In this document: positions 1-64,000 of the stretch, piece after piece
Layout: every line of letters starts with the position of its first letter
Position numbering within the stretch: the first letter of the stretch is position 1
Assembly (NCBI GenBank): GCA_016208165.1
Contig: JACQYL010000115.1
Span: 1 to 64,000 of the forward strand
Direction: 5' to 3'
DNA from: Deltaproteobacteria bacterium
Lineage (GTDB): Bacteria > Desulfobacterota > Desulfarculia > JACQYL01
Length of the DNA stretch: 64,000 bases
Notes under the pieces: model-generated
Seen by the model: only the letters and a program-made list of their open reading frames with translations
Told to the model about the DNA's origin: nothing
The model's database searches: none
Program-made: the position numbers and the translations under genes

Positions 1-900
1 ATCGCCGCGGCCATGGGAGTGGCTTTAGGGGCGCTCAAGATCCGCGCCAAGACACATGATGCATTTTTTCGGGGACTGGATAGCATCTGTAAGGTGTTGA
101 GAGCGAGCCGTCCAACCGCTGTGAACCTGTCCTGGGCCGTTGATCGTATGTTTGCCAAGGCCCTTAAACTCAAAGACCTGCCGTTGAATGAAATCCGAAA
201 GGAGCTGGTGTCCGAAGCCTCCAATATGCTCGAGGAGGACATCCAAATCAACCGCCGAATCGGTCTCTCCGGCGCCGAAGTCATCCAACAAGGGGCGAAT
301 GTTTTGACCCACTGCAACGCCGGGGCATTGGCGACCGGAGGCTATGGAACCGCTTTGGGAGTAGTCCGCGCGGCTTTCGAGGCCGGTAGGCAGCTGTCCG
401 TTTTTGCCGACGAAACTCGACCCTTTCTTCAGGGATCACGACTCACTGCCTGGGAACTCGATCAGGACAATATCCCCGTAACGGTGATTACGGACAGCAT
501 GGCCGGCACCTTGATGAAACAGGGGCGCATACAGGTTGTGATTGTGGGTGCGGATCGAATCGCCGCCAATGGTGACGTGGCCAACAAAGTAGGAACGTAT
601 CCCGTAGCTGTCCTGGCAAAGGTCAACGGCATACCATTTTATGTCGCCGCACCGCTCTCCACCATTGACCTCTCCTTGAGTACGGGAGATGAGATCCCGA
701 TCGAGGAAAGACCCGCCAAGGAGGTCGCTACCGTTTTTGGCAAACCCATTGTTCCCCTGGACGTACCCGTGCGAAATATCGCATTCGACGTGACACCTCA
801 TGAACTGATCACCGGCATCATCACCCAGTGCGGCATAGCAAAGGAACCTTTTGAAAAACACTTCAGAGAGATGTTCGCTCGATCCGGCGAATCGGCCTGA
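1..900 (+). CDS. mtnA: S-methyl-5-thioribose-1-phosphate isomerase, 5' end off the window
   Basis: Isomerises 5-methylthioribose-1-phosphate to 5-methylthioribulose-1-phosphate in cytosolic methylthioadenosine salvage. The frame is open to base 1 (I-A-A-A before the first Met at 13), so the N-terminus lies outside the window. The eIF2B-like fold is clear: the T-H-C-N-A-G segment carries the catalytic Cys, and [10 protein letters not shown] with N-K shortly after carries the catalytic Asp. About 300 residues are present of the usual 340-350. An MTA-type phosphorylase lies 2.5 kb downstream on the opposite strand, which supports the pathway. No MtnB/C/D/K is visible, so the route after this step (Met salvage or an aldolase shunt) cannot be told. 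Confidence 0.95.
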
Positions 901-1046
901 CAAGGGACCCTTTTCATGGAGTCCGCGCCGGCCTGCCGATCATCGTTAGCGTGCGCCTTCATCCCGTAACCATGGACAGACCTTGGATTCGTCTCCGCCC
1001 CTTCATCAAATCCTGTCTTAGACCGCTGTGTCGGGTTTTGACTCCT

Positions 1047-2141
1047 ATGCGCAGGGTCCGGCATGTTCCCCTCGTCGGAGTTTTGCTTATCTTCTCGGTC
1101 ATCCCAGGGTGCAAGCCGGGGTATGTAATCGATGCCGGTTTAGGCCAGTGGCGCCTGTTAAACGGTTCGCGTCCCCTGGAAGAACTCAAGAAGGAAGGTG
1201 CGCTGACCAAGGAAGAGCTTTCGACGGCCGATCTCATTCTGGATATCAAACGATTTGGGGAGTCGGAACTCGGACTGAAGAAAACCGCCAATTACCAGGA
1301 CATGTATGTAGGCGCTTCCCTGTCGCATATCTATGTTCTTGCAGCCTCGCCCAAAGATCGTCTTCAGCTCGAAACCTGGTGGTTCCCCATCATAGGCCGG
1401 ATACCTTACCTGGGATTCTTTGATGAACAGGACGCCTTGGACGAGCAAGGGGAACTGGATGCGCAAGGGCTGGACACCTACTTGAGAACTTCCACTGCAT
1501 ACAGCACGCTGGGCTGGTTCCAAGATCCGATCGTGCCTGACATGATGAACCATCGACCGGCTCGAATCGCTGAAATTGTTCTGCACGAACTCACTCACAC
1601 GACCATTTACGAGAAAGGGCAAACCGCCTTTAACGAGGGGCTCGCGGTTCTGGTAGGGGTCATCGGAGCCGAGATGTATTGTACGAGCCGATGGGGGGCG
1701 GGGGATCCGGAAACCGCGTTCGCCGCCGGCGCGGTCCACGACCAGAAGCTTTTCTCCGATTTCCTGGGACGGTTTCTGGATCGCCTTTCAAGCGGCTATC
1801 TGGAGGCGCGTTCCCCGGAAGACATTCTCGATATTCGCACGAGGATGTTTCAGCTGGGAAACGAAGAATTCAGGGCCCTTTCGTCCCAACTCAAGACAGA
1901 CCGTTTCTCTTCCTTCTACCAGTGGAGCCTCAATAACGCGTACCTGTCCACCTTGGCCCTCTATTTCCGCTCCTATTCCGATTTTGAAGCTCTCTACCGG
2001 ACGTGCGGCAACGACTTGAAAACCACCCTCGCCTTATGCAAAAGTTTAGGCTCATCCTGGACTGGAGAGGATCTTATGCAAAAGGTGAGAAAGCAGGTCG
2101 AGGATCGTTCGAGGTCGACCCTGCGGCCAGGCGCGCGATAA
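1047..2141 (+). CDS. Predicted zinc aminopeptidase lipoprotein (Aminopep/COG4324 family)
   Basis: The Met at 1047 is followed by a short hydrophobic stretch ending in V-I-P-G-C, a lipobox. The in-frame start at 951 would put about 30 basic residues before the signal peptide and is less likely. H180-E-L-T-H184 with E197 (in F-N-E-G-L-A) gives an HExxH-x12-E gluzincin zinc site. The length (364 aa) and the order of lipobox then HExxH fit the predicted aminopeptidase family PF10023. It probably acts on the periplasmic side of a membrane. Substrate unknown. It starts about 150 bp after mtnA and could be co-transcribed. Confidence 0.8.
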   Translation: MRRVRHVPLVGVLLIFSVIPGCKPGYVIDAGLGQWRLLNGSRPLEELKKEGALTKEELSTADLILDIKRFGESELGLKKTANYQDMYVGASLSHIYVLAASPKDRLQLETWWFPIIGRIPYLGFFDEQDALDEQGELDAQGLDTYLRTSTAYSTLGWFQDPIVPDMMNHRPARIAEIVLHELTHTTIYEKGQTAFNEGLAVLVGVIGAEMYCTSRWGAGDPETAFAAGAVHDQKLFSDFLGRFLDRLSSGYLEARSPEDILDIRTRMFQLGNEEFRALSSQLKTDRFSSFYQWSLNNAYLSTLALYFRSYSDFEALYRTCGNDLKTTLALCKSLGSSWTGEDLMQKVRKQVEDRSRSTLRPGAR

Positions 2142-2533
2142 CGAGGGATGTTGAACCATTACCAATCGACCGGGCTTATCGGTCGACACCCCCTTACCCG
2201 ATCCCAGTCGACGCCGGAGGCCGGGGGAACATACGCCGCACGCGGAATCTTTTATGTCGATCCCTCCCTACGCGGAAAGCCGCGAGACGGGTGCAACCGG
2301 TAGGGACGTATTGCAATACGCCCCTACTTGGGTCAGCAAGCGTAGGGAACGTAACCCGACGTATGCCGGCGTGTTCGTTGGATTCCGTACCTCAGCCCAG
2401 CTTGCGCTCTCTCTGAGGGCGCACCGTGGCGAAACGTGCAGCTTATTTCCACATGTTCCAATGACTACGGTATAGAGGATCTCGACTAGTCTCGCTCAAA
2501 CTCGGTTACATAGACATACGTAAGGACACACCC
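2142..2533. other. Non-coding gap with one palindromic repeat
   Basis: I see no convincing gene in these roughly 390 bases: the open frames lack a ribosome site and any recognisable protein. The one structured element is the palindrome at 2300-2327, listed separately. Confidence 0.6.
2300..2327. repeat. Palindromic repeat ending in CGCCCCTAC (copy 1)
   Basis: An almost perfect 28-base palindrome with a G-T-A-T-T-G-C-A-A-T-A-C core and GTAGGGRCG / CGCCCCTAC ends. One pair is G-T. The same right end occurs at 13597-13621, 13846-13874 and 32479-32504 with different stem sequences, so this is a dispersed REP-like family rather than a single operator. Confidence 0.7.
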
Positions 2534-3208
2534 ATGATTGCGAAGGATATTGGAAGGGATCGGGTTATTCCCGAACGAGTCAGGCGCCGGAAAACCCGTC
2601 TCTATCTCCTGCGGCACGGACAGGTCGTGGGGCATGAAGATTTTCGATTCAATGGATACACGGATGTCGAATTAACTCCCTTTGGAAAGAAGCAACTGGA
2701 ATCGCTTTCAGAGACCATGCTCGAGCATCCCATCCACGAGATCTACTGCAGCGACTTGAAACGAACACGGATAGGTGCGGAGGCCTTTGCTCGGGGACGT
2801 GGAATCGAGCCCGTCCCCATGTCGGAGCTCCGAGAAATGAACCTGGGTGTACTTGAAGGGCTGACCTATCAAGAGGTCGCTGAAAGACATCCCGACCTTT
2901 TCCGTGAATGGCGGGAAGACATCGTCAACTACCGCCTTCCGGGCGGCGAGTGCTTTCGTGAAGCCGCGGCGCGGGTCCTTGAAGCGTTAAAGAAAATCCT
3001 GGAGGGAAAAGAAGGAAAAAACATTCTCATCGTGGCTCACGGCGGGTCAAATCGTATCGTTTTGAGTCACGCTTTAGAGATGGATTTGGGTTCCGCCTTT
3101 CGTCTCGAGCAGGATTTCGGCTGCATGAATATCATCGACTACTTCAACTCCTGGACGGTGGTCAAACTGGTAAACGCCAACCACATGGTTCAGGAAAGCG
3201 ATCTATAA
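2534..3208 (+). CDS. Histidine phosphatase family protein
   Basis: Branch-1 histidine phosphatase (phosphoglycerate mutase-like fold). The catalytic L-R-H-G-Q motif is near residue 30. D-L-K-R-T follows the substrate-loop region, and V-A-H-G-G carries the second catalytic His near the C-terminus. The 224 aa length is typical of cobalamin-pathway alpha-ribazole phosphatases (CobC) and of general phosphosugar phosphatases. Nothing nearby decides between them: there are no cobalamin genes. Its place between mtnA and an MTA-type phosphorylase gene may be chance. Confidence 0.85.
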   Translation: MIAKDIGRDRVIPERVRRRKTRLYLLRHGQVVGHEDFRFNGYTDVELTPFGKKQLESLSETMLEHPIHEIYCSDLKRTRIGAEAFARGRGIEPVPMSELREMNLGVLEGLTYQEVAERHPDLFREWREDIVNYRLPGGECFREAAARVLEALKKILEGKEGKNILIVAHGGSNRIVLSHALEMDLGSAFRLEQDFGCMNIIDYFNSWTVVKLVNANHMVQESDL

Positions 3209-3390
3209 CGGATCGGAGCGCCCCGCCGGCTGAAAACGAGGTCGAACGGGAGACATGCTTAAACCGGCAGCGCCAATTGGCGCCTTTGTACGCGCCGATA
3301 ACCGCTCCTGCGATCCGGACGGGCGCGGGAATTCGCCGCCGGTTTTTTCTCGTTCGGGCGTTGTTCGGGCCCATTCTTACCAGGGTTGGA

Positions 3391-4104
3391 TCACTCCATC
3401 GTCGTATGGTCGAGGAACTGCTCCAAAATCCTGGTTATAGTAGAGGCGTTTCTGCCCGCCCCTTCGCGGATCGCGGCTTCGGACACGACGACGTCGGCCA
3501 CACCGTGCGCATAATTATCCACGGAGCATACGGAAGCGTAGGGAATCCCCATCTCGACGGCAATGGTCGCCTCACTTCCCATGGTCATACCCACGAGATC
3601 CGCAAATTGGGATAGCAAGCGAATCTCCGCTTTGGTCTCGAGCCGGGGCCCGGTGTTCTGCCAATAGGTGCCCCCCGCTACAATAGGAGCGCCGATCCGA
3701 CGACCTGCTTGAAACAAAGCCGCCTGCAAACCCTGGTCAAGAAGTGGAGTAACGTGGCCGGGTCGATCCTGAAAAATTGAAGGAACGTTGAAAAGCGAGA
3801 TGAAATCGTCCGGAATCACAATGGATCCGGGAACAAGTTCCGATTTCAGACTGCCGGTCGAGTGAACCCCCACCACTGCCTCCACTCCCAGGTTCCTTAA
3901 CGCCGAAAAGTTCGCTGAATGATTGATCCTATGAGGCATGATATAGTTGGTTTCGTCCTTTCCGTGACGGGGAATAAATACCACTCGTTCGCCGCAAAAC
4001 ACGGAGGCGCTTCCAAACGGCGTCTCGACGATCTTTTCGGAGACATCTAGAAACCAATCCATACCAAAGAAAACCGTTCCGGCGATCAATCCCAATGACT
4101 TCAT
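3391..4104 (-). CDS. mtnP: MTA phosphorylase / purine nucleoside phosphorylase family protein
   Basis: Phosphorolysis of 5'-methylthioadenosine (or a 6-oxopurine analogue) to the base and 5-methylthioribose-1-phosphate, the substrate of MtnA. The R-H-G segment near residue 45, the I-N-H-S-A-N-F-S-A-L segment, T-G-P-R-L-E-T and M-G-S-E-A are the usual landmarks of the MTAP branch. The 237 aa length is a little short of classical MTAP. The base-pocket segment reads S-V-D-N-Y-A where adenine-specific MTAP has a D-x-D pattern. Methylthioinosine or another 6-oxopurine nucleoside is therefore possible as substrate. The gene symbol rests on family and context. Confidence 0.8.
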   Translation of the reverse strand: MKSLGLIAGTVFFGMDWFLDVSEKIVETPFGSASVFCGERVVFIPRHGKDETNYIMPHRINHSANFSALRNLGVEAVVGVHSTGSLKSELVPGSIVIPDDFISLFNVPSIFQDRPGHVTPLLDQGLQAALFQAGRRIGAPIVAGGTYWQNTGPRLETKAEIRLLSQFADLVGMTMGSEATIAVEMGIPYASVCSVDNYAHGVADVVVSEAAIREGAGRNASTITRILEQFLDHTTME

Positions 4105-4266
4105 GCACGTCCTTTCTCTTTAAAAACGCCCGTGAAGGATCCCCCACGGGGGATGTGTAAACAGGTTGTGCGTATGCGCCTGCCGCGTCTGTTATTATTC
4201 CTATCTAATCGTTCCTTTCTCTGGTACCATCGGGCTGCGCCATGAGTTTGTCTCAAGGAGATGAGG

Positions 4267-4887
4267 ATGCGCAAGAGCTTCTTCCGCCATCTACACCCTC
4301 AGCGGCTTTCCTCCCGGCGCGCTTCCTTCTTTAACACGTTCTGCCTGGGAGGAGCCGCCTTATTCTTTTTCGTAGTCCTGACGTTCACGGGTATTTTGCT
4401 CATGTTCGTTTTCCCTCCGCTCCCGGACCAAGCGGCCAACTCCATCACGGATCTCGATTCCGTGGTTCCTTTCGGGAGCCTGTTCCGCAGCCTCCACTAC
4501 TGGTCCGGCCAAGCCATGCTGCTCTGCGTGCTGCTCCATATGACGCGTGTTTGCGTCACCGGCAGCTACCAACCGCCCAGACAGCTGAACTGGCTCGTCG
4601 GTCTGGGACTGCTTTGTCTTACGGTCGGGCTTGATTTCAGCGGTTATGTACTGCGATGGGACCTGCAGGGCCGGCTGGCCGCCGTGGTGGGAGTTAATCT
4701 CGTACGGGAGATACCGCTGGTGGGCGACGCGTTTGCCAATGGACTGCTGGGAGGCGACCCGGCGCAGCCTCAAGGATTCCTTCACTGGTACGTATGGCAT
4801 TGTATTGTTCTGCCTCAGGGGGTAGCCATTCTCAGTCTCTACCATTTCTGGAAAATCCGGAAGGATGGGCAAATTGCCCCGATGTAG
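4267..4887 (+). CDS. Cytochrome b6-like membrane protein (cytochrome b N-terminal domain only)
   Basis: Di-heme cytochrome b, N-terminal half only (about 206 aa, the size of PetB). Heme ligands are visible: H77 and H91 (14 apart) in the second membrane helix. A second pair, 15 residues apart, sits in the last helix, in W-H-C-I-V-L-P and L-Y-H-F-W. The I-R-K-D-G tail is also typical of b6. Four membrane helices are expected. The start at 4267 has AAGGAG six bases upstream; the Met at 4261 has no room for one. No Rieske protein, subunit IV or cytochrome c1 gene is adjacent, so its electron partner is unknown. Confidence 0.88.
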   Translation: MRKSFFRHLHPQRLSSRRASFFNTFCLGGAALFFFVVLTFTGILLMFVFPPLPDQAANSITDLDSVVPFGSLFRSLHYWSGQAMLLCVLLHMTRVCVTGSYQPPRQLNWLVGLGLLCLTVGLDFSGYVLRWDLQGRLAAVVGVNLVREIPLVGDAFANGLLGGDPAQPQGFLHWYVWHCIVLPQGVAILSLYHFWKIRKDGQIAPM

Positions 4888-4895
4888 AGTTTCAG

Positions 4896-6101
4896 TCAAG
4901 CTTTTTGAGCTGTTACAATGAATTCCGATGCCAGGAGAGACGATTCCGGGGCGATTTCGTCGACAGCTTTTAACCTGCGGATGAATGCCTCTCCGATGGG
5001 AGGAATGGGAGGCTTTACATCATCGATCTGTTCGACCCTGTATCCGCTCTCCTCAAGAAGTTCCCTAACACTCCGCCGGGTGAAAAAACGAAGGTGGGTT
5101 CCCGAAAGAATGGTGAACGGTGCGTAATCCCAACGTCCTGCCATCAGGTCCATCAGGATGGACCAGTGTCCAACGTTGGGCACGCTGAGCAAGAGGCGGC
5201 CGCCCGGATTCAGCCAGGATCGGAAACGACTCAGGGCCTGAAAAGGTTCTACCAGATGCTCCACGACGTCTCCGCAAACCACGGCGTCGAAGTGTCCCTC
5301 GAATGTCCCATCCTCGATACTTTCCACATCCGCGTTCACAACCTGGTCCAGCAAGTCCTTAGCGGCATGCGCCAGTAATGGATCGCGCTCGATGCCGACC
5401 ACCCTCGGGCATCCCCTTCTCTTCAGTTCCAGGCCAAACCGTCCCCGGGCGCATCCCACATCCAGCACGCATCGAGCCCCGGCCGGCACCCGATCGAGAA
5501 GGTCCGGCCGCGGCTGTTCGTACAGAGAGCCGTACCGATGCACATACGTATCCAGCGCCAACGCCAGCTTCTTCCCCGACTTCAGTACGGCGCCGGGGAG
5601 GTCTTCTATACCAGTGACGTTCTTTGCGAGCGCCCGGAAGTCAGTGGACCTCAGGAAACAGCAGAACGGCTCCAATGCATCGACTAGGAGCCATCGCAAC
5701 GGGGCCTCCCTGCGTATCTGTGTTACCGCCAGATCCAACAAGTGAGGGGTCTGATATGGAAAGGGCGGCGCTATGCTCTGCGCGGCCGACGCCGATGTGT
5801 TGCTCACCACTCCCACAAGACCGACGGACGGTTCCATATCTAATAGTTCAAGAGGAGTCTTCGTCCACTCGGGACCTACAAACATCTCCGGATGCGCCAA
5901 AAAGGCAAGGTTGGGCGTGGCTTGGCTGTGAAGGACCTTCAAGCATGAGCCTGCACAATCCGTCGAGACCAACTCCACGCGGGCCCACGGCGCATGCAGA
6001 CGTATGCGTCTCAAGGAAAGACGCCGAGCAAGGGGCGACTCGACGCCCAGAGGCTTGGAGCCGTCATCAAAAACGAATACGGTCAGTTTGGGTTCTGTCA
6101 A
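4896..6101 (-). CDS. Class I SAM-dependent methyltransferase with N-terminal glycosyltransferase-like region
   Basis: The C-terminal half is a Rossmann methyltransferase: L-D-V-G-C-A-R-G (motif I) near residue 210, an acidic end of strand 2 (G-I-E-R-D), and V-V-C-G-D-V-V-E-H-L as motif IV. The first 180 residues resemble the nucleotide-binding part of a GT2 glycosyltransferase (T-V-F-V-F-D-D-G; a passage reporting H-P-E-M-F) but lack a clear DxD and may be degenerate. The likely start is TTG at 6101, with AGAGG five bases upstream; the frame stays open to a GTG at 6128. It probably modifies a surface glycan or lipid, in keeping with the exporter genes nearby. Substrate not deducible. Confidence 0.8.
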   Translation of the reverse strand: MTEPKLTVFVFDDGSKPLGVESPLARRLSLRRIRLHAPWARVELVSTDCAGSCLKVLHSQATPNLAFLAHPEMFVGPEWTKTPLELLDMEPSVGLVGVVSNTSASAAQSIAPPFPYQTPHLLDLAVTQIRREAPLRWLLVDALEPFCCFLRSTDFRALAKNVTGIEDLPGAVLKSGKKLALALDTYVHRYGSLYEQPRPDLLDRVPAGARCVLDVGCARGRFGLELKRRGCPRVVGIERDPLLAHAAKDLLDQVVNADVESIEDGTFEGHFDAVVCGDVVEHLVEPFQALSRFRSWLNPGGRLLLSVPNVGHWSILMDLMAGRWDYAPFTILSGTHLRFFTRRSVRELLEESGYRVEQIDDVKPPIPPIGEAFIRRLKAVDEIAPESSLLASEFIVTAQKA

Positions 6102-6182
6102 AGGAAACCTCTTGGGCGGGCGGTGCACGTCGCAGAGGGAATACAGACGATCGAGCCCGTTGGTACTCGGGTTCCGGAGGCA

Positions 6183-6220
6183 AGAAAGCCTCCCCGGAGG
6201 GAGGCTTTCTATTTGTTTTA
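6183..6220. terminator. Strong hairpin terminator, probably bidirectional
   Basis: An 11 bp perfect stem (6183-6193 with 6200-6210) and a six-base loop, followed on the + strand by a T-rich run. It lies between the 3' end of the exported 505 aa gene at 6261 and the start of the methyltransferase gene, both on the - strand. It should insulate the two. Confidence 0.75.
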
Positions 6221-6260
6221 TGTTACCCTAGCTGTGTGGGCGATTGTCGCCAACTGCCGA

Positions 6261-7778
6261 CTAAAGCAGGAACCAGAGCGGAATGCCGGCATTGTCCAGG
6301 ACTTCGAGGCTCGCCGGGCTTCCAAGGATGCACTTGCGGAGGAGCGGGAAGATGGCTCCCCAGCTCTCTTGCGCGGTTCCCAGACCTTCGTTGGTGGTCC
6401 AGCCGAGGATCTGCAGCGCGTTTCCGAAGGGCGACGTGTTCTCACTGCCTTCAGCCGAGCAGCTCACATTGCCGGGCAGGAAGTTGGCGATGAAGTTTCC
6501 AGCGCAGGAATACAACGCCGCGTCCGTACCCGTTACGCTTCTCCAGTAGCTCAGCATGCGCTGCTTGGCGCCCGGATTCTCGATCTGGCGGGTATGGAAG
6601 TAAATGAATCCCGCGAGGACATCGGCCACAACCTCATCCAACCGATGGATGTTCAGCTCGTCCGGCACCAACAACGGGAAGGAATGGCAGCCTTCGTCTT
6701 CGTCACAGACGACCAGCACCACGCTTCGACCCGTGGAATTGGTATCCATCCAGAGCACCAGCTTGTTGTTGAAGTTGCTGATGGCGCCGCCCGACGGATT
6801 GCGGAAGAAACGACCGAACAACATCATGCCGCCGCGATCCTCATCCACAAACGCCTCGCCGCCGTCATAGGGCAGCTCGTCGCAGGAAGGATTGCGGGCC
6901 AGCCACGTATCGTCGCTCGTTACAGCCTTGCCCGTGGTGAGCAATGAAACGTTCAGGCACGCGGTAGCGTCAAAACGTTCATACACTTTTCCAAAGGGGA
7001 AATCGAAATCGCCCGTCTGGAAGGGTTCATCCAGGCTGCACTGCCACAGAACGGAGAAGTAGGGGCCAACCGGGAGGATCACAGGGGCGCCGGGCACGTA
7101 CACGGCGTTGACCCACCACCACGGCCGGTTCCAGAAGTCCGCGGAGAACGAGTACATGAATGCCATTTCGATGCTGCCTGCCCACAGTTCCGCTGCCTCG
7201 ACGGACACCATTGCATAACCGTCCGTGCGGCCGTCCAACAAATCCACCACGTATACCCATCCACCCAGGATGTTGTAGTACGCGTGTGGGTAATTCAGCT
7301 GATTGGGTTTGGAGCTTCCTACCGCAGTGGTGACCACGGTCGCCGTCCAGTAACCACGATAACGCTGGACTTGGACGCCGTCGATCGTCACGGTTTCGGT
7401 AATGGCCGTTTTTTGCGCGGAAGCAAAGCCGTCACCGATGGTGTTTTCGATGATGTCACGGATGCTGGCGTCGGCCCAAACATCCCACGGGGTCAGGATC
7501 AGGTTCTTGTCCCACACATGGTTGCTGTTCACGTCCCAGATGATCAGGTGCACGCGATAAGGGCTGCCGCCTCCACCCAAGTTCGTGGTGGACATGTTCA
7601 CGATGACGGGCAGCACGTTGTCCGTGCCGTTTGCGTCAAGGTCAAACCAGCCCATAACCATGGCGCCCGTGGTGGGATCGGGATCTCCGAATGCGCCCGC
7701 TTTAGCTATGCTCGAAACCCCTAACGTGAGAGCGGCTACAAGAGCAATCGCGAGCAGCATATTGTTAACTTTCTTCAT
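6261..7778 (-). CDS. Exported protein of unknown function, 505 aa
   Basis: I do not recognise a family. An AGGAGG site stands four bases before the ATG. A classical signal peptide follows (M-K-K-V-N-N, hydrophobic core, cleavage after A-K-A near residue 27). The mature part is rich in W, N, G and beta-strand-like segments. It contains few charged clusters and several Cys near the C-terminus (D-E-E-G-C-H, Y-S-C-A-G-N, V-S-C-S-A-E), suggesting disulphides outside the cytosol. No heme or metal motif stands out. It is a single gene, with a terminator after it and a long leader before it. Two exported lipoprotein genes lie upstream on the same strand. Confidence 0.8.
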   Translation of the reverse strand: MKKVNNMLLAIALVAALTLGVSSIAKAGAFGDPDPTTGAMVMGWFDLDANGTDNVLPVIVNMSTTNLGGGGSPYRVHLIIWDVNSNHVWDKNLILTPWDVWADASIRDIIENTIGDGFASAQKTAITETVTIDGVQVQRYRGYWTATVVTTAVGSSKPNQLNYPHAYYNILGGWVYVVDLLDGRTDGYAMVSVEAAELWAGSIEMAFMYSFSADFWNRPWWWVNAVYVPGAPVILPVGPYFSVLWQCSLDEPFQTGDFDFPFGKVYERFDATACLNVSLLTTGKAVTSDDTWLARNPSCDELPYDGGEAFVDEDRGGMMLFGRFFRNPSGGAISNFNNKLVLWMDTNSTGRSVVLVVCDEDEGCHSFPLLVPDELNIHRLDEVVADVLAGFIYFHTRQIENPGAKQRMLSYWRSVTGTDAALYSCAGNFIANFLPGNVSCSAEGSENTSPFGNALQILGWTTNEGLGTAQESWGAIFPLLRKCILGSPASLEVLDNAGIPLWFLL

Positions 7779-8115
7779 GTTTCCCTCCTAAAATAACCGA
7801 TTTTTCTGTACTTCGTGAGATAGACTCTAATTCGAACGGCTCTTTCTCCTTCCTCAAAACTCTAACCCGATCGAGTCACCTCCTTTCTCCGTTGTGCTAA
7901 ACCAAAAATCATATTTTGTTGTCGAATCGATTATAATACTTCATCTGTCAGGCGCTGCTTGACACAAAAAAACATCGCTCCCAACTGAGAATTCTATTCG
8001 AAAAGCACCAAAAGTCAAGCCTAAAATACGATCGGGGACTCCGTCCGTTCAGCGGTGTCCTTTCCTTCGATCCGTGACTTGAATTACCCGAGAATCCCAT
8101 CACGAAGTTCAGTAT
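7779..8115. promoter_or_regulatory. AT-rich upstream region of the 505 aa exported gene
   Basis: About 340 bases without a gene and clearly more AT-rich than its surroundings, notably around 7905-7940 and 7960-7975. A TATAAT-like hexamer occurs at about 7930, but I cannot pair it confidently with a -35 box. It probably holds the promoter and a leader for the gene that starts at 7778. Confidence 0.4.
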
Positions 8116-8547
8116 TTAGTGCTTCATCTCCGGCCGAGCATCGTGATACCAGCGTCCGTTCTTAAACACCCAGGGATCGCTCACCTTTTGCTTGATACTA
8201 CCCCGAGCAGGATATTTAAACTGGAGTTTCAGCATAACTTCCACTTTTCCTATGCCCGTGGCTTCCTCGAACATTGGGTTGCTTACGGACATCAACTCCA
8301 AAGGAAGCTTTCCGGACGACGACGCCAACCGCGTCGAATACTCCGCGAAGGGCTCCTCGGCCTGATGCGCCTCGAACGAATACGCCTTCGCCCAATCTCC
8401 TTTCGAACGGGCTTCCCAGTATTCCTTCGCGGACTGGACCAGCGTATCCCCGCTGGGTTTCACGAACGCGCCCGCGCACGCCGTAACAAACACGCACGCC
8501 ACAAACACCAACAGCCATGACCGTCTATTTATTGGATTCTTTCTCAT
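8116..8547 (-). CDS. Small lipoprotein of unknown function
   Basis: The likely start is the Met at 8547, with AGGA seven bases upstream. This start also avoids overlapping the upstream gene, which ends at 8553. A signal sequence ends in F-V-T-A-C, a lipobox. The mature part is about 115 aa, beginning with an amphipathic helix (Y-W-E-A-R-S-K-G-D-W-A-K-A-Y) and ending in beta strands with D-P-W-V-F-K-N-G-R-W-Y. This layout resembles NTF2/SnoaL-like export lipoproteins. The family is not established. It is probably in an operon with the FG-GAP lipoprotein gene just before it. Confidence 0.75.
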   Translation of the reverse strand: MRKNPINRRSWLLVFVACVFVTACAGAFVKPSGDTLVQSAKEYWEARSKGDWAKAYSFEAHQAEEPFAEYSTRLASSSGKLPLELMSVSNPMFEEATGIGKVEVMLKLQFKYPARGSIKQKVSDPWVFKNGRWYHDARPEMKH

Positions 8548-8552
8548 GATTC

Positions 8553-9812
8553 CTACTTCCATTCGATAAGGTGTGCGTTAATGCCCCCGCCCTCGTCGTC
8601 ATCCATGGACAGCGCCGCCGCGGCAATGAGTTTCTTGTCGCCCATGGATTTGGCCGAAACTCCATATCCGTGAGCCGGCCGGCCGGGCTCGATGCGAGCC
8701 GCCGATTCCGTCCAACCCGCCTCCTTACTCTGCAGAAACATTCTCAAGGCACCGCCATAAAACTCCAAAGCCAGAATATCCTTCAACGCGTCACCGTTCA
8801 GATCCGCACAGACGATCGAACCGAATCTCGGAGTCACGGGCAGCCCGCGCGCGTCTCTGACCCACTCGGCGCCCCGAAGGTAAAACACTCGAATCCCCGT
8901 GGGTTCAGGGAGCGTCGAATTTATTTTCATCATGCCCACCACTAGGTCGTCGGCCCCGTCACCGTCTATATCCGCCAGCTCCACTGCATCGTATACCGTA
9001 TCGTCCGGCAGCCCCGCCCCCGGATCTCCCTCGTATTGAAAATCACCTTTGCCGATCCACACGAGATCTTTCCTACCGCCGTTCCGGTTGGCCACCGCGA
9101 TGTCACGGATTCCGTCGCCATTCACATCTCCGACCGCAATATTATCACCGAAAACACCAACCGATTCCAGTATCCAGTGCGCTTTGAAAGCGCCGGCGCC
9201 GTCACCTTCCAACACCATAAGGCCCTTACCCAGAGCCGTATTGCCGGCGGACGTGAATTCTCCCACGGAGACAATGTCCAAATGTCCATCGTTGTTCATA
9301 TCCGCCACTAAAACAGACCGGGTCGGAAATTCCTTCATCGTGGGGACGCCCTCCGTAACCCGGACCCAGGACCATTGATCCTCACGCAACAGCAGGCACA
9401 TGGGCAGGTAGTGCATGGCCAGCACCATGTCTTGAAGGCCATCCTCGTTGAAGTCTCCCACCCCAACGGAGCCATAGCCAAAGGCGGCCTCGGGAAACTT
9501 CATTCGATCGGATACATTCTCCCAACCGCCCGTACCGTTGCCCAGAAAGATCCGTGGCGTATTCTCGGTTTCGCCGGCTTTGCGAGGCGGCGTGGTAACG
9601 AGGTCCAAGATACCGTCATTGTTCATATCGACGATGCATACATTGTTGCGATAGCGACCCTCTACGGGCAGTCCCTCTGAATAGGGAGTCACCACAAGAT
9701 GGTCCTCGCCGACCTTCGTTACCTTCATTTCCCGGGTTGACGGGACACATCCCAAAACTGCCAGAATCAAGACCGCCAAACCACTCATTCCAATCCGAGC
9801 CAAAGATGCCAT
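8553..9812 (-). CDS. FG-GAP/VCBS-repeat lipoprotein
   Basis: The signal sequence ends in L-A-V-L-G-C (lipobox). The mature protein is built from about six or seven repeats of the FG-GAP/VCBS type. The calcium-loop signature D-x-N-x-D-G recurs: D-M-N-N-D-G-I-L-D, D-F-N-E-D-G-L-Q-D, D-M-N-N-D-G-H-L-D, D-V-N-G-D-G-I-R-D, D-I-D-G-D-G-A-D-D, D-L-N-G-D-A-L-K-D. This predicts a surface-anchored beta-propeller of integrin-alpha type, probably calcium-bound, used for binding rather than catalysis. It forms a tight pair with the small lipoprotein gene that follows. Confidence 0.88.
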   Translation of the reverse strand: MASLARIGMSGLAVLILAVLGCVPSTREMKVTKVGEDHLVVTPYSEGLPVEGRYRNNVCIVDMNNDGILDLVTTPPRKAGETENTPRIFLGNGTGGWENVSDRMKFPEAAFGYGSVGVGDFNEDGLQDMVLAMHYLPMCLLLREDQWSWVRVTEGVPTMKEFPTRSVLVADMNNDGHLDIVSVGEFTSAGNTALGKGLMVLEGDGAGAFKAHWILESVGVFGDNIAVGDVNGDGIRDIAVANRNGGRKDLVWIGKGDFQYEGDPGAGLPDDTVYDAVELADIDGDGADDLVVGMMKINSTLPEPTGIRVFYLRGAEWVRDARGLPVTPRFGSIVCADLNGDALKDILALEFYGGALRMFLQSKEAGWTESAARIEPGRPAHGYGVSAKSMGDKKLIAAAALSMDDDEGGGINAHLIEWK

Positions 9813-9943
9813 TGAGCGAAACTCCTCTTCAAGTTATCAAAGTTTGAATACCTATCAGCCCAAGTCCTGCCAGTCAAGCTCATACAAAGCATGTACAACC
9901 ATTCAAGAACACGCTCACTGCGCTTGGTTTAACGAGGAAACCG

Positions 9944-10732
9944 CTAAACGGCATCCGCAAACTCGGGCTTGAGTTTCTGAAACACGTGGTTACCGCCGAT
10001 GAAGACAACCACTCCCAGCACGCACACGTAGATCGTTCCCCATCCCAATCCGATGCGGCCCTCGAAAACGACGTCGCGATACATGCCTACCAAATGGGTC
10101 CACGGGTTCACATCCAACAAAAAACGAACCCCTTCGGGCACCACGTCGACCGAATAAATGATAGGGGTCAGAAAGAACCACACCGTCAGAAGGGCGGCCA
10201 CCATTTGGGCCGTATCACGAATGAACACGTTCAGCGCGGCAAGGATCCACCCCAACCCCATGGTCAGTAAAATCTGCAGAATCAAGGGAACACAGACCAA
10301 CAGCAACCGATATACCCCGGTCACCGGCACCTTGCCGAAGGCCAGCAGATAAACAAAAAACAGGCTGAAGCCGAGCAATTGCAAAAACAGCGCCGAAAGA
10401 ACGGAGGCGGGAATCAGAACCTCCACCGGAAACATCATCCGTTTGACGAGATTAGGGTTCCCCACCACCACGTTCACGCTGTGGAGTATGCCTTCCTGAA
10501 AGGCGATCCAAGCCCACAGCCCGCAAAACAGGAACTCCGCGAAATTCTGTTTCACACCCGGACCGAGCCGCACTTTCAGAATGAACACGAAAACGGTGCT
10601 GTACACCACCAGTAGGATGGCCGGATGCACCAGTCCCCAGAACAGACCGGCGTACGAACCCACAAATCGCGACGATATGTCCCTTCGTATCAAGTTGTAC
10701 AGGAGAAATCTGTTTCGAATCAGAGCCTGCAT
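9944..10732 (-). CDS. wzm: ABC-2 polysaccharide export permease (Wzm/TagG type)
   Basis: Inner-membrane permease of an ABC exporter for O-antigen-like or other undecaprenyl-linked glycans. The 262 aa length, the N-terminal L-I-R-R-D-I-S-S-R-F segment, Y-A-G-L-F-W-G-L-V-H-P and about six membrane helices, with F-F-L-T-P-I-I-Y-S near the last ones, are typical of this family. The start at 10732 has a GAG just upstream. Its ATPase partner is not adjacent. The only Wzt-type ATPase in the window starts at 28038, on the other strand. Confidence 0.88.
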   Translation of the reverse strand: MQALIRNRFLLYNLIRRDISSRFVGSYAGLFWGLVHPAILLVVYSTVFVFILKVRLGPGVKQNFAEFLFCGLWAWIAFQEGILHSVNVVVGNPNLVKRMMFPVEVLIPASVLSALFLQLLGFSLFFVYLLAFGKVPVTGVYRLLLVCVPLILQILLTMGLGWILAALNVFIRDTAQMVAALLTVWFFLTPIIYSVDVVPEGVRFLLDVNPWTHLVGMYRDVVFEGRIGLGWGTIYVCVLGVVVFIGGNHVFQKLKPEFADAV

Positions 10733-11474
10733 CTCGGGTTCACTTGTTCCGGTGTCAAGGATTCCCCGGCATCATGACCTAAGAATGTCGGTCCGGGTAT
10801 TTGAGACGTCAAAAGTGTCTGTTCCACAGGCGGTTGTCAAGCCATTTCACGCCATTGCGGAAAGCGATCCCTGCTTCTTTTACTTCAGCTTATTCAGGGA
10901 AAAGAACGTGAGTCACAGATCGTCAACTCCCGCCAGCGCCTGGGGGAATCCGGCATCCATTGATTTCAATAACTCTTTTCGGATACCGGATCCCACTGCG
11001 CTCGTCCGGAACGGGCTTTCTGAAATTGCAACACCGTCTTTAAGTCGGAATCGAAATGAAGGCCGCTCCTCGCCGATCCCGAGGTTTGGGAGCCGCACCC
11101 AAAGTCCGACCGGACAGACCCTTAAATACACTACGTTGCCTCCAAAAACGGGCAATTCACCCGATGGCCTATTCGAAACTGTTTGGCCACTACTTATTTA
11201 GTTCATTTCTGTTTCTGTAACTTTAAAGTTCTATCCGTTATTAGTTGTATTTGTTATGATCTTGGAACCCCTTACCTCGAGAGCGCCATCCCGCCGTCGG
11301 GATCGACAACCGATCGGGGAGCGTGGAATAGATTCGTCCGAACAGTCCATTCTCGTGGACGGAATATAGATTCATATTCACCAAGGGACGGCCCCTCGGC
11401 ATGGTCACGGCCGGCGACAGGGGAAGGGATAACCCGACGAGTCCATGGGCCGCAGCGCGTCTTTCGGAGGAGAA
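10733..11474. other. Long intergenic region between divergent genes
   Basis: About 740 bases with no gene I can support. The open frames on both strands have protein compositions unlike the neighbours and no ribosome sites. The stretch around 11190-11260 is AT-rich. It must hold the promoters of the divergent exporter permease and sensor kinase genes, but I could not assign boxes. Confidence 0.45.
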
Positions 11475-12977
11475 ATGAAAGGACGGGACCGAAGCACGAA
11501 AGAAGGCCGGTTTTGGGCGCGTCACTACACGATCCCGACGGTGGTCCTCATATGCGGTATCGCGGCGCTGGCTATGCTCTTATGGATCGGCCGGATCAGC
11601 CACCGACACAGGACCAATTTCCTCCACGTGGATGCGGTCATGGATATGCAGATAAGGATGACGATTTTTCATCTGCGGCTCGAGGAGGGCATTACCGACC
11701 CCGCCAAAGAGAATTGGCCGAACACTCTGAACCAGCTCGACGATGCACTGCAGTTATCCCGGGCGCTGCTTCACGGCGGGCATTCGGAACACGGCGCGCA
11801 TCTCCCTCCCTTGGAAGACCCTCGCTTTCGCCAACAGGCGGAGGCCATCGCGGCCGGCCTGATGCGAATCCGGGATATCGTCCTCCAACGCTACGAGCAC
11901 CCGGAGCTCGGGTGGACCGGCTCACCGGTCGAAAGGGAATTCAACGCCGTGTTTGATGACTTCTTAAGCAAGGCCCGCGCCTTGGAGGTTCTCGCCGAGA
12001 CAAGCCTGGACAATAAAATCGTCGAGACGAGGCAGGTTCTGTTTATCCTTGTCCTTACCTGGACTGCCACCGTGCTGGCTTTGAGCGCGGGAATTTACAA
12101 TCGGGAGTTACGTCGAGAGGGAGCCGAACGAGGCCTTGAGAGGGCCTATGGAGAGATGGAGCAGAAGGTGGAGAACCGCACCTCCGAGCTTTCCAGCGCC
12201 AACCGGCAGTTGCTGGAAGAAATAGCCGAGCGCAGGCACACGCAGCAGGAACTCGAGAGATCCCGGCAGGAACTTCGCAGGCTGACGGAGCATTTGCAGG
12301 CCGCGCGGGAGGAAGAACGAACCTGGGTGGCTCGGGAGATCCACGATCAATTGGGCCAAACCCTGACGAGCCTGTGCATGGAGCTGGCCTGGATCGAGAG
12401 GAAACTCTCCAAGAAGGGCGTGCTGTCCGATCCGGCTTTGATCGACACGATCCATTCCATGTCGAGCACCATCGATGGCGCCATCGGTTTGATTCGCGAG
12501 ATATCGAGCGAGCTGAGACCTGGGGTGTTGGACAGGATCGGGCTCATGGCAGCCATGGAGTGGCAGGCGGAACGATTCAGCGAAAAGGCCGGGATCGAAT
12601 GCCGGCTTACCCTTCCTCCCGGGGAATTCCAATTGGATGCCGGTCGATCCACGGCTTTGTTTCGTATTTTTCAGGAGATTCTGACCAATGTAGCCCGGCA
12701 TGCACGCGCCACGGAGGTGCGCATAAGCCTTGCAAACGATTCCGGGAGGCTGGTGCTGGAGGTAAATGACAACGGGAGGGGAATCTTGGGCTCGGACATC
12801 TCCGATTCGAGGGCCTTTGGGATCCTGGGGATGAGGGAGCGGACAGCAGCCTTGGGGGGCGATTTTCACATCGAAGGGGCGCCCGGAAAGGGGACAAGGG
12901 TGGTCGTAAGAATACCGTTGGATTCCGGATCCGGGTCAGGGGAGAAGAGCGATGCTGAAGGTGTTTTTGGCGGATGA
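11475..12977 (+). CDS. Sensor histidine kinase, NarX/DegS-like (HisKA_3)
   Basis: Membrane sensor. One helix lies near residues 20-40, then a roughly 130-residue periplasmic helical domain, then a second helix near 180-200. A long coiled coil follows, then the HisKA_3 box E-I-H290-D-Q-L-G-Q. The ATPase domain has an N box (E-I-L-T-N-V-A-R-H-A), G1 (D-N-G-R-G-I) and G2 (G-I-L-G-M-R-E-R). The start at 11475 follows GGAGGAGAA; an upstream Met at 11445 lacks a site. It overlaps the response regulator gene by 26 bases, so the two are translationally coupled. Signal unknown: no heme or PAS motif is visible. Confidence 0.92.
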   Translation: MKGRDRSTKEGRFWARHYTIPTVVLICGIAALAMLLWIGRISHRHRTNFLHVDAVMDMQIRMTIFHLRLEEGITDPAKENWPNTLNQLDDALQLSRALLHGGHSEHGAHLPPLEDPRFRQQAEAIAAGLMRIRDIVLQRYEHPELGWTGSPVEREFNAVFDDFLSKARALEVLAETSLDNKIVETRQVLFILVLTWTATVLALSAGIYNRELRREGAERGLERAYGEMEQKVENRTSELSSANRQLLEEIAERRHTQQELERSRQELRRLTEHLQAAREEERTWVAREIHDQLGQTLTSLCMELAWIERKLSKKGVLSDPALIDTIHSMSSTIDGAIGLIREISSELRPGVLDRIGLMAAMEWQAERFSEKAGIECRLTLPPGEFQLDAGRSTALFRIFQEILTNVARHARATEVRISLANDSGRLVLEVNDNGRGILGSDISDSRAFGILGMRERTAALGGDFHIEGAPGKGTRVVVRIPLDSGSGSGEKSDAEGVFGG

Positions 12978-13581
12978 CCACTCCGTGGTCCGGGAAGGTT
13001 TGAAAAGGATCCTCACGGATGAGTTCAAGATGGTCGCCTACGGCGAAGCCGAAAATGGTGCAGAGGTCATGGAACTCGTGCGAAAGCAGTATTGGGATTT
13101 CTTGATCCTGGACATCACTATGCCGGGCAGAAGCGGTTTTGACTTACTGCCCGACCTGCGAGAGGAACGGCCCGACCTACCCGTCCTCGTGCTGAGCATG
13201 CATTCCGAAGACCAGTTTGCGCTGCGCGTTCTCAAAGCGGGCGCCTCGGGTTATATCACGAAAGGCAAGGCTCCGAGAGAGGTCCTGTCCGCCGTGAAAA
13301 GGATCCTGGAAGGAGGAAAGTACGTTTCGCCATCTTTTGCCCAGAGAATGGTTGTGGACCTGGCTACCGGCGGAGAACAGCCGCAGCATGGCAATTTGTC
13401 CCAACGCGAGTTCCAGGTGTTGCGTATGATCGCCTCCGGGGACACCCTGACCGAGATCGCCGGAACGTTATCCTTGAGCGTCAAGTCGATCAGCACGTAC
13501 CGGGCAAGGCTCCTCGACAAATTGGAGCTGCGCTCGAACGCCGAACTGACCGAATACGCTCTCGAACACGGAATTGTTTGA
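12952..13581 (+). CDS. NarL/LuxR-type response regulator
   Basis: The receiver domain has acidic D8-D9, phospho-acceptor D54 (L-I-L-D-I-T-M-P-G) and the conserved Lys in Y-I-T-K-G. The LuxR-type HTH at the C-terminus starts at L-S-Q-R-E-F-Q-V-L and continues through S-V-K-S-I-S-T-Y-R-A-R. The 209 aa length is standard. It overlaps the kinase gene. The next gene is 1.1 kb away, behind a repeat cluster and a riboswitch, so the target genes cannot be read from position alone. Confidence 0.94.
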   Translation: MLKVFLADDHSVVREGLKRILTDEFKMVAYGEAENGAEVMELVRKQYWDFLILDITMPGRSGFDLLPDLREERPDLPVLVLSMHSEDQFALRVLKAGASGYITKGKAPREVLSAVKRILEGGKYVSPSFAQRMVVDLATGGEQPQHGNLSQREFQVLRMIASGDTLTEIAGTLSLSVKSISTYRARLLDKLELRSNAELTEYALEHGIV

Positions 13582-13596
13582 ACGAAGACCACCGAT

Positions 13597-13621
13597 GGGG
13601 CGAAAGATTTTTCGCCCCTAC
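13597..13621. repeat. Palindromic repeat ending in CGCCCCTAC (copy 2)
   Basis: A 9 bp perfect stem (13597-13605 with 13610-13618), a GATT loop and the family's CTAC end. It sits 15 bases after the response regulator stop codon and could also serve as a transcription terminator or mRNA stabiliser. Confidence 0.7.
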
Positions 13622-13696
13622 AGGGATTGTTCCTTGAATACCTTCCCCCCTACAGGGTCTTGTCAACGTGGATGGTCCCACAAAAACCACGCAAAG

Positions 13697-13769
13697 ACGT
13701 CATCCCGGCGAAAGCCTGGGTCCGGAACTTGTTGAAAATACTGGATTCTTACTTTCGACGGAATGACGT
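13697..13769. repeat. 73-base inverted-repeat element (MITE-like)
   Basis: The termini are 18-base inverted repeats matching at 16 positions: ACGTCAT-CCCGGCGAAAG on the left and the complement of CTTTCGACGGAATGACGT on the right. This resembles the widespread small 'GTCAT-CCGGCGAAAG' intergenic elements of proteobacteria. No coding capacity. Confidence 0.6.
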
Positions 13770-13845
13770 GACCTGGTAGTTTTTGACTACTACGAACTCA
13801 TCTACGTTTACTTCCGGGTGGCGTGAACAACTCGTTGTCCGCGAC

Positions 13846-13874
13846 GGGCGCAACCACAGGGGGTTGCCCCCTAC
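13846..13874. repeat. Palindromic repeat ending in CCCCCTAC (copy 3, degenerate)
   Basis: GGGCGCAACC pairs with GGTTGCCCC with one bulge, followed by CTAC. The end matches the other CGCCCCTAC elements. Confidence 0.5.
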
Positions 13875-13936
13875 GTTGTTCTCGCCTGCGACGGTTCCAA
13901 GGCGCGCCGGATGAAACCCTCCGGCGCGTGGGCTGG

Positions 13937-13958
13937 GTTGAGAAGCGAAACCCAACAA
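13937..13958. repeat. GTTGAG-GCGAAACCCAACAA repeat (copy 1)
   Basis: A 22-base motif that recurs at 32286-32309 with the same ends and a slightly different middle. Both copies sit in repeat-rich gaps. Just after this copy, TTGGGCTACGC and GCGTTCGCTAACCCAA form a further imperfect hairpin. Confidence 0.55.
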
Positions 13959-14373
13959 ATCTGATAAGTTGGGCTACGCTCGCTGCGTTCGCTAACCCAA
14001 ACCACTCCACTTGACCCCTTTTCGCCTGTCCGTCGATCCCGGACAACAAGTCGTCTGGGCCCACCCTTCATCCCTCCGGGCGAAACTTCCTGACAGGCCG
14101 TTATCCTACAGTGTAGGAAAACCGAACCCCTCCCGTCGTCCTTGTTCCTACACAAAAGTACATTACCAAGCTCATAGGATGTCTTCCCGCTAACTGTTAT
14201 TTTGTATACATGTCCTCCGTTTGGCTTGACGAGCTCCACTTCGTTGAACACGAGCAATTGGAGAAGGCGTCCCACCAACGGAGAGGCGGGACATCGAAGC
14301 AACCTCAAAAGCGTTTACGCATCCGTTGCCGGGCCGACGACCGAAACCGACGACGGATGCTCATAGGACCTAG

Positions 14374-14449
14374 AAAAAGCCAAACCCGTCGCGAGACGGG
14401 GACGGAAAGCCACGGGCCTCTATATACCAGAGACAGCCGGGTTGCCTTA
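14374..14449 (+). ncRNA. GEMM-I riboswitch aptamer (c-di-GMP or cAMP-GMP class)
   Basis: The landmarks of the GEMM-I fold are in order. First comes G-C-C-A-A-A-C-C. Then a 6 bp stem CCCGTC/GACGGG (14385-14390, 14395-14400) is capped by the GNRA tetraloop GCGA. Then follow GGGGACGGAAAGCC, a second stem with the C-A-C-G-G-G-C-C-T receptor side, and the closing AGCCGGGTTGCC. By my alignment to the Vibrio Vc2 aptamer, the base that contacts the ligand at position 20 (G for c-di-GMP, A for cAMP-GMP) is C here. The G-A-C-G-C-A-A-A consensus reads G-A-C-G-G-A-A-A. The element lies about 200 bases before the dockerin cytochrome gene. Confidence 0.82.
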
Positions 14450-14471
14450 AGGGGCATCCCGGTCTTTTTTT
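14437..14471 (+). terminator. Intrinsic terminator overlapping the riboswitch aptamer
   Basis: A stem of about 10 bp with one mismatch (14437-14446 with 14453-14462), then TCTTTTTTT. The left arm is the 3' strand of the aptamer, so the two folds exclude each other. Ligand binding should therefore disrupt the terminator and turn the downstream cytochrome gene on. Confidence 0.78.
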
Positions 14472-14665
14472 GCATGGCGTCCGCGGAAAGCGCGGGCCAT
14501 GAGGATCTGGATGGGAATTCTTTACGCCTGGGCGCCGTGTCTTCCGTTTCGGTGTCCATGAAAACGATGAGAAAAGGAGGTGAGAATCGAAGGTAACTAG
14601 GCGGTCGAAACGAAATAAAACACAAAGCAAAGACCTCGAGGATCCAAAAGAAGGAGAAGATCACC

Positions 14666-17600
14666 ATGAAGAAAAGGAAAGGCTTCGTTCAGCCTGGAAA
14701 ACATCATGCCCTGATGGGCTTCCTCACAGGGGCCCTGTGCATGACCTTGGCGCTGCTGTTTTCGGGGACAGCCGTGCTGGCGGCGCCGGGGGACACTCTA
14801 CAAACCCCGGAAACGCCAATGGAACTGCCGATCGAAGTCGAGATCGAGTTGAGTCCGGCGGGCTCCCTTAAACAGGCGGCCTTGTGGAAGGAGTTGTTCC
14901 AGCTCCTGGAGAACCCGTACGCGCCGATCACGCGCCGTCCGGGCTTCGGCGTTCCCATGCCTCCTCTCAACGTCTACCCTCTGGACTACAATTTCCTTAC
15001 CGGCCAGCCGATGCGCCTGCGCACCTCCGACGGGGAAGTCAGTTGGGACCAACCGGGCCCGCTGTTCGATCCCGATGAGGTAGTTGCGATCGACGCTTTC
15101 AACACTCCAACTGAGTTGCGGAGCGGTCGGCAGCGGAAGTCCTGGGCAAGGCCCTGTTTTGGGACATGCAGGTGGGCAGCGACGGCGTCCAGGCTTGCGG
15201 CACGTGCCACTTCCACGCCGGAGCGGACAACCGTACCAGGAATCAGCTCAACCCCAACCACTTGGGAGGAGATCTGACGTTGCAGGTCCGGGGACCCAAC
15301 GAGGACGTGACGGTCACCGACTTTCCTTTCCATAAGCTGGTGGACCCCGAGATGCCCGGTGAGCCGCTTGTAAACCCCGGCAACGTGGCCAGCGACGCCA
15401 ACGACATCATGTCCTCGATGGGCGTGAGATTCCGGGAATTCGTAGACATCCCGACACCCGGTCCCGGAGCTTTCGGCCCCGCCTTCATGGGGGTCGCGCC
15501 CTTGCTTCCGGATATTGGAAATGACGTGCCCGATCCGATCCCCGACGCTTTCGTGGATCCGTTGACAGGACTGAACCTGAGAAGGGTCGAGCCCCGCAAC
15601 ACGCCCACGTTTCACGGAGCGGCCTTTAACTTCGACAACTTCTGGGATGGACGGGCCCGCTTTCTTTTCAACGGCGGCAGCGTGTTCGGGGCCTCGGATC
15701 CCCAGGCCCACATCTTGCTCAACCAGGCCGGCGCCCTCGTGGGCGCTACCAACGGTCATATCCGGCCTGATCTCATTGTGGAAGATCCCGAGGCGGCCGC
15801 ACAGCCGGTAAGAACGAAGTTCTCCAGCCTGGCGTCCCAGGCGGTCGGGCCGCCGCTGAGCAATTTCGAGATGAGCTTTGACGGCCGCAACTGGGCCAAA
15901 ATCGGAAAGAAGTTCCTCCAGGCCGGTGTAGTGCCCCTGGCCAACCAGCTGGTGGATCCGAGCGACAGTGTGCTGGGACCCTATTCCAACCAAAACACGA
16001 CTCCCGGTATGCCGGGTCTTAACATTACGTATCCCGAGCTCATCGAGATGGCCTTTAATTCCGAACTATGGTCAAATGCATCCCAGCATCTCGATGGCGT
16101 CTCCGTGCCTCTGAATCTACAACCGCCGGCCGGGGATCCTTTCGACGGCTATATCCTCAACATCGCCGCCGGTCCCGCGTCTGCGACCGATACGAACCAG
16201 TTCACCCAGAAGGAGGCCAACTTCAGCCTGTTCTTCGGGTTGGCGGTGCAGACCTATGAGGAGTTGACGATTCCCGACGACACGCCGGCGGACCGGTTTT
16301 TCGACGCGAATCCGAACGCCGGCCATGGTGTCGGAGAGCCGGGCGACCAGGCAGTTCTATTCCCGACGCTCGTGCCCGACCTGGTTGACGACGGGGTGCT
16401 GAACAACTCGGCTGCAGCGCCGACAGTCGGCGTTCTGACTCTGATACCGGACGATCCGTCCACGCCGGAATACGACGGATTCGGCCCCGATGAACTGTTC
16501 GGGTTCGACATCTTCGCGGGCGGCAACCTGACGGCTGCGCTGCCGGCGGGCTCCGCAAGAAACCCGATCCATACGATCACCACGGAAGGTGGACAAACAC
16601 TTCAAATTGCCGTTGGATCCAATCCCTTCACCCGGAGCGCGAAGTGCATGCTCTGCCACCTCGGCCCCGAGCAGACCGACCACAGTATCAATATCGCCCA
16701 TGGTCTGCTGAAGAACAACCCGGAATTCGAGTATCCAACGCCGCCGATCGCTACCGACCCCTCCGTTCCCTCCGTCTTCATTGACGGCCTCCTGCCGGCT
16801 CCGGAACCTTCAGGCTCGTCCATGACCGTTCCGGGTCTGATTCTGGCGGAGGAAGTAGGAGAGGGAGCGGCTCAGGATGCGGTAGAGGTGGAACCGCGTA
16901 ATTTCGCAACGTTTGATGATCCCGCCACCCCATGGGATGACAGCGTCGTGGCCCAGCCGGGCAACTTCGCCTTCGGCGACCAGGGCGTTTACAACATCGG
17001 GCTCCGGCCCATCGCCGAGGACATCGGCCGCGGCGGAGATGACCCCTTCGGCTGGCCCCTCTCACTGGCGGCCCTGACCCTGAAGAACATCGGCGGTCAG
17101 GATTTCGAACCTTGCGACGGTCCGCTGGACGATTGTATCATGGACAACTTCGATCCCGCGGATATTGGCGCGGAGGCGGGATTGCCCGGACAGCAAGGCT
17201 TCGAGGAGACAGGAGACGGCGCCTTCTATCCGGGTACGACGTACACCCTTCAGTTCGTCAACCCCGGCTTCGAAAGGGATCCGATCGACCCACAGATGCC
17301 GGAATACATGGTTCCCTGGCTGCACAGCCTGCCCGCCGGAGAGCTGCACCCGCAGATCGACGAGATGGCGGGTATGGTCCCCAATACACTCTCCCCGCCC
17401 AACGGCGGTCCCGGGATCGAGTTTCCCGAGATCCTGTTCGGGGCCGACCTGCATTGCGCTTTCTACGATCCCGCCCAATTCGGCTCCGGTCCGCCCAACT
17501 TCGGATGGGGATCTCCGCTGCAGGACGGATCGGGCGAACCCAGCGTGTGTCCGCAGACCCAGTCCGGGGTTGCGGGTAACTTCTCATTCCCGTCCCAAGG

Positions 17601-18444
17601 CACCTGGCCGGTTCCCAACCGCGTGATCAGGGACGGCGCGTTCAAGGCGCCCCCTTTGCGCAACGTGGAGATGACCGGTCCCTACTTTCACACGGGCAGT
17701 TACCTGACCTTGCGACAGGTGGTGGACTTCTACATGCGGGGCGGCGATTTCCCGATCACCAACGCGGACAATCGGGACCCGAATATCAACGAACTCGACG
17801 AGCAGTCGTTCTCCTTCGGACGAACCACGGGGGCCGACCTCTTGGCGCCCATCAACCACGTCTTCAGCGTAGACCCGCCATTCACGTTGATTGGCACCTT
17901 TGCGGATGGTCTTCCGGACACGGTGTTCCTGTATGACGCCATGCCGGACACCGACCATGCGTACACACCTGAGTACGCAACACCGGAGGATGCGAAGGTC
18001 TCTTTGGTGAAGTTCCTCCTGGCCCTCACCGATCCGCGGGTCAAGTACGAGCGGGCGCCCTTCGACCGGCCCGAGATCTTCGTGCCCGTGGACGGCACGG
18101 CCCCGGATAACCTCTTAGGCCGGACGGGTCTCGTTGCGGATGCCGCACTGTTCATGCAGGTCCCGGCGGTGGGTGAAGCCGGGAACGCCTCTCCCGTGGC
18201 GAACTTCCTGGGAATCGCGAGCACCCCGGGTCCGGGTCCGGACCATTTCGATTCGGTCACGGAGTTTGTCCTGACAGCCGACCTCAACGGGGACTGCGTA
18301 GTCAACCAGGCCGATTTCCTCCTCTTCAGGCAGGACTACGGCCAGATGGGAGTGGGCCTGGCCGGCGACCTCAATGGGGACAACCTGGTCAACCAGGCGG
18401 ATTTCCTCATCTTCAGGGCCAACTACGGTACGTCATGTCCATAA
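14666..18444 (+). CDS. Di-heme cytochrome c peroxidase-like protein with C-terminal dockerin (one frameshift)
   Basis: Exported redox protein of about 1,260 aa. The first part (14666 to about 15113) has a GAAGGAG site and a signal peptide ending in A-V-L-A-A. Near 15113 the reading frame shifts by one base. The continuing frame starts V-A-E-R-S-A-A-E-V-L-G-K-A-L-F-W-D-M and carries heme motif C-G-T-C-H almost at once. A second heme motif, C-M-L-C-H, is near 16650. The peroxidase/MauG signature P-L-R-N-V-E-M-T-G-P-Y-F-H-T-G-S follows near 17650. The last 55 residues hold two dockerin type I calcium repeats (D-L-N-G-D-C-V-V-N-Q-A-D-F; D-L-N-G-D-N-L-V-N-Q-A-D-F). The large insertions are unusual for the family. 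A riboswitch precedes it. The frameshift may be real or a base-calling error. Confidence 0.88.
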
Positions 18445-18481
18445 GGTACACGAAAGACACAAACGTTCGTTCATAATCCAT

Positions 18482-18520
18482 CCTTCCCAGTTCCGCCCCT
18501 TTCAAGGCGGGCTGGGAAGG
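18482..18520. terminator. Nested hairpin after the cytochrome gene
   Basis: CCTTCCCAG (18482-18490) pairs with CTGGGAAGG (18512-18520), and CCGCC pairs with GGCGG inside. There is no T run, so it may instead be a processing or stability structure before the next gene's ribosome site. Confidence 0.55.
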
Positions 18521-18552
18521 GCCAAAACCGAAGACACATGGAGGAGGGTAAA

Positions 18553-19152
18553 ATGAAGCTCGCAAGAATTCCCGCGCTCCTGGTTTTCATGGGCATGTTG
18601 ATTTTCCTGCCCAACGCCCAGGCGGCCTTTTTGTCGGTTTCGCCCGTCGGCTCGTTTGATGCAGTAGCCGCGGGTGCGACCTCGATCACGTACGATGTTT
18701 TCTTCAATGTCGAAGGGGGTGAGAGTTTCACCTTTGGTTCATGGGATTTCGTCATGCAGTACGATACCGCCGAGCTGGACAACTGGGCGACGTCTTATCT
18801 GTTGGCTGGAACCATATCGGAGGTTACTCTTGGTTCGCTCAATAACTTGTTCTTTTCCCTGACACCGGCCACGGATGTGACTTTTGGCTCCGCCGGCGCT
18901 TACCTGTTGACATCCCTTACGTTCGACATCCTCGCTCCCGTACAGTTTTTTGACGGAATCGCCGATTTTTCGGTGCTTTCACAGATCGGCGACCTGTTTA
19001 CGGGATTTACCACTGCACAAGGCGACTTTTATCAGTACGACGGTGCGGCCGGGGCTGATGTGGGTACGGTCCCCATACCGGGCGCCGTCTGGCTGCTGGG
19101 GTCGGGAATACTCGGGCTTTTGGGCCTGAACCGCGGACGACGAAGCCGATAG
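18553..19152 (+). CDS. PEP-CTERM protein with cohesin-like module
   Basis: A signal peptide ends at A-Q-A-A. A single beta-rich domain of about 145 residues follows, with cohesin-like layout (S-I-T-Y-D-V-F-F-N-V-E, then a W-D-F-V-M-Q-Y-D-T-A-E-L strand). The C-terminus is V-P-I-P-G-A-V-W-L-L-G-S-G with a second hydrophobic run and a basic R-G-R-R-S-R end: a PEP-CTERM signal handled by an exosortase, which is not in the window. The start at 18553 follows GGAGGAGGG. Two relatives start at 23251 and 23984. It follows the dockerin cytochrome directly, so a cohesin-dockerin contact is possible. The cohesin assignment is by pattern only. Confidence 0.82.
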   Translation: MKLARIPALLVFMGMLIFLPNAQAAFLSVSPVGSFDAVAAGATSITYDVFFNVEGGESFTFGSWDFVMQYDTAELDNWATSYLLAGTISEVTLGSLNNLFFSLTPATDVTFGSAGAYLLTSLTFDILAPVQFFDGIADFSVLSQIGDLFTGFTTAQGDFYQYDGAAGADVGTVPIPGAVWLLGSGILGLLGLNRGRRSR

Positions 19153-19221
19153 GAATGAGCACTTTACTTCAAAATTATCCGCGTCTTGAGGTGGAACAGT
19201 AAAAACCTTTGCATAAAGAAT

Positions 19222-19265
19222 CAGCCGGGCGCCTCCTAAAAAATGGGGCTCGGCTGTATTCTTTT
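19222..19265 (+). terminator. Intrinsic terminator after the PEP-CTERM gene
   Basis: CAGCCGGGC pairs with GCTCGGCTG (9 bp with one G-T pair) around an A-rich loop, followed by TATTCTTTT. It separates the cytochrome/PEP-CTERM pair from the parvulin group, which then needs its own promoter within 19266-19411. Confidence 0.7.
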
Positions 19266-19411
19266 GAATTCAAAGTCAGGACTTCTGACGCAGAGAACTC
19301 CAAAAGCGCAGAGATTGAAAATCCGACAGGGAGTAACACGGATTTGATCATCATCTCGATTAAAGGACTAACCGGAACAGAAGAAAGCAACTGGGAAGGA
19401 TGGAGATCATC

Positions 19412-20467
19412 ATGATTCGGCAGATGCGTTCGAACGTGAGTCGCGGGGGCCCAATGCGGGGTTGGCGCCTCCGGCGTCGGATATGGATCGTTGTGATGGC
19501 TTGCGCCCTCGCCGTGCCGGGTTTATTGGGTGCAGAGGGCCCAGACCCGGAGGTCGTATGCCGAGTGAACGGTGACCCGGTGACCCGGAACGAGTTGCAG
19601 CGCATGTTGGACGACGCGCTCGCGCGGCGCCGGCTTCAACAGGAGATCGACGTAGGAGAGCCGGGCAGCAAGGAAATAGAACGTCCGGCGCTACAAAAAC
19701 TGGTTCATCGCCGCCTGCTGCTTCAGGAAGCCGACCGGCGGAACCTTACGGTCACCGAAAAGGAACTGGAGCACGCCCTTAAAATTCTGAGAAGCCGCTT
19801 CCAGGATCTCAGAGGCTTTGGGGAGTGGATGAAGGAACGGGGCTTAGATGACCAGTCCCTCTTTGACATGGTACGCGCCCAAGTGTTGATGGCCAAAGTA
19901 TGGGCCGCGCTGGTGGAGGATGTGCGCGTACCCGAAGAGCGCATTGAGGCGTACTATGAAGCCCACAAGACAAACCTGACGATCGGTGAGGAAGTCCGGC
20001 TGCGGATTATCGCCGTCGAGTCCAATGCCGCGGCCGAAGAGATCCTGGCGGCCCTGCGCAAGGGCGCGAGTTTTGGCCGACTGGCTCGGACGAAGTCTCT
20101 GGGAATGCTCGCGGCGCAGGGCGGTGACACCGGTTGGGTCGATGCCCGAACCCTTCCGCAGCCCTTGCACGAAACGGTCGGCCTGCTGAAGGCCGGTGAC
20201 GTAGGGGGACCCATGGAGAAGTCCGCCGATGAGTTCCTCGTTGTTGGATTACAGGGGCGGAGGCCGTTGCTAGCCAAGAGCCTGATCGAGGCGCGGTCCG
20301 AAATTGAACGACGCCTCCTGCCTGAAAAGCAGCAGGAAGCCATCGAGGCATGGCTTATCGAGCAGGAAAAGAAGTCGAACATCGAGGTGCTCCTCCCATC
20401 TGAACGAGTCATGCAGGGGGAGGGAATGGGCGGAAAAGGAGAGAAAGCACATGCGGAAAAAGAATAA
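19412..20467 (+). CDS. SurA/PpiC-like parvulin peptidyl-prolyl isomerase
   Basis: Periplasmic folding helper. A signal peptide follows a basic N-terminus (W-R-L-R-R-R-I-W, cleavage near G-L-L-G-A). A SurA-type N-terminal helical domain begins V-C-R-V-N-G-D-P-V-T. The rotamase domain from about residue 190 has V-R-L-R-I-I-A-V-E, G-A-S-F-G-R-L-A-R and G-G-D-T-G-W-V. The Met at 19412 has GGAG at good spacing; the one at 19400 does not. The gene overlaps the next by 17 bases. Its place among exported cytochrome and cohesin-like genes suggests a dedicated chaperone for them. Confidence 0.88.
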   Translation: MIRQMRSNVSRGGPMRGWRLRRRIWIVVMACALAVPGLLGAEGPDPEVVCRVNGDPVTRNELQRMLDDALARRRLQQEIDVGEPGSKEIERPALQKLVHRRLLLQEADRRNLTVTEKELEHALKILRSRFQDLRGFGEWMKERGLDDQSLFDMVRAQVLMAKVWAALVEDVRVPEERIEAYYEAHKTNLTIGEEVRLRIIAVESNAAAEEILAALRKGASFGRLARTKSLGMLAAQGGDTGWVDARTLPQPLHETVGLLKAGDVGGPMEKSADEFLVVGLQGRRPLLAKSLIEARSEIERRLLPEKQQEAIEAWLIEQEKKSNIEVLLPSERVMQGEGMGGKGEKAHAEKE

Positions 20468-21194
20468 ACCGATTGAAGCGTTGACAAGCGTTTGTTTGAT
20501 CCTGTTGCTCCCTGTTGCTTTATGGTCCATGGACGGCTGCGCACGGGCCGTCCCTACAAGGACGCCTGAAAAGATCGATATGGCTGAGGCGCAGGACGCT
20601 CCGGCGCTCGAGAGCCGGGAGGAAAAGGTGAGCTATGCCCTGGGCATGGTTCTCGGAAACCAGTTCCGGAACCAGTCCATCGAGGTGGACCCGAACCTCT
20701 ATGTCCGGGGACTCAAGGACGGTCTTGGGGACGGCAAGACGCTCATGACCGAAGAAGAAGCCCGAGCCGCCGTAAACACGCTGCAAAGTGAGCTGAAAAG
20801 GAAGCGGATCGCACCGCCGGACGCCGCCGCCATCACCGACGTCAAGGTCTCCTTCAAATTGGATCCGCGGCTTACCCGGGGCCAATACATGGGAGACCGC
20901 TGGTTGTCGCCGCCCACCTTTACCAGCACGCTTCAGGCGGGGACGAAGATTACCGTGGAAGCCCGAGCCCACGGTCTTGACGCTCTTGGAAGGGGGATTC
21001 TCATAGACTCCGAATGGATCCCTTCGGATCCCGAGATGGTGAGTATATCCCCCGGCCAGGGCAAGACGGTGAAGCTCACCGTGAAGCGGGCCGGAGAGAG
21101 CCGTCTGAAAGTGGTTTCGAATGAGATTACAAAGGAATTGACCATCAAGGCGATAGCCAAAGGCGACGCCATGCAAGTGGAGATATCTCAATAG
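20451..21194 (+). CDS. Lipoprotein with FKBP_N domain joined to an Ig-like domain
   Basis: The signal ends in S-M-D-G-C (lipobox). Residues about 50-115 match the domain normally found N-terminal to FKBP isomerases (V-S-Y-A-L-G-M-V-L-G-N, G-L-K-D-G-L, L-M-T-E-E-E-A). The FKBP catalytic domain itself is absent. In its place is a roughly 110-residue Ig-like domain starting V-S-F-K-L-D-P-R-L-T and ending V-E-I-S-Q. The same domain is in the next gene's product. It is probably an assembly or scaffold factor that has lost, or never had, isomerase activity. The start at 20451 has GGAG nine bases upstream. Confidence 0.8.
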   Translation: MRKKNKPIEALTSVCLILLLPVALWSMDGCARAVPTRTPEKIDMAEAQDAPALESREEKVSYALGMVLGNQFRNQSIEVDPNLYVRGLKDGLGDGKTLMTEEEARAAVNTLQSELKRKRIAPPDAAAITDVKVSFKLDPRLTRGQYMGDRWLSPPTFTSTLQAGTKITVEARAHGLDALGRGILIDSEWIPSDPEMVSISPGQGKTVKLTVKRAGESRLKVVSNEITKELTIKAIAKGDAMQVEISQ

Positions 21195-21357
21195 AGGTCT
21201 GAAGATCAGAATTCGAAAGGGTTCTGACGGGACAAACTTGAAGCAATAGCGCTTGGTGGCCGAAACCTTCTCTTTTGGAAAAGCACACCTTCTGTGGCCC
21301 CGGCCAACCGGCATGGAAATGTTCCGTCCCCTTCGGACAAAGCGCGAGGAGACAACC

Positions 21358-22638
21358 ATGATACGCAACTCCCTTATTACCCGTTCAAGTACTCTTACGG
21401 CCTTGATAGTGCTCCTTGTGGGAGTCCTGATCCCGCACCCCCGGAATGCACACTCAGCCTCTCTGGCCGAGATCCGGGTCGCTTTCAAACTGGACCCGCG
21501 ACTCACCGGCGGCGTGTACTTGGGAGAGCGGTGGGTCTCGCCCGACACCTTTACCGGTTACCAGGTAGGGACCGAATTCACCGTGGATGTCCGAGCCGGA
21601 GGTATAGACGATCAGGGAGGTGTTGTGGACATAAACCCGGAATGGATTGCCGAGGACCCCGACATGGCGACCGTGTCTCCGGTTCAGGGCAAGCAGGTCA
21701 CCGTCACCGTGCGCCGGGCCGGAATGAGCCGCCTGACAGTGGCTTCCCCGGAGGTTTCGAAGGAGTTGTTCGTCGAGGCGACGTACATCGACACGGTCAT
21801 CAAGGTGGAGATCTCTCAAACCATGCCGGTGGAGGTGGAATTCATACCGTATCCGCCCTCACCCGAGCCCGTGCTCGATGCATCGCCGGGCGGCGCGAGG
21901 CCCGTTGGGGTGGGACCGGCAGCCCAAGGAGGCGATACCATCGACATCCGTATTGCCCTTGATTCGTTTCCAGACCCTGTGGATATCTTTTTCGGAGTCT
22001 ACGCTCCCGTTTCCCTGGGTTCGCAGGAAATATTGCTGCTGAGGCAGGACGATACCTTCCAATCGATGTCGGCGGGCCTCGTCCCTTGGAGGACCAATGT
22101 GTCCGGGCCGATCGATGAGTCCCTTTTCGGGGATATTGCCGTGTCCGATCTTCCCCCGGGAATGTATCACCTTTTGCTTCTTGTGGCGCCGGCAGCCGGT
22201 TCCGCTCTTCAGAAGGCTTATCTCTGGCAAACGGCCGTGGGAGCGGGAACGGCTGTGACAATCGAAACGCCGCTTTCGGGCGCACAGGTAGTGGACCCGG
22301 TTGAATCTGCCGGAAGAGGTGCGGGCCTCCTGACCGTGGTTCTCGAAACCAGAGAACTGGCTTCGACCCAGTCGTTCATGGATCTCACCAGTGACGTGAC
22401 CGGCTCCCACATACACATGGGAGCAGCCGGAGCCAACGGGCCGGTGATCGTCGGATTCACGGGATCGGCCGGCTTAGGCATAGCGGCCTGGGCCGCCCCG
22501 ATGGGCGCCGTTTTGACGCCCCAACAACTGGATGCCCTGATGAACGACGAATTGTACTTCCAGGCCCACACCCGGCAATACCCATTCGGCGAGATCAGAG
22601 GCCAGATACTGTATCCACCCGGCGCACCTCTCCTCTAA
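21358..22638 (+). CDS. Exported protein with Ig-like and CHRD-like domains
   Basis: The start at 21358 follows GAGGAG. A signal peptide ends near A-H-S-A-S. An N-terminal Ig-like domain (V-A-F-K-L-D-P-R-L-T-G-G to V-E-I-S-Q) is a close relative of the one in the preceding lipoprotein. A middle region of about 120 residues follows. The C-terminal CHRD-like domain has S-H-I-H-M-G-A-A-G-A-N-G-P-V and H-T-R-Q-Y-P-F-G-E-I-R-G-Q. CHRD domains are beta-rich and found in secreted proteins; His residues there may bind metal. It is adjacent to and co-oriented with the FKBP_N-Ig gene. Confidence 0.8.
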   Translation: MIRNSLITRSSTLTALIVLLVGVLIPHPRNAHSASLAEIRVAFKLDPRLTGGVYLGERWVSPDTFTGYQVGTEFTVDVRAGGIDDQGGVVDINPEWIAEDPDMATVSPVQGKQVTVTVRRAGMSRLTVASPEVSKELFVEATYIDTVIKVEISQTMPVEVEFIPYPPSPEPVLDASPGGARPVGVGPAAQGGDTIDIRIALDSFPDPVDIFFGVYAPVSLGSQEILLLRQDDTFQSMSAGLVPWRTNVSGPIDESLFGDIAVSDLPPGMYHLLLLVAPAAGSALQKAYLWQTAVGAGTAVTIETPLSGAQVVDPVESAGRGAGLLTVVLETRELASTQSFMDLTSDVTGSHIHMGAAGANGPVIVGFTGSAGLGIAAWAAPMGAVLTPQQLDALMNDELYFQAHTRQYPFGEIRGQILYPPGAPLL

Positions 22639-23250
22639 CCTCGGCCGAACTCGCTCACCCGTGATTTGAGGGACGTCCGGGGGACGAGCCCGGGTGGGGA
22701 TCGCACGTTCAAGGACCCTCGAGCGGCCAAGCGCTCTCTGAAAACGTTAGAATAAAGATCCGTAGATGATCGTCGCAGGGTGCACCGATCGGATTGAACG
22801 GTGCAATACGGACAAAGAATACCGATTTTGTGCTGCGACATTTCCTAATATAAAATCAGGTTTCTCCTGATGGAGTTTTGGCTAATTTCAGTTTAGAGTT
22901 AACAAAGAGACTTGGAAATAAAACGATCTGCAAACAAAGAAATTCTGAAAGAAAGCATCGGGTTTCCGCCTATCGCAAAGGAGTTCGCCAGGCCTGAAAT
23001 TGTTCTCCGGAGAAAGACGGCTTCGCAGGAACGCGAACGCGATTTAATTCCGAACTGAAATTCTTGCCAAGGCCATCAAATCGTCAGCGCAGCAAATGGG
23101 CGCGGGGCGCTCTTCCTCTGGATAACGCCCGCCTCGCTGCTGTTTGATTCGAAGGGACGGGTATCCGCCGATCATCGATCCGATGTGACCCATGCCTTTC
23201 AGGAATGGGCGATTGAGGGACAAAACTCATGGTGCAGGGAGGGGAGTAAA
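22639..23250. other. Intergenic region, about 610 bases
   Basis: No gene supported. A CACCCG...CGGGTG pair near 22659-22699 may fold as a weak terminator. The part from 22845 to 22975 is AT-rich and may hold the promoter of the next cohesin-like gene. Confidence 0.4.
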
Positions 23251-23844
23251 ATGAAAGTTGGAGGAACCTTGGCGCTCCTCGTTTGTTTGGGAATGACGGC
23301 TTTTCTTCCCGGGTCCCAGGCCGCGTTTTTATCGGTCTCGCCCACCGGCTCTTTCAACGCACAGGCTGCGGGCGCAACCTCGATCACGTACAATATATAT
23401 TTCAATGTTGAAGGGACCGAGAGTTTTACGTTTATTTCATGGGATTTCGATGTGGTGTACGATACCGGCGAGTTGGCCAACTGGTCGGCGTCCAACGTGG
23501 TGGCGGGAGGCATATCTGAGGCGGCTGATCCCCCCGATGGTACGCTCAATCACCTGTTCTTTTCCTTGGGGCCATCCACGGATGTGACGTTTGCCGATGC
23601 CGGCCCCCACCTCCTGGCGTCCGTGACCTTCGACATCATCAATCCTCTTCAGTCCCTTGACGGAATGCCCGATTTTTCGGTGCTTTCGCAGGTCGGCGAC
23701 AGTTTTGACGGGTTTACCGACGAGCAATTCCAATTTTATCAGTTCGCGGGCGCGAACGGCGCAGATGTCGGCCGCCCCGCGCCGGTTCCGGACCCGGCCG
23801 GACTGATAGGGACTTTGATGTTTTTGCTTCTCGGATCCCAATAG
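23251..23844 (+). CDS. Exported cohesin-like protein with degenerate sorting tail
   Basis: The start at 23251 follows GGGAGGGGAG. A signal peptide ends at S-Q-A-A. The 150-residue module parallels that of the protein at 18553 (F-L-S-V-S-P-T-G-S-F, A-G-A-T-S-I-T-Y, E-S-F-T-F-I-S-W-D-F, D-F-S-V-L-S-Q-V-G-D). The C-terminus begins like a PEP-CTERM signal (P-V-P-D-P-A-G-L-I-G-T-L) but stops after G-S-Q without the basic end. It is either truncated or released rather than sorted. The order of relatives suggests local duplication. Confidence 0.8.
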   Translation: MKVGGTLALLVCLGMTAFLPGSQAAFLSVSPTGSFNAQAAGATSITYNIYFNVEGTESFTFISWDFDVVYDTGELANWSASNVVAGGISEAADPPDGTLNHLFFSLGPSTDVTFADAGPHLLASVTFDIINPLQSLDGMPDFSVLSQVGDSFDGFTDEQFQFYQFAGANGADVGRPAPVPDPAGLIGTLMFLLLGSQ

Positions 23845-23983
23845 AAAGGCGAGGCGCTTTGTCCGAAACATAGGTTTAGTCGTTGCGCGGGGGAGGCGGC
23901 CGCCCGTATTCGCTCTTCACTCTGTCCCTTTCCCCGTCGGCGGCGAACAAAGGCAACCTCCCAAAATACATGGGGGTTCATAG

Positions 23984-26008
23984 ATGAGATCGGTTTTCAG
24001 AATTCTTGCGCTCACGATATGCATAGGCGTGGTTATTTTCCCTGCCAAAGGCCAGGCGGCGTACTTTTCGATCTCACCCACAGGCTCTTTCAATACACAA
24101 CCTGCGGGTGCGACCTCGATCACGTACGATGTATTCCTCAATGTCGAACAGGGTGAGAGCTTCACTTTTATTTCATGGGATTTCGACATGGAGTACGATG
24201 GCGCGGAGCTGGCCAACTGGTCGGCGTCCAACGTGGCGGCCGGAAACATAACAGAAGAGTCCCCCATTCCTGATGGCATCCTCAATCACTTGTTTTTATC
24301 CGTGACGTCGTCCACGGATGTAACGTTTGACACCGCCGGCCCTCACCGGCTGGCGTCTATCACCTTCGACATCCTGGACTCCGCTCAACCGTTTGATGGA
24401 ATGCCCGATTTTTCGGTGGTTTCACAGGTAGGCGACCTGTTTTTCGGGTTTACTACCGCAGGAGGGACCTTTTATCAATTCGACGGTGCAACCGGGGCTG
24501 ATGTGGGCGCCGCCTCGGGCTCGAATATAGGTCCCACGGCCGATGCCGGCGGAGATCGGTCCGCGCAGGAAGGAAGTTCGGTGGTTCTGAACGGCTCGGG
24601 TTCTTCGGATCCGGACGATGGTATTGAATCGTATCTGTGGGAACAGACGGCCGGTCCGACCGTCATCCTTACCGGCGCTACCGCCGCCCAAGCGTCTTTC
24701 ACGGCGCCCGAGGTCGGTTTGGGCGGCGTCGCGCTGACCTTCCGACTCACGGTAACCGACCACGAAAGCCTGTCTTCAACGGACTCGGTGGTCGTGACGG
24801 TGACGGACCTCGCTCAGAACGCACCCCCTGTGGCTGACGCGGGACCCGATCGAACGGCAAGCGAAGGAACATCGGTGAATCTGGACGGCTCGGGTTCATC
24901 GGATCCCGACGACGGCATTGAATCGTATTTGTGGGAACAGACCGACGGTCCTGCGGTAGTCCTTACCGGCGCTTCCACTGTTCAGGCTTCCTTCACCGCG
25001 CCTGAAGTCGGTCCGGCTGGAGATACACTGACCTTCCGGCTCACCGTCACGGACCTCGAAGGCCTTTTCGCATCGGACTCGGTTACGGTGACGGTGGCGG
25101 ACACAGGCCTGAACACGCCCCCAGTGGCTAATGCGGGACCGGATCAATCGGTAAACGAAGGCTCGCCGGTAAGTCTGGACGCCTCGGGTTCGTCGGATAC
25201 CGACGATGGCATTGAATCGTATTTGTGGGAACAGACCGACGGTCCCCAGGTCACTCTTTCCAATGCGGATTCCGCCCAGGCGTCTTTTATAGCCCCCCAG
25301 AACGTCTCCGAAGCAGTAACCTTGACGTTTCTGCTGACCGTTACGGACAGGGGCGGTCTCTGGAACACGGACCCTATTTCCGTGATCGTAACACCGGGCG
25401 GCGGTCCTGCGGCGTCGGAAATGGACGGCATCTACAAGGACGAAAAACAGACCATTAACGCGTATGTTCAGACGTATACCACCGGCGAAATACTCGTCAT
25501 TTTGACTCCCGACCTGGAGAATTGGTATGTATTTCTCGATCCGGATTGGACCGACGGGATCACGAGCGTGCCTGACCTCACGAATCAGGGGCACAAACTT
25601 ACCATGAGTTTCCTCAACAACGGCCACGTGCTCACGGCGCTGGTGTACGGCCAGGGTGGTTCCGGCTCGTGGGTGCTCGAACGTGCTTTCCGGTCCCTGC
25701 AGAACTCCTCACTCAAGGACGGCATATATAAACAGGGACAGGACATGAATCTATACGTTCAAACCTACGAGGAGGGATCCGCCATATTCATATTTACCTC
25801 CAACGCCTTGGAATGGAACGTGTTTCTGGACTCAGACTACTCGAACGGGATATCGGTGCCGAACGACCTGGCGAACGCCCAGCATCAGCTCGTCATGACA
25901 TCCGCAGGAACGAGCGCCTACAATGCCGTGGTGACGCCTCCGTCCGGCCCCGCCGACGCCTTTCTGCTCAACCGAATGTTTGCGGCGCCCAACGTCCTGT
26001 CCGAGTAA
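23984..26008 (+). CDS. Exported multidomain protein: cohesin-like module, three PKD/REJ-like repeats, two C-terminal repeats
   Basis: 674 aa. A signal peptide (ends G-Q-A-A) is followed by the same cohesin-like module as in the two preceding relatives. Three Ig/PKD-like repeats of exactly 98 residues come next, each with D-A-G-x-D, G-S-S-D, D-D-G-I-E-S-Y-L-W-E-Q-T and L-T-V-T-D. Two C-terminal units begin D-G-I-Y-K and contain Y-V-Q-T-Y; I know no name for them. There is no PEP-CTERM tail: repeats replace it. It is probably a surface adhesin or spacer protein. Confidence 0.85.
   Translation: MRSVFRILALTICIGVVIFPAKGQAAYFSISPTGSFNTQPAGATSITYDVFLNVEQGESFTFISWDFDMEYDGAELANWSASNVAAGNITEESPIPDGILNHLFLSVTSSTDVTFDTAGPHRLASITFDILDSAQPFDGMPDFSVVSQVGDLFFGFTTAGGTFYQFDGATGADVGAASGSNIGPTADAGGDRSAQEGSSVVLNGSGSSDPDDGIESYLWEQTAGPTVILTGATAAQASFTAPEVGLGGVALTFRLTVTDHESLSSTDSVVVTVTDLAQNAPPVADAGPDRTASEGTSVNLDGSGSSDPDDGIESYLWEQTDGPAVVLTGASTVQASFTAPEVGPAGDTLTFRLTVTDLEGLFASDSVTVTVADTGLNTPPVANAGPDQSVNEGSPVSLDASGSSDTDDGIESYLWEQTDGPQVTLSNADSAQASFIAPQNVSEAVTLTFLLTVTDRGGLWNTDPISVIVTPGGGPAASEMDGIYKDEKQTINAYVQTYTTGEILVILTPDLENWYVFLDPDWTDGITSVPDLTNQGHKLTMSFLNNGHVLTALVYGQGGSGSWVLERAFRSLQNSSLKDGIYKQGQDMNLYVQTYEEGSAIFIFTSNALEWNVFLDSDYSNGISVPNDLANAQHQLVMTSAGTSAYNAVVTPPSGPADAFLLNRMFAAPNVLSE
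24614..25245 (+). repeat. 294-base direct repeats inside the PKD-like region
   Basis: The stretch coding D-D-G-I-E-S-Y-L-W-E-Q-T starts at 24614, 24908 and 25202, a constant period of 294 bases. The DNA is nearly identical over about 40 bases of each copy, especially in copies 2 and 3. Recombination between copies could change the domain number. Confidence 0.8.
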
Positions 26009-26031
26009 CACTATTGGTTTTTGCTCCAGCA

Positions 26032-26062
26032 AAGGGAATCCGTCTTCGGCCGCGGATTCCCT
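26032..26062. terminator. Hairpin between convergent genes
   Basis: AAGGGAATCCG (26032-26042) pairs perfectly with CGGATTCCCTT (26052-26062), 11 bp. It lies between the stops of the two convergent genes. It has no strong T run on either side but is probably a shared terminator. Confidence 0.6.
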
Positions 26063-26101
26063 TCGGATTCCCTCCAAAACTGCAGGCTTCCTCGCGATGG
26101 A

Positions 26102-27577
26102 CTAGTTGGCTCTTTTCTTGGACTTTGCCGCCTGCAGAATGGTGGGAAGCAGCATCAGCAGGTCGCAATCGATGCAGAAAGGAGCCGAGAATTCGGATGT
26201 GTTTCCGTCGACGTCCAAGGAAAGGGCCGTGACATTGGGACCGGTAATCGCCCCCGTATAGGTCCACGCGCCGCTCGGCAGGGATACGATGCACATTCCG
26301 TGGTACGTTTCCCCCTCTTCTTGACTATCGGAATAGACCTGCACCACACGGGCGCCGCCGGTCGCCGTGCCTGAGACCTGGGTCGCGCAGGCCGCCGTGA
26401 TCGCGGGCGCGGCCAACTCGGTGTTGCCGCCGCTTTGAAGCTCGACCCCTTTCTGACCGTTTTTTAGTATGCTGTTGGAGGAGATCTCGTTCCTCAACGC
26501 AGTGGGTCCCGATACCAGCACCCCGTTTTCGACATTCTGGGCGATCAGATTCAGCAGAATGGAATTGTCCGGACCATCGCTGATTCGGACGCCGTTCGCA
26601 CCGTTCAGGAGAAGATAATTATTTTGAACAGTGCTCTGCCAGCCGGCGCTAATGAAAACGCCGTTCCCGCCGTTTCTTGCGATAAGATTTCCCGACAAAG
26701 CTCCTCCGCCGATTTCGGTCTGTCCCGCACCCCAAATATAAATGCCGTGGGAGGAATTGCCCACCTCCAGGCTCCCCGTCGCCGGTATGCCGATAAAGTT
26801 TCCGCCGATTTTGTTGCCCAGGGTTGTGGAATCAACGACAAAGATTCCGTACCCCCCGTTACCGGAGATGTAATTGGACGTACCCAATGCGCCGCCGCCG
26901 ATGGTGTTCACCTCCGCTCCCGCGCCGATATACACACCACCCTGCGAATTCGGCTGCTTTGCGCTCCCCGTCGGGTCTATGCCGATGAAATTGGCCTGGA
27001 CCAGGTTGTTGGCAGCGGTTGAACTCGCAATGATGACTCCATAAACCCCGTTGCCGGACAGCACGTTACGCCGTCCGAGGAGATTTCCCCCTATCGTGTT
27101 GTTGGCGGAGTGAATGTAGATGGCGCTAGAGCCGAAGTTCGTGATGTGGAGGCCGTATACTTCACACCATTGTCCGTCGATCTGAAGCCCGTTAAAATTA
27201 CCTCCCCCCCCGTTAAGCATCACACCCGGACGGTTGTTCACCGAATCCCACACACTACTGGCGTTAACGATCACGGAATCGGTGATCGGCGGGAACGCTC
27301 CCATGGTTCCACTCACATAGATGTTCATGGCTATACTGAACGTAATGGTATCCGCCTGGCCGTTGGCATTGGCCTGCTCGATGGCCGCGCGCAGAGTGCA
27401 GTCGCCCAAACCGTCCAGGCAGATGCCGTCCAGCAGGTTCGCGTCGGACGACTCGATGTCGTCCCGGTCGCTGTTCACCACGAAGCCGGCCGCCCGGGCC
27501 GTCTTCGCACCCGCCCCGAGCAGGAGCGCCACCAAAACAACCGCCCCAAGAACCGCACACCACGAATTACGACTCAT
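26102..27577 (-). CDS. Exported right-handed beta-helix protein with CSLREA-type N-terminus
   Basis: A signal peptide ends at A-R-A-A. The next 45 residues match the CSLREA-type start of many secreted beta-helix proteins (F-V-V-N-S-D-R-D-D, then G-D-C-T-L-R-A-A-I-E-Q-A-N). Many short turns of a parallel beta-helix follow, with N-x-I-G-G, N-V-L-S-G-N-G and A-N-F-I-G-I-D-P-T-G recurring. The C-terminal 100 residues are a different beta domain, ending in a basic A-A-K-S-K-K-R. It is probably a surface or secreted carbohydrate-binding or structural protein. Catalytic residues cannot be named. Confidence 0.85.
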   Translation of the reverse strand: MSRNSWCAVLGAVVLVALLLGAGAKTARAAGFVVNSDRDDIESSDANLLDGICLDGLGDCTLRAAIEQANANGQADTITFSIAMNIYVSGTMGAFPPITDSVIVNASSVWDSVNNRPGVMLNGGGGNFNGLQIDGQWCEVYGLHITNFGSSAIYIHSANNTIGGNLLGRRNVLSGNGVYGVIIASSTAANNLVQANFIGIDPTGSAKQPNSQGGVYIGAGAEVNTIGGGALGTSNYISGNGGYGIFVVDSTTLGNKIGGNFIGIPATGSLEVGNSSHGIYIWGAGQTEIGGGALSGNLIARNGGNGVFISAGWQSTVQNNYLLLNGANGVRISDGPDNSILLNLIAQNVENGVLVSGPTALRNEISSNSILKNGQKGVELQSGGNTELAAPAITAACATQVSGTATGGARVVQVYSDSQEEGETYHGMCIVSLPSGAWTYTGAITGPNVTALSLDVDGNTSEFSAPFCIDCDLLMLLPTILQAAKSKKRAN

Positions 27578-28037
27578 GACGTCACCCGGTGTTTTGTGAG
27601 TGTGAATTCAAAGCACTGCTCGCCCAAGGACGGTCACGAAAAGCCCGTGTATTTGGAACCGTATCGACTTGACGCGCGCTAAGCTTGCATCTCGTCAGTC
27701 AATGCGAAGGACAGCCCTTATCCGGCTGCTTTTGTTATCCGTGATTCGAGCACGTAGGCCGTCGCCTGCAACCGAACCCGGCCAGGGAAGGTATTTGAAT
27801 AAAAGTTGTCTCATCAGACACTTGGGTCTATTTTCCTTGCAGAAAAGCCTTGTGTCAAGTGAGAAAACGGTGTTTGTGCTGCAAAAGGGAATTCTCCGTA
27901 CACAGGGTGACTGTGACCAAAGGGTGCGGTTCACGGGGAACGCATTGTGAACCCCATATCATCACTATGCCCGTTCGGATCGCAATCCCGCTAGTTGTTG
28001 ACGTTCTTTGCCTTTTCGAGGTAAAGACAGCGAGTCT
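27578..28037. other. Intergenic region between divergent genes
   Basis: About 460 bases without a gene I can support. AT-rich patches near 27795-27850 are the likeliest place for promoters. No repeat of the families seen elsewhere in the window. Confidence 0.4.
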
Positions 28038-29246
28038 ATGGAACCTCTACTCCGCGCGCATGAACTTACCAAAGTGTATCGGGTCTACAAGAACCCGAAA
28101 CACCGCATCAAGGAAATCATCTTCCGGCGGCCTTATCACGAGCCCGTTCTGGCGCTGGACCATGTAAGCCTCGAAGTCCTGCCCGGCTCCGCCCTTGGTG
28201 TCATCGGTGAAAACGGCGCGGGGAAAAGCACGCTTTTGAGCATCCTCGCCGGCGTGCTCCGCCCGACGGGCGGCACGGTCGAGCGTTCAGGGAAAGTGGC
28301 TTCCATCCTGGATCTCGGCGGAGGTTTTCACAAAGAATTCAGTGGCAGACAGAATATTCAGATGAGCGGGGCCATGCTGGGATTGAGCCAGAAACAGGTG
28401 GAAGCCAGCATTGACCAGGTCATCGATTTCGCTGAACTGCATCATTTTATAGATAAGCCTCTGAAAACGTACTCGTCGGGCATGCATATCCGCCTGGCGT
28501 TTTCAGTGGCCATCAATGTGCATCCCGAGATTCTCATCATCGACGAAGTGCTGGCTGTCGGGGATGCCTACTTTCAGAAGAAGTGCATAGACCACCTGTC
28601 CAATTACTTGAAATCGGGCGGCGCCATCGTCTTCTGTTCCCACTCCATGTACACGGTGGCTCAATTCTGCCGGAACGCCATCTGGTTAAAGGAAGGCCGG
28701 GTTCGGGCCGCCGGACCTTCAGGGGAAGTGATCGCAGCCTACGAGAACTACGTGCGTGAAAAAGATCAGCGAAAGTCCACGCACCTGCATTTCAGGGAAG
28801 ACAAGACCCCATCGGAAGCGCCAAAGGCGGGAGCGTCCCCTGCCTGGATCGACGAGTGCTCCCTGAACGGCGCCAAAGACTCCGAACCTACGATTTGCCG
28901 TTTCGGCGAATCCCTCGTGATTCGCGCCCGTTTCAAGACAAACCGGCCGGCATGGAAATTTCACGCCGGCGTGGCCATCGATCGAAACGATCATCTCAAC
29001 TGCTATGCCACGAGCACCCTCACCGACCGGCTACCGTTTTTGTCCGGTAAGGATTCCTTCGATATCGAGTTCTTCGTACCTCAGTTGCCGTTCCTGAGAG
29101 GCAACTATCTACTCAAACTGTTCATACTGGATGAATCCGGCATTCAGGTGCTCGATTCGAAAACCTTCCCTTTCAGCGTGGTATCGGAAGATCACCCCTG
29201 GGGCGTTTGCTATGTGCCCCATGAATGGCGCTTCGAGAGAGATTAG
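28038..29246 (+). CDS. wzt: ABC exporter ATPase with C-terminal glycan-binding domain (Wzt type)
   Basis: ATP-binding subunit of a polysaccharide exporter. Walker A is G-E-N-G-A-G-K-S-T near residue 60. The signature is Y-S-S-G-M, and Walker B is I-L-I-I-D-E-V. Wzt-type features are present: F-S-G-R-Q-N-I and L-A-V-G-D-A-Y-F-Q-K-K. The roughly 130 residues after residue 270 form the beta-rich Wzt C-terminal domain that reads the glycan end (G-V-A-I-D-R-N-D-H, F-P-F-S-V at the end). The nearest permease gene ends at 9944 on the opposite strand. A glycosyltransferase gene follows after 13 bases, so this heads a glycan operon of four genes. Confidence 0.9.
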   Translation: MEPLLRAHELTKVYRVYKNPKHRIKEIIFRRPYHEPVLALDHVSLEVLPGSALGVIGENGAGKSTLLSILAGVLRPTGGTVERSGKVASILDLGGGFHKEFSGRQNIQMSGAMLGLSQKQVEASIDQVIDFAELHHFIDKPLKTYSSGMHIRLAFSVAINVHPEILIIDEVLAVGDAYFQKKCIDHLSNYLKSGGAIVFCSHSMYTVAQFCRNAIWLKEGRVRAAGPSGEVIAAYENYVREKDQRKSTHLHFREDKTPSEAPKAGASPAWIDECSLNGAKDSEPTICRFGESLVIRARFKTNRPAWKFHAGVAIDRNDHLNCYATSTLTDRLPFLSGKDSFDIEFFVPQLPFLRGNYLLKLFILDESGIQVLDSKTFPFSVVSEDHPWGVCYVPHEWRFERD

Positions 29247-29259
29247 GGATTGGAGGGAC

Positions 29260-30369
29260 GTGAAAACCGTTTCCGTGATCATTGTGAACTACAACGCGGC
29301 CACATGGATACGCGAAGCGGTATCGTCCGTCCGGCGCCAGGAAACGCCGCAGCTCCGTGTCGAGGTTATTGTAGCGGACAATGCCTCTCGTCCCGAGGAT
29401 CGCGGGCTTCTTCAAACGATTCCCGGCATACGGCTTCTGCTCTTTGACAGCAACCAGGGGTTTTCCCGAGCCAATAACCAAGCCCTTGAACAGGCCCACG
29501 GCCAATACGTTTTTTTCCTCAATCCCGATACCCTGGTGTTGCCCGGAGCCATTGGAACATTGTCGCAATACCTGGACCGGCATCCGGACACCGGAGCGGT
29601 CGGGCCTCGCGTCTGGTGGGACACGGGAAAAACACTGGAAATACCTCCTACACAGCCGCTCACACCCGGATTCGAACTGGCCATGGCCCTGGCCGGACGA
29701 TTCCCGTTTGTCCGGGAATCGTTCAGAAAACGGTCCACCCGGGGCCATCTGACCTATTGGCTGGCCCGTGCCCCCGTGGAAACTCGAGGCCTGGCGGGCG
29801 CCAATATTTTCACCCGAAAAGAGATTCTCGAACGCGTCGGCCCTTTCGACGACGCCACCTTTTTCTTATACTTCGAAGACGCGGACTGGTGCCTGCGGGT
29901 CGCGCAGGCCGGCTATGGGATCGCATACGAGCCCCGGGCGGAAATCGTCCACTTTTACAATCAGAGCGCAAAACAAGAGCAGGAGCGTGCAATCGACCTC
30001 ATGACCGCATCCAAAGATAAATTCTTCCGAAAGCACTACGGCGATGCGAGCACCGCCTGGAAAAGACGGCTTTGTCGCTGGCTGCAGAGCGGGGGGCCCG
30101 GCCACACGGAATCGGGCTTCCACCAACTCGATGGCGTATCCCCGGACACGCGTTTCGAAGCTCCGTCCGGGGCCGGGAATACGGGCTTCCTGTTTCAAAT
30201 CAGCGTCAGCCCTCTCATGTTCCCGGCGGCGGGAGCCATCTCCGCATCGCCGTCCTTCCGGCTTCCTCCCGAGGTGTTTGAATCGCTCGGACGCGGGGCC
30301 TATTACGCGCAGATTGTGAATCTTACCGACCACCGTGTCCTGGGAAGTTGGCAATGGCGGAAAATGTAA
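29260..30369 (+). CDS. GT2 family glycosyltransferase with C-terminal extension
   Basis: GT-A fold: S-V-I-I-V-N-Y-N at the start, V-I-V-A-D-N-A-S, G-F-S-R-A-N-N-Q, and F-L-N-P-D-T as the DxD-like metal site. The F-Y-F-E-D-A-D-W-C-like segment (F-L-Y-F-E-D-A-D-W) marks rhamnosyltransferase-like members. The last 80 residues lie outside the GT2 core, with a short beta-rich piece. The GTG at 29260 has GGAGG upstream; an in-frame ATG at 29221 lies inside the preceding gene. It overlaps the GNAT gene by 16 bases. Role: adds a sugar to the exported glycan. Confidence 0.88.
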   Translation: MKTVSVIIVNYNAATWIREAVSSVRRQETPQLRVEVIVADNASRPEDRGLLQTIPGIRLLLFDSNQGFSRANNQALEQAHGQYVFFLNPDTLVLPGAIGTLSQYLDRHPDTGAVGPRVWWDTGKTLEIPPTQPLTPGFELAMALAGRFPFVRESFRKRSTRGHLTYWLARAPVETRGLAGANIFTRKEILERVGPFDDATFFLYFEDADWCLRVAQAGYGIAYEPRAEIVHFYNQSAKQEQERAIDLMTASKDKFFRKHYGDASTAWKRRLCRWLQSGGPGHTESGFHQLDGVSPDTRFEAPSGAGNTGFLFQISVSPLMFPAAGAISASPSFRLPPEVFESLGRGAYYAQIVNLTDHRVLGSWQWRKM

Positions 30370-31364
30370 AACCCAAATCTCCCGACACGGATCTGGAGAT
30401 CAGGCCCTATCGGCCGGGTGACGAAAACGACGCCGTCGAGCTGTTCCGCATCGTTTTCGAAAAAGAAAAACCCCTCGATCACTGGAACTGGGAATACCGC
30501 TCGCGTCCCATGGATACCTTTATCATGTTGGGCTATTATAAGAACGCCCTCGCCGCCCAGTGCGCTGGCGTGCCCTTGCCGGCCCGATGCGGCGATCGTG
30601 TGATCCGCCTGCTTCAGGGGGTCGATTTCATGAGTCATCCCGGTTTCCGCTCCCACCGGGTATTCATGAAGACAGCGGCCGCTTTTTTCGGCACGTTCGG
30701 AGGGACCGGCGAGCATCAGGCTCCACTCATCTACGGCTTCCCGGGGACGAGACACCGCATTCTCGGCGAAAAGAAACTCCAGTACACCACGCTTTCCGCT
30801 GTTCATTGCCTCCGGAAAACGTTGGGTCCGGGTGACGCCAAGGCCGGTTGGACGGACCGGGCCCGCGGCCGGGTCGAGGTTGTCTCCGGCTTCGACGAAA
30901 GGGCGGACGCGCTCTGGAACCGGAACCAAAAGGCCTATCCCATGGCCGTCATCCGGAACCGGGAATTCCTCAACTGGCGATTCTCGACCCATCCCACCAT
31001 TCACTACCATGTGCTTCAGGTCGTGGACCGGCTGACCGGGCGGGTGGGCGCATGGGCCGTGCTGAGGCAAGCGCCGGACCGGGGTCAGATCGTGGATTTT
31101 TTTCCTTCGTTGGACGCGCCATGGATGAATCGATTGCTTCTGAGAGCCGCGGAGCGGAACCTCCTGGAGCGGTCTTTCGGCGAGGCCGAAACGTGGTGCC
31201 ACCCCAATAGTCCCGCGAACCGGGTACTCTTGCGGGAAGGGTGGCATATTGTACCCCAACCGGATGAGCTGCACATCGGCGCCATCTCCTTCTCCGACGA
31301 GATCCAAATGGACTGGGTCCGCGAGCATTTCTACTATACTTTGGGAGACGCGGATATCGCTTGA
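30354..31364 (+). CDS. GNAT-family acetyltransferase-like protein
   Basis: 336 aa with I-R-P-Y-R-P-G-D-E at residue 15, the opening strand of GNAT proteins. A central region, L-L-Q-G-V-D-F-M-S-H-P-G-F-R, fits the acetyl-CoA-binding area. The second half (W-N-R-N-Q, N-W-R-F-S-T-H-P) is typical of the longer two-domain GNAT proteins found in capsule and lipid gene clusters. It may acylate a sugar or a lipid-linked intermediate. It is coupled to the glycosyltransferase upstream. The TTG six bases earlier is also possible as the start. Confidence 0.75.
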   Translation: MAENVKPKSPDTDLEIRPYRPGDENDAVELFRIVFEKEKPLDHWNWEYRSRPMDTFIMLGYYKNALAAQCAGVPLPARCGDRVIRLLQGVDFMSHPGFRSHRVFMKTAAAFFGTFGGTGEHQAPLIYGFPGTRHRILGEKKLQYTTLSAVHCLRKTLGPGDAKAGWTDRARGRVEVVSGFDERADALWNRNQKAYPMAVIRNREFLNWRFSTHPTIHYHVLQVVDRLTGRVGAWAVLRQAPDRGQIVDFFPSLDAPWMNRLLLRAAERNLLERSFGEAETWCHPNSPANRVLLREGWHIVPQPDELHIGAISFSDEIQMDWVREHFYYTLGDADIA

Positions 31365-31397
31365 TCCACATCTCCAAAACCACAGCGGGGCCTTGAA

Positions 31398-32225
31398 GTG
31401 ATTGAAGAAGAACGGATTCTCCCCTATCGAACCATGTCCCTCACCGGAAAGCGCGTGCTCGTCGTGGCCCCGCACCCGGACGACGACATCATCGGGTGCG
31501 GCGGAGCGCTCATCCGGCACGTCCGGGCCGGAGATCCCGTTCGTGTCGTTTTTCTCACCCGGGGAGACAAGGGAGATTTCACCGGCAGGTTCGGGGCCGA
31601 GTATCCCGCGGTTCGGGAGGCGGAAGCACGGGACGCCGCCCGGCTCATCGGAGTCCACGACCTCGAGTTTCTGCCCTATCGGGACCGGGAGGTTCGACCC
31701 GATGCGCCCCTGGTCCGGGATCTGTCCGCCGCCCTGAGCACTCACCAAGCCGGGCTGGTCTATGGTCCGTCCCCCACGGAAGCGCATCCGGACCACCGGG
31801 CCGCGGCAAAGGCCCTGTGGACGGCCGCCGCACACTGCGATTTTCCCATACGTGTCGCTTTCTACGAGACCTCGGCGCCGTTAAAGCCCACGGTCCTGGT
31901 GGATATTTCCGACATCATGGAGATGAAGATGGAGGCCCTCCACAGACACCGATCCCAGCTCATGGACGTGGATTGGAGCGACCGGGTGCGAGGGCTGAAC
32001 CGGTTCCGAACCATTACCCTCATCGGACAGGCCGAATATGCCGAAGCCTTCTGGGTAACCGAACCCGGCCCGTCGTTATCCCTGGAAAAAGCGTATGAAG
32101 ACATATGCGGATGGGCCCAATTGAAGGAGTCTCTCGGAAAGTCCAAAGTGGGGTCGAAAAGCGGCCTCCGCATCCCGCTTCCGGGGGGCGCGTTGACCAT
32201 CGGGTATGAAAAACGGGGAAAATAG
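31398..32225 (+). CDS. PIG-L/LmbE-family deacetylase
   Basis: Zinc-dependent N-deacetylase of sugar conjugates. The metal motif A-P-H-P-D-D-D appears near residue 24, and the second one, E-A-H-P-D-H-R, near residue 132. About 275 aa, of which the last 30 form an extra tail. The start is GTG at 31398 or ATG at 31434; neither has a strong site. It ends the glycan operon (ATPase, glycosyltransferase, GNAT, deacetylase), and acetyl transfer and removal in one operon suggests editing of N-acyl groups on the exported glycan. Confidence 0.88.
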   Translation: MIEEERILPYRTMSLTGKRVLVVAPHPDDDIIGCGGALIRHVRAGDPVRVVFLTRGDKGDFTGRFGAEYPAVREAEARDAARLIGVHDLEFLPYRDREVRPDAPLVRDLSAALSTHQAGLVYGPSPTEAHPDHRAAAKALWTAAAHCDFPIRVAFYETSAPLKPTVLVDISDIMEMKMEALHRHRSQLMDVDWSDRVRGLNRFRTITLIGQAEYAEAFWVTEPGPSLSLEKAYEDICGWAQLKESLGKSKVGSKSGLRIPLPGGALTIGYEKRGK

Positions 32226-32285
32226 GGATACGGAGGCGCCGTGCCCGCCCAAAGTTTGTTGAGCGGGTTGCACCGCTTCGCGTTG

Positions 32286-32309
32286 GTTGAGCACAGCGAA
32301 ACCCAACAA
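32286..32309. repeat. GTTGAG-GCGAAACCCAACAA repeat (copy 2)
   Basis: Same ends as the copy at 13937-13958, with GCACAGC in the middle instead of AAGC. Confidence 0.55.
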
Positions 32310-32387
32310 TTTCATAGGGTTATGCACCTATTCTTCCAGGGTGCGCCATACGCGCTCTTCGCGCTAAATTAGCTCACAGAGCCGACA

Positions 32388-32457
32388 GGGCGGGTTTGTC
32401 GAAGATCCTGAGCCTGCCCGCCGTGAGCCGGTCGAACCGGTCGATTGAAACCCGCCC
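32388..32457. repeat. Inverted repeat GGGCGGGTTT/AAACCCGCCC
   Basis: Perfect 10 bp arms, 32388-32397 and 32448-32457. The spacer holds further GC-rich self-complementary stretches (CCGGTCGAACCGG), so the whole can fold into a branched hairpin. Confidence 0.55.
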
Positions 32458-32478
32458 CTTGTATCATCGGTATCAATT

Positions 32479-32504
32479 GGGGGCGCATCCCGATGCGCCC
32501 CTAC
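32479..32504. repeat. Palindromic repeat ending in CGCCCCTAC (copy 4)
   Basis: A 9 bp perfect stem (32481-32489 with 32492-32500), a CC turn and the family's CTAC end. Confidence 0.7.
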
Positions 32505-32526
32505 ATTTCGCCGCGTCTTGCCGCGT

Positions 32527-33540
32527 CTATTTCATTAACAGGAACGCCCGCACGGGAATCTCGATGTCCGGAGTTCGGGGCGCGTTGGTTTTCACCACGA
32601 TCTTCTGTTCCAGCTTGCCCTTGGTCAAGTGCTCCTGATTCAGGGACACGTTCACCAGATATTCCTTTCCGGGCGTCTTGTCTTCCACCTGCACGTCCAG
32701 CACGCTCTTATCGTATTCCACACCAAGGATCTTGAGATCGTTAGCCTCAACGGCCATCAGCTGAACGGATCTTTTCTGAGATCTGGCCTGGTCCTCGTTG
32801 AGGGTGCCGAAGGACACGTTGGGCGGGGTCACCCGGATGGGACCGGAGACCACGACCACCACGGGTATCCGGATGTCGGGTTTGTGGGGATTATTGGTGT
32901 GAAAATAGATGTGGCCTTTGTACGTCCCTTGTTCGGCGTACGAACTGGACACTTCCAGGACGTACGACTTATGGTCCTCGCCCCGGATCAGCCGGGTTTC
33001 AATCTTGTCCTTGATCGCGTCTTCCACCTGAGGAGTGGACAGCTCCAATTCTCCGTCCACCTGGGTTTCGAACCGAACGGCCCTGGTGGATTTCATCCCT
33101 TCCACGTGGGTCAGCCGGATAAAGCTCCATGGGGTTACGGAGATGTACCTTTTTACGCTATACGATGTCAGGAGTTTCAGACTGGGGGTAGTCGGATCGT
33201 TCGAAAGAATGGTTGCCGATTCGGTAACCGGCGCCTGAACGTTGCGCATCTTCACGGAAATGGTGACTGCGCCCGTTTTGCCGGGCGCGATATTGCGGTC
33301 AAACTTGACCGCCACACACCCTCAGGTCGTCTTCACGTGACGTATGACCAGCTCTTCGTCGCCCTGGTTGGTAACCGTGAAGACGCATTCGAGCTGGGCG
33401 TCTTCCCAAACCTGACCGAAATCGTGTTGACGTTTATCCACCGCAATTTTGGGTCCTGTGGATGCATAGGCGACCAATGCCGCGAAAAAGATCAGCAAAC
33501 CCGCGGCCACACCTACTCCACGTTGTCGATGACGCTTCAT
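32527..33540 (-). CDS. Exported DUF1573 protein, probable selenoprotein (Sec73 encoded by TGA)
   Basis: Two open frames, 33540-33325 and 33321-32527, are in the same frame and separated only by TGA at 33324-33322. Read through, they give one 337 aa protein: a membrane or signal segment (residues 10-26), then a DUF1573 domain (H-D-F-G-Q-V near residue 40, V-K-T-T-U-G-C-V-A-V at 69-78, I-A-P-G-K-T-G after it). Two further beta-rich domains of the same kind follow. The TGA stands at the first Cys of the family's conserved C-G-C. A hairpin with an A-G-T-T loop begins nine bases later. A plain nonsense mutation is the alternative. The start at 33540 has GGAG nine bases upstream. It follows a glycosyltransferase gene on the same strand. 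Confidence 0.72.
33295..33321 (-). promoter_or_regulatory. SECIS-like hairpin after the TGA of the DUF1573 gene
   Basis: On the coding strand, GCGGTCA (33312-33306), loop AGTT (33305-33302), TGACCGC (33301-33295): a 7 bp perfect stem. The loop begins 16 bases after the TGA, at the short end of the bacterial SECIS range, and contains G-U. Confidence 0.6.
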
Positions 33541-33607
33541 GAACGGTTGCTCCTTTACCATTTCTCATTGAATGTTGCCGTGCCCGAGGCCGCCGCGCTC
33601 CGACCTT

Positions 33608-34477
33608 TCATGATCTGCGCCGCATGAGTCGTTCCATCAGCACCACGGGCGCCAGCCTCAGGGTTTGCCGGATACAGCTCGGATCCCTCAAAGCTCCGCC
33701 GTATCGGAAGGCGCAGGTCGCTGCATGCACCAGCATTTGAAGCGGCGAGCCGTTCTTCAAATTCATAAGAAGCAGGTTCTTGGCGCTGTGCCTTCGAGCA
33801 AAGTGACTCAGAGGCCTCGTAGCACCGCTCCCATGATGGTACACGACGGAGTCCGGGGCGTAAACAATTTGCCAGTCGTCCTTTCGGAGCCGCCAGGAAA
33901 GGTCCACATCCTCGTGATAGCAGAAGAACCGCTCGTCGAAAAAGCCCACCCGTTCGAGGGCCTCTTTACGGTAAGCGGCGCTGCACGCGCAGGCTCCATC
34001 CACCCGACGCGATACGTCATATCGGCCGACGGGCTCGCCGAAGCCCAGGTTTCTCGGTTCCCCGAGGGCCGTGAGTCGTATTCCTGCATTGTAGATGAGA
34101 CCCGGGTCGTGATAGAAAACCACCCTCGAGCACACGGCCCCTATGCGAGCATCCCGATCGAGGGGCGCTATCAGGTTTCGAAGCCAACCGGGGGCCACCC
34201 GGGTGTCGTTGTTCAGCGCCACGCAGTAGAAACCTCGGGCCGCTTCGAATCCCTGGTTCACGGCCCTCGCGAAACCCAGATTACTCCGGTTTCGAATGAT
34301 CCGTACGTCGGGAAATCGATCCGATACCCATTCGGCGCTGCCATCGGTGGAGCCGTTTTCAACGAGGATGACTTCAAATGCGTCGAAGTCCTGATCGAAT
34401 ACGGATTCAAGGCATTCGCCCAGAAAGCGCTGGCCGTTCCAATTGGGAATGACTACGGAAACACTGACATCGTTCAT
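33608..34477 (-). CDS. GT2 family glycosyltransferase
   Basis: V-S-V-V-I-P-N-W-N-G at the N-terminus, V-I-L-V-E-N-G-S-T-D-G-S, G-F-A-R-A-V-N-Q-G and A-L-N-N-D-T as metal site. Acceptor-side H-E-D-V-D-L-S-W-R is typical of rhamnosyl-type GT2 enzymes. About 289 aa from the Met at 34477; a GTG at 34534 is less likely. Probably adds a sugar to a surface glycan. The two GT2 genes of the window are on opposite strands, about 3.2 kb apart. Confidence 0.87.
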   Translation of the reverse strand: MNDVSVSVVIPNWNGQRFLGECLESVFDQDFDAFEVILVENGSTDGSAEWVSDRFPDVRIIRNRSNLGFARAVNQGFEAARGFYCVALNNDTRVAPGWLRNLIAPLDRDARIGAVCSRVVFYHDPGLIYNAGIRLTALGEPRNLGFGEPVGRYDVSRRVDGACACSAAYRKEALERVGFFDERFFCYHEDVDLSWRLRKDDWQIVYAPDSVVYHHGSGATRPLSHFARRHSAKNLLLMNLKNGSPLQMLVHAATCAFRYGGALRDPSCIRQTLRLAPVVLMERLMRRRS

Positions 34478-34956
34478 GGCGGCGACAAGATGGACCTGAG
34501 CTTCTACTCGAGGGACCACAACAGGTTCGGACACTGGGCGGGATCACGGACGGGCCGGCAAACACACGTTGAGAGCGCCGTCCTTCTGTTTCCGTCCGGG
34601 GCTTTTCCTCTTGGACCTGTTGGCATCCGTCTCTTCAAGATGGCGGGTAGGTTAAACCCATTTGTATGCAAACGCAAACAGATTTAGAGAGACGGCTTAC
34701 TGGCTTAAGTCCGTCTTCGAGCCTGTTTTTTTATTAAACCGAAGGAGTAGGCTGTTTTCTTTCACCCTATAGAAAGCGTCAGCGGTTCTCCGACTGAATC
34801 CCAACTGGCTCGAAACGCCCGCCTTCGAGGTCACCGACGCGTGATCTCTTTCCGGATCGGCCCTCGAGGCAACGGCGGGAATGCGGTCCAGTTCCCACAT
34901 ATCAACGAACCGGGAAGCCCCAGATCCGGAATGCATACGGACAAAGGAATGGTTGT
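34478..34956. other. Intergenic region upstream of the MoxR/Bat operon
   Basis: About 480 bases without a supported gene. A hairpin AGACGG-CTTA / TAAG-T-CCGTCT lies at about 34690-34716 and is followed, nine bases on, by TTTTTTT. This is an imperfect terminator on the + strand with no obvious gene before it, so a short RNA or the end of a leader is possible. The operon promoter should lie within 34740-34950. Confidence 0.4.
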
Positions 34957-35937
34957 ATGGAGATTCGAGAAGTTACGGAACAGGTTGAACTACATAGCGT
35001 AGTCGTTAGATCGATTCTTCGTGAACTGGCCAAGGTGATCGTCGGTCAGACGGACCTTCTCGAAAAGATGGTGGTGGGATTGCTCTGTGACGGGCACATT
35101 CTCGTCGAGGGGCTTCCCGGCCTGGCCAAAACCACCGCGGTTCGGGCCCTCGCCGCCACGCTGAACACCGGGTTTCAACGACTTCAGTTTACCCCGGACC
35201 TGCTCCCCGCGGATATCATCGGGACCCAGATCTATCGCCCGGACAAGGGCACTTTCGAATTGAAGAAGGGACCCATTTTTAGCAACATCATTCTCGCCGA
35301 TGAAATCAACCGCGCTCCTGCCAAGGTCCAGAGCGCCCTTCTCGAGGCCATGCAGGAACGGCAGATCACCATTGGCGACGAGACCCTCAAACTGCCGAAT
35401 CCTTTTCTGGTGCTGGCCACGCAGAACCCTATCGAACAGGAAGGAACATACCCGTTGCCGGAGGCGCAAATAGACCGCTTCATGTTCAAACTGCTGGTCA
35501 CCTACCCTTCGGACGTGGAAGAGCGGGAGATTATGCGCCGTGTTTACGACGGCGTTACGGAACGATTGTGCGCCGTTACGGAATGCTCGACCGTCGAGGC
35601 GGCCAAGCGGGTGGTCGGCCAAATTCACATGGAAGAGAAGCTGGTGGACTATATCGTGCGCATCGTGCAATCCACCCGGCGGCCGGCCGATTTTGGCTTG
35701 GATCTTTCGTCCATGATTACCATCGGCGCTTCCCCCCGTGCCTCGATCTGGCTGGGCCAGGCTGCGAAAGCATATGCCTTTCTGAGTGGGCGGGCTTATG
35801 TCAAGCCCCAGGACATAAAACAGATGGCTCCGGACATACTCAGGCATCGGCTGCTCCTCAGCTATGAAGCGGAAGCGGAAGGCGTCACCCCGGACCAGTT
35901 GATACGCTCCATTTTGGAGCGCATCGAAGTCCCCTGA
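34957..35937 (+). CDS. moxR: MoxR-family AAA+ ATPase
   Basis: Walker A G-L-P-G-L-A-K-T-T near residue 53. Walker B is I-L-A-D-E-I-N-R. L-A-T-Q-N-P-I-E-Q-E-G-T-Y is the sensor region that distinguishes MoxR proper. Followed by the C-terminal helical lid. 326 aa is standard. Cytosolic chaperone-like ATPase working with the VWA proteins encoded just downstream. First gene of an eight-gene operon with gaps mostly under 50 bases. Confidence 0.95.
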   Translation: MEIREVTEQVELHSVVVRSILRELAKVIVGQTDLLEKMVVGLLCDGHILVEGLPGLAKTTAVRALAATLNTGFQRLQFTPDLLPADIIGTQIYRPDKGTFELKKGPIFSNIILADEINRAPAKVQSALLEAMQERQITIGDETLKLPNPFLVLATQNPIEQEGTYPLPEAQIDRFMFKLLVTYPSDVEEREIMRRVYDGVTERLCAVTECSTVEAAKRVVGQIHMEEKLVDYIVRIVQSTRRPADFGLDLSSMITIGASPRASIWLGQAAKAYAFLSGRAYVKPQDIKQMAPDILRHRLLLSYEAEAEGVTPDQLIRSILERIEVP

Positions 35938-35944
35938 ATCCGTT

Positions 35945-36820
35945 ATGCTCCCAAAAGAACTCATCAAGAAAATTCAGCGTTTTCATTTCCGAACGCGTTT
36001 TCTCGCCAACGAGACCTTCGCCGGTCGCTATGTCAGCGCTTTCAAAGGCAAGGGCATGGAATTCACGGAGGTGCGCGAGTATCTCCCGGGAGACGACGTC
36101 CGGAACATCGACTGGAACGTATCCGCTAGGTTCGGGCATCCGTTCGTGAAGCTGTTTCACGAAGAGCGCGAGATGACGTTGATCTTGATGCTGGATCTGT
36201 CGGGCTCCGAGCTGTTCGGGACCCGAAAACGGTTCAAGCGCGAGGTATTGGCGGAAGTGGCCGGGTTGCTGGCGTTTTTGGCCATCCGGACCAACGACAA
36301 AGTAGGGGCCATTCTCTTCACCTCCGAAATCGAAGCCTACCTCCCTCCCAAAAAGGGAGCCGGCCACGTCTGGCGATTGATCAAAGAGATTTTCACCCGG
36401 GAGACCGCGCACACCGGCACCGATATTGCCGCGGCGTTGGAGTTTCTCATGACCGTGGTCCGCCGCCGCGCCATCGTCTTCCTGATCTCGGATTGCCTGG
36501 ACGAGAACTTCCAAAAGCCCCTGCTTATAGCCGCCAAGAAACATACTATTACGATTATGAAGATCTCGGACCCCTCTGAAAGCGTACTTCCGGATGCGGG
36601 ATTGGTCTTTCTCGAGGATCCTGAAACGGGCGAGCGGGTGTTGGTAAACACTTCTAGCAGGGCGTTTTGCGCCAAAATCGCGGCCTGGCGCGGAGAAATG
36701 GACCGAACACTCGAGCAGCATGCGGCCCGGGCCGGAGCAGACGTGGTGCATTTCTCCACGGACGGATCCGTTGTGGATCCACTGGCGCGTTTTTTCCAGC
36801 AGAGGGCCGGCCGAAGATGA
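35945..36820 (+). CDS. DUF58 protein (VWA-like partner of MoxR)
   Basis: V-R-E-Y-L-P-G-D-D-V-R-N-I-D-W near residue 45 is the hallmark of DUF58. The following domain is VWA-like, with L-D-L-S-G-S-E (a MIDAS-like D-x-S-x-S without the middle-loop Gly). About 291 aa. Probably membrane-associated or cytosolic. The gene starts seven bases after moxR and overlaps the next gene by four. Confidence 0.93.
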   Translation: MLPKELIKKIQRFHFRTRFLANETFAGRYVSAFKGKGMEFTEVREYLPGDDVRNIDWNVSARFGHPFVKLFHEEREMTLILMLDLSGSELFGTRKRFKREVLAEVAGLLAFLAIRTNDKVGAILFTSEIEAYLPPKKGAGHVWRLIKEIFTRETAHTGTDIAAALEFLMTVVRRRAIVFLISDCLDENFQKPLLIAAKKHTITIMKISDPSESVLPDAGLVFLEDPETGERVLVNTSSRAFCAKIAAWRGEMDRTLEQHAARAGADVVHFSTDGSVVDPLARFFQQRAGRR

Positions 36821-37746
36821 AACCGCGAACCGCACTCACGCTTTTGATGGTGCTGTTGCTTGTACTGGCGCCGGCTCCTTACGGCGTCGAAGCCGGCGAG
36901 CCGCAGCCGGAATCCTTGAAAGTGACGTACGCCCCGCTAAAGCCCGTGGTGGGCCAACCGGTTACGCTGACCTTATCGTATTCCGTTCCCGAAGGATGCG
37001 CGCTTCCGGACAAGCCGGTCCTCCATGGATTGGAGCACGCCACAGTGCTCGACTCGAAATTCGGCGCCGACTCCGGGGTGGTGCATATCCTCGCGGATAG
37101 CCTGGACAGTCTCGAGTTCGAAAAAATCGGCCTAAGACTGACGGGACGGGGCGACAGCGAACAATGGCTCTGGTCTGCGCCGGTCCGCATACCCATTGCG
37201 TCGAACTTCCGGGAGGACCCGGAGAAGGCCTTGCTGAAGCCTATTAAGGATATCTACCCGGTCACCGCTTTCTGGCGATCCCGATGGATCTTTTGGTCGG
37301 TAATCGCTTTTGCCGGATTGCTGATCCTCGGAAGCTGCCTCTGGTGGTTTCGCGGGAGACGCAGGACTCGGAATGGTCTGATGCCCGTCGACCTTCCCCA
37401 TCTCACGGCACTGAACGGGCTGGACCTCCTCGGAAGGGAGGATTGGCCGGATCAGGCAACCATAAAGCGATTCTATTTCCGGTTTTCCGAAATCCTCAGA
37501 GAATATGTGGGATCCCTGCGGGGTTTTCCGGCCCTGGAATCCACCACCGAAGAGATCTCGGTTCGATTGGCATCCGACAGGGATCTAGGACTGATCCGGC
37601 TGCTCTGCATGGCGGACCAGGTGAAATTCGCGGATCTCATTCCGCTCGGTTCGCAGAAAGAGGAACATTTGGACGAGGCTCGACGCTACATCCACCAAAC
37701 CATGCCAAAGCCGGAGCCTCAGGAAGAAGGCCGTAAGGCAGGCTAG
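36817..37746 (+). CDS. Membrane protein of the Bat operon (DUF4381-like)
   Basis: A signal peptide (ends near V-E-A-G), then a periplasmic beta domain of about 110 residues. One membrane helix follows near residues 160-182 (W-I-F-W-S-V-I-A-F-A-G-L-L), then a cytosolic helical part with I-K-R-F-Y-F-R-F-S-E-I-L-R-E-Y-V. Between DUF58 and the VWA genes this position is normally held by such a protein. Its exact role is unknown. The ATG overlaps the stop of the DUF58 gene. Confidence 0.8.
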   Translation: MKPRTALTLLMVLLLVLAPAPYGVEAGEPQPESLKVTYAPLKPVVGQPVTLTLSYSVPEGCALPDKPVLHGLEHATVLDSKFGADSGVVHILADSLDSLEFEKIGLRLTGRGDSEQWLWSAPVRIPIASNFREDPEKALLKPIKDIYPVTAFWRSRWIFWSVIAFAGLLILGSCLWWFRGRRRTRNGLMPVDLPHLTALNGLDLLGREDWPDQATIKRFYFRFSEILREYVGSLRGFPALESTTEEISVRLASDRDLGLIRLLCMADQVKFADLIPLGSQKEEHLDEARRYIHQTMPKPEPQEEGRKAG

Positions 37747-37783
37747 TGGTTCGCTTTTCATTGATTGGAACGCGCTTTTGGAC

Positions 37784-38776
37784 ATGATTCGATTCGCCTA
37801 TCCATCTCTGCTCACGCTGCTGATCGCCGTTTTCATCTGGGTGCTGTTGGCTCTTCGCAGACGGCCCGCAGCCCTCATCCATTCCCACGCGTCGGCGATG
37901 GCCCGAATCGGGGGCGGCAGAAGCGGACGTTGGGCGCGCGCTCCGCTGTGGATGCGCGCCCTGGCTCTGGTTTTGCTGGCGCTGGCCGTGGCCCGGCCAC
38001 AGCTCTACAACATTTCCAGGGAGATCCCTTCTTCAGGAGTGGATATCGTGTTGTGCCTGGACACCTCCGGATCCATGCGCGCGCTGGATTTCGAGGTGGA
38101 CGGGAAACAGGTGGATCGTTTGACCGCGGTAAAAAGGGTGGTTGGCGAGTTCATCCGGAAGCGGGAATACGACCGATTGGGATTGGTGGTCTTCGGAAAA
38201 GACGCCTATACCCAGTCGCCGCTCACCCTGGACAAAGGCCTGTTGCTGACCCTGATCCAAGATATGCAAATCGGCATGGCGGGCGATCGTACGGCCATTG
38301 GTTCCGCTCTGGCCGTAGGCGCTAAACGCTTGAAGCAATTGAAAGCCAAGGCCAAGATCCTCATACTGCTCACCGACGGACGCAGCAATTTTGGGACCAT
38401 CGGCCCCGAAGCCGCCGCCGAAGCGGCCCGCGCTCTGGGCATCAAGATCTACTCGATCGGGGTCGGAGGCTTCGGCCCGGCGCCTTTCAAGGTGGACACG
38501 CCCTTTGGAGAACGTCTGGTCCATCAGCAAGTGGATCTGGATGAAGGAACGCTGCAGCAGGTGGCCGACATCGGAGGCGGGCATTATTTTCGAGCGTCGG
38601 ACAGCAAGAGCCTCGCCGAGATCTACGACATGATCGATCGAGAGGAAAAGACCGAAATCAAGATGAAAGAATTTTTCCACTTCGAAGAACTGTACCGGTA
38701 TTTCCTGATTCCGGCTCTGATTCTGCTGCTGGGGGAACTCGCCGTCAGCAGTTTCTTCGTCCGGGTGCTACCTTAG
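37784..38776 (+). CDS. batA: VWA-domain membrane protein BatA
   Basis: Two N-terminal membrane helices, a VWA domain with a complete MIDAS (D-T-S-G-S-M near residue 93, T-D-G-R-S in the fifth strand), and a C-terminal helix. About 331 aa. Binds a metal through the MIDAS and presents a periplasmic or cytosolic interaction surface for MoxR action. The second of the two VWA proteins follows ten bases later. Confidence 0.92.
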   Translation: MIRFAYPSLLTLLIAVFIWVLLALRRRPAALIHSHASAMARIGGGRSGRWARAPLWMRALALVLLALAVARPQLYNISREIPSSGVDIVLCLDTSGSMRALDFEVDGKQVDRLTAVKRVVGEFIRKREYDRLGLVVFGKDAYTQSPLTLDKGLLLTLIQDMQIGMAGDRTAIGSALAVGAKRLKQLKAKAKILILLTDGRSNFGTIGPEAAAEAARALGIKIYSIGVGGFGPAPFKVDTPFGERLVHQQVDLDEGTLQQVADIGGGHYFRASDSKSLAEIYDMIDREEKTEIKMKEFFHFEELYRYFLIPALILLLGELAVSSFFVRVLP

Positions 38777-38785
38777 GAAACAGAA

Positions 38786-39784
38786 ATGAAGTTTCAATAT
38801 CTGTGGATCCTGCATCTCCTGTGGCTGATTCCATTCTTTGCCATCTTCTTCGTCGTCGATCGGCGCAGAAAGTGGTTGGCCCTGTCCAAATACGCCGACC
38901 CCGCACTGCTCGAACGGCTCGCTCCTCCGTTGAATCATCGAAAGGTCGTATTTAAAGCCATTCTGATGCTGGCCGCGGTAGGCTTCATTATCTTCTCTCT
39001 TGCCGGTCCTCAATGGGGAAGCCATTATCGGGAAGTCAGCGGAAAAGGCGTAGACATCGCCGTGGTTCTGGATGTTTCGCGCAGTATGTTGGCCCGGGAC
39101 GTGAAACCCAATCGGCTGGAGCGCGCCAAGCGGGAAATTCTGGATTTGCTCAAGGTAATGCAAGGTGACCGGGTTGCCTTGGTCACGTTCGCGGGGGCGG
39201 CATTCGTGGAATATCCTCTCACCCTGGACTACGCAGCCATGGAGCTGTTTATAAACGGGGTAAGCCCGGATCAGAGTCCGGTACCCGGTACGGATCTGGG
39301 CCAAGCCGTCCGTAAGGCCATGGACTGTTTTGATTTCAAAAGCGAAACCGATAAAGCCGTGATTCTGGTCACCGACGGGGAAGATCAGGAGGGCCGCGGC
39401 GTCGAAGAGGCCAAGGAGGCTGCGTCCAAAGGTGTACGTCTCTTCATCATCGGCATGGGAGCGCCCGAGGGAGCCCCCATACCCAGAGGCGGCGATGAAA
39501 GCGGTTTTGAAAAAGACGCGCAAGGCAACCTCATTTTGTCCAAGCTGGTCGAGCCCGGCCTTATAAAGATGGCCGCTGCCACCGGGGGAGGTTACACCCG
39601 CTCGGTAACCGGTGATTTGGATCTGGACTCGATCTATTTCCAGGGCCTTCGGGCTAAAACCGAGAAAAAGGAACTCAAGGGCGGAAAAGTTCGCGTATAT
39701 GAAGAACGATTCCACCTGTTCGCGGTCCTGGCGTTGGCATTTCTGCTGACGGAAGGCCTCGTTCGGGAGAGGACACCCGCATAA
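38786..39784 (+). CDS. batB: VWA-domain membrane protein BatB
   Basis: Same layout as BatA: helices at residues 5-22 and 57-75. The MIDAS reads D-V-S-R-S-M, with Arg at the usual Gly; the loop T-D-G-E-D is kept. A C-terminal helix (L-F-A-V-L-A-L-A-F) ends it. The stop TAA overlaps the ATG of the next gene. Family and order match the aerotolerance (Bat) operon. Confidence 0.92.
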   Translation: MKFQYLWILHLLWLIPFFAIFFVVDRRRKWLALSKYADPALLERLAPPLNHRKVVFKAILMLAAVGFIIFSLAGPQWGSHYREVSGKGVDIAVVLDVSRSMLARDVKPNRLERAKREILDLLKVMQGDRVALVTFAGAAFVEYPLTLDYAAMELFINGVSPDQSPVPGTDLGQAVRKAMDCFDFKSETDKAVILVTDGEDQEGRGVEEAKEAASKGVRLFIIGMGAPEGAPIPRGGDESGFEKDAQGNLILSKLVEPGLIKMAAATGGGYTRSVTGDLDLDSIYFQGLRAKTEKKELKGGKVRVYEERFHLFAVLALAFLLTEGLVRERTPA

Positions 39785-40680
39785 TGATACTTCGGTGCGT
39801 CAACATTCACAGGTGGGCATGGGTCGTGCCGGCGGCATTCTTGGTTTTGTTGAGTTCCATCACGGCCGCGCGTGCGGATGAAACCGGGGAAGATTTGTAC
39901 CGGCAGGCGCGATACGCCGAAGCGGAAAAGCAATTCTTGAAGCAGGATATGGACCATCCCCTCGATGCCCGCTTTCGGTATAACCGTGGATGTGCGGCAT
40001 ACGGCAGCGAAGATTACCAGGCCGCATCCGCGGCTTTTCAAAGCGTTCTGGCCCGGTCGGAAGATCCTGACATGAAACGTCGAAGCATCTACAATCTCGG
40101 AAACGCGGCCTTCAAGTCCGGGCAGTTCGACAAGGCCGCCGCTGCGTACAAAAGCGCCCTGGCTCTCAATCCTGACGATCCGGACGCCAGACACAATCTG
40201 GAACTGGCCTTGCGCAGGATCCGGGAGGCGCAACAGCAGCGGGAGCAGCAGAACTATTCCGGACAGCAAGACGATTCCGGGCAACAGGATTCCCAAGACA
40301 CGTCCGAAGCCTCGAAACCCGAGGACAGCCAACAGGAGAATCAGGGCGGAGATACGGAACGGAAACCCGACCAACAAAAGGACGCGAACTCGAAGGAGTC
40401 CGGGGAACAAGAGGCCGACAGCAAATCACAGAAGGAAAACAAGCCTTCGCAAAAGGCGGAAACGGCCGAAAACAAAAGCCCCTCACAGCAGGAAGAAGCC
40501 GACCGGACAGATGAGGCCGCGTCGGAAAGGGCTCAGGAAAAGCAGAAGGAACCAAAGGCGGGGGTTCCAATGGATGCCAACATGGCCGAGGCTCTTTTGG
40601 ACAATGTCGAGGAAAATCGAAAACCGTATTATCTGTTTCAGGCTCAAGGAGCGGCCACCCGTTCCGGAAAAGACTGGTAG
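39784..40680 (+). CDS. batC: TPR protein BatC
   Basis: A signal peptide (ends A-R-A-D) is followed by two to three TPR units (D-L-Y-R-Q-A-R-Y-A-E-A-E-K; F-R-Y-N-R-G-C-A-A-Y; Y-N-L-G-N-A-A-F-K-S-G-Q-F). A long low-complexity tail, rich in Q, E, K, D and S (about residues 150-265), follows. The tail is natively unstructured in prediction. Exported scaffold of the Bat complex. Confidence 0.88.
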   Translation: MILRCVNIHRWAWVVPAAFLVLLSSITAARADETGEDLYRQARYAEAEKQFLKQDMDHPLDARFRYNRGCAAYGSEDYQAASAAFQSVLARSEDPDMKRRSIYNLGNAAFKSGQFDKAAAAYKSALALNPDDPDARHNLELALRRIREAQQQREQQNYSGQQDDSGQQDSQDTSEASKPEDSQQENQGGDTERKPDQQKDANSKESGEQEADSKSQKENKPSQKAETAENKSPSQQEEADRTDEAASERAQEKQKEPKAGVPMDANMAEALLDNVEENRKPYYLFQAQGAATRSGKDW

Positions 40681-40796
40681 GATCGTCCGCGGAGTGGACT
40701 ATTTTGTACATACCATCGCCGTTCCGACTTCGCGGAACGCGAAATATTGAGACCGTCCTGAAAGCTTCAAAGCAGGAGGTACTCGGATTTAGAGCT

Positions 40797-42545
40797 ATGG
40801 CGCCCGGGAAAAAAGTCATCATATCGTTCTTCTCTTTCGTGCTGTTCTGCTCCTGGATCGCCGTTGCGCGGGCCGAAATCGGAGTCGAGATCGAACTGGA
40901 TCGAACGAACGCTTCAATTTCGGATCCGGTGACGCTTCGGGTGAGCGTGTTCGGTGCACAAGGCGCGTCAACTCCCCGAATACAGGGTACGGAGGCCTTT
41001 AGGATGACTCGGGGCGGAACTTCGACGCGAATGGAAATCGTGAACGGAGTGATGAGCGCGGGTGTGGACTACACCTATCAACTGCAGCCGCTGAAAAAAG
41101 GATCCTATGTCATCGGTCCGGCCACGGTCGAAGCGGGTGGGCGGACTTATTCCAGCAATCAAGTAACCCTGCGCGTGTCGGAGGAGCCGGCTCAAGAGGC
41201 CTCACCCTCGAACCCCGTATTTCTGAAAGCGTCCTTGCCCAAGAAAGACGTCTACCAGGAAGAGGCCGCCGTGCTCACGCTCAAACTCTTCTACAATGTT
41301 CAAATTTCCAATCTCAGCCTCGATAAACTGGAGGCGCCCGGAATCGAATTCGCTCAGATCGGAAAAGGCGCCGAGTATCAATCCATCATCTCGGGTCGGC
41401 CTTTCCAGGTGGTCGAAGTCCGCTACCTCTTGTCTGCGACCAAGCCGGGAATATACGCCATTCCGCCGGCCATCATGCAAATGAGCGTTTACCAGGAGAG
41501 ACGCCGTTCCGGATTGTTTGGCGATTTCTTTTTAGGTTTAACGCCTTCCAGACCTCTGACCGTGTCTTCCAACGGATTGGAATTGACCGTCCGAGAGCTT
41601 CCCTCGGAAGGAAGACCGGCGGATTTCAGCGGATTGGTGGGCTCGTTCAGGTTCGAAACAAGTCTGGATCCGACGGAAGTAACAGCCGGAGATTCGGCTA
41701 CCTTTACGGCCGTGCTTTCCGGAACAGGCAACGTGCGACGCATCCCCGAGTTGCGACTTCAGGAACCGGAGGGCGTCAAGACCTATGCGGATCAGCCCAG
41801 CCTTGATATAAGGCCGGAAAACGACGGGTACTTCGGTAGGAAGACCATGAAGTGGGCGCTGGTGCCCAAGAACGCGGGGACACACACGATTCCTCCCATA
41901 TCCGTGAGCTACTTCGATCCGGCCGACGGAACCTACAAGCGCCTGTCTGGAAATCCGTTGGTGCTGAGGGCGAAACCGGGAAACGCCGCCGCGCAACCGG
42001 AAGGATGGCTGTCACCGGCGGCATCGGAAAGGGAAGCGGGGTCACAAAAGAAGGAGGTCGAACTTCTCGGCGAGGACATCCTCCCCATCCATCGGTCCGT
42101 GGCAGGATTGAATCCGCCGGGCATGAATCCGATTCTGCTTTGGACGGTGTTCCTGTTCCCCCCTCTTGTATTCGCCGGCGCCGTAGCTTCTCGCACGCTA
42201 CTGCGAAGAAATCGAAGTAAAGCGCACGTGCTTCTCGCCCGAAAAGCGGCGGGCGGATTCATCGGTCACTGCAATAGCGAGGGGTGCGACGCCGCATCCT
42301 TACTGAACGCATGGAGGCGTTTTCTTTCCGAACGACTGACCCTTCCGGGAGGATATTTCGGCCCGGCGGAATGCGAAGCGCTGCTCATCCGGGAAGGTCT
42401 GGATGAAAAAGTGGCCGAGCACGTTCGGAATCTGATGGAGCAGTTGGAACACACCGTTTTCTCGCCGGGGAGTCGAGAAGCCCGGTCACGTCTGAAGCAG
42501 GAATGGATTCATGCGGTCAAGAAAGTGGACAAGGGGCTGAAATGA
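40797..42545 (+). CDS. batD: BatD-like membrane protein (oxygen-tolerance family)
   Basis: About 582 aa with a signal peptide near residues 8-27 and repeated beta domains. V-T-L-R-V-S-V-F-G, V-G-S-F-R-F-E-T and A-G-D-S-A-T-F are typical of BatD. One membrane helix lies near residue 450 (P-I-L-L-W-T-V-F-L-F-P-P). A cytosolic helical tail follows, ending in W-I-H-A-V-K-K-V. The weak ribosome site (GGAGG 17 bases off) makes the start less sure. Operon position between TPR proteins BatC and BatE. Confidence 0.88.
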   Translation: MAPGKKVIISFFSFVLFCSWIAVARAEIGVEIELDRTNASISDPVTLRVSVFGAQGASTPRIQGTEAFRMTRGGTSTRMEIVNGVMSAGVDYTYQLQPLKKGSYVIGPATVEAGGRTYSSNQVTLRVSEEPAQEASPSNPVFLKASLPKKDVYQEEAAVLTLKLFYNVQISNLSLDKLEAPGIEFAQIGKGAEYQSIISGRPFQVVEVRYLLSATKPGIYAIPPAIMQMSVYQERRRSGLFGDFFLGLTPSRPLTVSSNGLELTVRELPSEGRPADFSGLVGSFRFETSLDPTEVTAGDSATFTAVLSGTGNVRRIPELRLQEPEGVKTYADQPSLDIRPENDGYFGRKTMKWALVPKNAGTHTIPPISVSYFDPADGTYKRLSGNPLVLRAKPGNAAAQPEGWLSPAASEREAGSQKKEVELLGEDILPIHRSVAGLNPPGMNPILLWTVFLFPPLVFAGAVASRTLLRRNRSKAHVLLARKAAGGFIGHCNSEGCDAASLLNAWRRFLSERLTLPGGYFGPAECEALLIREGLDEKVAEHVRNLMEQLEHTVFSPGSREARSRLKQEWIHAVKKVDKGLK

Positions 42546-43357
42546 AACGGAACGCGCTCGTCATGGTCGTGATGATGCTTCTCCTCGTGGGTGCGGCCCT
42601 GGTTTCAGCGGAGCCGGTTCATGACCGAGAAGCCCTTTTTTTCAGAGCCAATGAGGCTTACGGGGCGGGACGTTTTCAGGAAGCGGCCCGGGCCTACGAG
42701 CAACTGATCGGTTCCGGCCCCGCAGGGGGGGACGTTTATTACAACTTGGGGAATTGCTACGTCAAGCTGCATCGCCTTGGAATGGCTTTGCTCAACTACG
42801 AACGCGCCCGGATCTTGATCCCCCGAGACGCGGATCTGGCTTACAATTCGAGCTACGCCATCAAACAGACTCTGGACAGGATTACGCCCGAACGGCATTC
42901 TCTAGACAATGCGTTCTTTTGGACCGATTCCCTGACACGGCCGGAAGCCGGAATGGTTTTCGCCGTGATCAACATCCTGCTCTGGACTCTGCTCCTGGTG
43001 CGCCTTTGGCGGCGCTCCGAATGGTCGTTCTATGCGCTGCTTGTCTGTACGGCCGTCTGGTTTGTGTCCGGGTCGGCGCTGGGGTGGAAATGGTATGGCC
43101 TGGCCCACGATTCCAAGGCCGTCGTGATTGTAGATGAAGCTCAGGTGCTGGCCGGTCCGGACTCGCAGGATACGCTGCTGTTCAAGCTTCATGACGGCGC
43201 TATGGCGATTCGGGAGCGCCGGGAGCCGGGGTGGGAGCTCATTCGGGTATCCAAAGACAAACGGGGCTGGATCCGGCAGGATCAGTTGAGAGCGGTAAGG
43301 CGGACCGGCGAATCGTCGGAGGACGGATGGAAAAGCCTCGCCGGAACCGAACGTTAG
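42542..43357 (+). CDS. batE: TPR-SH3 protein BatE
   Basis: A signal peptide, TPR units (A-L-F-F-R-A-N-E-A-Y-G-A-G-R-F; V-Y-Y-N-L-G-N-C-Y-V-K), two membrane helices near residues 140-160 and 165-185, and a C-terminal SH3-like domain (V-L-A-G-P-D-S-Q, W-E-L-I-R-V, R-G-W-I). About 271 aa. Its ATG overlaps the stop of batD. Last gene of the operon. Confidence 0.88.
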   Translation: MKRNALVMVVMMLLLVGAALVSAEPVHDREALFFRANEAYGAGRFQEAARAYEQLIGSGPAGGDVYYNLGNCYVKLHRLGMALLNYERARILIPRDADLAYNSSYAIKQTLDRITPERHSLDNAFFWTDSLTRPEAGMVFAVINILLWTLLLVRLWRRSEWSFYALLVCTAVWFVSGSALGWKWYGLAHDSKAVVIVDEAQVLAGPDSQDTLLFKLHDGAMAIRERREPGWELIRVSKDKRGWIRQDQLRAVRRTGESSEDGWKSLAGTER

Positions 43358-43508
43358 GTCCACGCCGGCACATGGAGGGCCGGGGGCTTCACGTTCATCT
43401 CACCCCTGACCGTCGAAACGCTCTCCTCCCACCGGGTAACAGGGATCGTCCGAGATGATTCCGCCTTCGAAAACAAATGGGCCGGGCTGCACAACTGGTC
43501 CTGCGCGG

Positions 43509-43940
43509 CTACCTGTTGTCCTCGAGGACCCGTTTTTTCTCCTCGAACTCCTCCTTATCGATCTCGCCCCGAGCATAGCGTTCTTTGAGAATGTCCATGG
43601 CGGAGGGGCGGTGAGGCAGGTCCGGGCTCCCCTTCTGGGATGTTTGAATCCACTTCTTGACGAGAAAGAACACGACGGCAAAAAGCCCAATCCAGAGGGC
43701 AAACATCAGAATAGAACCAAACCAGCCCATGTTCCAGGGCATCATGTAAGGTCCGCCCTGCCACCCGTCGTCGTACATGCGCCGCTGAGCCGGCGCATCG
43801 ACAGCGGGGACGAGGCACAATAGGGCCGCCAAACCCGCCGAACACGTCCTGCGATCCCACCACCTTCGACCTGCTTCCGAGGCTCCGTTCCGGTCTCGAT
43901 TCCGGTTGTCCTCGAGCGCCTGCCTGAAATTCACTGTCAT
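43509..43940 (-). CDS. Small membrane protein with C-terminal SHOCT domain
   Basis: An N-terminal hydrophobic stretch (C-S-A-G-L-A-A-L-L-C-L-V-P-A, probable signal), a W/M/P-rich linker, one membrane helix (S-I-L-M-F-A-L-W-I-G-L-F-A-V-V) and a SHOCT domain (L-K-E-R-Y-A-R-G-E-I-D-K-E-E-F) at the C-terminus. The Met at 43940 overlaps the stop of nth, so the two are coupled. Function unknown; SHOCT domains often support oligomerisation. Confidence 0.85.
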   Translation of the reverse strand: MTVNFRQALEDNRNRDRNGASEAGRRWWDRRTCSAGLAALLCLVPAVDAPAQRRMYDDGWQGGPYMMPWNMGWFGSILMFALWIGLFAVVFFLVKKWIQTSQKGSPDLPHRPSAMDILKERYARGEIDKEEFEEKKRVLEDNR

Positions 43941-44581
43941 GTCTTGTTCCTCGATTCCTGATAATAGTCGCAGTGGGTTTTGAGTTCACACTCGGGACAT
44001 TTGGGTTTCCGCGCCGTGCAAGTGAGACGCCCGTGCCAGATCATCCGGTGGCTGAGTCGGTTCCAGGACTCCTTGGGAAAAAGTTCCATGAGGTCGAATT
44101 CGATTTTGACTGCGTCTTTGTTCCCGGTGAGTCCCAGACGTTGGGCCACCCGCGATACGTGCGTATCCACAACGATTCCCGGGATTCCGTAAGTCTCTCC
44201 CAGGATCAGGTTGGCCGTCTTTCTCCCGATACCGGGAAGCTTTACCAGTTCTTCCTGACTCGGCGGCACCTCACCCCCGAAACGCTCCACCAGGGCCTCG
44301 GCGCATCCTTTCAAGCTCTTGGCTTTGTTCCGGAAAAATCCGGTGGGACGGACGGCTTCCTCCAATTCATCCGGAACGGCCCGAGCCATGTCCCTGACAT
44401 CGGGATACTTCTTGAACAGGTCCGGCGTTACCTGATTCACCCGTTCATCGGTACACTGCGCCGACAGAATCGTCGCAACCAGCAGCTCCCACGGATTCCC
44501 GTAATTCAACGCGCAAGACGCGTCAGGCAGCATCCGATCCAGCTTTTTTTCGATCCATGATGCTTTCTGTTTGAGATCCAT
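43937..44581 (-). CDS. nth: Endonuclease III
   Basis: DNA glycosylase/AP lyase of base-excision repair. The HhH motif is L-P-G-I-G-R-K-T-A-N with catalytic Lys. V-V-D-T-H-V-S-R-V carries the catalytic Asp. The C-x6-C-x2-C-x5-C iron-sulfur loop is at the C-terminus (C-T-A-R-K-P-K-C-P-E-C). 214 aa from the Met at 44581, which has GGAG eight bases upstream; longer starts upstream lack one. Confidence 0.95.
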   Translation of the reverse strand: MDLKQKASWIEKKLDRMLPDASCALNYGNPWELLVATILSAQCTDERVNQVTPDLFKKYPDVRDMARAVPDELEEAVRPTGFFRNKAKSLKGCAEALVERFGGEVPPSQEELVKLPGIGRKTANLILGETYGIPGIVVDTHVSRVAQRLGLTGNKDAVKIEFDLMELFPKESWNRLSHRMIWHGRLTCTARKPKCPECELKTHCDYYQESRNKT

Positions 44582-44748
44582 CCAAGGCTCCTGTCTTTGC
44601 ATGCACCCGAGAATGGTTCGTTCGGAGCAGGCGTGGTTCGCTTGCACCTCGGACACTTTCCTGTTACTAATGCCCCGAACCTGATGTCCCATGTGGACTT
44701 GCCGGCGATCTTCGGGATCGCCGGATACATACGCAGAGCACCGAAGTT

Positions 44749-46683
44749 ATGATATACGAATACTTCATTATTTTCATTACCGTATTGATCGTCTACACCA
44801 CCTTCGAGCCCCCGGCGGTGGATCCGGTTCAAACCGGGATGCGCTGGGTGGCCTCTCTGCTGGTCTTCACGGTTTACGGAGTGCTGGTGGGCGTGGTGTT
44901 CAAACGTCTCGCCGGATTGGCCGCCGGGAACAGTGTCGCTTTGGGCCTGATACAGAAACGGTACCGGCGCTGCCTGACCTGGTTTTCCATTCTCGCGATG
45001 GCTTGCTTCACTTTTCACGTCTACGTTCTGAACGTCAAGGCGGATTTTCAAGCGCTACCGTGGAGCAGGTCGTTCCCGACATTGTCTTCCTTCCTTGCTC
45101 TCTGCGTATTCTTCGCTTATCTGATCGTGATGTGGTGGTCCGCCTATCCACTGGCGCGCAGGCTTTTCGGACTGGAGTGGACCCGCAGCAGCTTTGTGCT
45201 CGCCCGTCTCAGGCTTTACGGTTCCATATTGGCGCCGTGGTTCATCCTGTCATGTACGACGGATGTTATGGAGCTTACCGCCTTCAACCCCCTGGCAAGA
45301 CTGGGCGCATTCACCCAGGAAATCGTCTTTTTTGGGACCTTCGTGGGATTGTTCGCCGTATTCGGCCCGGTGCTGATTCGTTATTTCTGGGGACTCGCCC
45401 CGCTTCCTCCCGGTCCCGTTCGAAACCACATTGAGGGCGAATGCATCAGAAATCACTTCCGCTACCGCGATATCATGCTATGGCCTTTGTTCGAACGGGA
45501 GTTGCTGACGGCGGGCGTCATGGGCATCATTTCCAGATTCAGATACATCATGATCAGTCCATCTCTGCTGAACCTATTGAATTCGGAAGAACTCACCGGT
45601 GTGTTGGCTCACGAGATCGGGCATATCAAGAGAAAACACATGCTTTATTATATGTTTCTTATCATGGGATATGTGGTGCTTGTGTATCCGTTGTTTACGA
45701 TCTTTGCGCTATTGGCGCCTTATAGCGACACGCTGATCTCCCTGGTTACTTCTTCTTCGCCGTCCGAGACCACCCGATTGTCCCTTCTTCTCACGATACC
45801 GATGCTGGGCGGATTCGTGCTGTATTTTCGTTTTGTATTCGGGTACTTCATGCGAAACTTCGAACGACAGGCGGACCTGTTCAGTCTTCAACAGACCGGA
45901 AACGCTGAAGCCTTGACGCGTTCATTGGAAAAAATCGCGTATTTCAGCGGTACTCCTCCCGGCACGCCTTCATGGCATCATTTCAGTGTGCGGGAACGGA
46001 TCGAAACGCTCAATCGGGCGACTTTCGAACCCCGTCTCATTCCTGCCCACGATTCCAAGATAAAACGATCCATATGGTTGTATGTGTCGGTTGTGCTAGT
46101 GGTGGGTGTGGGGGCGTACGTTCTGGAGCAATCCCCGGTACGGGCCGCGCTGGAACGCGTCAGCGTTGAAAAAGCGTTGACTCGCTATATCGAACACCAT
46201 CCCGATGATGCGAACGCCCTATCCATGCTAGGCAGTCTCTACTTCGAACAAAAGCGTTTCGGAGACGCTGAACATTCATATCAGGCGGCCCTGGACATCA
46301 ACCCCGTGGACCCGGAGACGTTGAACAACCTGGCATGGCTTTACGCCACTTCCGAAGATCCCGCTTTCAGCAAGCCGAAGGAGGCGCTCGATCTGGCTGA
46401 GAAGGCCGCACGTTTGAAGCCGGCTCCGCACATATTGGATACTCTGGCCGAAAGCTATTACCGGAATGGACGTTTCGACGAGGCTGTGTTGCAGGCGGAG
46501 GATATCCTACGCCTGCCTTTGGAGGATCGCAGCTACTTCGAAGAACAGCTGGCCAAATTCCGCCGGGCCCTCGAGGAAGCGAAAGAAAACGGTTCGAACA
46601 CCCCAATGGAATGGCATCGGACTAGGAGCGGTGCAGGAATCCCTCGGCGAGCCGAATGTGCCGGGGGTTCGCCCCACCCCTGA
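44749..46683 (+). CDS. M48-family membrane metallopeptidase with C-terminal TPR repeats
   Basis: 644 aa. Six or more membrane helices lie before and after the zinc motif H288-E-I-G-H292 (L-A-H-E-I-G-H-I-K-R-K-H), as in HtpX/Ste24 relatives. Two to three TPR units lie near residues 470-590 (A-L-S-M-L-G-S-L-Y-F-E-Q-K-R-F; T-L-N-N-L-A-W-L-Y). Inner-membrane quality-control protease. Divergent from nth. Confidence 0.87.
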   Translation: MIYEYFIIFITVLIVYTTFEPPAVDPVQTGMRWVASLLVFTVYGVLVGVVFKRLAGLAAGNSVALGLIQKRYRRCLTWFSILAMACFTFHVYVLNVKADFQALPWSRSFPTLSSFLALCVFFAYLIVMWWSAYPLARRLFGLEWTRSSFVLARLRLYGSILAPWFILSCTTDVMELTAFNPLARLGAFTQEIVFFGTFVGLFAVFGPVLIRYFWGLAPLPPGPVRNHIEGECIRNHFRYRDIMLWPLFERELLTAGVMGIISRFRYIMISPSLLNLLNSEELTGVLAHEIGHIKRKHMLYYMFLIMGYVVLVYPLFTIFALLAPYSDTLISLVTSSSPSETTRLSLLLTIPMLGGFVLYFRFVFGYFMRNFERQADLFSLQQTGNAEALTRSLEKIAYFSGTPPGTPSWHHFSVRERIETLNRATFEPRLIPAHDSKIKRSIWLYVSVVLVVGVGAYVLEQSPVRAALERVSVEKALTRYIEHHPDDANALSMLGSLYFEQKRFGDAEHSYQAALDINPVDPETLNNLAWLYATSEDPAFSKPKEALDLAEKAARLKPAPHILDTLAESYYRNGRFDEAVLQAEDILRLPLEDRSYFEEQLAKFRRALEEAKENGSNTPMEWHRTRSGAGIPRRAECAGGSPHP

Positions 46684-46791
46684 GGGTGGCCGCTTCGAGG
46701 GCGCAGATCCGACGATTTTCCTAGCCGAAGCCTGCGCCAAACAGTAGACGAACCGAGTTCCACCTCGGCTGTTATCCGGGAAGGAGGATGC

Positions 46792-47082
46792 ATGGGAAAA
46801 CAGCACCGCATGGTCATCGAACTGGATGAAACGAACCAAATCGTTCGCCTGACAGCCGACGCCGAAATAGAAGCGTTCGTCCTCAAAAAGACTTCCTCGT
46901 CCATTCCCGGAGAATACATCGGACGGTACTCGAGCGAGGTAGGGCCGGAATATGTTCAAGAAGCCTTCGAACGAGTGGATCGCAGCCACAACAGCGCCGA
47001 GCGGATTTTGAGGGAGAAACTCCTTCCTGCGGATGTGGTCGAGGAAATGTGTCACGCTCCCTATCGGTTCGGCGACAAATAG
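46792..47082 (+). CDS. Small protein of unknown function, 96 aa
   Basis: Not recognised. Preceded by GGAAGGAGG at good spacing, so translation is very likely. The product is charged, with no signal or membrane segment. V-I-E-L-D-E-T-N-Q-I and a helical middle (E-Y-V-Q-E-A-F-E-R-V-D-R-S-H-N) suggest a small soluble alpha/beta protein. Only 108 bases separate it from the protease gene. Confidence 0.7.
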   Translation: MGKQHRMVIELDETNQIVRLTADAEIEAFVLKKTSSSIPGEYIGRYSSEVGPEYVQEAFERVDRSHNSAERILREKLLPADVVEEMCHAPYRFGDK

Positions 47083-47323
47083 CCTGCCGTTTACCGGAGG
47101 ACCGCCTGCCCCACATCCGATTTCCCGGCCATCTTCAGTTTAAGTCACTTGAGTTAGGGGGGAGGGAAGTGATAGGATTGATAAAAGCAGCGTTCGATGA
47201 CTAAGATTTCGCGGCACTAGGAAAATCAGAAGCGGTCATCCGTCGGAATTCGTTCGAATAGGAGCGGAGACGCGGAAGAACCGTATTCTCTCAGACGGAT
47301 ACCCCCGAACACCTGGAGCTTAC

Positions 47324-47944
47324 GTGGCTGCTTCTCCCAGGCCATCATCAACAGCAATGGAGCCCGAGTCCAACATGGAGAACTCGCGGCGTTGGTTCAG
47401 CTCGAAAATCCAGCTGGCGCTTATCTTTCTATGTCTGATTCTCTTTGCCACCGGATCCTGCATATTTTATATAGAAGAACAAAATAATTTCCATTTGGTC
47501 ACGACGGAATCCGCATACAGGTCCGCCCAATTGGACCGAGGTGAACTCCAATACTATGTATCAAAGTATGATATTAAATCTATCATAAATCTCCGAGGTG
47601 AATGCACCGGCGAGCAATGGTACGGAGAGGAAAAGGACGTCAGTCGGATGCTTGGTGTAAAGCATTACGATATTGATTTATCGGCCTACATTAAGCCGAC
47701 GCCGGACCAAATGGATCGATTGATCGCCATTTTTAGAGAGGCGAAGCCTCCTGTTCTGATCCACTGCAGAGGCGGCGCGGACCGATCGGGGTTTGCGTCG
47801 GCTGTATGGAAAGTGATTATTGATAAAGAAACGAAGTCGACAGCACAAAAGCAGTTGTCTATCGTCTACGGTCATTTACCTTTTGGAGCCGCCCGCGTTC
47901 TCGACGATTTCTTCGAAGACTGGCAGCCGGAACCGCTTTCCTGA
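47324..47944 (+). CDS. Membrane-anchored tyrosine phosphatase-like protein
   Basis: The dual-specificity phosphatase loop H-C-R-G-G-A-D-R-S-G is near residue 148. One hydrophobic helix at residues 30-45 anchors or exports the protein. Catalytic Asp could be D in Y-D-I-D-L-S-A-Y. A GTG at 47324 has GGAG five bases upstream; ATG codons at 47357 and 47375 have none. Resembles the SIW14/DSP-like phosphatases of bacteria, some of which act on inositol phosphates. Single gene. Base composition is AT-richer than its neighbours, which may point to transfer. Confidence 0.85.
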   Translation: MAASPRPSSTAMEPESNMENSRRWFSSKIQLALIFLCLILFATGSCIFYIEEQNNFHLVTTESAYRSAQLDRGELQYYVSKYDIKSIINLRGECTGEQWYGEEKDVSRMLGVKHYDIDLSAYIKPTPDQMDRLIAIFREAKPPVLIHCRGGADRSGFASAVWKVIIDKETKSTAQKQLSIVYGHLPFGAARVLDDFFEDWQPEPLS

Positions 47945-48104
47945 GCCTTTCTTTTGGTCGATCAAAAGAGTTCCCCTCCACTCCACGAACATGAGACCGC
48001 ATCAGGGGAACCGCCGACTCCCGCATCGGGTTCCTTCAGTCCCCTCTCCCATGGCTGAAAGAATGGCTTAAGACAAGTAACGGCCCTCTGAACTCTTCAG
48101 ACCG

Positions 48105-48788
48105 CTAGTCCACAAAAGTAAGTATGTTTTCCAAGGCTTCCCTTTCAGATAGGATGTTGTTGATCGGATGATCCCAATCCGGCTTCCCGATGGCCATGCC
48201 GATAACAATGAACTTCGAATCCGGGATCTTTACGATCTCCCTCAGTGTATCCGGATAGTCGACAATGGCTCGCATGATGCAGGTTCCAAGGCCATACTGT
48301 TGGGCCATGAGGGCTATGGTCTGAGCCATGATGCCCGAATCCACAAGCGGCCATCCGCCGCTCAGCAGTTTGTCGTGCACAATGATCAGAACGGCGGGGG
48401 CGCCGAAAAAATGATACATGTTTTCATAGTATTCCCGTAAACGCTCGTCATCGCCCTTCAGGATGCCCACGGCTTCGAATATCTGCTTTGCCAGCCTTAC
48501 ACTTCGATCCCTGTAAATCCCCCGAAGTCTCGGCCCCACATTCCCTATGCTCGGTATCGTGATATCCGGCTTGGGTTCGATGCCCAGCCGATACTTCTCC
48601 GTACAGGCTTCTCTAAGTTCATCGAGGGCGTTACCCGAGACCAGATAGAATTCCCACGGTTGGGAGTTCACTCCGGAAGGTGCCCGGACAGCCGTCACTA
48701 ACAACTCCCTGACGATGCGCCGGGGTACGGGCTCCGGCTTGAAAGCCCTGATGGACCTCCTGGATGTTATGGCGTCTACTAGATCCAT
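48105..48788 (-). CDS. Nitroreductase family protein
   Basis: FMN-dependent oxidoreductase: S-R-R-S-I-R-A-F at residue 9 (FMN phosphate binding), A-P-S-G-V-N-S-Q-P-W near residue 36, and G-L-G-T-C-I-M-R near residue 165 in the later FMN region. 227 aa is usual. GAGGAG stands upstream of the ATG at a somewhat long distance. Substrate unknown. Confidence 0.92.
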   Translation of the reverse strand: MDLVDAITSRRSIRAFKPEPVPRRIVRELLVTAVRAPSGVNSQPWEFYLVSGNALDELREACTEKYRLGIEPKPDITIPSIGNVGPRLRGIYRDRSVRLAKQIFEAVGILKGDDERLREYYENMYHFFGAPAVLIIVHDKLLSGGWPLVDSGIMAQTIALMAQQYGLGTCIMRAIVDYPDTLREIVKIPDSKFIVIGMAIGKPDWDHPINNILSEREALENILTFVD

Positions 48789-49184
48789 ACGGTTTCCTTT
48801 CTATTTCTCCTCGATGGGGCGTTGAATCGCAACGTGTCAATACTCGGAGTCGTGATCTGAGATAAGTGATCGCTGATTCCAGCCATACTACCCGGCCCCC
48901 GATTCGCCTTCAAGCCTTAATGCAAGACTGCCTGAAGGCGTCTCGAATGGCCCCGGCTTGGTCCGATTCGGCGACCCTCGGAATGAAGGCCAAGGTTGTT
49001 TCCCAGTCCTTTCGATTTGAAATCTCCTCATTGGTGGAGTACCCTCCACAAAAGACAAGAAAGGGGTACATCCACATTCGCTTCGCATGTGGAGTCTTGT
49101 TGGAGATCCGCGAGCCTGCCTGCTGCTGCGGCGGGTTTCACTTCTTTCGAGCGGGCTGTAAGAAGCGGACAGGGAGAATTGCAG
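48789..49184. other. Intergenic region between divergent genes
   Basis: About 395 bases. A TCCACAT/ATGTGGA hairpin with TCGCTTCGC loop lies near 49071-49093. A frame open into the tldD gene from about 48996 has unlikely composition for an N-terminus and is not counted. Confidence 0.4.
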
Positions 49185-50576
49185 GTGAATATCGATCAGG
49201 GACTGTTTCCGATCCTTTCGGACTGTGTGTTCGATCTCGAGCGAGAAGTGCCCTACGCTTGCGCGCTGGCCTTGCAGCACGAAGGAGAACGCGTCGTATG
49301 GCAGAACAAGCGCCAAATCGTGGAAGAAATCCATCCGGTCAAGGGCGTGGTCCTGACTGTATTTACGGGAAAACACTTTATCGAAGCGGCGACCAATGAC
49401 TTGACCTCCGCAGCATTGAGGAAAGCCACTCGAGATCTCCGTGACATGGCCGGATACGATGGGATCCGATACGACGGTATAGAGGTGGATCCGGGTCCAA
49501 AGATGAAAAAGGCCTATCGTGTCGAATGCAAAGACCGTCCCGAGCAGATACCGCTAAACGAGAAGCTGGACGCTCTGGGCGATACGCAGGCCAAACTTCG
49601 CGCCATGGATTCGCGAATCGCCGACGCTGTCATACAATATGGGCACACGCGAGACCGGGAAGTATTTGTCAACCGGAACAAGCTCCTCTATCAGCACCTT
49701 CGCAGGACCCAGGCCGTGGCTTTGGTCATCGTAAGGGAGGGCGCCAAATCCGCGTCGCTCCATACAGGACACTGCTTTCAGGGAGGCTGGGAACACGCCC
49801 ACATCAACGAACAAGAACTGGAGAGCCTCGTTTCGGACGGGCTTCTCCAGCTTGCCGCCGATCGTCTGATCCCAGGTACCTACGACGCCATCCTTTCCCC
49901 GGAATTCGCCGGACTATTTGCGCACGAGGCTTTCGGTCATGGTACGGAAGCGGACATGTTTCTAAAAAAGCGGTCCATGGGGCAAGCGTATATGGGCAAA
50001 GAGGTGGCCTCGCCTCTGGTGAACATGTCGGACGATCCGAGTTTGCCCGGACAAGCGGGATCTTATTTGTTCGACCATGAAGGCGAGATCTCTTCCTGCA
50101 CCCGCATCCTAGTGGGTGGCATCCTGACACAGGCCCTGACGGACATGAACTCGGCCATGCGGCTGAACCTCCCCCGAACGGCCAATGGAAGGAGGGAATC
50201 GTTCGAGCGAAAGGCGTACGCGCGCATGAGCAACACCTTCTTCGAGTCCGGCGGGCATACCCTGGACCAGATGCTTTCCGATATCGACCACGGGTATATG
50301 CTGGACCGACCGAGCAACGGCATGGAGGATCCCAAAGGCTGGGGCATTCAGCTCGAAGGATACCTGGCGCGGGAAATCAGGCATGGGAAGTTAACTGGAC
50401 GCGTGTTCTCTCCGGTTATTGTCACGGGATCCGTCCCGGAGTTGTTGAAATCCATCTCCATGGTTGGGAACAGCGTCAGGATTTCAGGTCTGGGCATGTG
50501 CGGCAAAGGCCACAAGGAATGGGTGAAGGTTACGGACGGTGGACCTTATTTGAGACTTCGGGCGCGACTGGGGTGA
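49185..50576 (+). CDS. tldD: TldD-like metallopeptidase
   Basis: The zinc motif H-E-A-F-G-H (HExxxH) followed by G-T-E-A-D marks the catalytic subunit of the TldD/TldE peptidase, which trims natural peptides such as RiPP precursors or CcdA. About 463 aa from a GTG at 49185 with AGGGAG eight bases upstream. G-L-G-M-C-G-K-G-H near the C-terminus is family-typical. The next gene, two bases later, encodes the partner. Confidence 0.9.
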   Translation: MNIDQGLFPILSDCVFDLEREVPYACALALQHEGERVVWQNKRQIVEEIHPVKGVVLTVFTGKHFIEAATNDLTSAALRKATRDLRDMAGYDGIRYDGIEVDPGPKMKKAYRVECKDRPEQIPLNEKLDALGDTQAKLRAMDSRIADAVIQYGHTRDREVFVNRNKLLYQHLRRTQAVALVIVREGAKSASLHTGHCFQGGWEHAHINEQELESLVSDGLLQLAADRLIPGTYDAILSPEFAGLFAHEAFGHGTEADMFLKKRSMGQAYMGKEVASPLVNMSDDPSLPGQAGSYLFDHEGEISSCTRILVGGILTQALTDMNSAMRLNLPRTANGRRESFERKAYARMSNTFFESGGHTLDQMLSDIDHGYMLDRPSNGMEDPKGWGIQLEGYLAREIRHGKLTGRVFSPVIVTGSVPELLKSISMVGNSVRISGLGMCGKGHKEWVKVTDGGPYLRLRARLG

Positions 50577-50578
50577 GT

Positions 50579-51886
50579 ATGGGATTTCCCGGACTTGACG
50601 AAATTTTTGTGTTTCTATCCCAGGTGAAACCACTCACCGCCTGGGAAGCACTGGTTGTAAGCTCGTCCGCTTTTCAGGAATTTCGAATAATGGATGAGGT
50701 CGAGTGTGTCCGCGAATTGAATTCCGACCGGCTTCTCCTCCGCTTGTATGCAGAGAGGGTATTGGATGGGAAAAGAGTGTTGGGAGAATCTTCCCTCGTG
50801 TTGAACCCATTGGACGAATTTCGGTCCCGGGTCCGCCGATCCATTGAAATGGCCGCACTGGTGAAAAACGAGCCTTTCGATTTGCCGGGGCCGGGCCAAC
50901 ACTATTCCGAGGTCGAGACTCATGATCCGACAATGGCGGCCAATCCCTTCCACCACATCGCCACGGTGCGAAAACGGCTCGAGGTCAAGAGCCGGCAAGA
51001 ACAGGTTGTGCTGAGCTCGTCCGAAGTGTGGATTGAGGAGAAGCGCAGGACTTTCCGCAACTCCCTTGGAATCGAGGCGGGTTATTCGGAGACGGAGCTG
51101 TTCGTTGACTTCGTGTGTCTGGCGAAAGACGGCTTGGGACATGAATCGGAAAGCCATGGCTGCAGGAAAGTCCGGAGGCTGCAGGATCTGGATCCTGATT
51201 CCATGGTGGCGCGGAACGCCCGTTTCGCTCGCGATACCCTGTCCGCTGAAGAACCTCCTACCGGAGAGTTTGACGTTGTCTTTTCTCACGAAAGCCTGGA
51301 CAGCCTTTTCAATTATTTTGTGGCCCAATCGGGCGGTCCGGCCGCTTACCATGGTTGGTCCAGGTTTAAGAACGGCGAGCCGGTGGTCTCGGAAGTGGCG
51401 GGAGACCGAATCACATTGACCAGCGACCCGGCCCTGCCTGGAGGGCTGAAATCACTTCCTTTTGACGACAACGGTCTTTCGATGCGTCCTGTCAAGGTGA
51501 TCGAAAACGGTCTTTTATGCCAACGTCCGGTGGAAAAGCGTTATGCCCAATACTTGCGCCTCGAACCCAGCGGAGCTTTTGCAAACGTGGTGATCGAGCC
51601 GGGTGCAACCCCTTTCGATTCGTTATTCAATCCGAAACCCGTCCTCCATTGTGTCCGTTTTTCCACTTTCGATCCGGACCCCGTATCAGGGGCGTTCTCC
51701 GGCGAAATCAGACTCGGATATTGGCTTACGGACTCCGGCGTGAAGCCGGTCAAAGGCGGATCCGTGAGCGGCGTTATGGAAAACGCGTTCCGACGGGCGA
51801 CCTTTTCGTCGGAAACAGTTCAAAGGGAAGCCTATCACGGCCCCAAAGGCGTAAAGCTCTGCAATTTAGCCGTGGCAGGCTCTTAG
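50579..51886 (+). CDS. tldE: TldE/PmbA-like partner protein
   Basis: Homologous fold to TldD but without the HExxxH zinc site; the corresponding position reads F-S-H-E-S-L-D-S-L. G-Y-W-L-T-D-S-G-V-K-P-V-K-G-G-S and the A-V-A-G-S end fit TldE. About 435 aa. Forms a heterodimer with the TldD encoded just before. No RiPP precursor gene is obvious next to them. Confidence 0.86.
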   Translation: MGFPGLDEIFVFLSQVKPLTAWEALVVSSSAFQEFRIMDEVECVRELNSDRLLLRLYAERVLDGKRVLGESSLVLNPLDEFRSRVRRSIEMAALVKNEPFDLPGPGQHYSEVETHDPTMAANPFHHIATVRKRLEVKSRQEQVVLSSSEVWIEEKRRTFRNSLGIEAGYSETELFVDFVCLAKDGLGHESESHGCRKVRRLQDLDPDSMVARNARFARDTLSAEEPPTGEFDVVFSHESLDSLFNYFVAQSGGPAAYHGWSRFKNGEPVVSEVAGDRITLTSDPALPGGLKSLPFDDNGLSMRPVKVIENGLLCQRPVEKRYAQYLRLEPSGAFANVVIEPGATPFDSLFNPKPVLHCVRFSTFDPDPVSGAFSGEIRLGYWLTDSGVKPVKGGSVSGVMENAFRRATFSSETVQREAYHGPKGVKLCNLAVAGS

Positions 51887-52349
51887 AACGGTATGGTAAA
51901 GAGGCCTGGTTTGCTTGCCCTTGGGACGCAGGAGTCCCTGCGAAGGCTCCGGACGCGGCGCGGTTCTGCATGTTCAACTCGAACCCGGACATCGCAGCCT
52001 TGAACCAATGACAGGATCCCTGAAAGCGAAAAAGCACGTCAAAAAGACAAAATTGCGCGTTTCAAGGGCTGCGGTTTCAAGAGCGGCGCTGTTTTTCGCT
52101 TAACGCACTGATATTCCAAATGTTCTATAGCAAAAGCGCAAGATTTCATAAATATTCCCGCATATAGGAGATATATACAGCAGATCCCCACCGCACGTAT
52201 CCAGCTTCCTGGTTTTCTTTCCTCAGGTCTCTTGATCTTTTCCGACCGAATTGTTACATAACACCCCCCCTAGTGAGCCGCCACTGGGAATAGTCAATGA
52301 TGGATTCGGGGGGATCGCTGAAAGGCGACCCCGCTTTTCGGGAGAAGAT
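51887..52349. other. Intergenic region upstream of prs
   Basis: About 460 bases, AT-rich in 52100-52260. No gene or known riboswitch recognised. The promoter of prs is expected here. Confidence 0.4.
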
Positions 52350-53312
52350 ATGGGAAATTCCAGAGGAGAGTTGAAGGTATTTGCCGGAGGCAGCAACCCG
52401 GGCCTGGCCGGCCGCATCTGCGAAACCGTGCGTGTGCCGCTCGGGAAAGCCAAACTTACCAGATTCAGCGACGGCGAGCTGTTTGTCGAGATTCAGGAGA
52501 ACGTGCGAGGAAGGGATGTGTTCGTGATCCAATCCTCGTGCAATCCGGTCAACGACAACCTGATGGAACTGCTTCTGATGATCGATGCTTTAAAACGCGC
52601 CTCGGCCGGCCGGATCACAGCCATGATTCCCTACTACGGCTATGCCCGGCAGGATCGCAAGAACGCTCCGAGAGTCCCTATCAGCGCAAAACTGGTAGCG
52701 GATCTCATCAGCGCCGCGGGCGCCGAACGAGTGGTCACCATGGATCTGCACGCCGGGCAGATTCAGGGTTTTTTCAATATTCCAGTGGACAACTTGTACG
52801 CCTCCCAGGTGTTTTTCCCCTTTATGCGTGAAGAATTCATGGGTAAGAAAATTGTGGTCGTCTCTCCCGACGCCGGTGGAATGTTACGGGCCCGGGCCTA
52901 CGGCAAGATCCTCAATACCAAGATTGCGATGATCGACAAACGGAGGCCTGAACCCAACAAAGCCGAAGTCATGCATATTGTCGGTAACGTGGACGGAAAC
53001 ATCTGCATTATACTGGACGATATGGTGGACACGGCGGGCACGCTGTGCGCCGGAGCCCAAGGCCTGGTGGAGAACGGAGCTCAGAAGATCCTGGCGTTCT
53101 GCACGCATCCCGTCCTGAGCGGACCGGCCATTCAACGAATCAATGATTCGGTCATCGAAAAAATCTATACGAGCGATACCATACCGTTGAGCGAGGAAGC
53201 CGTCAAATGCGCCAAAATCCAAGTGCTCAGCGTGGCCGGGGTGTTTGCTCAGGCGATCATCGGAATTCACAAAGACGATTCCATCTCCACGCTGTTCACG
53301 ATACAACATTAG
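52350..53312 (+). CDS. prs: Ribose-phosphate pyrophosphokinase
   Basis: Makes PRPP from ribose-5-phosphate and ATP. R-F-S-D-G-E near residue 33, Y-Y-G-Y-A-R-Q-D-R-K as the flexible loop and ATP site, D-L-H-A-G-Q-I-Q-G-F-F, and D-D-M-V-D-T-A-G-T as the PRPP loop. About 320 aa from the Met at 52350, with GGGAGAAG upstream. Confidence 0.96.
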   Translation: MGNSRGELKVFAGGSNPGLAGRICETVRVPLGKAKLTRFSDGELFVEIQENVRGRDVFVIQSSCNPVNDNLMELLLMIDALKRASAGRITAMIPYYGYARQDRKNAPRVPISAKLVADLISAAGAERVVTMDLHAGQIQGFFNIPVDNLYASQVFFPFMREEFMGKKIVVVSPDAGGMLRARAYGKILNTKIAMIDKRRPEPNKAEVMHIVGNVDGNICIILDDMVDTAGTLCAGAQGLVENGAQKILAFCTHPVLSGPAIQRINDSVIEKIYTSDTIPLSEEAVKCAKIQVLSVAGVFAQAIIGIHKDDSISTLFTIQH

Positions 53313-53339
53313 AGTCCGGATCGCTTAAACGAGAGCGTC

Positions 53340-54215
53340 TCAACCTTCTTTTGGAAATATGGCGATAACTGCGGGAATCCGAAGCTGGATGGGTATGGAT
53401 ACGTTTTTCACCGGTGCTCCGGATGACCAGCTTCCGTAAGTCTCGTAGAGAAATTCCGGCGTTTTCACGACCAATTGGGCCTGATGTCCGCCATCCAGCC
53501 CCATGGCGTTGTGAAGGTCCAGATCCAAATCGGCGATGAAACCGGTGAAGTCGTGCAGCGTATATCCTCCCTCTGTACACAGCACGACGATCCGCCCATC
53601 CTTCAGTGAGGCTAAAGCCGTCCGGTTCGCTATGCGTTCGCTTTCCCTTATTCGCACATTCCCCAAGTGGTCCAACAACATGTAGGATTGGACGGCAAAT
53701 GAATAGGACCCGCCGGATGGGTCTCCTTGCAGGAATTGGAGGTCTAAAATCCGGGCAACGGAAAGGCCTTCGGACTCCCCGGTCTGGACAAACAAGCCCT
53801 TCCATCTTCTGTTGAAAGGCGTGCCATAGTTCTTTCCATCTTTGACCAGCAATCCCATGTGCTTCAGGTCATCGTAGTATTGGCCTGCGTTGAACACCAC
53901 GAGAGCATCCAGGTATTCTCTCCACTGTCCTGCGTCCAACAAAGCCTGCTCTTTCGATTGGGTGAAGTGAAATGCCTCGAACTTGTACCGAGAGGGATCA
54001 ATCAATAGCGCGGCCGTATAGCGACTGCCTTTGCGGCAGTATTTCGGATCGTAGATATGGTCGAAGAAAAGCCCGGGAAGAAGTTGTTTCCACCGGACCC
54101 CGATGGGTTCGGCGCATAGAACAGAAATCGAGTAGGCCAGGAAAACAAGAACGCCGATGGCGGCCCTGCAAACGGTGTATACGTTTCCTCTCCACTTGCC
54201 GGTCAGCTGCGGCAT
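53340..54215 (-). CDS. Phosphodiester glycosidase (NAGPA/DUF2233)-like exported protein
   Basis: A hydrophobic N-terminal segment (A-A-I-G-V-L-V-F-L-A-Y-S) is followed by about 265 residues. The family landmarks are V-F-N-A-G-Q-Y, R-T-A-L-A-S-L-K-D-G-R, and D-L-H-N-A-M-G-L-D-G-G-H near the end; the last fits the conserved N-L-D-G-G motif. Members cleave sugar phosphodiesters or bind exopolysaccharide. A start at 54236 is also possible. Confidence 0.75.
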   Translation of the reverse strand: MPQLTGKWRGNVYTVCRAAIGVLVFLAYSISVLCAEPIGVRWKQLLPGLFFDHIYDPKYCRKGSRYTAALLIDPSRYKFEAFHFTQSKEQALLDAGQWREYLDALVVFNAGQYYDDLKHMGLLVKDGKNYGTPFNRRWKGLFVQTGESEGLSVARILDLQFLQGDPSGGSYSFAVQSYMLLDHLGNVRIRESERIANRTALASLKDGRIVVLCTEGGYTLHDFTGFIADLDLDLHNAMGLDGGHQAQLVVKTPEFLYETYGSWSSGAPVKNVSIPIQLRIPAVIAIFPKEG

Positions 54216-54288
54216 GGATACAACTCCAAGCCTCAAATACCCTGTTCCGCGCCCGTCAGCCCCAGACCTCTCGAATCACCACTAAACG

Positions 54289-54714
54289 TCACGAAGCTTC
54301 GCCCACCCGCGTAACTACGGAATCCACCGCCTTATAAATCTCCTCATCCGTGCCGTAGATCTCTTCCACCGATTGGTGGTCGATCAATTTTTCCACTATG
54401 AACGCGGTTAGATAAAGACTCACAAAATTGGGAACCGGAACCACGGTTCGGAACGGCGCCGTCTGGTATTCGATCTCAAAATCCTCGGCGGATACCATTT
54501 GGCGAAGGCATAGTTCTAACTGTCTTACAAGCTCACGTCGGTTCGAGGTTGCCACCAGACCTGTATCGAGCAGTCTTTGGGCCAATCGATTGCTCAAGTC
54601 CTCGACCTGAGATCGGATTTGTTGGAGTAGTCTTTCCCGACCATGGTCTTTGGACGAATCCAATCTGGAAAGGATCTTCTCCTCACGTAGGTTCGGAAAA
54701 AACTCTTTTGCCAT
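54289..54714 (-). CDS. Conserved-looking cytosolic protein of unknown function, 141 aa
   Basis: AGGAG lies 5 bases before the ATG. The product is mostly helical (E-K-I-L-S-R-L-D; L-L-Q-Q-I-R-S-Q-V-E-D-L-S-N-R-L), ending in a charged C-terminus. No signal or membrane segment. I cannot name a family. It could be a small adaptor. It is separated by about 140 bases from the CPBP protease gene upstream. Confidence 0.7.
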   Translation of the reverse strand: MAKEFFPNLREEKILSRLDSSKDHGRERLLQQIRSQVEDLSNRLAQRLLDTGLVATSNRRELVRQLELCLRQMVSAEDFEIEYQTAPFRTVVPVPNFVSLYLTAFIVEKLIDHQSVEEIYGTDEEIYKAVDSVVTRVGEAS

Positions 54715-54854
54715 TAAGTGCTCCTTAGACCCTTAATAATGCCAGCATATCTGGCGAGTCTTTTTATTTTATTCTCTAACAAACTGAAAAGCAATGACCG
54801 ATTCTACGCCGGGGTTTCCCGTCCCTCAAAAAAATATCACCGGGAGAAAGGTTC

Positions 54855-55556
54855 TCATTTCAGGATGTGCGCCCACCAGAGTCCGTAACCCCAGAGGAAC
54901 CCATTCCCCGAGACATGAATAACGATAGGAGTCCAGAGGCTTCGCGAGTGCTCAAAAGAAAGGGCGCACAATGCTCCTCCGAATACCGCGGGCACGATTC
55001 GGGCAGGGCTTATCCCATGCACGGCGGCGAACAAAGTGGCCGTCAGGATCACGACGACCCAAACGGAAAACCTTTTTCGAAGGGCCCCGTACAACAATCC
55101 GCGGAACACCAGCTCTTCCACGAAGGGGCTCAGCATGACGGCCACCAATAGGTAGCCCATTCCCGGCCACGGGAGCCTGAACCAGACGCTGTCCGCCGGA
55201 AACAGTCTTGGGAGTCTCCCACAGGCGAGGTGAATAACCACCAGAGCCGTCGCTGCGGCACCTCCCAAAACCAAGCTCCAGGCGACTCCCAGACGGACGC
55301 CCCTTTTCCAAGTCTCTTTCTGAAAGCCTATTTGCCTCCACTTGAGATAGGGACTCCGAGCCATCGCCACGAGCAAAAGCCCGTCCAGCAAACGCGCCGA
55401 CGCAGTCACCGACAGGATCCCGTTTATGCTTGGAGGAAACAGCAGGGCCACCCATCTTCCCCATATCCACTCAAGGGCCGCCAACACTACAAAAACGGTC
55501 AGCGCCACTGGTATACGAGGTCCGTTCTCTTCCCGCGATTCCGGTTGTTCGGCCAT
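54855..55556 (-). CDS. CPBP-family intramembrane metalloprotease
   Basis: E-E-L-V-F-R-G near residue 145 is motif 1 of CPBP (Abi/Rce1) proteins. A-V-H-G near residue 180 and H-V-S-G-N-G near residue 220 provide the other metal ligands. Six or more helices. The gene starts seven bases after the HEAT-repeat gene, so they form an operon. Confidence 0.88.
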   Translation of the reverse strand: MAEQPESREENGPRIPVALTVFVVLAALEWIWGRWVALLFPPSINGILSVTASARLLDGLLLVAMARSPYLKWRQIGFQKETWKRGVRLGVAWSLVLGGAAATALVVIHLACGRLPRLFPADSVWFRLPWPGMGYLLVAVMLSPFVEELVFRGLLYGALRKRFSVWVVVILTATLFAAVHGISPARIVPAVFGGALCALSFEHSRSLWTPIVIHVSGNGFLWGYGLWWAHILK

Positions 55557-55562
55557 TCCAGA

Positions 55563-57116
55563 TCATCCACTCTCGCTAAGATGCGTCCTGCCGTTGGATC
55601 GGAGAGCGCGATAGACAACGTCCCGCACATACCAATCCGTTCTGGTCCGATACGTCCGTCTGAGGGCCCTCACGGCTTCGGATGAATGAAACCGCTCCAG
55701 ACCGCGCGCACTGGCGCCCGCCACATGAACGCACGAAAGTTCCAGATTGTCGATCAAACGGTTCATCACGGGCTTACCCTCGTTTCCCCGCACCATCCGG
55801 GCGGCCCAGTAACGAACGCGTATGTCGGGGTCATTCAGAAGTCGAAGCAGCACTCCCGGATCCCGGAAACCCGATCCCATCGCTTCTCCCAGCAACCGGA
55901 CGGCCCGCACTTGAGCCCACCCATGTTCGCACAGCGCCAATCGGGTCAGCGTTTCGGCGTCCGCTGGAAACGGAAACAGCAGGTGAAACCCGATCAACAG
56001 AACTGCGCCTATCGGTAGAACCGCCTCCCCCACAAGGGAACTCGGCCTCCCTACCAATCGGCCCAATCCACGGACAAGCCGCGTCAATACCCAAGCGGCT
56101 CCTCCGATCATGGCGCCGGGTATGCCGACGAAGAGACTCAGCCCTATCCAGAAACAAAGCCCGGCCTTTGAAGCATTCCATTCCTCATGAACCAGCAATT
56201 CCGGCAGGAAAGAGATTCGGCTCATTTCTATCCGCTCTTCTCTGCCGGCGCCGGGTTCGCTCACTACCAAGTACGGATGTTCCTTTTTCAGAATCCAGTC
56301 CCAATCAGCCTCGGAATCCTCCAACGAACCACCGACCAGAATGACTCCGTTGCGATTCAGAACCCGTTCCAGTTGCCGCCATTCCTGCTCTTCGAACTGC
56401 GCCCTTGGCGCCAAGCACAGCGGCTGGGTCTTCCGCGCGGGATGCTTGATCGGTTCGGCCGCCATGAGGGTGTACCGATAATAGAAATCGTTCGCCGGGC
56501 GACCCCAGTCATTACTTAGAAGTAATGCGTCCCGGACGGATTTGAAGTCGTGGATTCCCGAGTTCAGAGCGATCAAGGCCGGCAACAGGACGGCTCCCGT
56601 GAATCCGGGCAAACGGCGGAGGATTTCCTTCAATTCAGGGATGGTATTCGAGCCGCTCCGGAATAGCCAGATATAGAGCCAGCAGCCCGTACCCAACACA
56701 AAAGCGGATTCGCGGAATGCAACTTCATGTCGATTCAGGGAACAGCCTAATGCCGTCATTATGAAAAGCAACAGCAACCACTTCACCGCCCTGCGCGTTC
56801 CGGGTCCCCGAAAAAAATACAGCCAGGGGAGGAACAAAACGGGGAGACCCAAGCCCAGGCTGAATGCATAAAAGAGCGCGGCATACGCCGCCGAAGCAAC
56901 CGACCTCAATTCATCACCCAGTGCGGCCCCGGGTACGGACAGAAGGTTCAGCTGTTCAACGATGGCTTGTCGTTCGAACAAAGCCCGGTTGTTTTCACTC
57001 GTCAGAGCGAAACCCAATCCGAAGGAACACGCTACTGAAAGGCAAACACACAGCAGCGCGGAACCGAATGCAGCGCCTCGGATCGCGTTGTTGCCGGTAC
57101 TCAGATTGCTTCGCAT
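55563..57116 (-). CDS. Polytopic membrane protein with C-terminal HEAT-like repeats
   Basis: About 517 aa. N-terminal membrane helices (residues 15-40, 75-100, 110-125, 135-150 and 170-190), a soluble middle part, two further helices near residues 320-375, and a C-terminal region of HEAT-like repeats (R-A-V-R-L-L-G-E-A-M; I-R-V-R-Y-W-A-A-R-M-V; A-S-A-R-G-L-E-R-F). Resembles uncharacterised membrane HEAT proteins. Partner gene is the CPBP protease. Confidence 0.78.
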   Translation of the reverse strand: MRSNLSTGNNAIRGAAFGSALLCVCLSVACSFGLGFALTSENNRALFERQAIVEQLNLLSVPGAALGDELRSVASAAYAALFYAFSLGLGLPVLFLPWLYFFRGPGTRRAVKWLLLLFIMTALGCSLNRHEVAFRESAFVLGTGCWLYIWLFRSGSNTIPELKEILRRLPGFTGAVLLPALIALNSGIHDFKSVRDALLLSNDWGRPANDFYYRYTLMAAEPIKHPARKTQPLCLAPRAQFEEQEWRQLERVLNRNGVILVGGSLEDSEADWDWILKKEHPYLVVSEPGAGREERIEMSRISFLPELLVHEEWNASKAGLCFWIGLSLFVGIPGAMIGGAAWVLTRLVRGLGRLVGRPSSLVGEAVLPIGAVLLIGFHLLFPFPADAETLTRLALCEHGWAQVRAVRLLGEAMGSGFRDPGVLLRLLNDPDIRVRYWAARMVRGNEGKPVMNRLIDNLELSCVHVAGASARGLERFHSSEAVRALRRTYRTRTDWYVRDVVYRALRSNGRTHLSESG

Positions 57117-57361
57117 TTGATCAGATTAGCATATACGGGGTAAAGGCGCCATCCGGTATTCCGTGGGCCGATCAAGCGGTGAATGATCCGACCCGGACTC
57201 CTCATAACGGGGTTAGGGTGAACGAATCTTCCTTCCTTCGATGATCAAGGATACTTAACCGCTCGAAATACGTTTTCCGAGTCGATTTTTTTCTCAAGTA
57301 GTTTTCGATATTGCCGATAAAATAAACAAGAGAGCATCACTTCTCACTCCATCCCCCTTAT

Positions 57362-57414
57362 GCCTCAAGGCTTCCCGACCTGGTTGGGGTCGGCCTTGGG
57401 GCCCTTCTTTTTTT
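57362..57414 (+). terminator. Strong two-tier terminator without an upstream gene on its strand
   Basis: GCCTCAAGG (57362-57370) pairs with CCTTGGGGC (57394-57402). Inside it, CCGACC pairs with GGTCGG. A run of seven T follows at 57408-57414. The only gene nearby that could end here runs the other way, so a small RNA starting within 57130-57350 or a leader is a possibility. Confidence 0.6.
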
Positions 57415-57642
57415 GTCCTTGGAGTTGTCCGAAATTTGGAATTCCCGATCCCCGGTTCTGTGTGAGGGTACATTTGCATGAGGCGGCCGATGAGATGGGT
57501 AATTACGTAACGGCTGCTACCTTTTTACCCACGGCGAAATTCTACCTGTACATTTAATGGGTTAGACACTTTTTATTCTCTGCGGGCTGTCTCTGTCCCC
57601 CCATCCGACACCCTCCCCACCCCCTCTGACGGCCATAACCAC

Positions 57643-57671
57643 TTGACATTGTTTTTTTATTTCCCTACCCT
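57643..57671 (+). promoter_or_regulatory. Likely sigma-70 promoter of the Tmc-like operon
   Basis: TTGACA at 57643-57648, a spacer of exactly 17 bases with a T-run, and TACCCT at 57666-57671 as a weak -10 box. It would give a leader of about 155 bases before the cytochrome b gene. Confidence 0.5.
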
Positions 57672-57835
57672 CTTTGGGCACAGGCGTTGCTAAAGGAGAA
57701 CCGGATTTGCTTGCGGAACAGGAACCCGATGGTTAAATTTTAATTTTACGTTCCTGACTCGAAAAGGGGAGGTCGGCGCCCGAATGTTCGCGGGACGCTT
57801 CATTAGGCTTTTTATGAAAGGAGATGGATAAGACC

Positions 57836-58501
57836 ATGTCGTTTTATTCCTTTGTCGAAGGTCCTTTATTATGGATCGCCATTTTGACGTTCATTATCGG
57901 CAGTCTGATTCAGGCTGTCTTGTTTTTTTCCCTTTCTCGGAAAAAGGATAAGATCATTTATGAACATTTCAGCCTGAAATACGTGCTTGCGACGTTTTTC
58001 AAGTGGCTGCTTCCCATAAATAGAACCGTCGGCAAGAATCCGATTTTTACGATTCTTGGGTACATTTTCCACATATGTCTGATCGTGGTGCCCATCTGGC
58101 TGGCGGGTCACATCATGCTTTGGGAGGAGTCCCGATTCGAATGGTATTGGACGCCGATACCCGATTCCCTCGCCGACTGGATGACCCTGATTTTTCTGGC
58201 CATCGCCGTTTTCTTCTTGCTGAGACGACTCATTTCCCCCGACATTCGACTGATTTCAACCTTTTCCGATTATTTCCTGCTTGTTGTAACCGCGCTGCCC
58301 TATGCTACCGGTTACTTTCTGACGCATGGGACGCTTGATCATGTCGCTTTTCTTTCGGGGAATATGCAATTGATTCATATGCTTTCAGGAGAGCTCATGC
58401 TGATCCTGATCCCTTTCACTAAGCTGTCTCATTTCATACTCTTTTTCTTTTCCAGGGCGTCTACGGGTATCGAGTTTGGGCGGAGAGGTTATTCTGTCTA
58501 G
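57836..58501 (+). CDS. tmcC: Membrane cytochrome b subunit, TmcC/DsrM/NarI-like
   Basis: Five to six membrane helices over about 221 aa. F-H-I-C-L-I-V-V-P-I-W-L-A-G-H (two His in one helix) and H-M-L-S-G-E-L-M-L-I-L-I-P with K-L-S-H fit the heme b ligands of the NarI/DsrM superfamily. It likely passes electrons between the quinone pool and the HdrD-like subunit encoded next. A Met at 57824 is also possible as the start but sits directly on the AAAGGAG. No cytochrome c3 gene (tmcA) is adjacent. Confidence 0.82.
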   Translation: MSFYSFVEGPLLWIAILTFIIGSLIQAVLFFSLSRKKDKIIYEHFSLKYVLATFFKWLLPINRTVGKNPIFTILGYIFHICLIVVPIWLAGHIMLWEESRFEWYWTPIPDSLADWMTLIFLAIAVFFLLRRLISPDIRLISTFSDYFLLVVTALPYATGYFLTHGTLDHVAFLSGNMQLIHMLSGELMLILIPFTKLSHFILFFFSRASTGIEFGRRGYSV

Positions 58502-58554
58502 GCCAATAACACTTTTATCAGTTTCAAAATAATCCTTATGGGAGATTCATAGGT

Positions 58555-59841
58555 ATGAACGAAATCAATGCTCAGAAGGTCAATGACTTTTTGAAAACCC
58601 GGATTGGGGCGCGTTTCAAGACCTGGTTGAAGATTTGTACTCATTGCGGGATGTGCGCCGACACCTGTCATTTCTATCGCGCCAACGACAAAGATCCTAA
58701 GATGATTCCTTCTTACAAGGTACGATTCTTATTAGATATTTTGAAGAAAAAAGGCAAAGTAGATAAAGAGTACCTGGATAAAGTGTATTCCACAGTATAC
58801 CACGAGTGCAACATGTGTCGACGATGCACTCACTACTGTCCTTTCGGCATCGACATTGCATTGCTGATTTCACTCCTCAGGGCGATGCTGTTCGACCAGA
58901 ACATCGCTCCGGAAGGATTGCGCAAAGCCATCGAGAATTACCGGCAGTTCGGGAACCAGATGGCCGTTACCGATGAAGATTGGGTAGATACCATCCAGTG
59001 GTGCGAGGAGGAAACGGCGGAGGAGCTCGTGGGCCTCACAATCCCCATCGATAAAGTGGGCGCCAAAATGCTGTATACCGTCAACGCACGGGAGCCGATG
59101 TTCTATCCTCAGGATATGATGGAGGCTGCGAAGATCTTCTATGTGGCGGGAGAAGACTACACCTATTCCAGCAAACCCGGCTGGGACGATACGAACCTCG
59201 CCATGTTTTGCGGTGATGTGAAGACGGCGCGCACCATCGTTGAGAACACCTTCAAAAGAGCGGATGAATTGGAGGTGCAGCAAGTCGGGGTTACCGAATG
59301 AGGCCACGCCTACCGAGCGCTTCGGTTCGAAGCGCCTACCTGGCTGGGATACACTCCGAAACAAGAAGTGATTCATTCGGTCGAGCTTTTTCACGACTAT
59401 ATCAAGGAAGGCAGGATTAAGCTCAGGGAGAAAATCAAAGAGCCTACCACGGTCCAAGACCCTTGCAACGTGGTGCGCAGCGGCGGCCTGGCGGCAAAGA
59501 ACCAGGCTCTGGCCGACATGATCTCCGAAGACTTCCGCCCCATGAGAAATCAGGGAAACTACAATTTCTGCTGCGGAGGCGGCGGCGGCGCCATGCCCAT
59601 GGGCGGCGAAATGCGCAAGCACCGTCTGAAATGCGGAAAAGTCAAAGCCGATCAGATCAAGGAGACGGGCGCCAAGGTTGTATTCGTTCCCTGCCACAAC
59701 TGTATCGATCAGATCAGGGACCTTTCAAAAGAATATGATCTGGGCATCAAAGCGATTCACTACAAGGAAGCGATTTCGGAACTCATGGAGATCCCGGAGC
59801 ACATGATTCCGAAAGAAGAAGGGGAAGCAGGGGAGGAATAG
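58555..59841 (+). CDS. tmcB: HdrD/TmcB-like iron-sulfur protein, probable selenoprotein (Sec249 encoded by TGA)
   Basis: Two frames, 58555-59298 and 59302-59841, are in phase and split only by TGA at 59299. Read through: two ferredoxin clusters near residues 28-100 (C-T-H-C-G-M-C-A-D-T-C and C-N-M-C-R-R-C-T-H-Y-C). Then comes the first CCG half with V-T-E-U-G-H-A-Y-R. The second CCG half is complete (Q-D-P-C-N; F-C-C-G-G-G-G-G; V-P-C-H-N-C). In relatives the T-E-C-G-H-A position is Cys. A 7 bp hairpin with a G-G-T-T-C loop follows 15 bases after the TGA. The total is 428 aa, normal for the family. Alternatively a nonsense mutation, but the reading frame and conservation continue intact. Confidence 0.85.
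59302..59335 (+). promoter_or_regulatory. SECIS-like hairpin after the TGA of the HdrD-like gene
   Basis: GCGCTTC (59317-59323), loop GGTTC (59324-59328), GAAGCGC (59329-59335): a perfect 7 bp stem. The loop starts 22 bases after the TGA and begins G-G-U, like the E. coli fdhF SECIS. Confidence 0.75.
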
Positions 59842-60106
59842 AAGAACCTGGACGGAGCCGGAAGGTTTGATCTCAGCGTCCTGTGTTCCCTGAGAACGAC
59901 GGCCCGGTATAGGCCACGTCGGATAGACCCCGCCGGGCATCGAGGGGGCCGGCGTCGTCTTATTACCGGATTTGTCGCACAGCCGGAACGCATGACGGCA
60001 ATGACTGCGAAAGTTCAACTCAGGTTCAGCCGGGTTTCAGTGATACTGAAGAGCCCTTCTTGAATGACGTGAGGAGAAAGCGCGCCCCTGAATCGATGTA
60101 ACCGCT

Positions 60107-61819
60107 TTGTCCGTTCATTCCCACAAGGCCGCCGAAGGTGCGAACCCATTGAGTCGATCTTTTAAGATCCATCATAGCCTCAGTTTTCGCTTGATTTTCT
60201 GGGTGGGTGTGATCTTGTTGATCACTATAAGTATTTGGGCCTATTTCAACATCGAATACCAGAAAAAGAAGGCCTTGCACCGTGTGGCCTTGGAAGCGGA
60301 ACGACTGGGCAACACGATCAAACTGGGGACGCACTATGCGATGATGCTCAACTCCAGGACCGATATCAATCAGATCATCAACAACATCGCGCGGCAGGAG
60401 GGCATCCGGAACATCCGTATATACAACAAGGATGGTGAGGTCAAGTTTTCCAACACGAGCGCGGAAGTCAATCAGACTACCGATATCAAAGCCGAAGCTT
60501 GCAATGTCTGCCATCAGACTCAACCGCCTCTGGATGAAGTCGAACTGATGCGACGGACGCGCATTTTCCGTTCGCCTTCGAACGACAGAGTGTTGGGTAT
60601 TCTCAGTCCGATCTATAATGAGACCGGGTGTTCCGCCGTACCCTGCCATTTCCATCCTGAGGACAAGAGAATATTGGGACTCCTCGATGTGGTCTTTTCC
60701 TTGGAAGATACGGATGCGGAAATCCTGGCCTATGAAAAAGGCATCATTGGGCTTGCCCTCGCCGCTTTCATAGGGGCATCGAGTATCATAGCCCTATTCA
60801 TCCTCCGATTCGTCAATCGCCCCATCAAGAACCTGATCACGGGTACACGCCACATCGGGGAAGGGGATTTCAGCTACGAGTTGGATGTTGCCCCGAAGGA
60901 CGAGATAGGAGAACTAGCGTTGGCCACCAATAAGATGAGGAAAAGAATTCACGAAAAGCAAACGGAGCTGAACAAGCAAAGAGAAGTGTATCAGAGTCTG
61001 TTCGAGCAGGTACCCTGTTACGTAACGGTGCAGGACCGTAACCTCAGGCTCCTGAGATACAACCGGGAATTCGAAGAGAAATTCAGTCCCGAAATGGGCG
61101 ACTATTGCTATAAGGCATACAAGAACCGAAATGAAAGGTGCGATGTATGTCCGGTTATGAGCACGTTCGAAGACGGTCAACCCCATACCAGCGAAGAGAC
61201 GGGGGTCAAGAAGGACGGCAGTAAATCCTACTGGATGGTGAGAACCTCTCCGATCAAAGGCCCCACGGGAGAGGTGATCGCCGCCCTCGAGATGTCCCTT
61301 GATGTAACGGAGATCAAATGGCTGCAGGACGAAGCCAGAAGATCTGAAGAAAGATACCGGACATTTTTCAACACCATACCGAGCCCGGTATTTGTCCTGG
61401 ATTCGAATGACCTTGAAATAATTGACTGCAACGATAGCGTGGCGGCTGTTTACGGGTATTCAAGAGATGAAATACTTGGTACTTCATTTATGGATCTATT
61501 CTCCGGAGGCGATCGCGATCAGTACATTTCGGAGTTGAAATCCACGGGCGCCATCGTTCAAGCCAAACACAATACCAAAGACGGAAGAACCATTTTCGTA
61601 AACATGAGACTTTCGCCATCCGACTATAAGGGCCGGAAAGTCTTCCTGGTCACATCCAGCGACATCACAAAACGATTGATGGCGGAACAACAACTCATAC
61701 AGGCTGGCAAAATGGCTACGTTAGGCGAAATGGCCACTGGCATGGCCCACGAGTTGAATCAGCCGCTCACCGTGATGAAGACCGCCAGCAATAACTGCAA
61801 GCCGATTCTCCATGTATAA
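60107..61819 (+). CDS. Heme-motif PAS sensor histidine kinase, N-terminal part of a broken gene
   Basis: A membrane helix near residues 30-47 is followed by a periplasmic domain with C132-N-V-C-H136 and C175-S-A-V-P-C180-H181 (CxxCH and Cx4CH). A second helix lies near 210-235. HAMP, two PAS domains and the DHp His box [10 protein letters not shown] follow. The frame ends at TAA about 15 residues after the His box. The expected second DHp helix is missing and the next fragment starts in another frame. It sits just after the Tmc-like genes and may sense their redox state. Start uncertain (TTG at 60107 or 60149). Confidence 0.8.
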
Positions 61820-62187
61820 TGGCCGATTCCAACCGGTTGGAACAGGTGTTCATAAACCTCCTTACCAACGCCAGGGATGCGATTGAAGAAAAATGGGCGG
61901 CGGGAAACCACAGCGGAGAAATAAAAACCATTTTTTTGCGAACACGCTCGACCGAAGACACGGTAGTCATCGAGGTCGAGGACACCGGGGCCGGCATTCC
62001 CGAAGCTATCAGGGAGAAGATCTTCGAGCCTTTTTTTACCACAAAGAAAGTGGGAACCGGCACCGGTCTGGGACTTTCCATCAGCTACGGCATTGTTCAG
62101 GACTATGAAGGCAGCATTGACGCGAAATCCACACCCGGAAGGGGATCTATATTCATCCTCCGGTTTCCCGAAGCGCGCGAGGCTTGA
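61819..62187 (+). pseudogene. Histidine kinase ATPase domain, C-terminal part of the broken gene
   Basis: N box ([15 protein letters not shown]), G1 (V-E-D-T-G-A-G-I), F box and G2 ([10 protein letters not shown]). It lacks any sensor or DHp part and starts at an ATG overlapping the preceding stop. The reading frame continues upstream to 61795 with plausible residues. It appears to be the other half of the kinase, cut off by a deletion of roughly 60-70 codons plus a frameshift. It is possibly translated by coupling, but unlikely to signal alone. Confidence 0.75.
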
Positions 62188-63353
62188 TGGCTCGAAAAAT
62201 TCTATTGGTGGACGACGAAGAGGGGATTCGAAAGGTCCTGAGCATTTCCCTCGAGGACAGCGGGTACCAGGTATTTTCGGCCAAGAGCGGCGAGGAGGCT
62301 CTCGATCTTTTCAGGGAGATCAAGCCTCCTATTGTACTCACAGACATCAAGATGCCGGGTATGGATGGCATCCAGCTGCTCCGTAGAGTCAAAGAGGACG
62401 CTCCCGATACGGAAGTGATCATGATCACGGGACACGGCGACATGGGCTTGGCCATTCAGAGTCTGAAGTTCGACGCCACCGATTTCATTACGAAACCGAT
62501 TAATGACGAAGCCCTCGAAATCGCTCTGAAACGAGCCAACGAGAGAATCTATTTAAGGAAACAGCTAAGAGAATATACGGAAAACCTGGAAAGGCTCGTT
62601 GAAGAAAAAACAAAGCAGCTTCTGGAAGCGGAAAGACTGGCGGCGGTCGGGCAGACGGTGGCGGGATTGGCGCATACCATCAAGAACATCGCTTCAGGCC
62701 TGACAGGCGGCGGTTTTGTGTTGGAAAAGGGGATCGAGCTGAACCAACGGCAGTACCTGATCAACGGCTGGCAAATGATCAGGGGCAACGTGGAACGCAT
62801 TAAGCGCATGGCGCTCGATCTCTTGAACTTTGCCAAACAAAGAGAACCCGATTACCAGCTGTGCGATCCAAACGCACCGCTCAAAGAGGTGCTCCAGCTG
62901 ATGTTGCCCCGCTCCCAGGAGTATGGAGTCGAGCTGCAACTCGAGTCGGACGATCGGCTACCCAAAGCGTGGTTCGATCCGGAGGCCATACAGGCCTGCA
63001 TTTTGGACCTGACCACGAACGCTATCGACGCGTGCATAGATTTCAACTGCGCGTCGGGGACCCGCACCGTCCTTCTGCGTTCACGTCAAAGCGACGGCTG
63101 GGCTGTGGAATACCGGGTCGAAGACAACGGATGCGGGATGGATGACGACACAAAGGCCAGGGTATTTCAGAATTTCTTCAGCACAAAGGGAAGCCAGGGA
63201 ACCGGGCTCGGCTTGATGATTACGAAGAAAATCGTGGATGAACATGGAGGCGCCATTACATTTGAATCTGAAAAAGGAAAAGGCACGAAGTTCATCATCA
63301 AGCTGCCTTTGAGAGCAGGGGCCACTGAGGAGGCTCGGAAAAACGAAAGTTAA
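62187..63353 (+). CDS. Receiver-histidine kinase hybrid
   Basis: Receiver domain first (D9-D10-E, phospho-acceptor D53 in L-T-D-I-K-M-P-G, Lys in I-T-K-P), then a coiled coil. A kinase core follows, with His box G-L-A-H163-T-I-K-N, N box (T-T-N-A-I-D-A-C), G1 (D-N-G-C-G-M) and G2 (G-T-G-L-G-L-M). 389 aa. Its ATG overlaps the previous stop. It probably relays or integrates the signal of the kinase upstream. Confidence 0.9.
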   Translation: MARKILLVDDEEGIRKVLSISLEDSGYQVFSAKSGEEALDLFREIKPPIVLTDIKMPGMDGIQLLRRVKEDAPDTEVIMITGHGDMGLAIQSLKFDATDFITKPINDEALEIALKRANERIYLRKQLREYTENLERLVEEKTKQLLEAERLAAVGQTVAGLAHTIKNIASGLTGGGFVLEKGIELNQRQYLINGWQMIRGNVERIKRMALDLLNFAKQREPDYQLCDPNAPLKEVLQLMLPRSQEYGVELQLESDDRLPKAWFDPEAIQACILDLTTNAIDACIDFNCASGTRTVLLRSRQSDGWAVEYRVEDNGCGMDDDTKARVFQNFFSTKGSQGTGLGLMITKKIVDEHGGAITFESEKGKGTKFIIKLPLRAGATEEARKNES

Positions 63354-63374
63354 AACTTCAGGAAGGAGTCTGCC

Positions 63375-63872
63375 ATGATAGAATACAAGAACATCCTTTT
63401 TTGCACTGATTTTTCGGAGGACGCCAACATCGCGTTTCTCCATGCGCTGGATCTGGCAAAGAAACATGGGGCACGGTTGCATATCCTGCACATTCCGCAT
63501 TCTTCCTACTCCTATATGCGGCACGTGGTCGACGAGCATATACCGGAAGGCTCGCCCGGCGACGAGTCTTTTTTCAACGAAGAGGTCAAAAAGAAGGCCA
63601 TAGAAGCGTTGAAGAAAGAGTATGACGCCCGTTTGAGCGGGTTCAGCAATTACACAATGGTGGTCAAAGTGGGTTCCCCGGACATCGAGATCGTCCGCTA
63701 CGCCAAAAAGAACGATATCGACGTGATCGTGATGGGAGCCCTCGGAAAATCGGAACAGGACCGGATTGAACATGGCAGCACGGTCGCCAATGTGTCCAAG
63801 TACGCGCATTGCCACGTGATTGCCATAAGGAATCCGGCCAAACGGTTTACTTTACCCGGGCAGATGTACTAA
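63375..63872 (+). CDS. Universal stress protein (UspA family)
   Basis: I-L-F-C-T-D-F-S-E near the start. The ATP-binding loop near residue 121 reads G-A-L-G-K-S-E-Q-D-R with G-S-T-V-A-N-V, close to the G-x2-G-x9-G-S/T pattern. 165 aa. AGGAAGGAG upstream. Groups of Tmc-like, kinase, Usp and receiver genes are common in sulfate reducers. Confidence 0.92.
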   Translation: MIEYKNILFCTDFSEDANIAFLHALDLAKKHGARLHILHIPHSSYSYMRHVVDEHIPEGSPGDESFFNEEVKKKAIEALKKEYDARLSGFSNYTMVVKVGSPDIEIVRYAKKNDIDVIVMGALGKSEQDRIEHGSTVANVSKYAHCHVIAIRNPAKRFTLPGQMY

Positions 63873-63907
63873 GGCGGCCAGACACAAATCAACGGAGGAT
63901 CAAAACC

Positions 63908-64000
63908 ATGGCGAAAAAAATTCTGGTCGTGGACGACGAGCTGGATATGAGGACGTATGTGACCACGTTGCTGGAAACAAGCGGTTTTCACCCCATCGCG
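63908..64000 (+). CDS. Response regulator receiver domain, 3' end off the window
   Basis: CGGAGGA stands upstream of the ATG at 63908. The visible 31 residues (K-I-L-V-V-D-D-E-L-D-M-R) are the start of a CheY-like receiver with the acidic pair. Output domain beyond the edge. Confidence 0.9.
   Translation, partial: MAKKILVVDDELDMRTYVTTLLETSGFHPIA

Follow-up and report, generated by a model that had tools for sequence, protein, structure and literature searches.

A three-domain DUF1573 gene with an in-frame TGA as a further member of the OS_HP2 selenoprotein family in Desulfobacterota

The DUF1573 gene and the stem-loop downstream of its TGA

The window analysed here is a stretch of 64,000 nucleotides from a draft genome of a Deltaproteobacteria bacterium (contig JACQYL010000115.1). 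On its minus strand, a gene of the DUF1573 family forms a single frame of 337 codons, the sole interruption of which is a TGA at codon 73 (Table 1). The peptide around this codon reads ...RHVKTT-TGA-GCVAVKFDR..., so that the TGA occupies the place of the first Cys of the C-G-C motif. The Pfam DUF1573 match covered residues 33-119 and spanned the TGA (E 3.8e-23; 81.8 bits, against a PF07610 gathering cut-off of 26.1). Homology was unbroken on both flanks of the TGA, and the frame 3' of it ran on through 264 conserved codons without any further stop. By direct reading, the gene starts with an ATG, has an AAAGGAG ribosome-binding site and encodes a signal peptide ahead of the TGA, while two more Ig-like domains are encoded downstream. 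The AlphaFold model (pLDDT 93.8) comprised three Ig-like domains, with the U-G-C motif in the first of them, in the turn that links strand 64-71 to strand 76-80. A preliminary description had seen in-phase frames separated by one TGA, located at the first Cys of C-G-C with conservation on either side, and had taken the product to be exported. The frame, the domain match and the alignment bore out the former points, and the signal peptide read from the sequence supports the latter; export of the product is, in our judgement, nearly certain.

The gene stands alone, with a glycosyltransferase gene on one side and a convergent PIG-L deacetylase gene on the other. Elsewhere in the window, a c-di-GMP-I-GGC riboswitch was detected at 14370-14450 on the plus strand (75.5 bits).

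Table 1. Coordinates of the features described in the window
Feature	Position	Strand	Remarks
DUF1573 selenoprotein gene, three Ig-like (HYDIN/ASH-type) domains	32527..33540	-	337 aa, TGA read as Sec (predicted)
N-terminal signal peptide, ~residues 1-24 of MKRHRQRGVGVAAGLLIFFAALVAYAS	33469..33540	-	direct reading; DSSP helix 3-24 in the predicted model
TGA codon 73, first position of U-G-C	33322..33324	-	TGA or TGC/TGT in the same column of relatives
SECIS-like stem-loop	33283..33321	-	downstream of UGA; z -4.36 (dinucleotide shuffles), z -3.4 (synonymous recoding)
HmcF/TmcB-like Fe-S oxidoreductase gene	58555..59841	+	in-frame TGA 59299-59301, TE-U-GH-AY, codon 249

Bacterial SECIS elements are stem-loops placed just 3' of the UGA, with the loop about 16-37 nt away and a G among the first two loop bases. 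At this locus, a 7-bp upper stem (GCGGUCA-AGUU-UGACCGC, 33312-33295) begins 9 nt past the UGA, and its AGUU loop (33305-33302) lies 16 nt from the UGA and carries G as the second base. The preliminary description had reported this perfect hairpin, which folding, shuffling and recoding all upheld; a second 7-bp stem lying under the first (33321-33315 paired with 33289-33283) was absent from it. The RNA from the UGA onward folded with -24 kcal/mol, and none of 200 shuffles was equally stable. Among 150 synonymous recodings encoding the same peptide, none gave an equally stable local hairpin, showing that the protein sequence does not by itself account for the stem (z-scores in Table 1). The hairpin is thus more than a chance structure and is selected beyond the protein sequence. 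An Rfam search at gathering thresholds found no SECIS match, as was expected since bacterial SECIS elements vary. Across the family, hairpins near the UGA were stronger in the Sec members than in the Cys members (mean z -1.54 versus -0.17 by synonymous recoding; Mann-Whitney p 1.5e-5, a statistic that ignores relatedness of the sequences), and the Cys-form genes as a group were unenriched for the hairpin.

Exchange of TGA and Cys codons, and family membership

Alignment with 30 relatives placed the TGA of the window gene in the column of the first Cys of C-G-C. A single-sequence scan of the genome contigs with P0001 found no relatives, and the alignment scan returned Cys forms only, because its pattern was built on Cys codons. 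When 395 genomes of the phylum were surveyed with the NCBIfam model NF041425, 161 gave matches, many of them containing exactly one TGA. In the fetched loci, with the window gene and its paralogue counted, the motif column held 60 TGA and 119 Cys codons; one row (L193), the sequence of which also reads UGC, failed automatic alignment and was left out of this count. The TGA in this column was always followed by G, and neither TAA nor TAG occurred there among the sampled relatives. Bacterial selenoprotein genes are recognised by an in-frame UGA in a column where homologues have Cys, and this pattern is therefore present at this site. TGA/TGC exchange among homologues, proposed as a check in the preliminary description, was found, and the random stops in relatives that it had named as contrary evidence did not appear, Cys being the sole alternative.

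The genome itself carries a DUF1573 paralogue on another contig, 41% identical to the window protein, with a TGA at the equivalent codon and an equally placed hairpin. A maximum-likelihood tree required at least 12 switches between Cys and Sec, 6 of which were forced by well-supported branches, and Cys and Sec copies were mixed in some families, even inside one genome. Tandem DUF1573 copies were observed at G094:C37:14970-16208 and G432:C20:23479-24737; in the former, one copy has the TGA and its neighbour has none, forming a natural Sec/Cys pair.

The OS_HP2 selenoprotein family was reportedly described by Zhang and Gladyshev in 2007. It was tabulated in 2008 as OS_HP2, pfam07610, with the motif UxC (PMC2398784), and again as 'DUF1573 domain-containing protein', pfam07610, UGC, in 2022 (PMC9312934) and 2026 (PMC13188914), both of which attribute the DUF1573 selenoprotein to a 2007 study of Olavius algarvensis symbionts. 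NCBIfam provides a model for it, NF041425 OS_HP2_seleno. The window gene shares with this family the Pfam domain, Sec as the first residue of UGC and the Desulfobacterota-type host. The preliminary description had proposed a candidate new selenoprotein; its Sec reading is supported, but the family was already published. The window gene thus adds a further, poorly annotated member to the already known DUF1573/OS_HP2 selenoprotein family and is not a discovery.

The only point that is new, and modestly so, is a gap in annotation. The window protein scored 97 bits against NF041425 and its paralogue 96.6, both under the curated cut-off of 100. By hand count, 42 TGA-bearing DUF1573 places in the phylum lay above this cut-off and at least 38, the paralogue included, below it; the latter genes are therefore probably missed or called truncated. 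The model has 98 positions, whereas the window protein adds two Ig-like domains and reaches 337 aa, compared to about 140-260 aa for many of the OS_HP2 members above the cut-off. Long three-domain DUF1573 proteins of the Cys form in Desulfarculaceae and Acidobacteriota are similar in length and layout (about 23-31% identity) and have C-G-C in the same column, with TGC or TGT where the window gene has TGA. It is conceivable, though doubtful, that the three-Ig-domain branch, both copies included, is a separate selenoprotein subfamily with a function of its own that the OS_HP2 model misses, and that a sizeable Desulfobacterota set is annotated as truncated.

Selenocysteine machinery of the host and the decoding of the UGA

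FlpD/MvhD is a known selenoprotein family, and 5 of its 11 copies in the host genome contained a single TGA. The preliminary description had called for a search for selA, selB, selC and selD. The tRNA-Sec (77 bits; called tRNA-SeC by ARAGORN), a full-length selB and selD were intact, but selA was internally deleted in the assembly. This gene (contig C48, ~84608-85842) lacks about 45 internal residues, corresponding to ~60-107 of a relative's SelA and including the NATGxxxHTNLGR stretch, and is frameshifted there. Beyond the break, identity was 60% over 361 aa, and the N-terminal piece was recognisable. Since both pieces are recognisable and the remaining Sec system is intact, the gap is most likely a local assembly error; it could also be a real recent loss, in which case Sec synthesis would fail in the host strain.

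A further TGA of this type had been reported in the window, and it is present on the plus strand, in the HmcF/TmcB-like gene (Table 1). Orthologues of the same class read TE-C-GHA(F/Y) at this site, and 3' of the UGA lies an 8-bp stem with a GUU loop, the stem 15 nt and the loop 23 nt from the UGA. An 'Fe-S oxidoreductase-like protein' with the motif UGH is an already published selenoprotein (PMC13188914). This gene is thus of a known selenoprotein kind and belongs to a system separate from DUF1573, and it supports the use of Sec by this genome. Other candidates for TGA read-through in the window (28289, 17064 and 28505 on the minus strand and 31362 on the plus strand, among others) fell within ordinary genes or in the gaps separating them, and were rejected.

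In a comparison of 76 genomes, selA was present in 52 of the 53 with a TGA form. The exception, G321, gave no selA match but has selB, and a gap is therefore likely. In all six other genomes without selA, selB was also below the cut-off, and only the Cys form occurred among the matches listed (Fisher p 0.003). Both DUF1573 copies of G092, which has neither selA nor selB, carry Cys, and each of the other genomes of its family (f39) placed on the tree has at least one TGA copy.

Three readings in which codon 73 is not translated as Sec were weighed against these data. A pseudogene or truncated gene, in which the TGA would be a plain stop codon or the result of a sequencing error, might be suggested by the draft state of the assembly (142 contigs) and by the internally deleted selA in it, but we consider it highly improbable, as the TGA column is shared by two paralogues and dozens of relatives with Cys as the only sampled alternative, the downstream frame is open and conserved, and the hairpin is under selection of its own. 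A somewhat less remote, still very unlikely, case is that the Sec genes of the host strain are relics, selA being truly broken and the UGA terminating translation in both the DUF1573 gene and its paralogue. The missing, frameshifted segment of selA is what this reading would predict; against it, selA is well preserved beyond the break and recognisable before it, selB, selD and tRNA-Sec are intact, as are several TGA-bearing genes, none of them with a further stop, and a local misassembly or a very recent change is the simpler account. Restart at the GTG at 33315, leaving Sec unused and giving a C-terminal protein of 262 aa, corresponds to an open reading frame that exists mechanically (32527-33315), yet its product would lack the signal peptide along with roughly half of the first Ig domain, direct reading showed no evident ribosome-binding site at the GTG, and homology is continuous upstream of it; this reading is hardly credible. 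Judged from comparative genomics, the UGA at codon 73 is almost certainly decoded as Sec, presumably by SelB with Sec-tRNA(Sec) guided by the stem-loop just downstream.

Possible role of the Sec-Gly-Cys motif

Taken as a whole, the reading of the window gene as a genuine three-Ig-domain DUF1573/OS_HP2 selenoprotein, with the UGA decoded and the product exported, likely as a periplasmic redox site, appears very likely. The signal peptide would direct export, and the Sec-Gly-Cys would most likely form a reversible selenenylsulfide/dithiol pair, by which the UGC site may act as a periplasmic thiol-disulfide redox site, whether as a reductase, an isomerase or an electron relay. In an alignment of 40 sequences, the two motif Cys were the sole invariant residues among possible catalytic or metal ligands, and no further invariant Cys or His was found in it. 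CGC peptides are redox active, with a potential of -167 mV (PMC2672033). By sequence profile and fold, the closest solved relatives were the uncharacterised P. gingivalis protein 2qsv and Ig domains of the HYDIN type from the ciliary central pair; with these, the window protein has the fold alone in common, at low identity, and no function was transferred.

The gene neighbourhoods examined revealed no common functional partner, the neighbours being unconserved among members, and no function is therefore claimed from context. The paralogue (L223, G000:C119:10500-21000) lies downstream of, and on the same strand as, a molybdopterin oxidoreductase/4Fe-4S/NrfD gene set, from which a terminator-like palindrome separates it. 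Other DUF1573 members have S41 peptidase and polysaccharide deacetylase genes, or DsbA-like genes, in their vicinity.

Gly-spaced Cys-x-Cys motifs are common ligand sites for soft metals. The main rival to a redox function is that UGC/CGC is a periplasmic binding site for copper, mercury or zinc, Sec serving as a soft ligand with no redox cycling. The suggestion in a review (PMC13188914) that Sec may coordinate a metal in certain other selenoproteins, as well as the lack of a conserved redox partner beside the gene in the contexts examined, would agree with such a role. The same contexts, however, did not identify metal transport or resistance neighbours, and the two motif Cys are unaccompanied by any extra invariant Cys or His. 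We consider metal binding rather unlikely, and a redox function of Sec-Gly-Cys somewhat probable; the best inference is a thiol-disulfide redox site in the periplasm that Sec strengthens.

The main value of these data is corrective, as the curated NF041425 model misses about half of the TGA-bearing places seen, and annotation pipelines therefore probably cut such proteins at the Sec codon. With its repeated Cys/Sec switches and mixed families, DUF1573 offers a natural experiment on the retention of Sec in an exported Ig-like protein.
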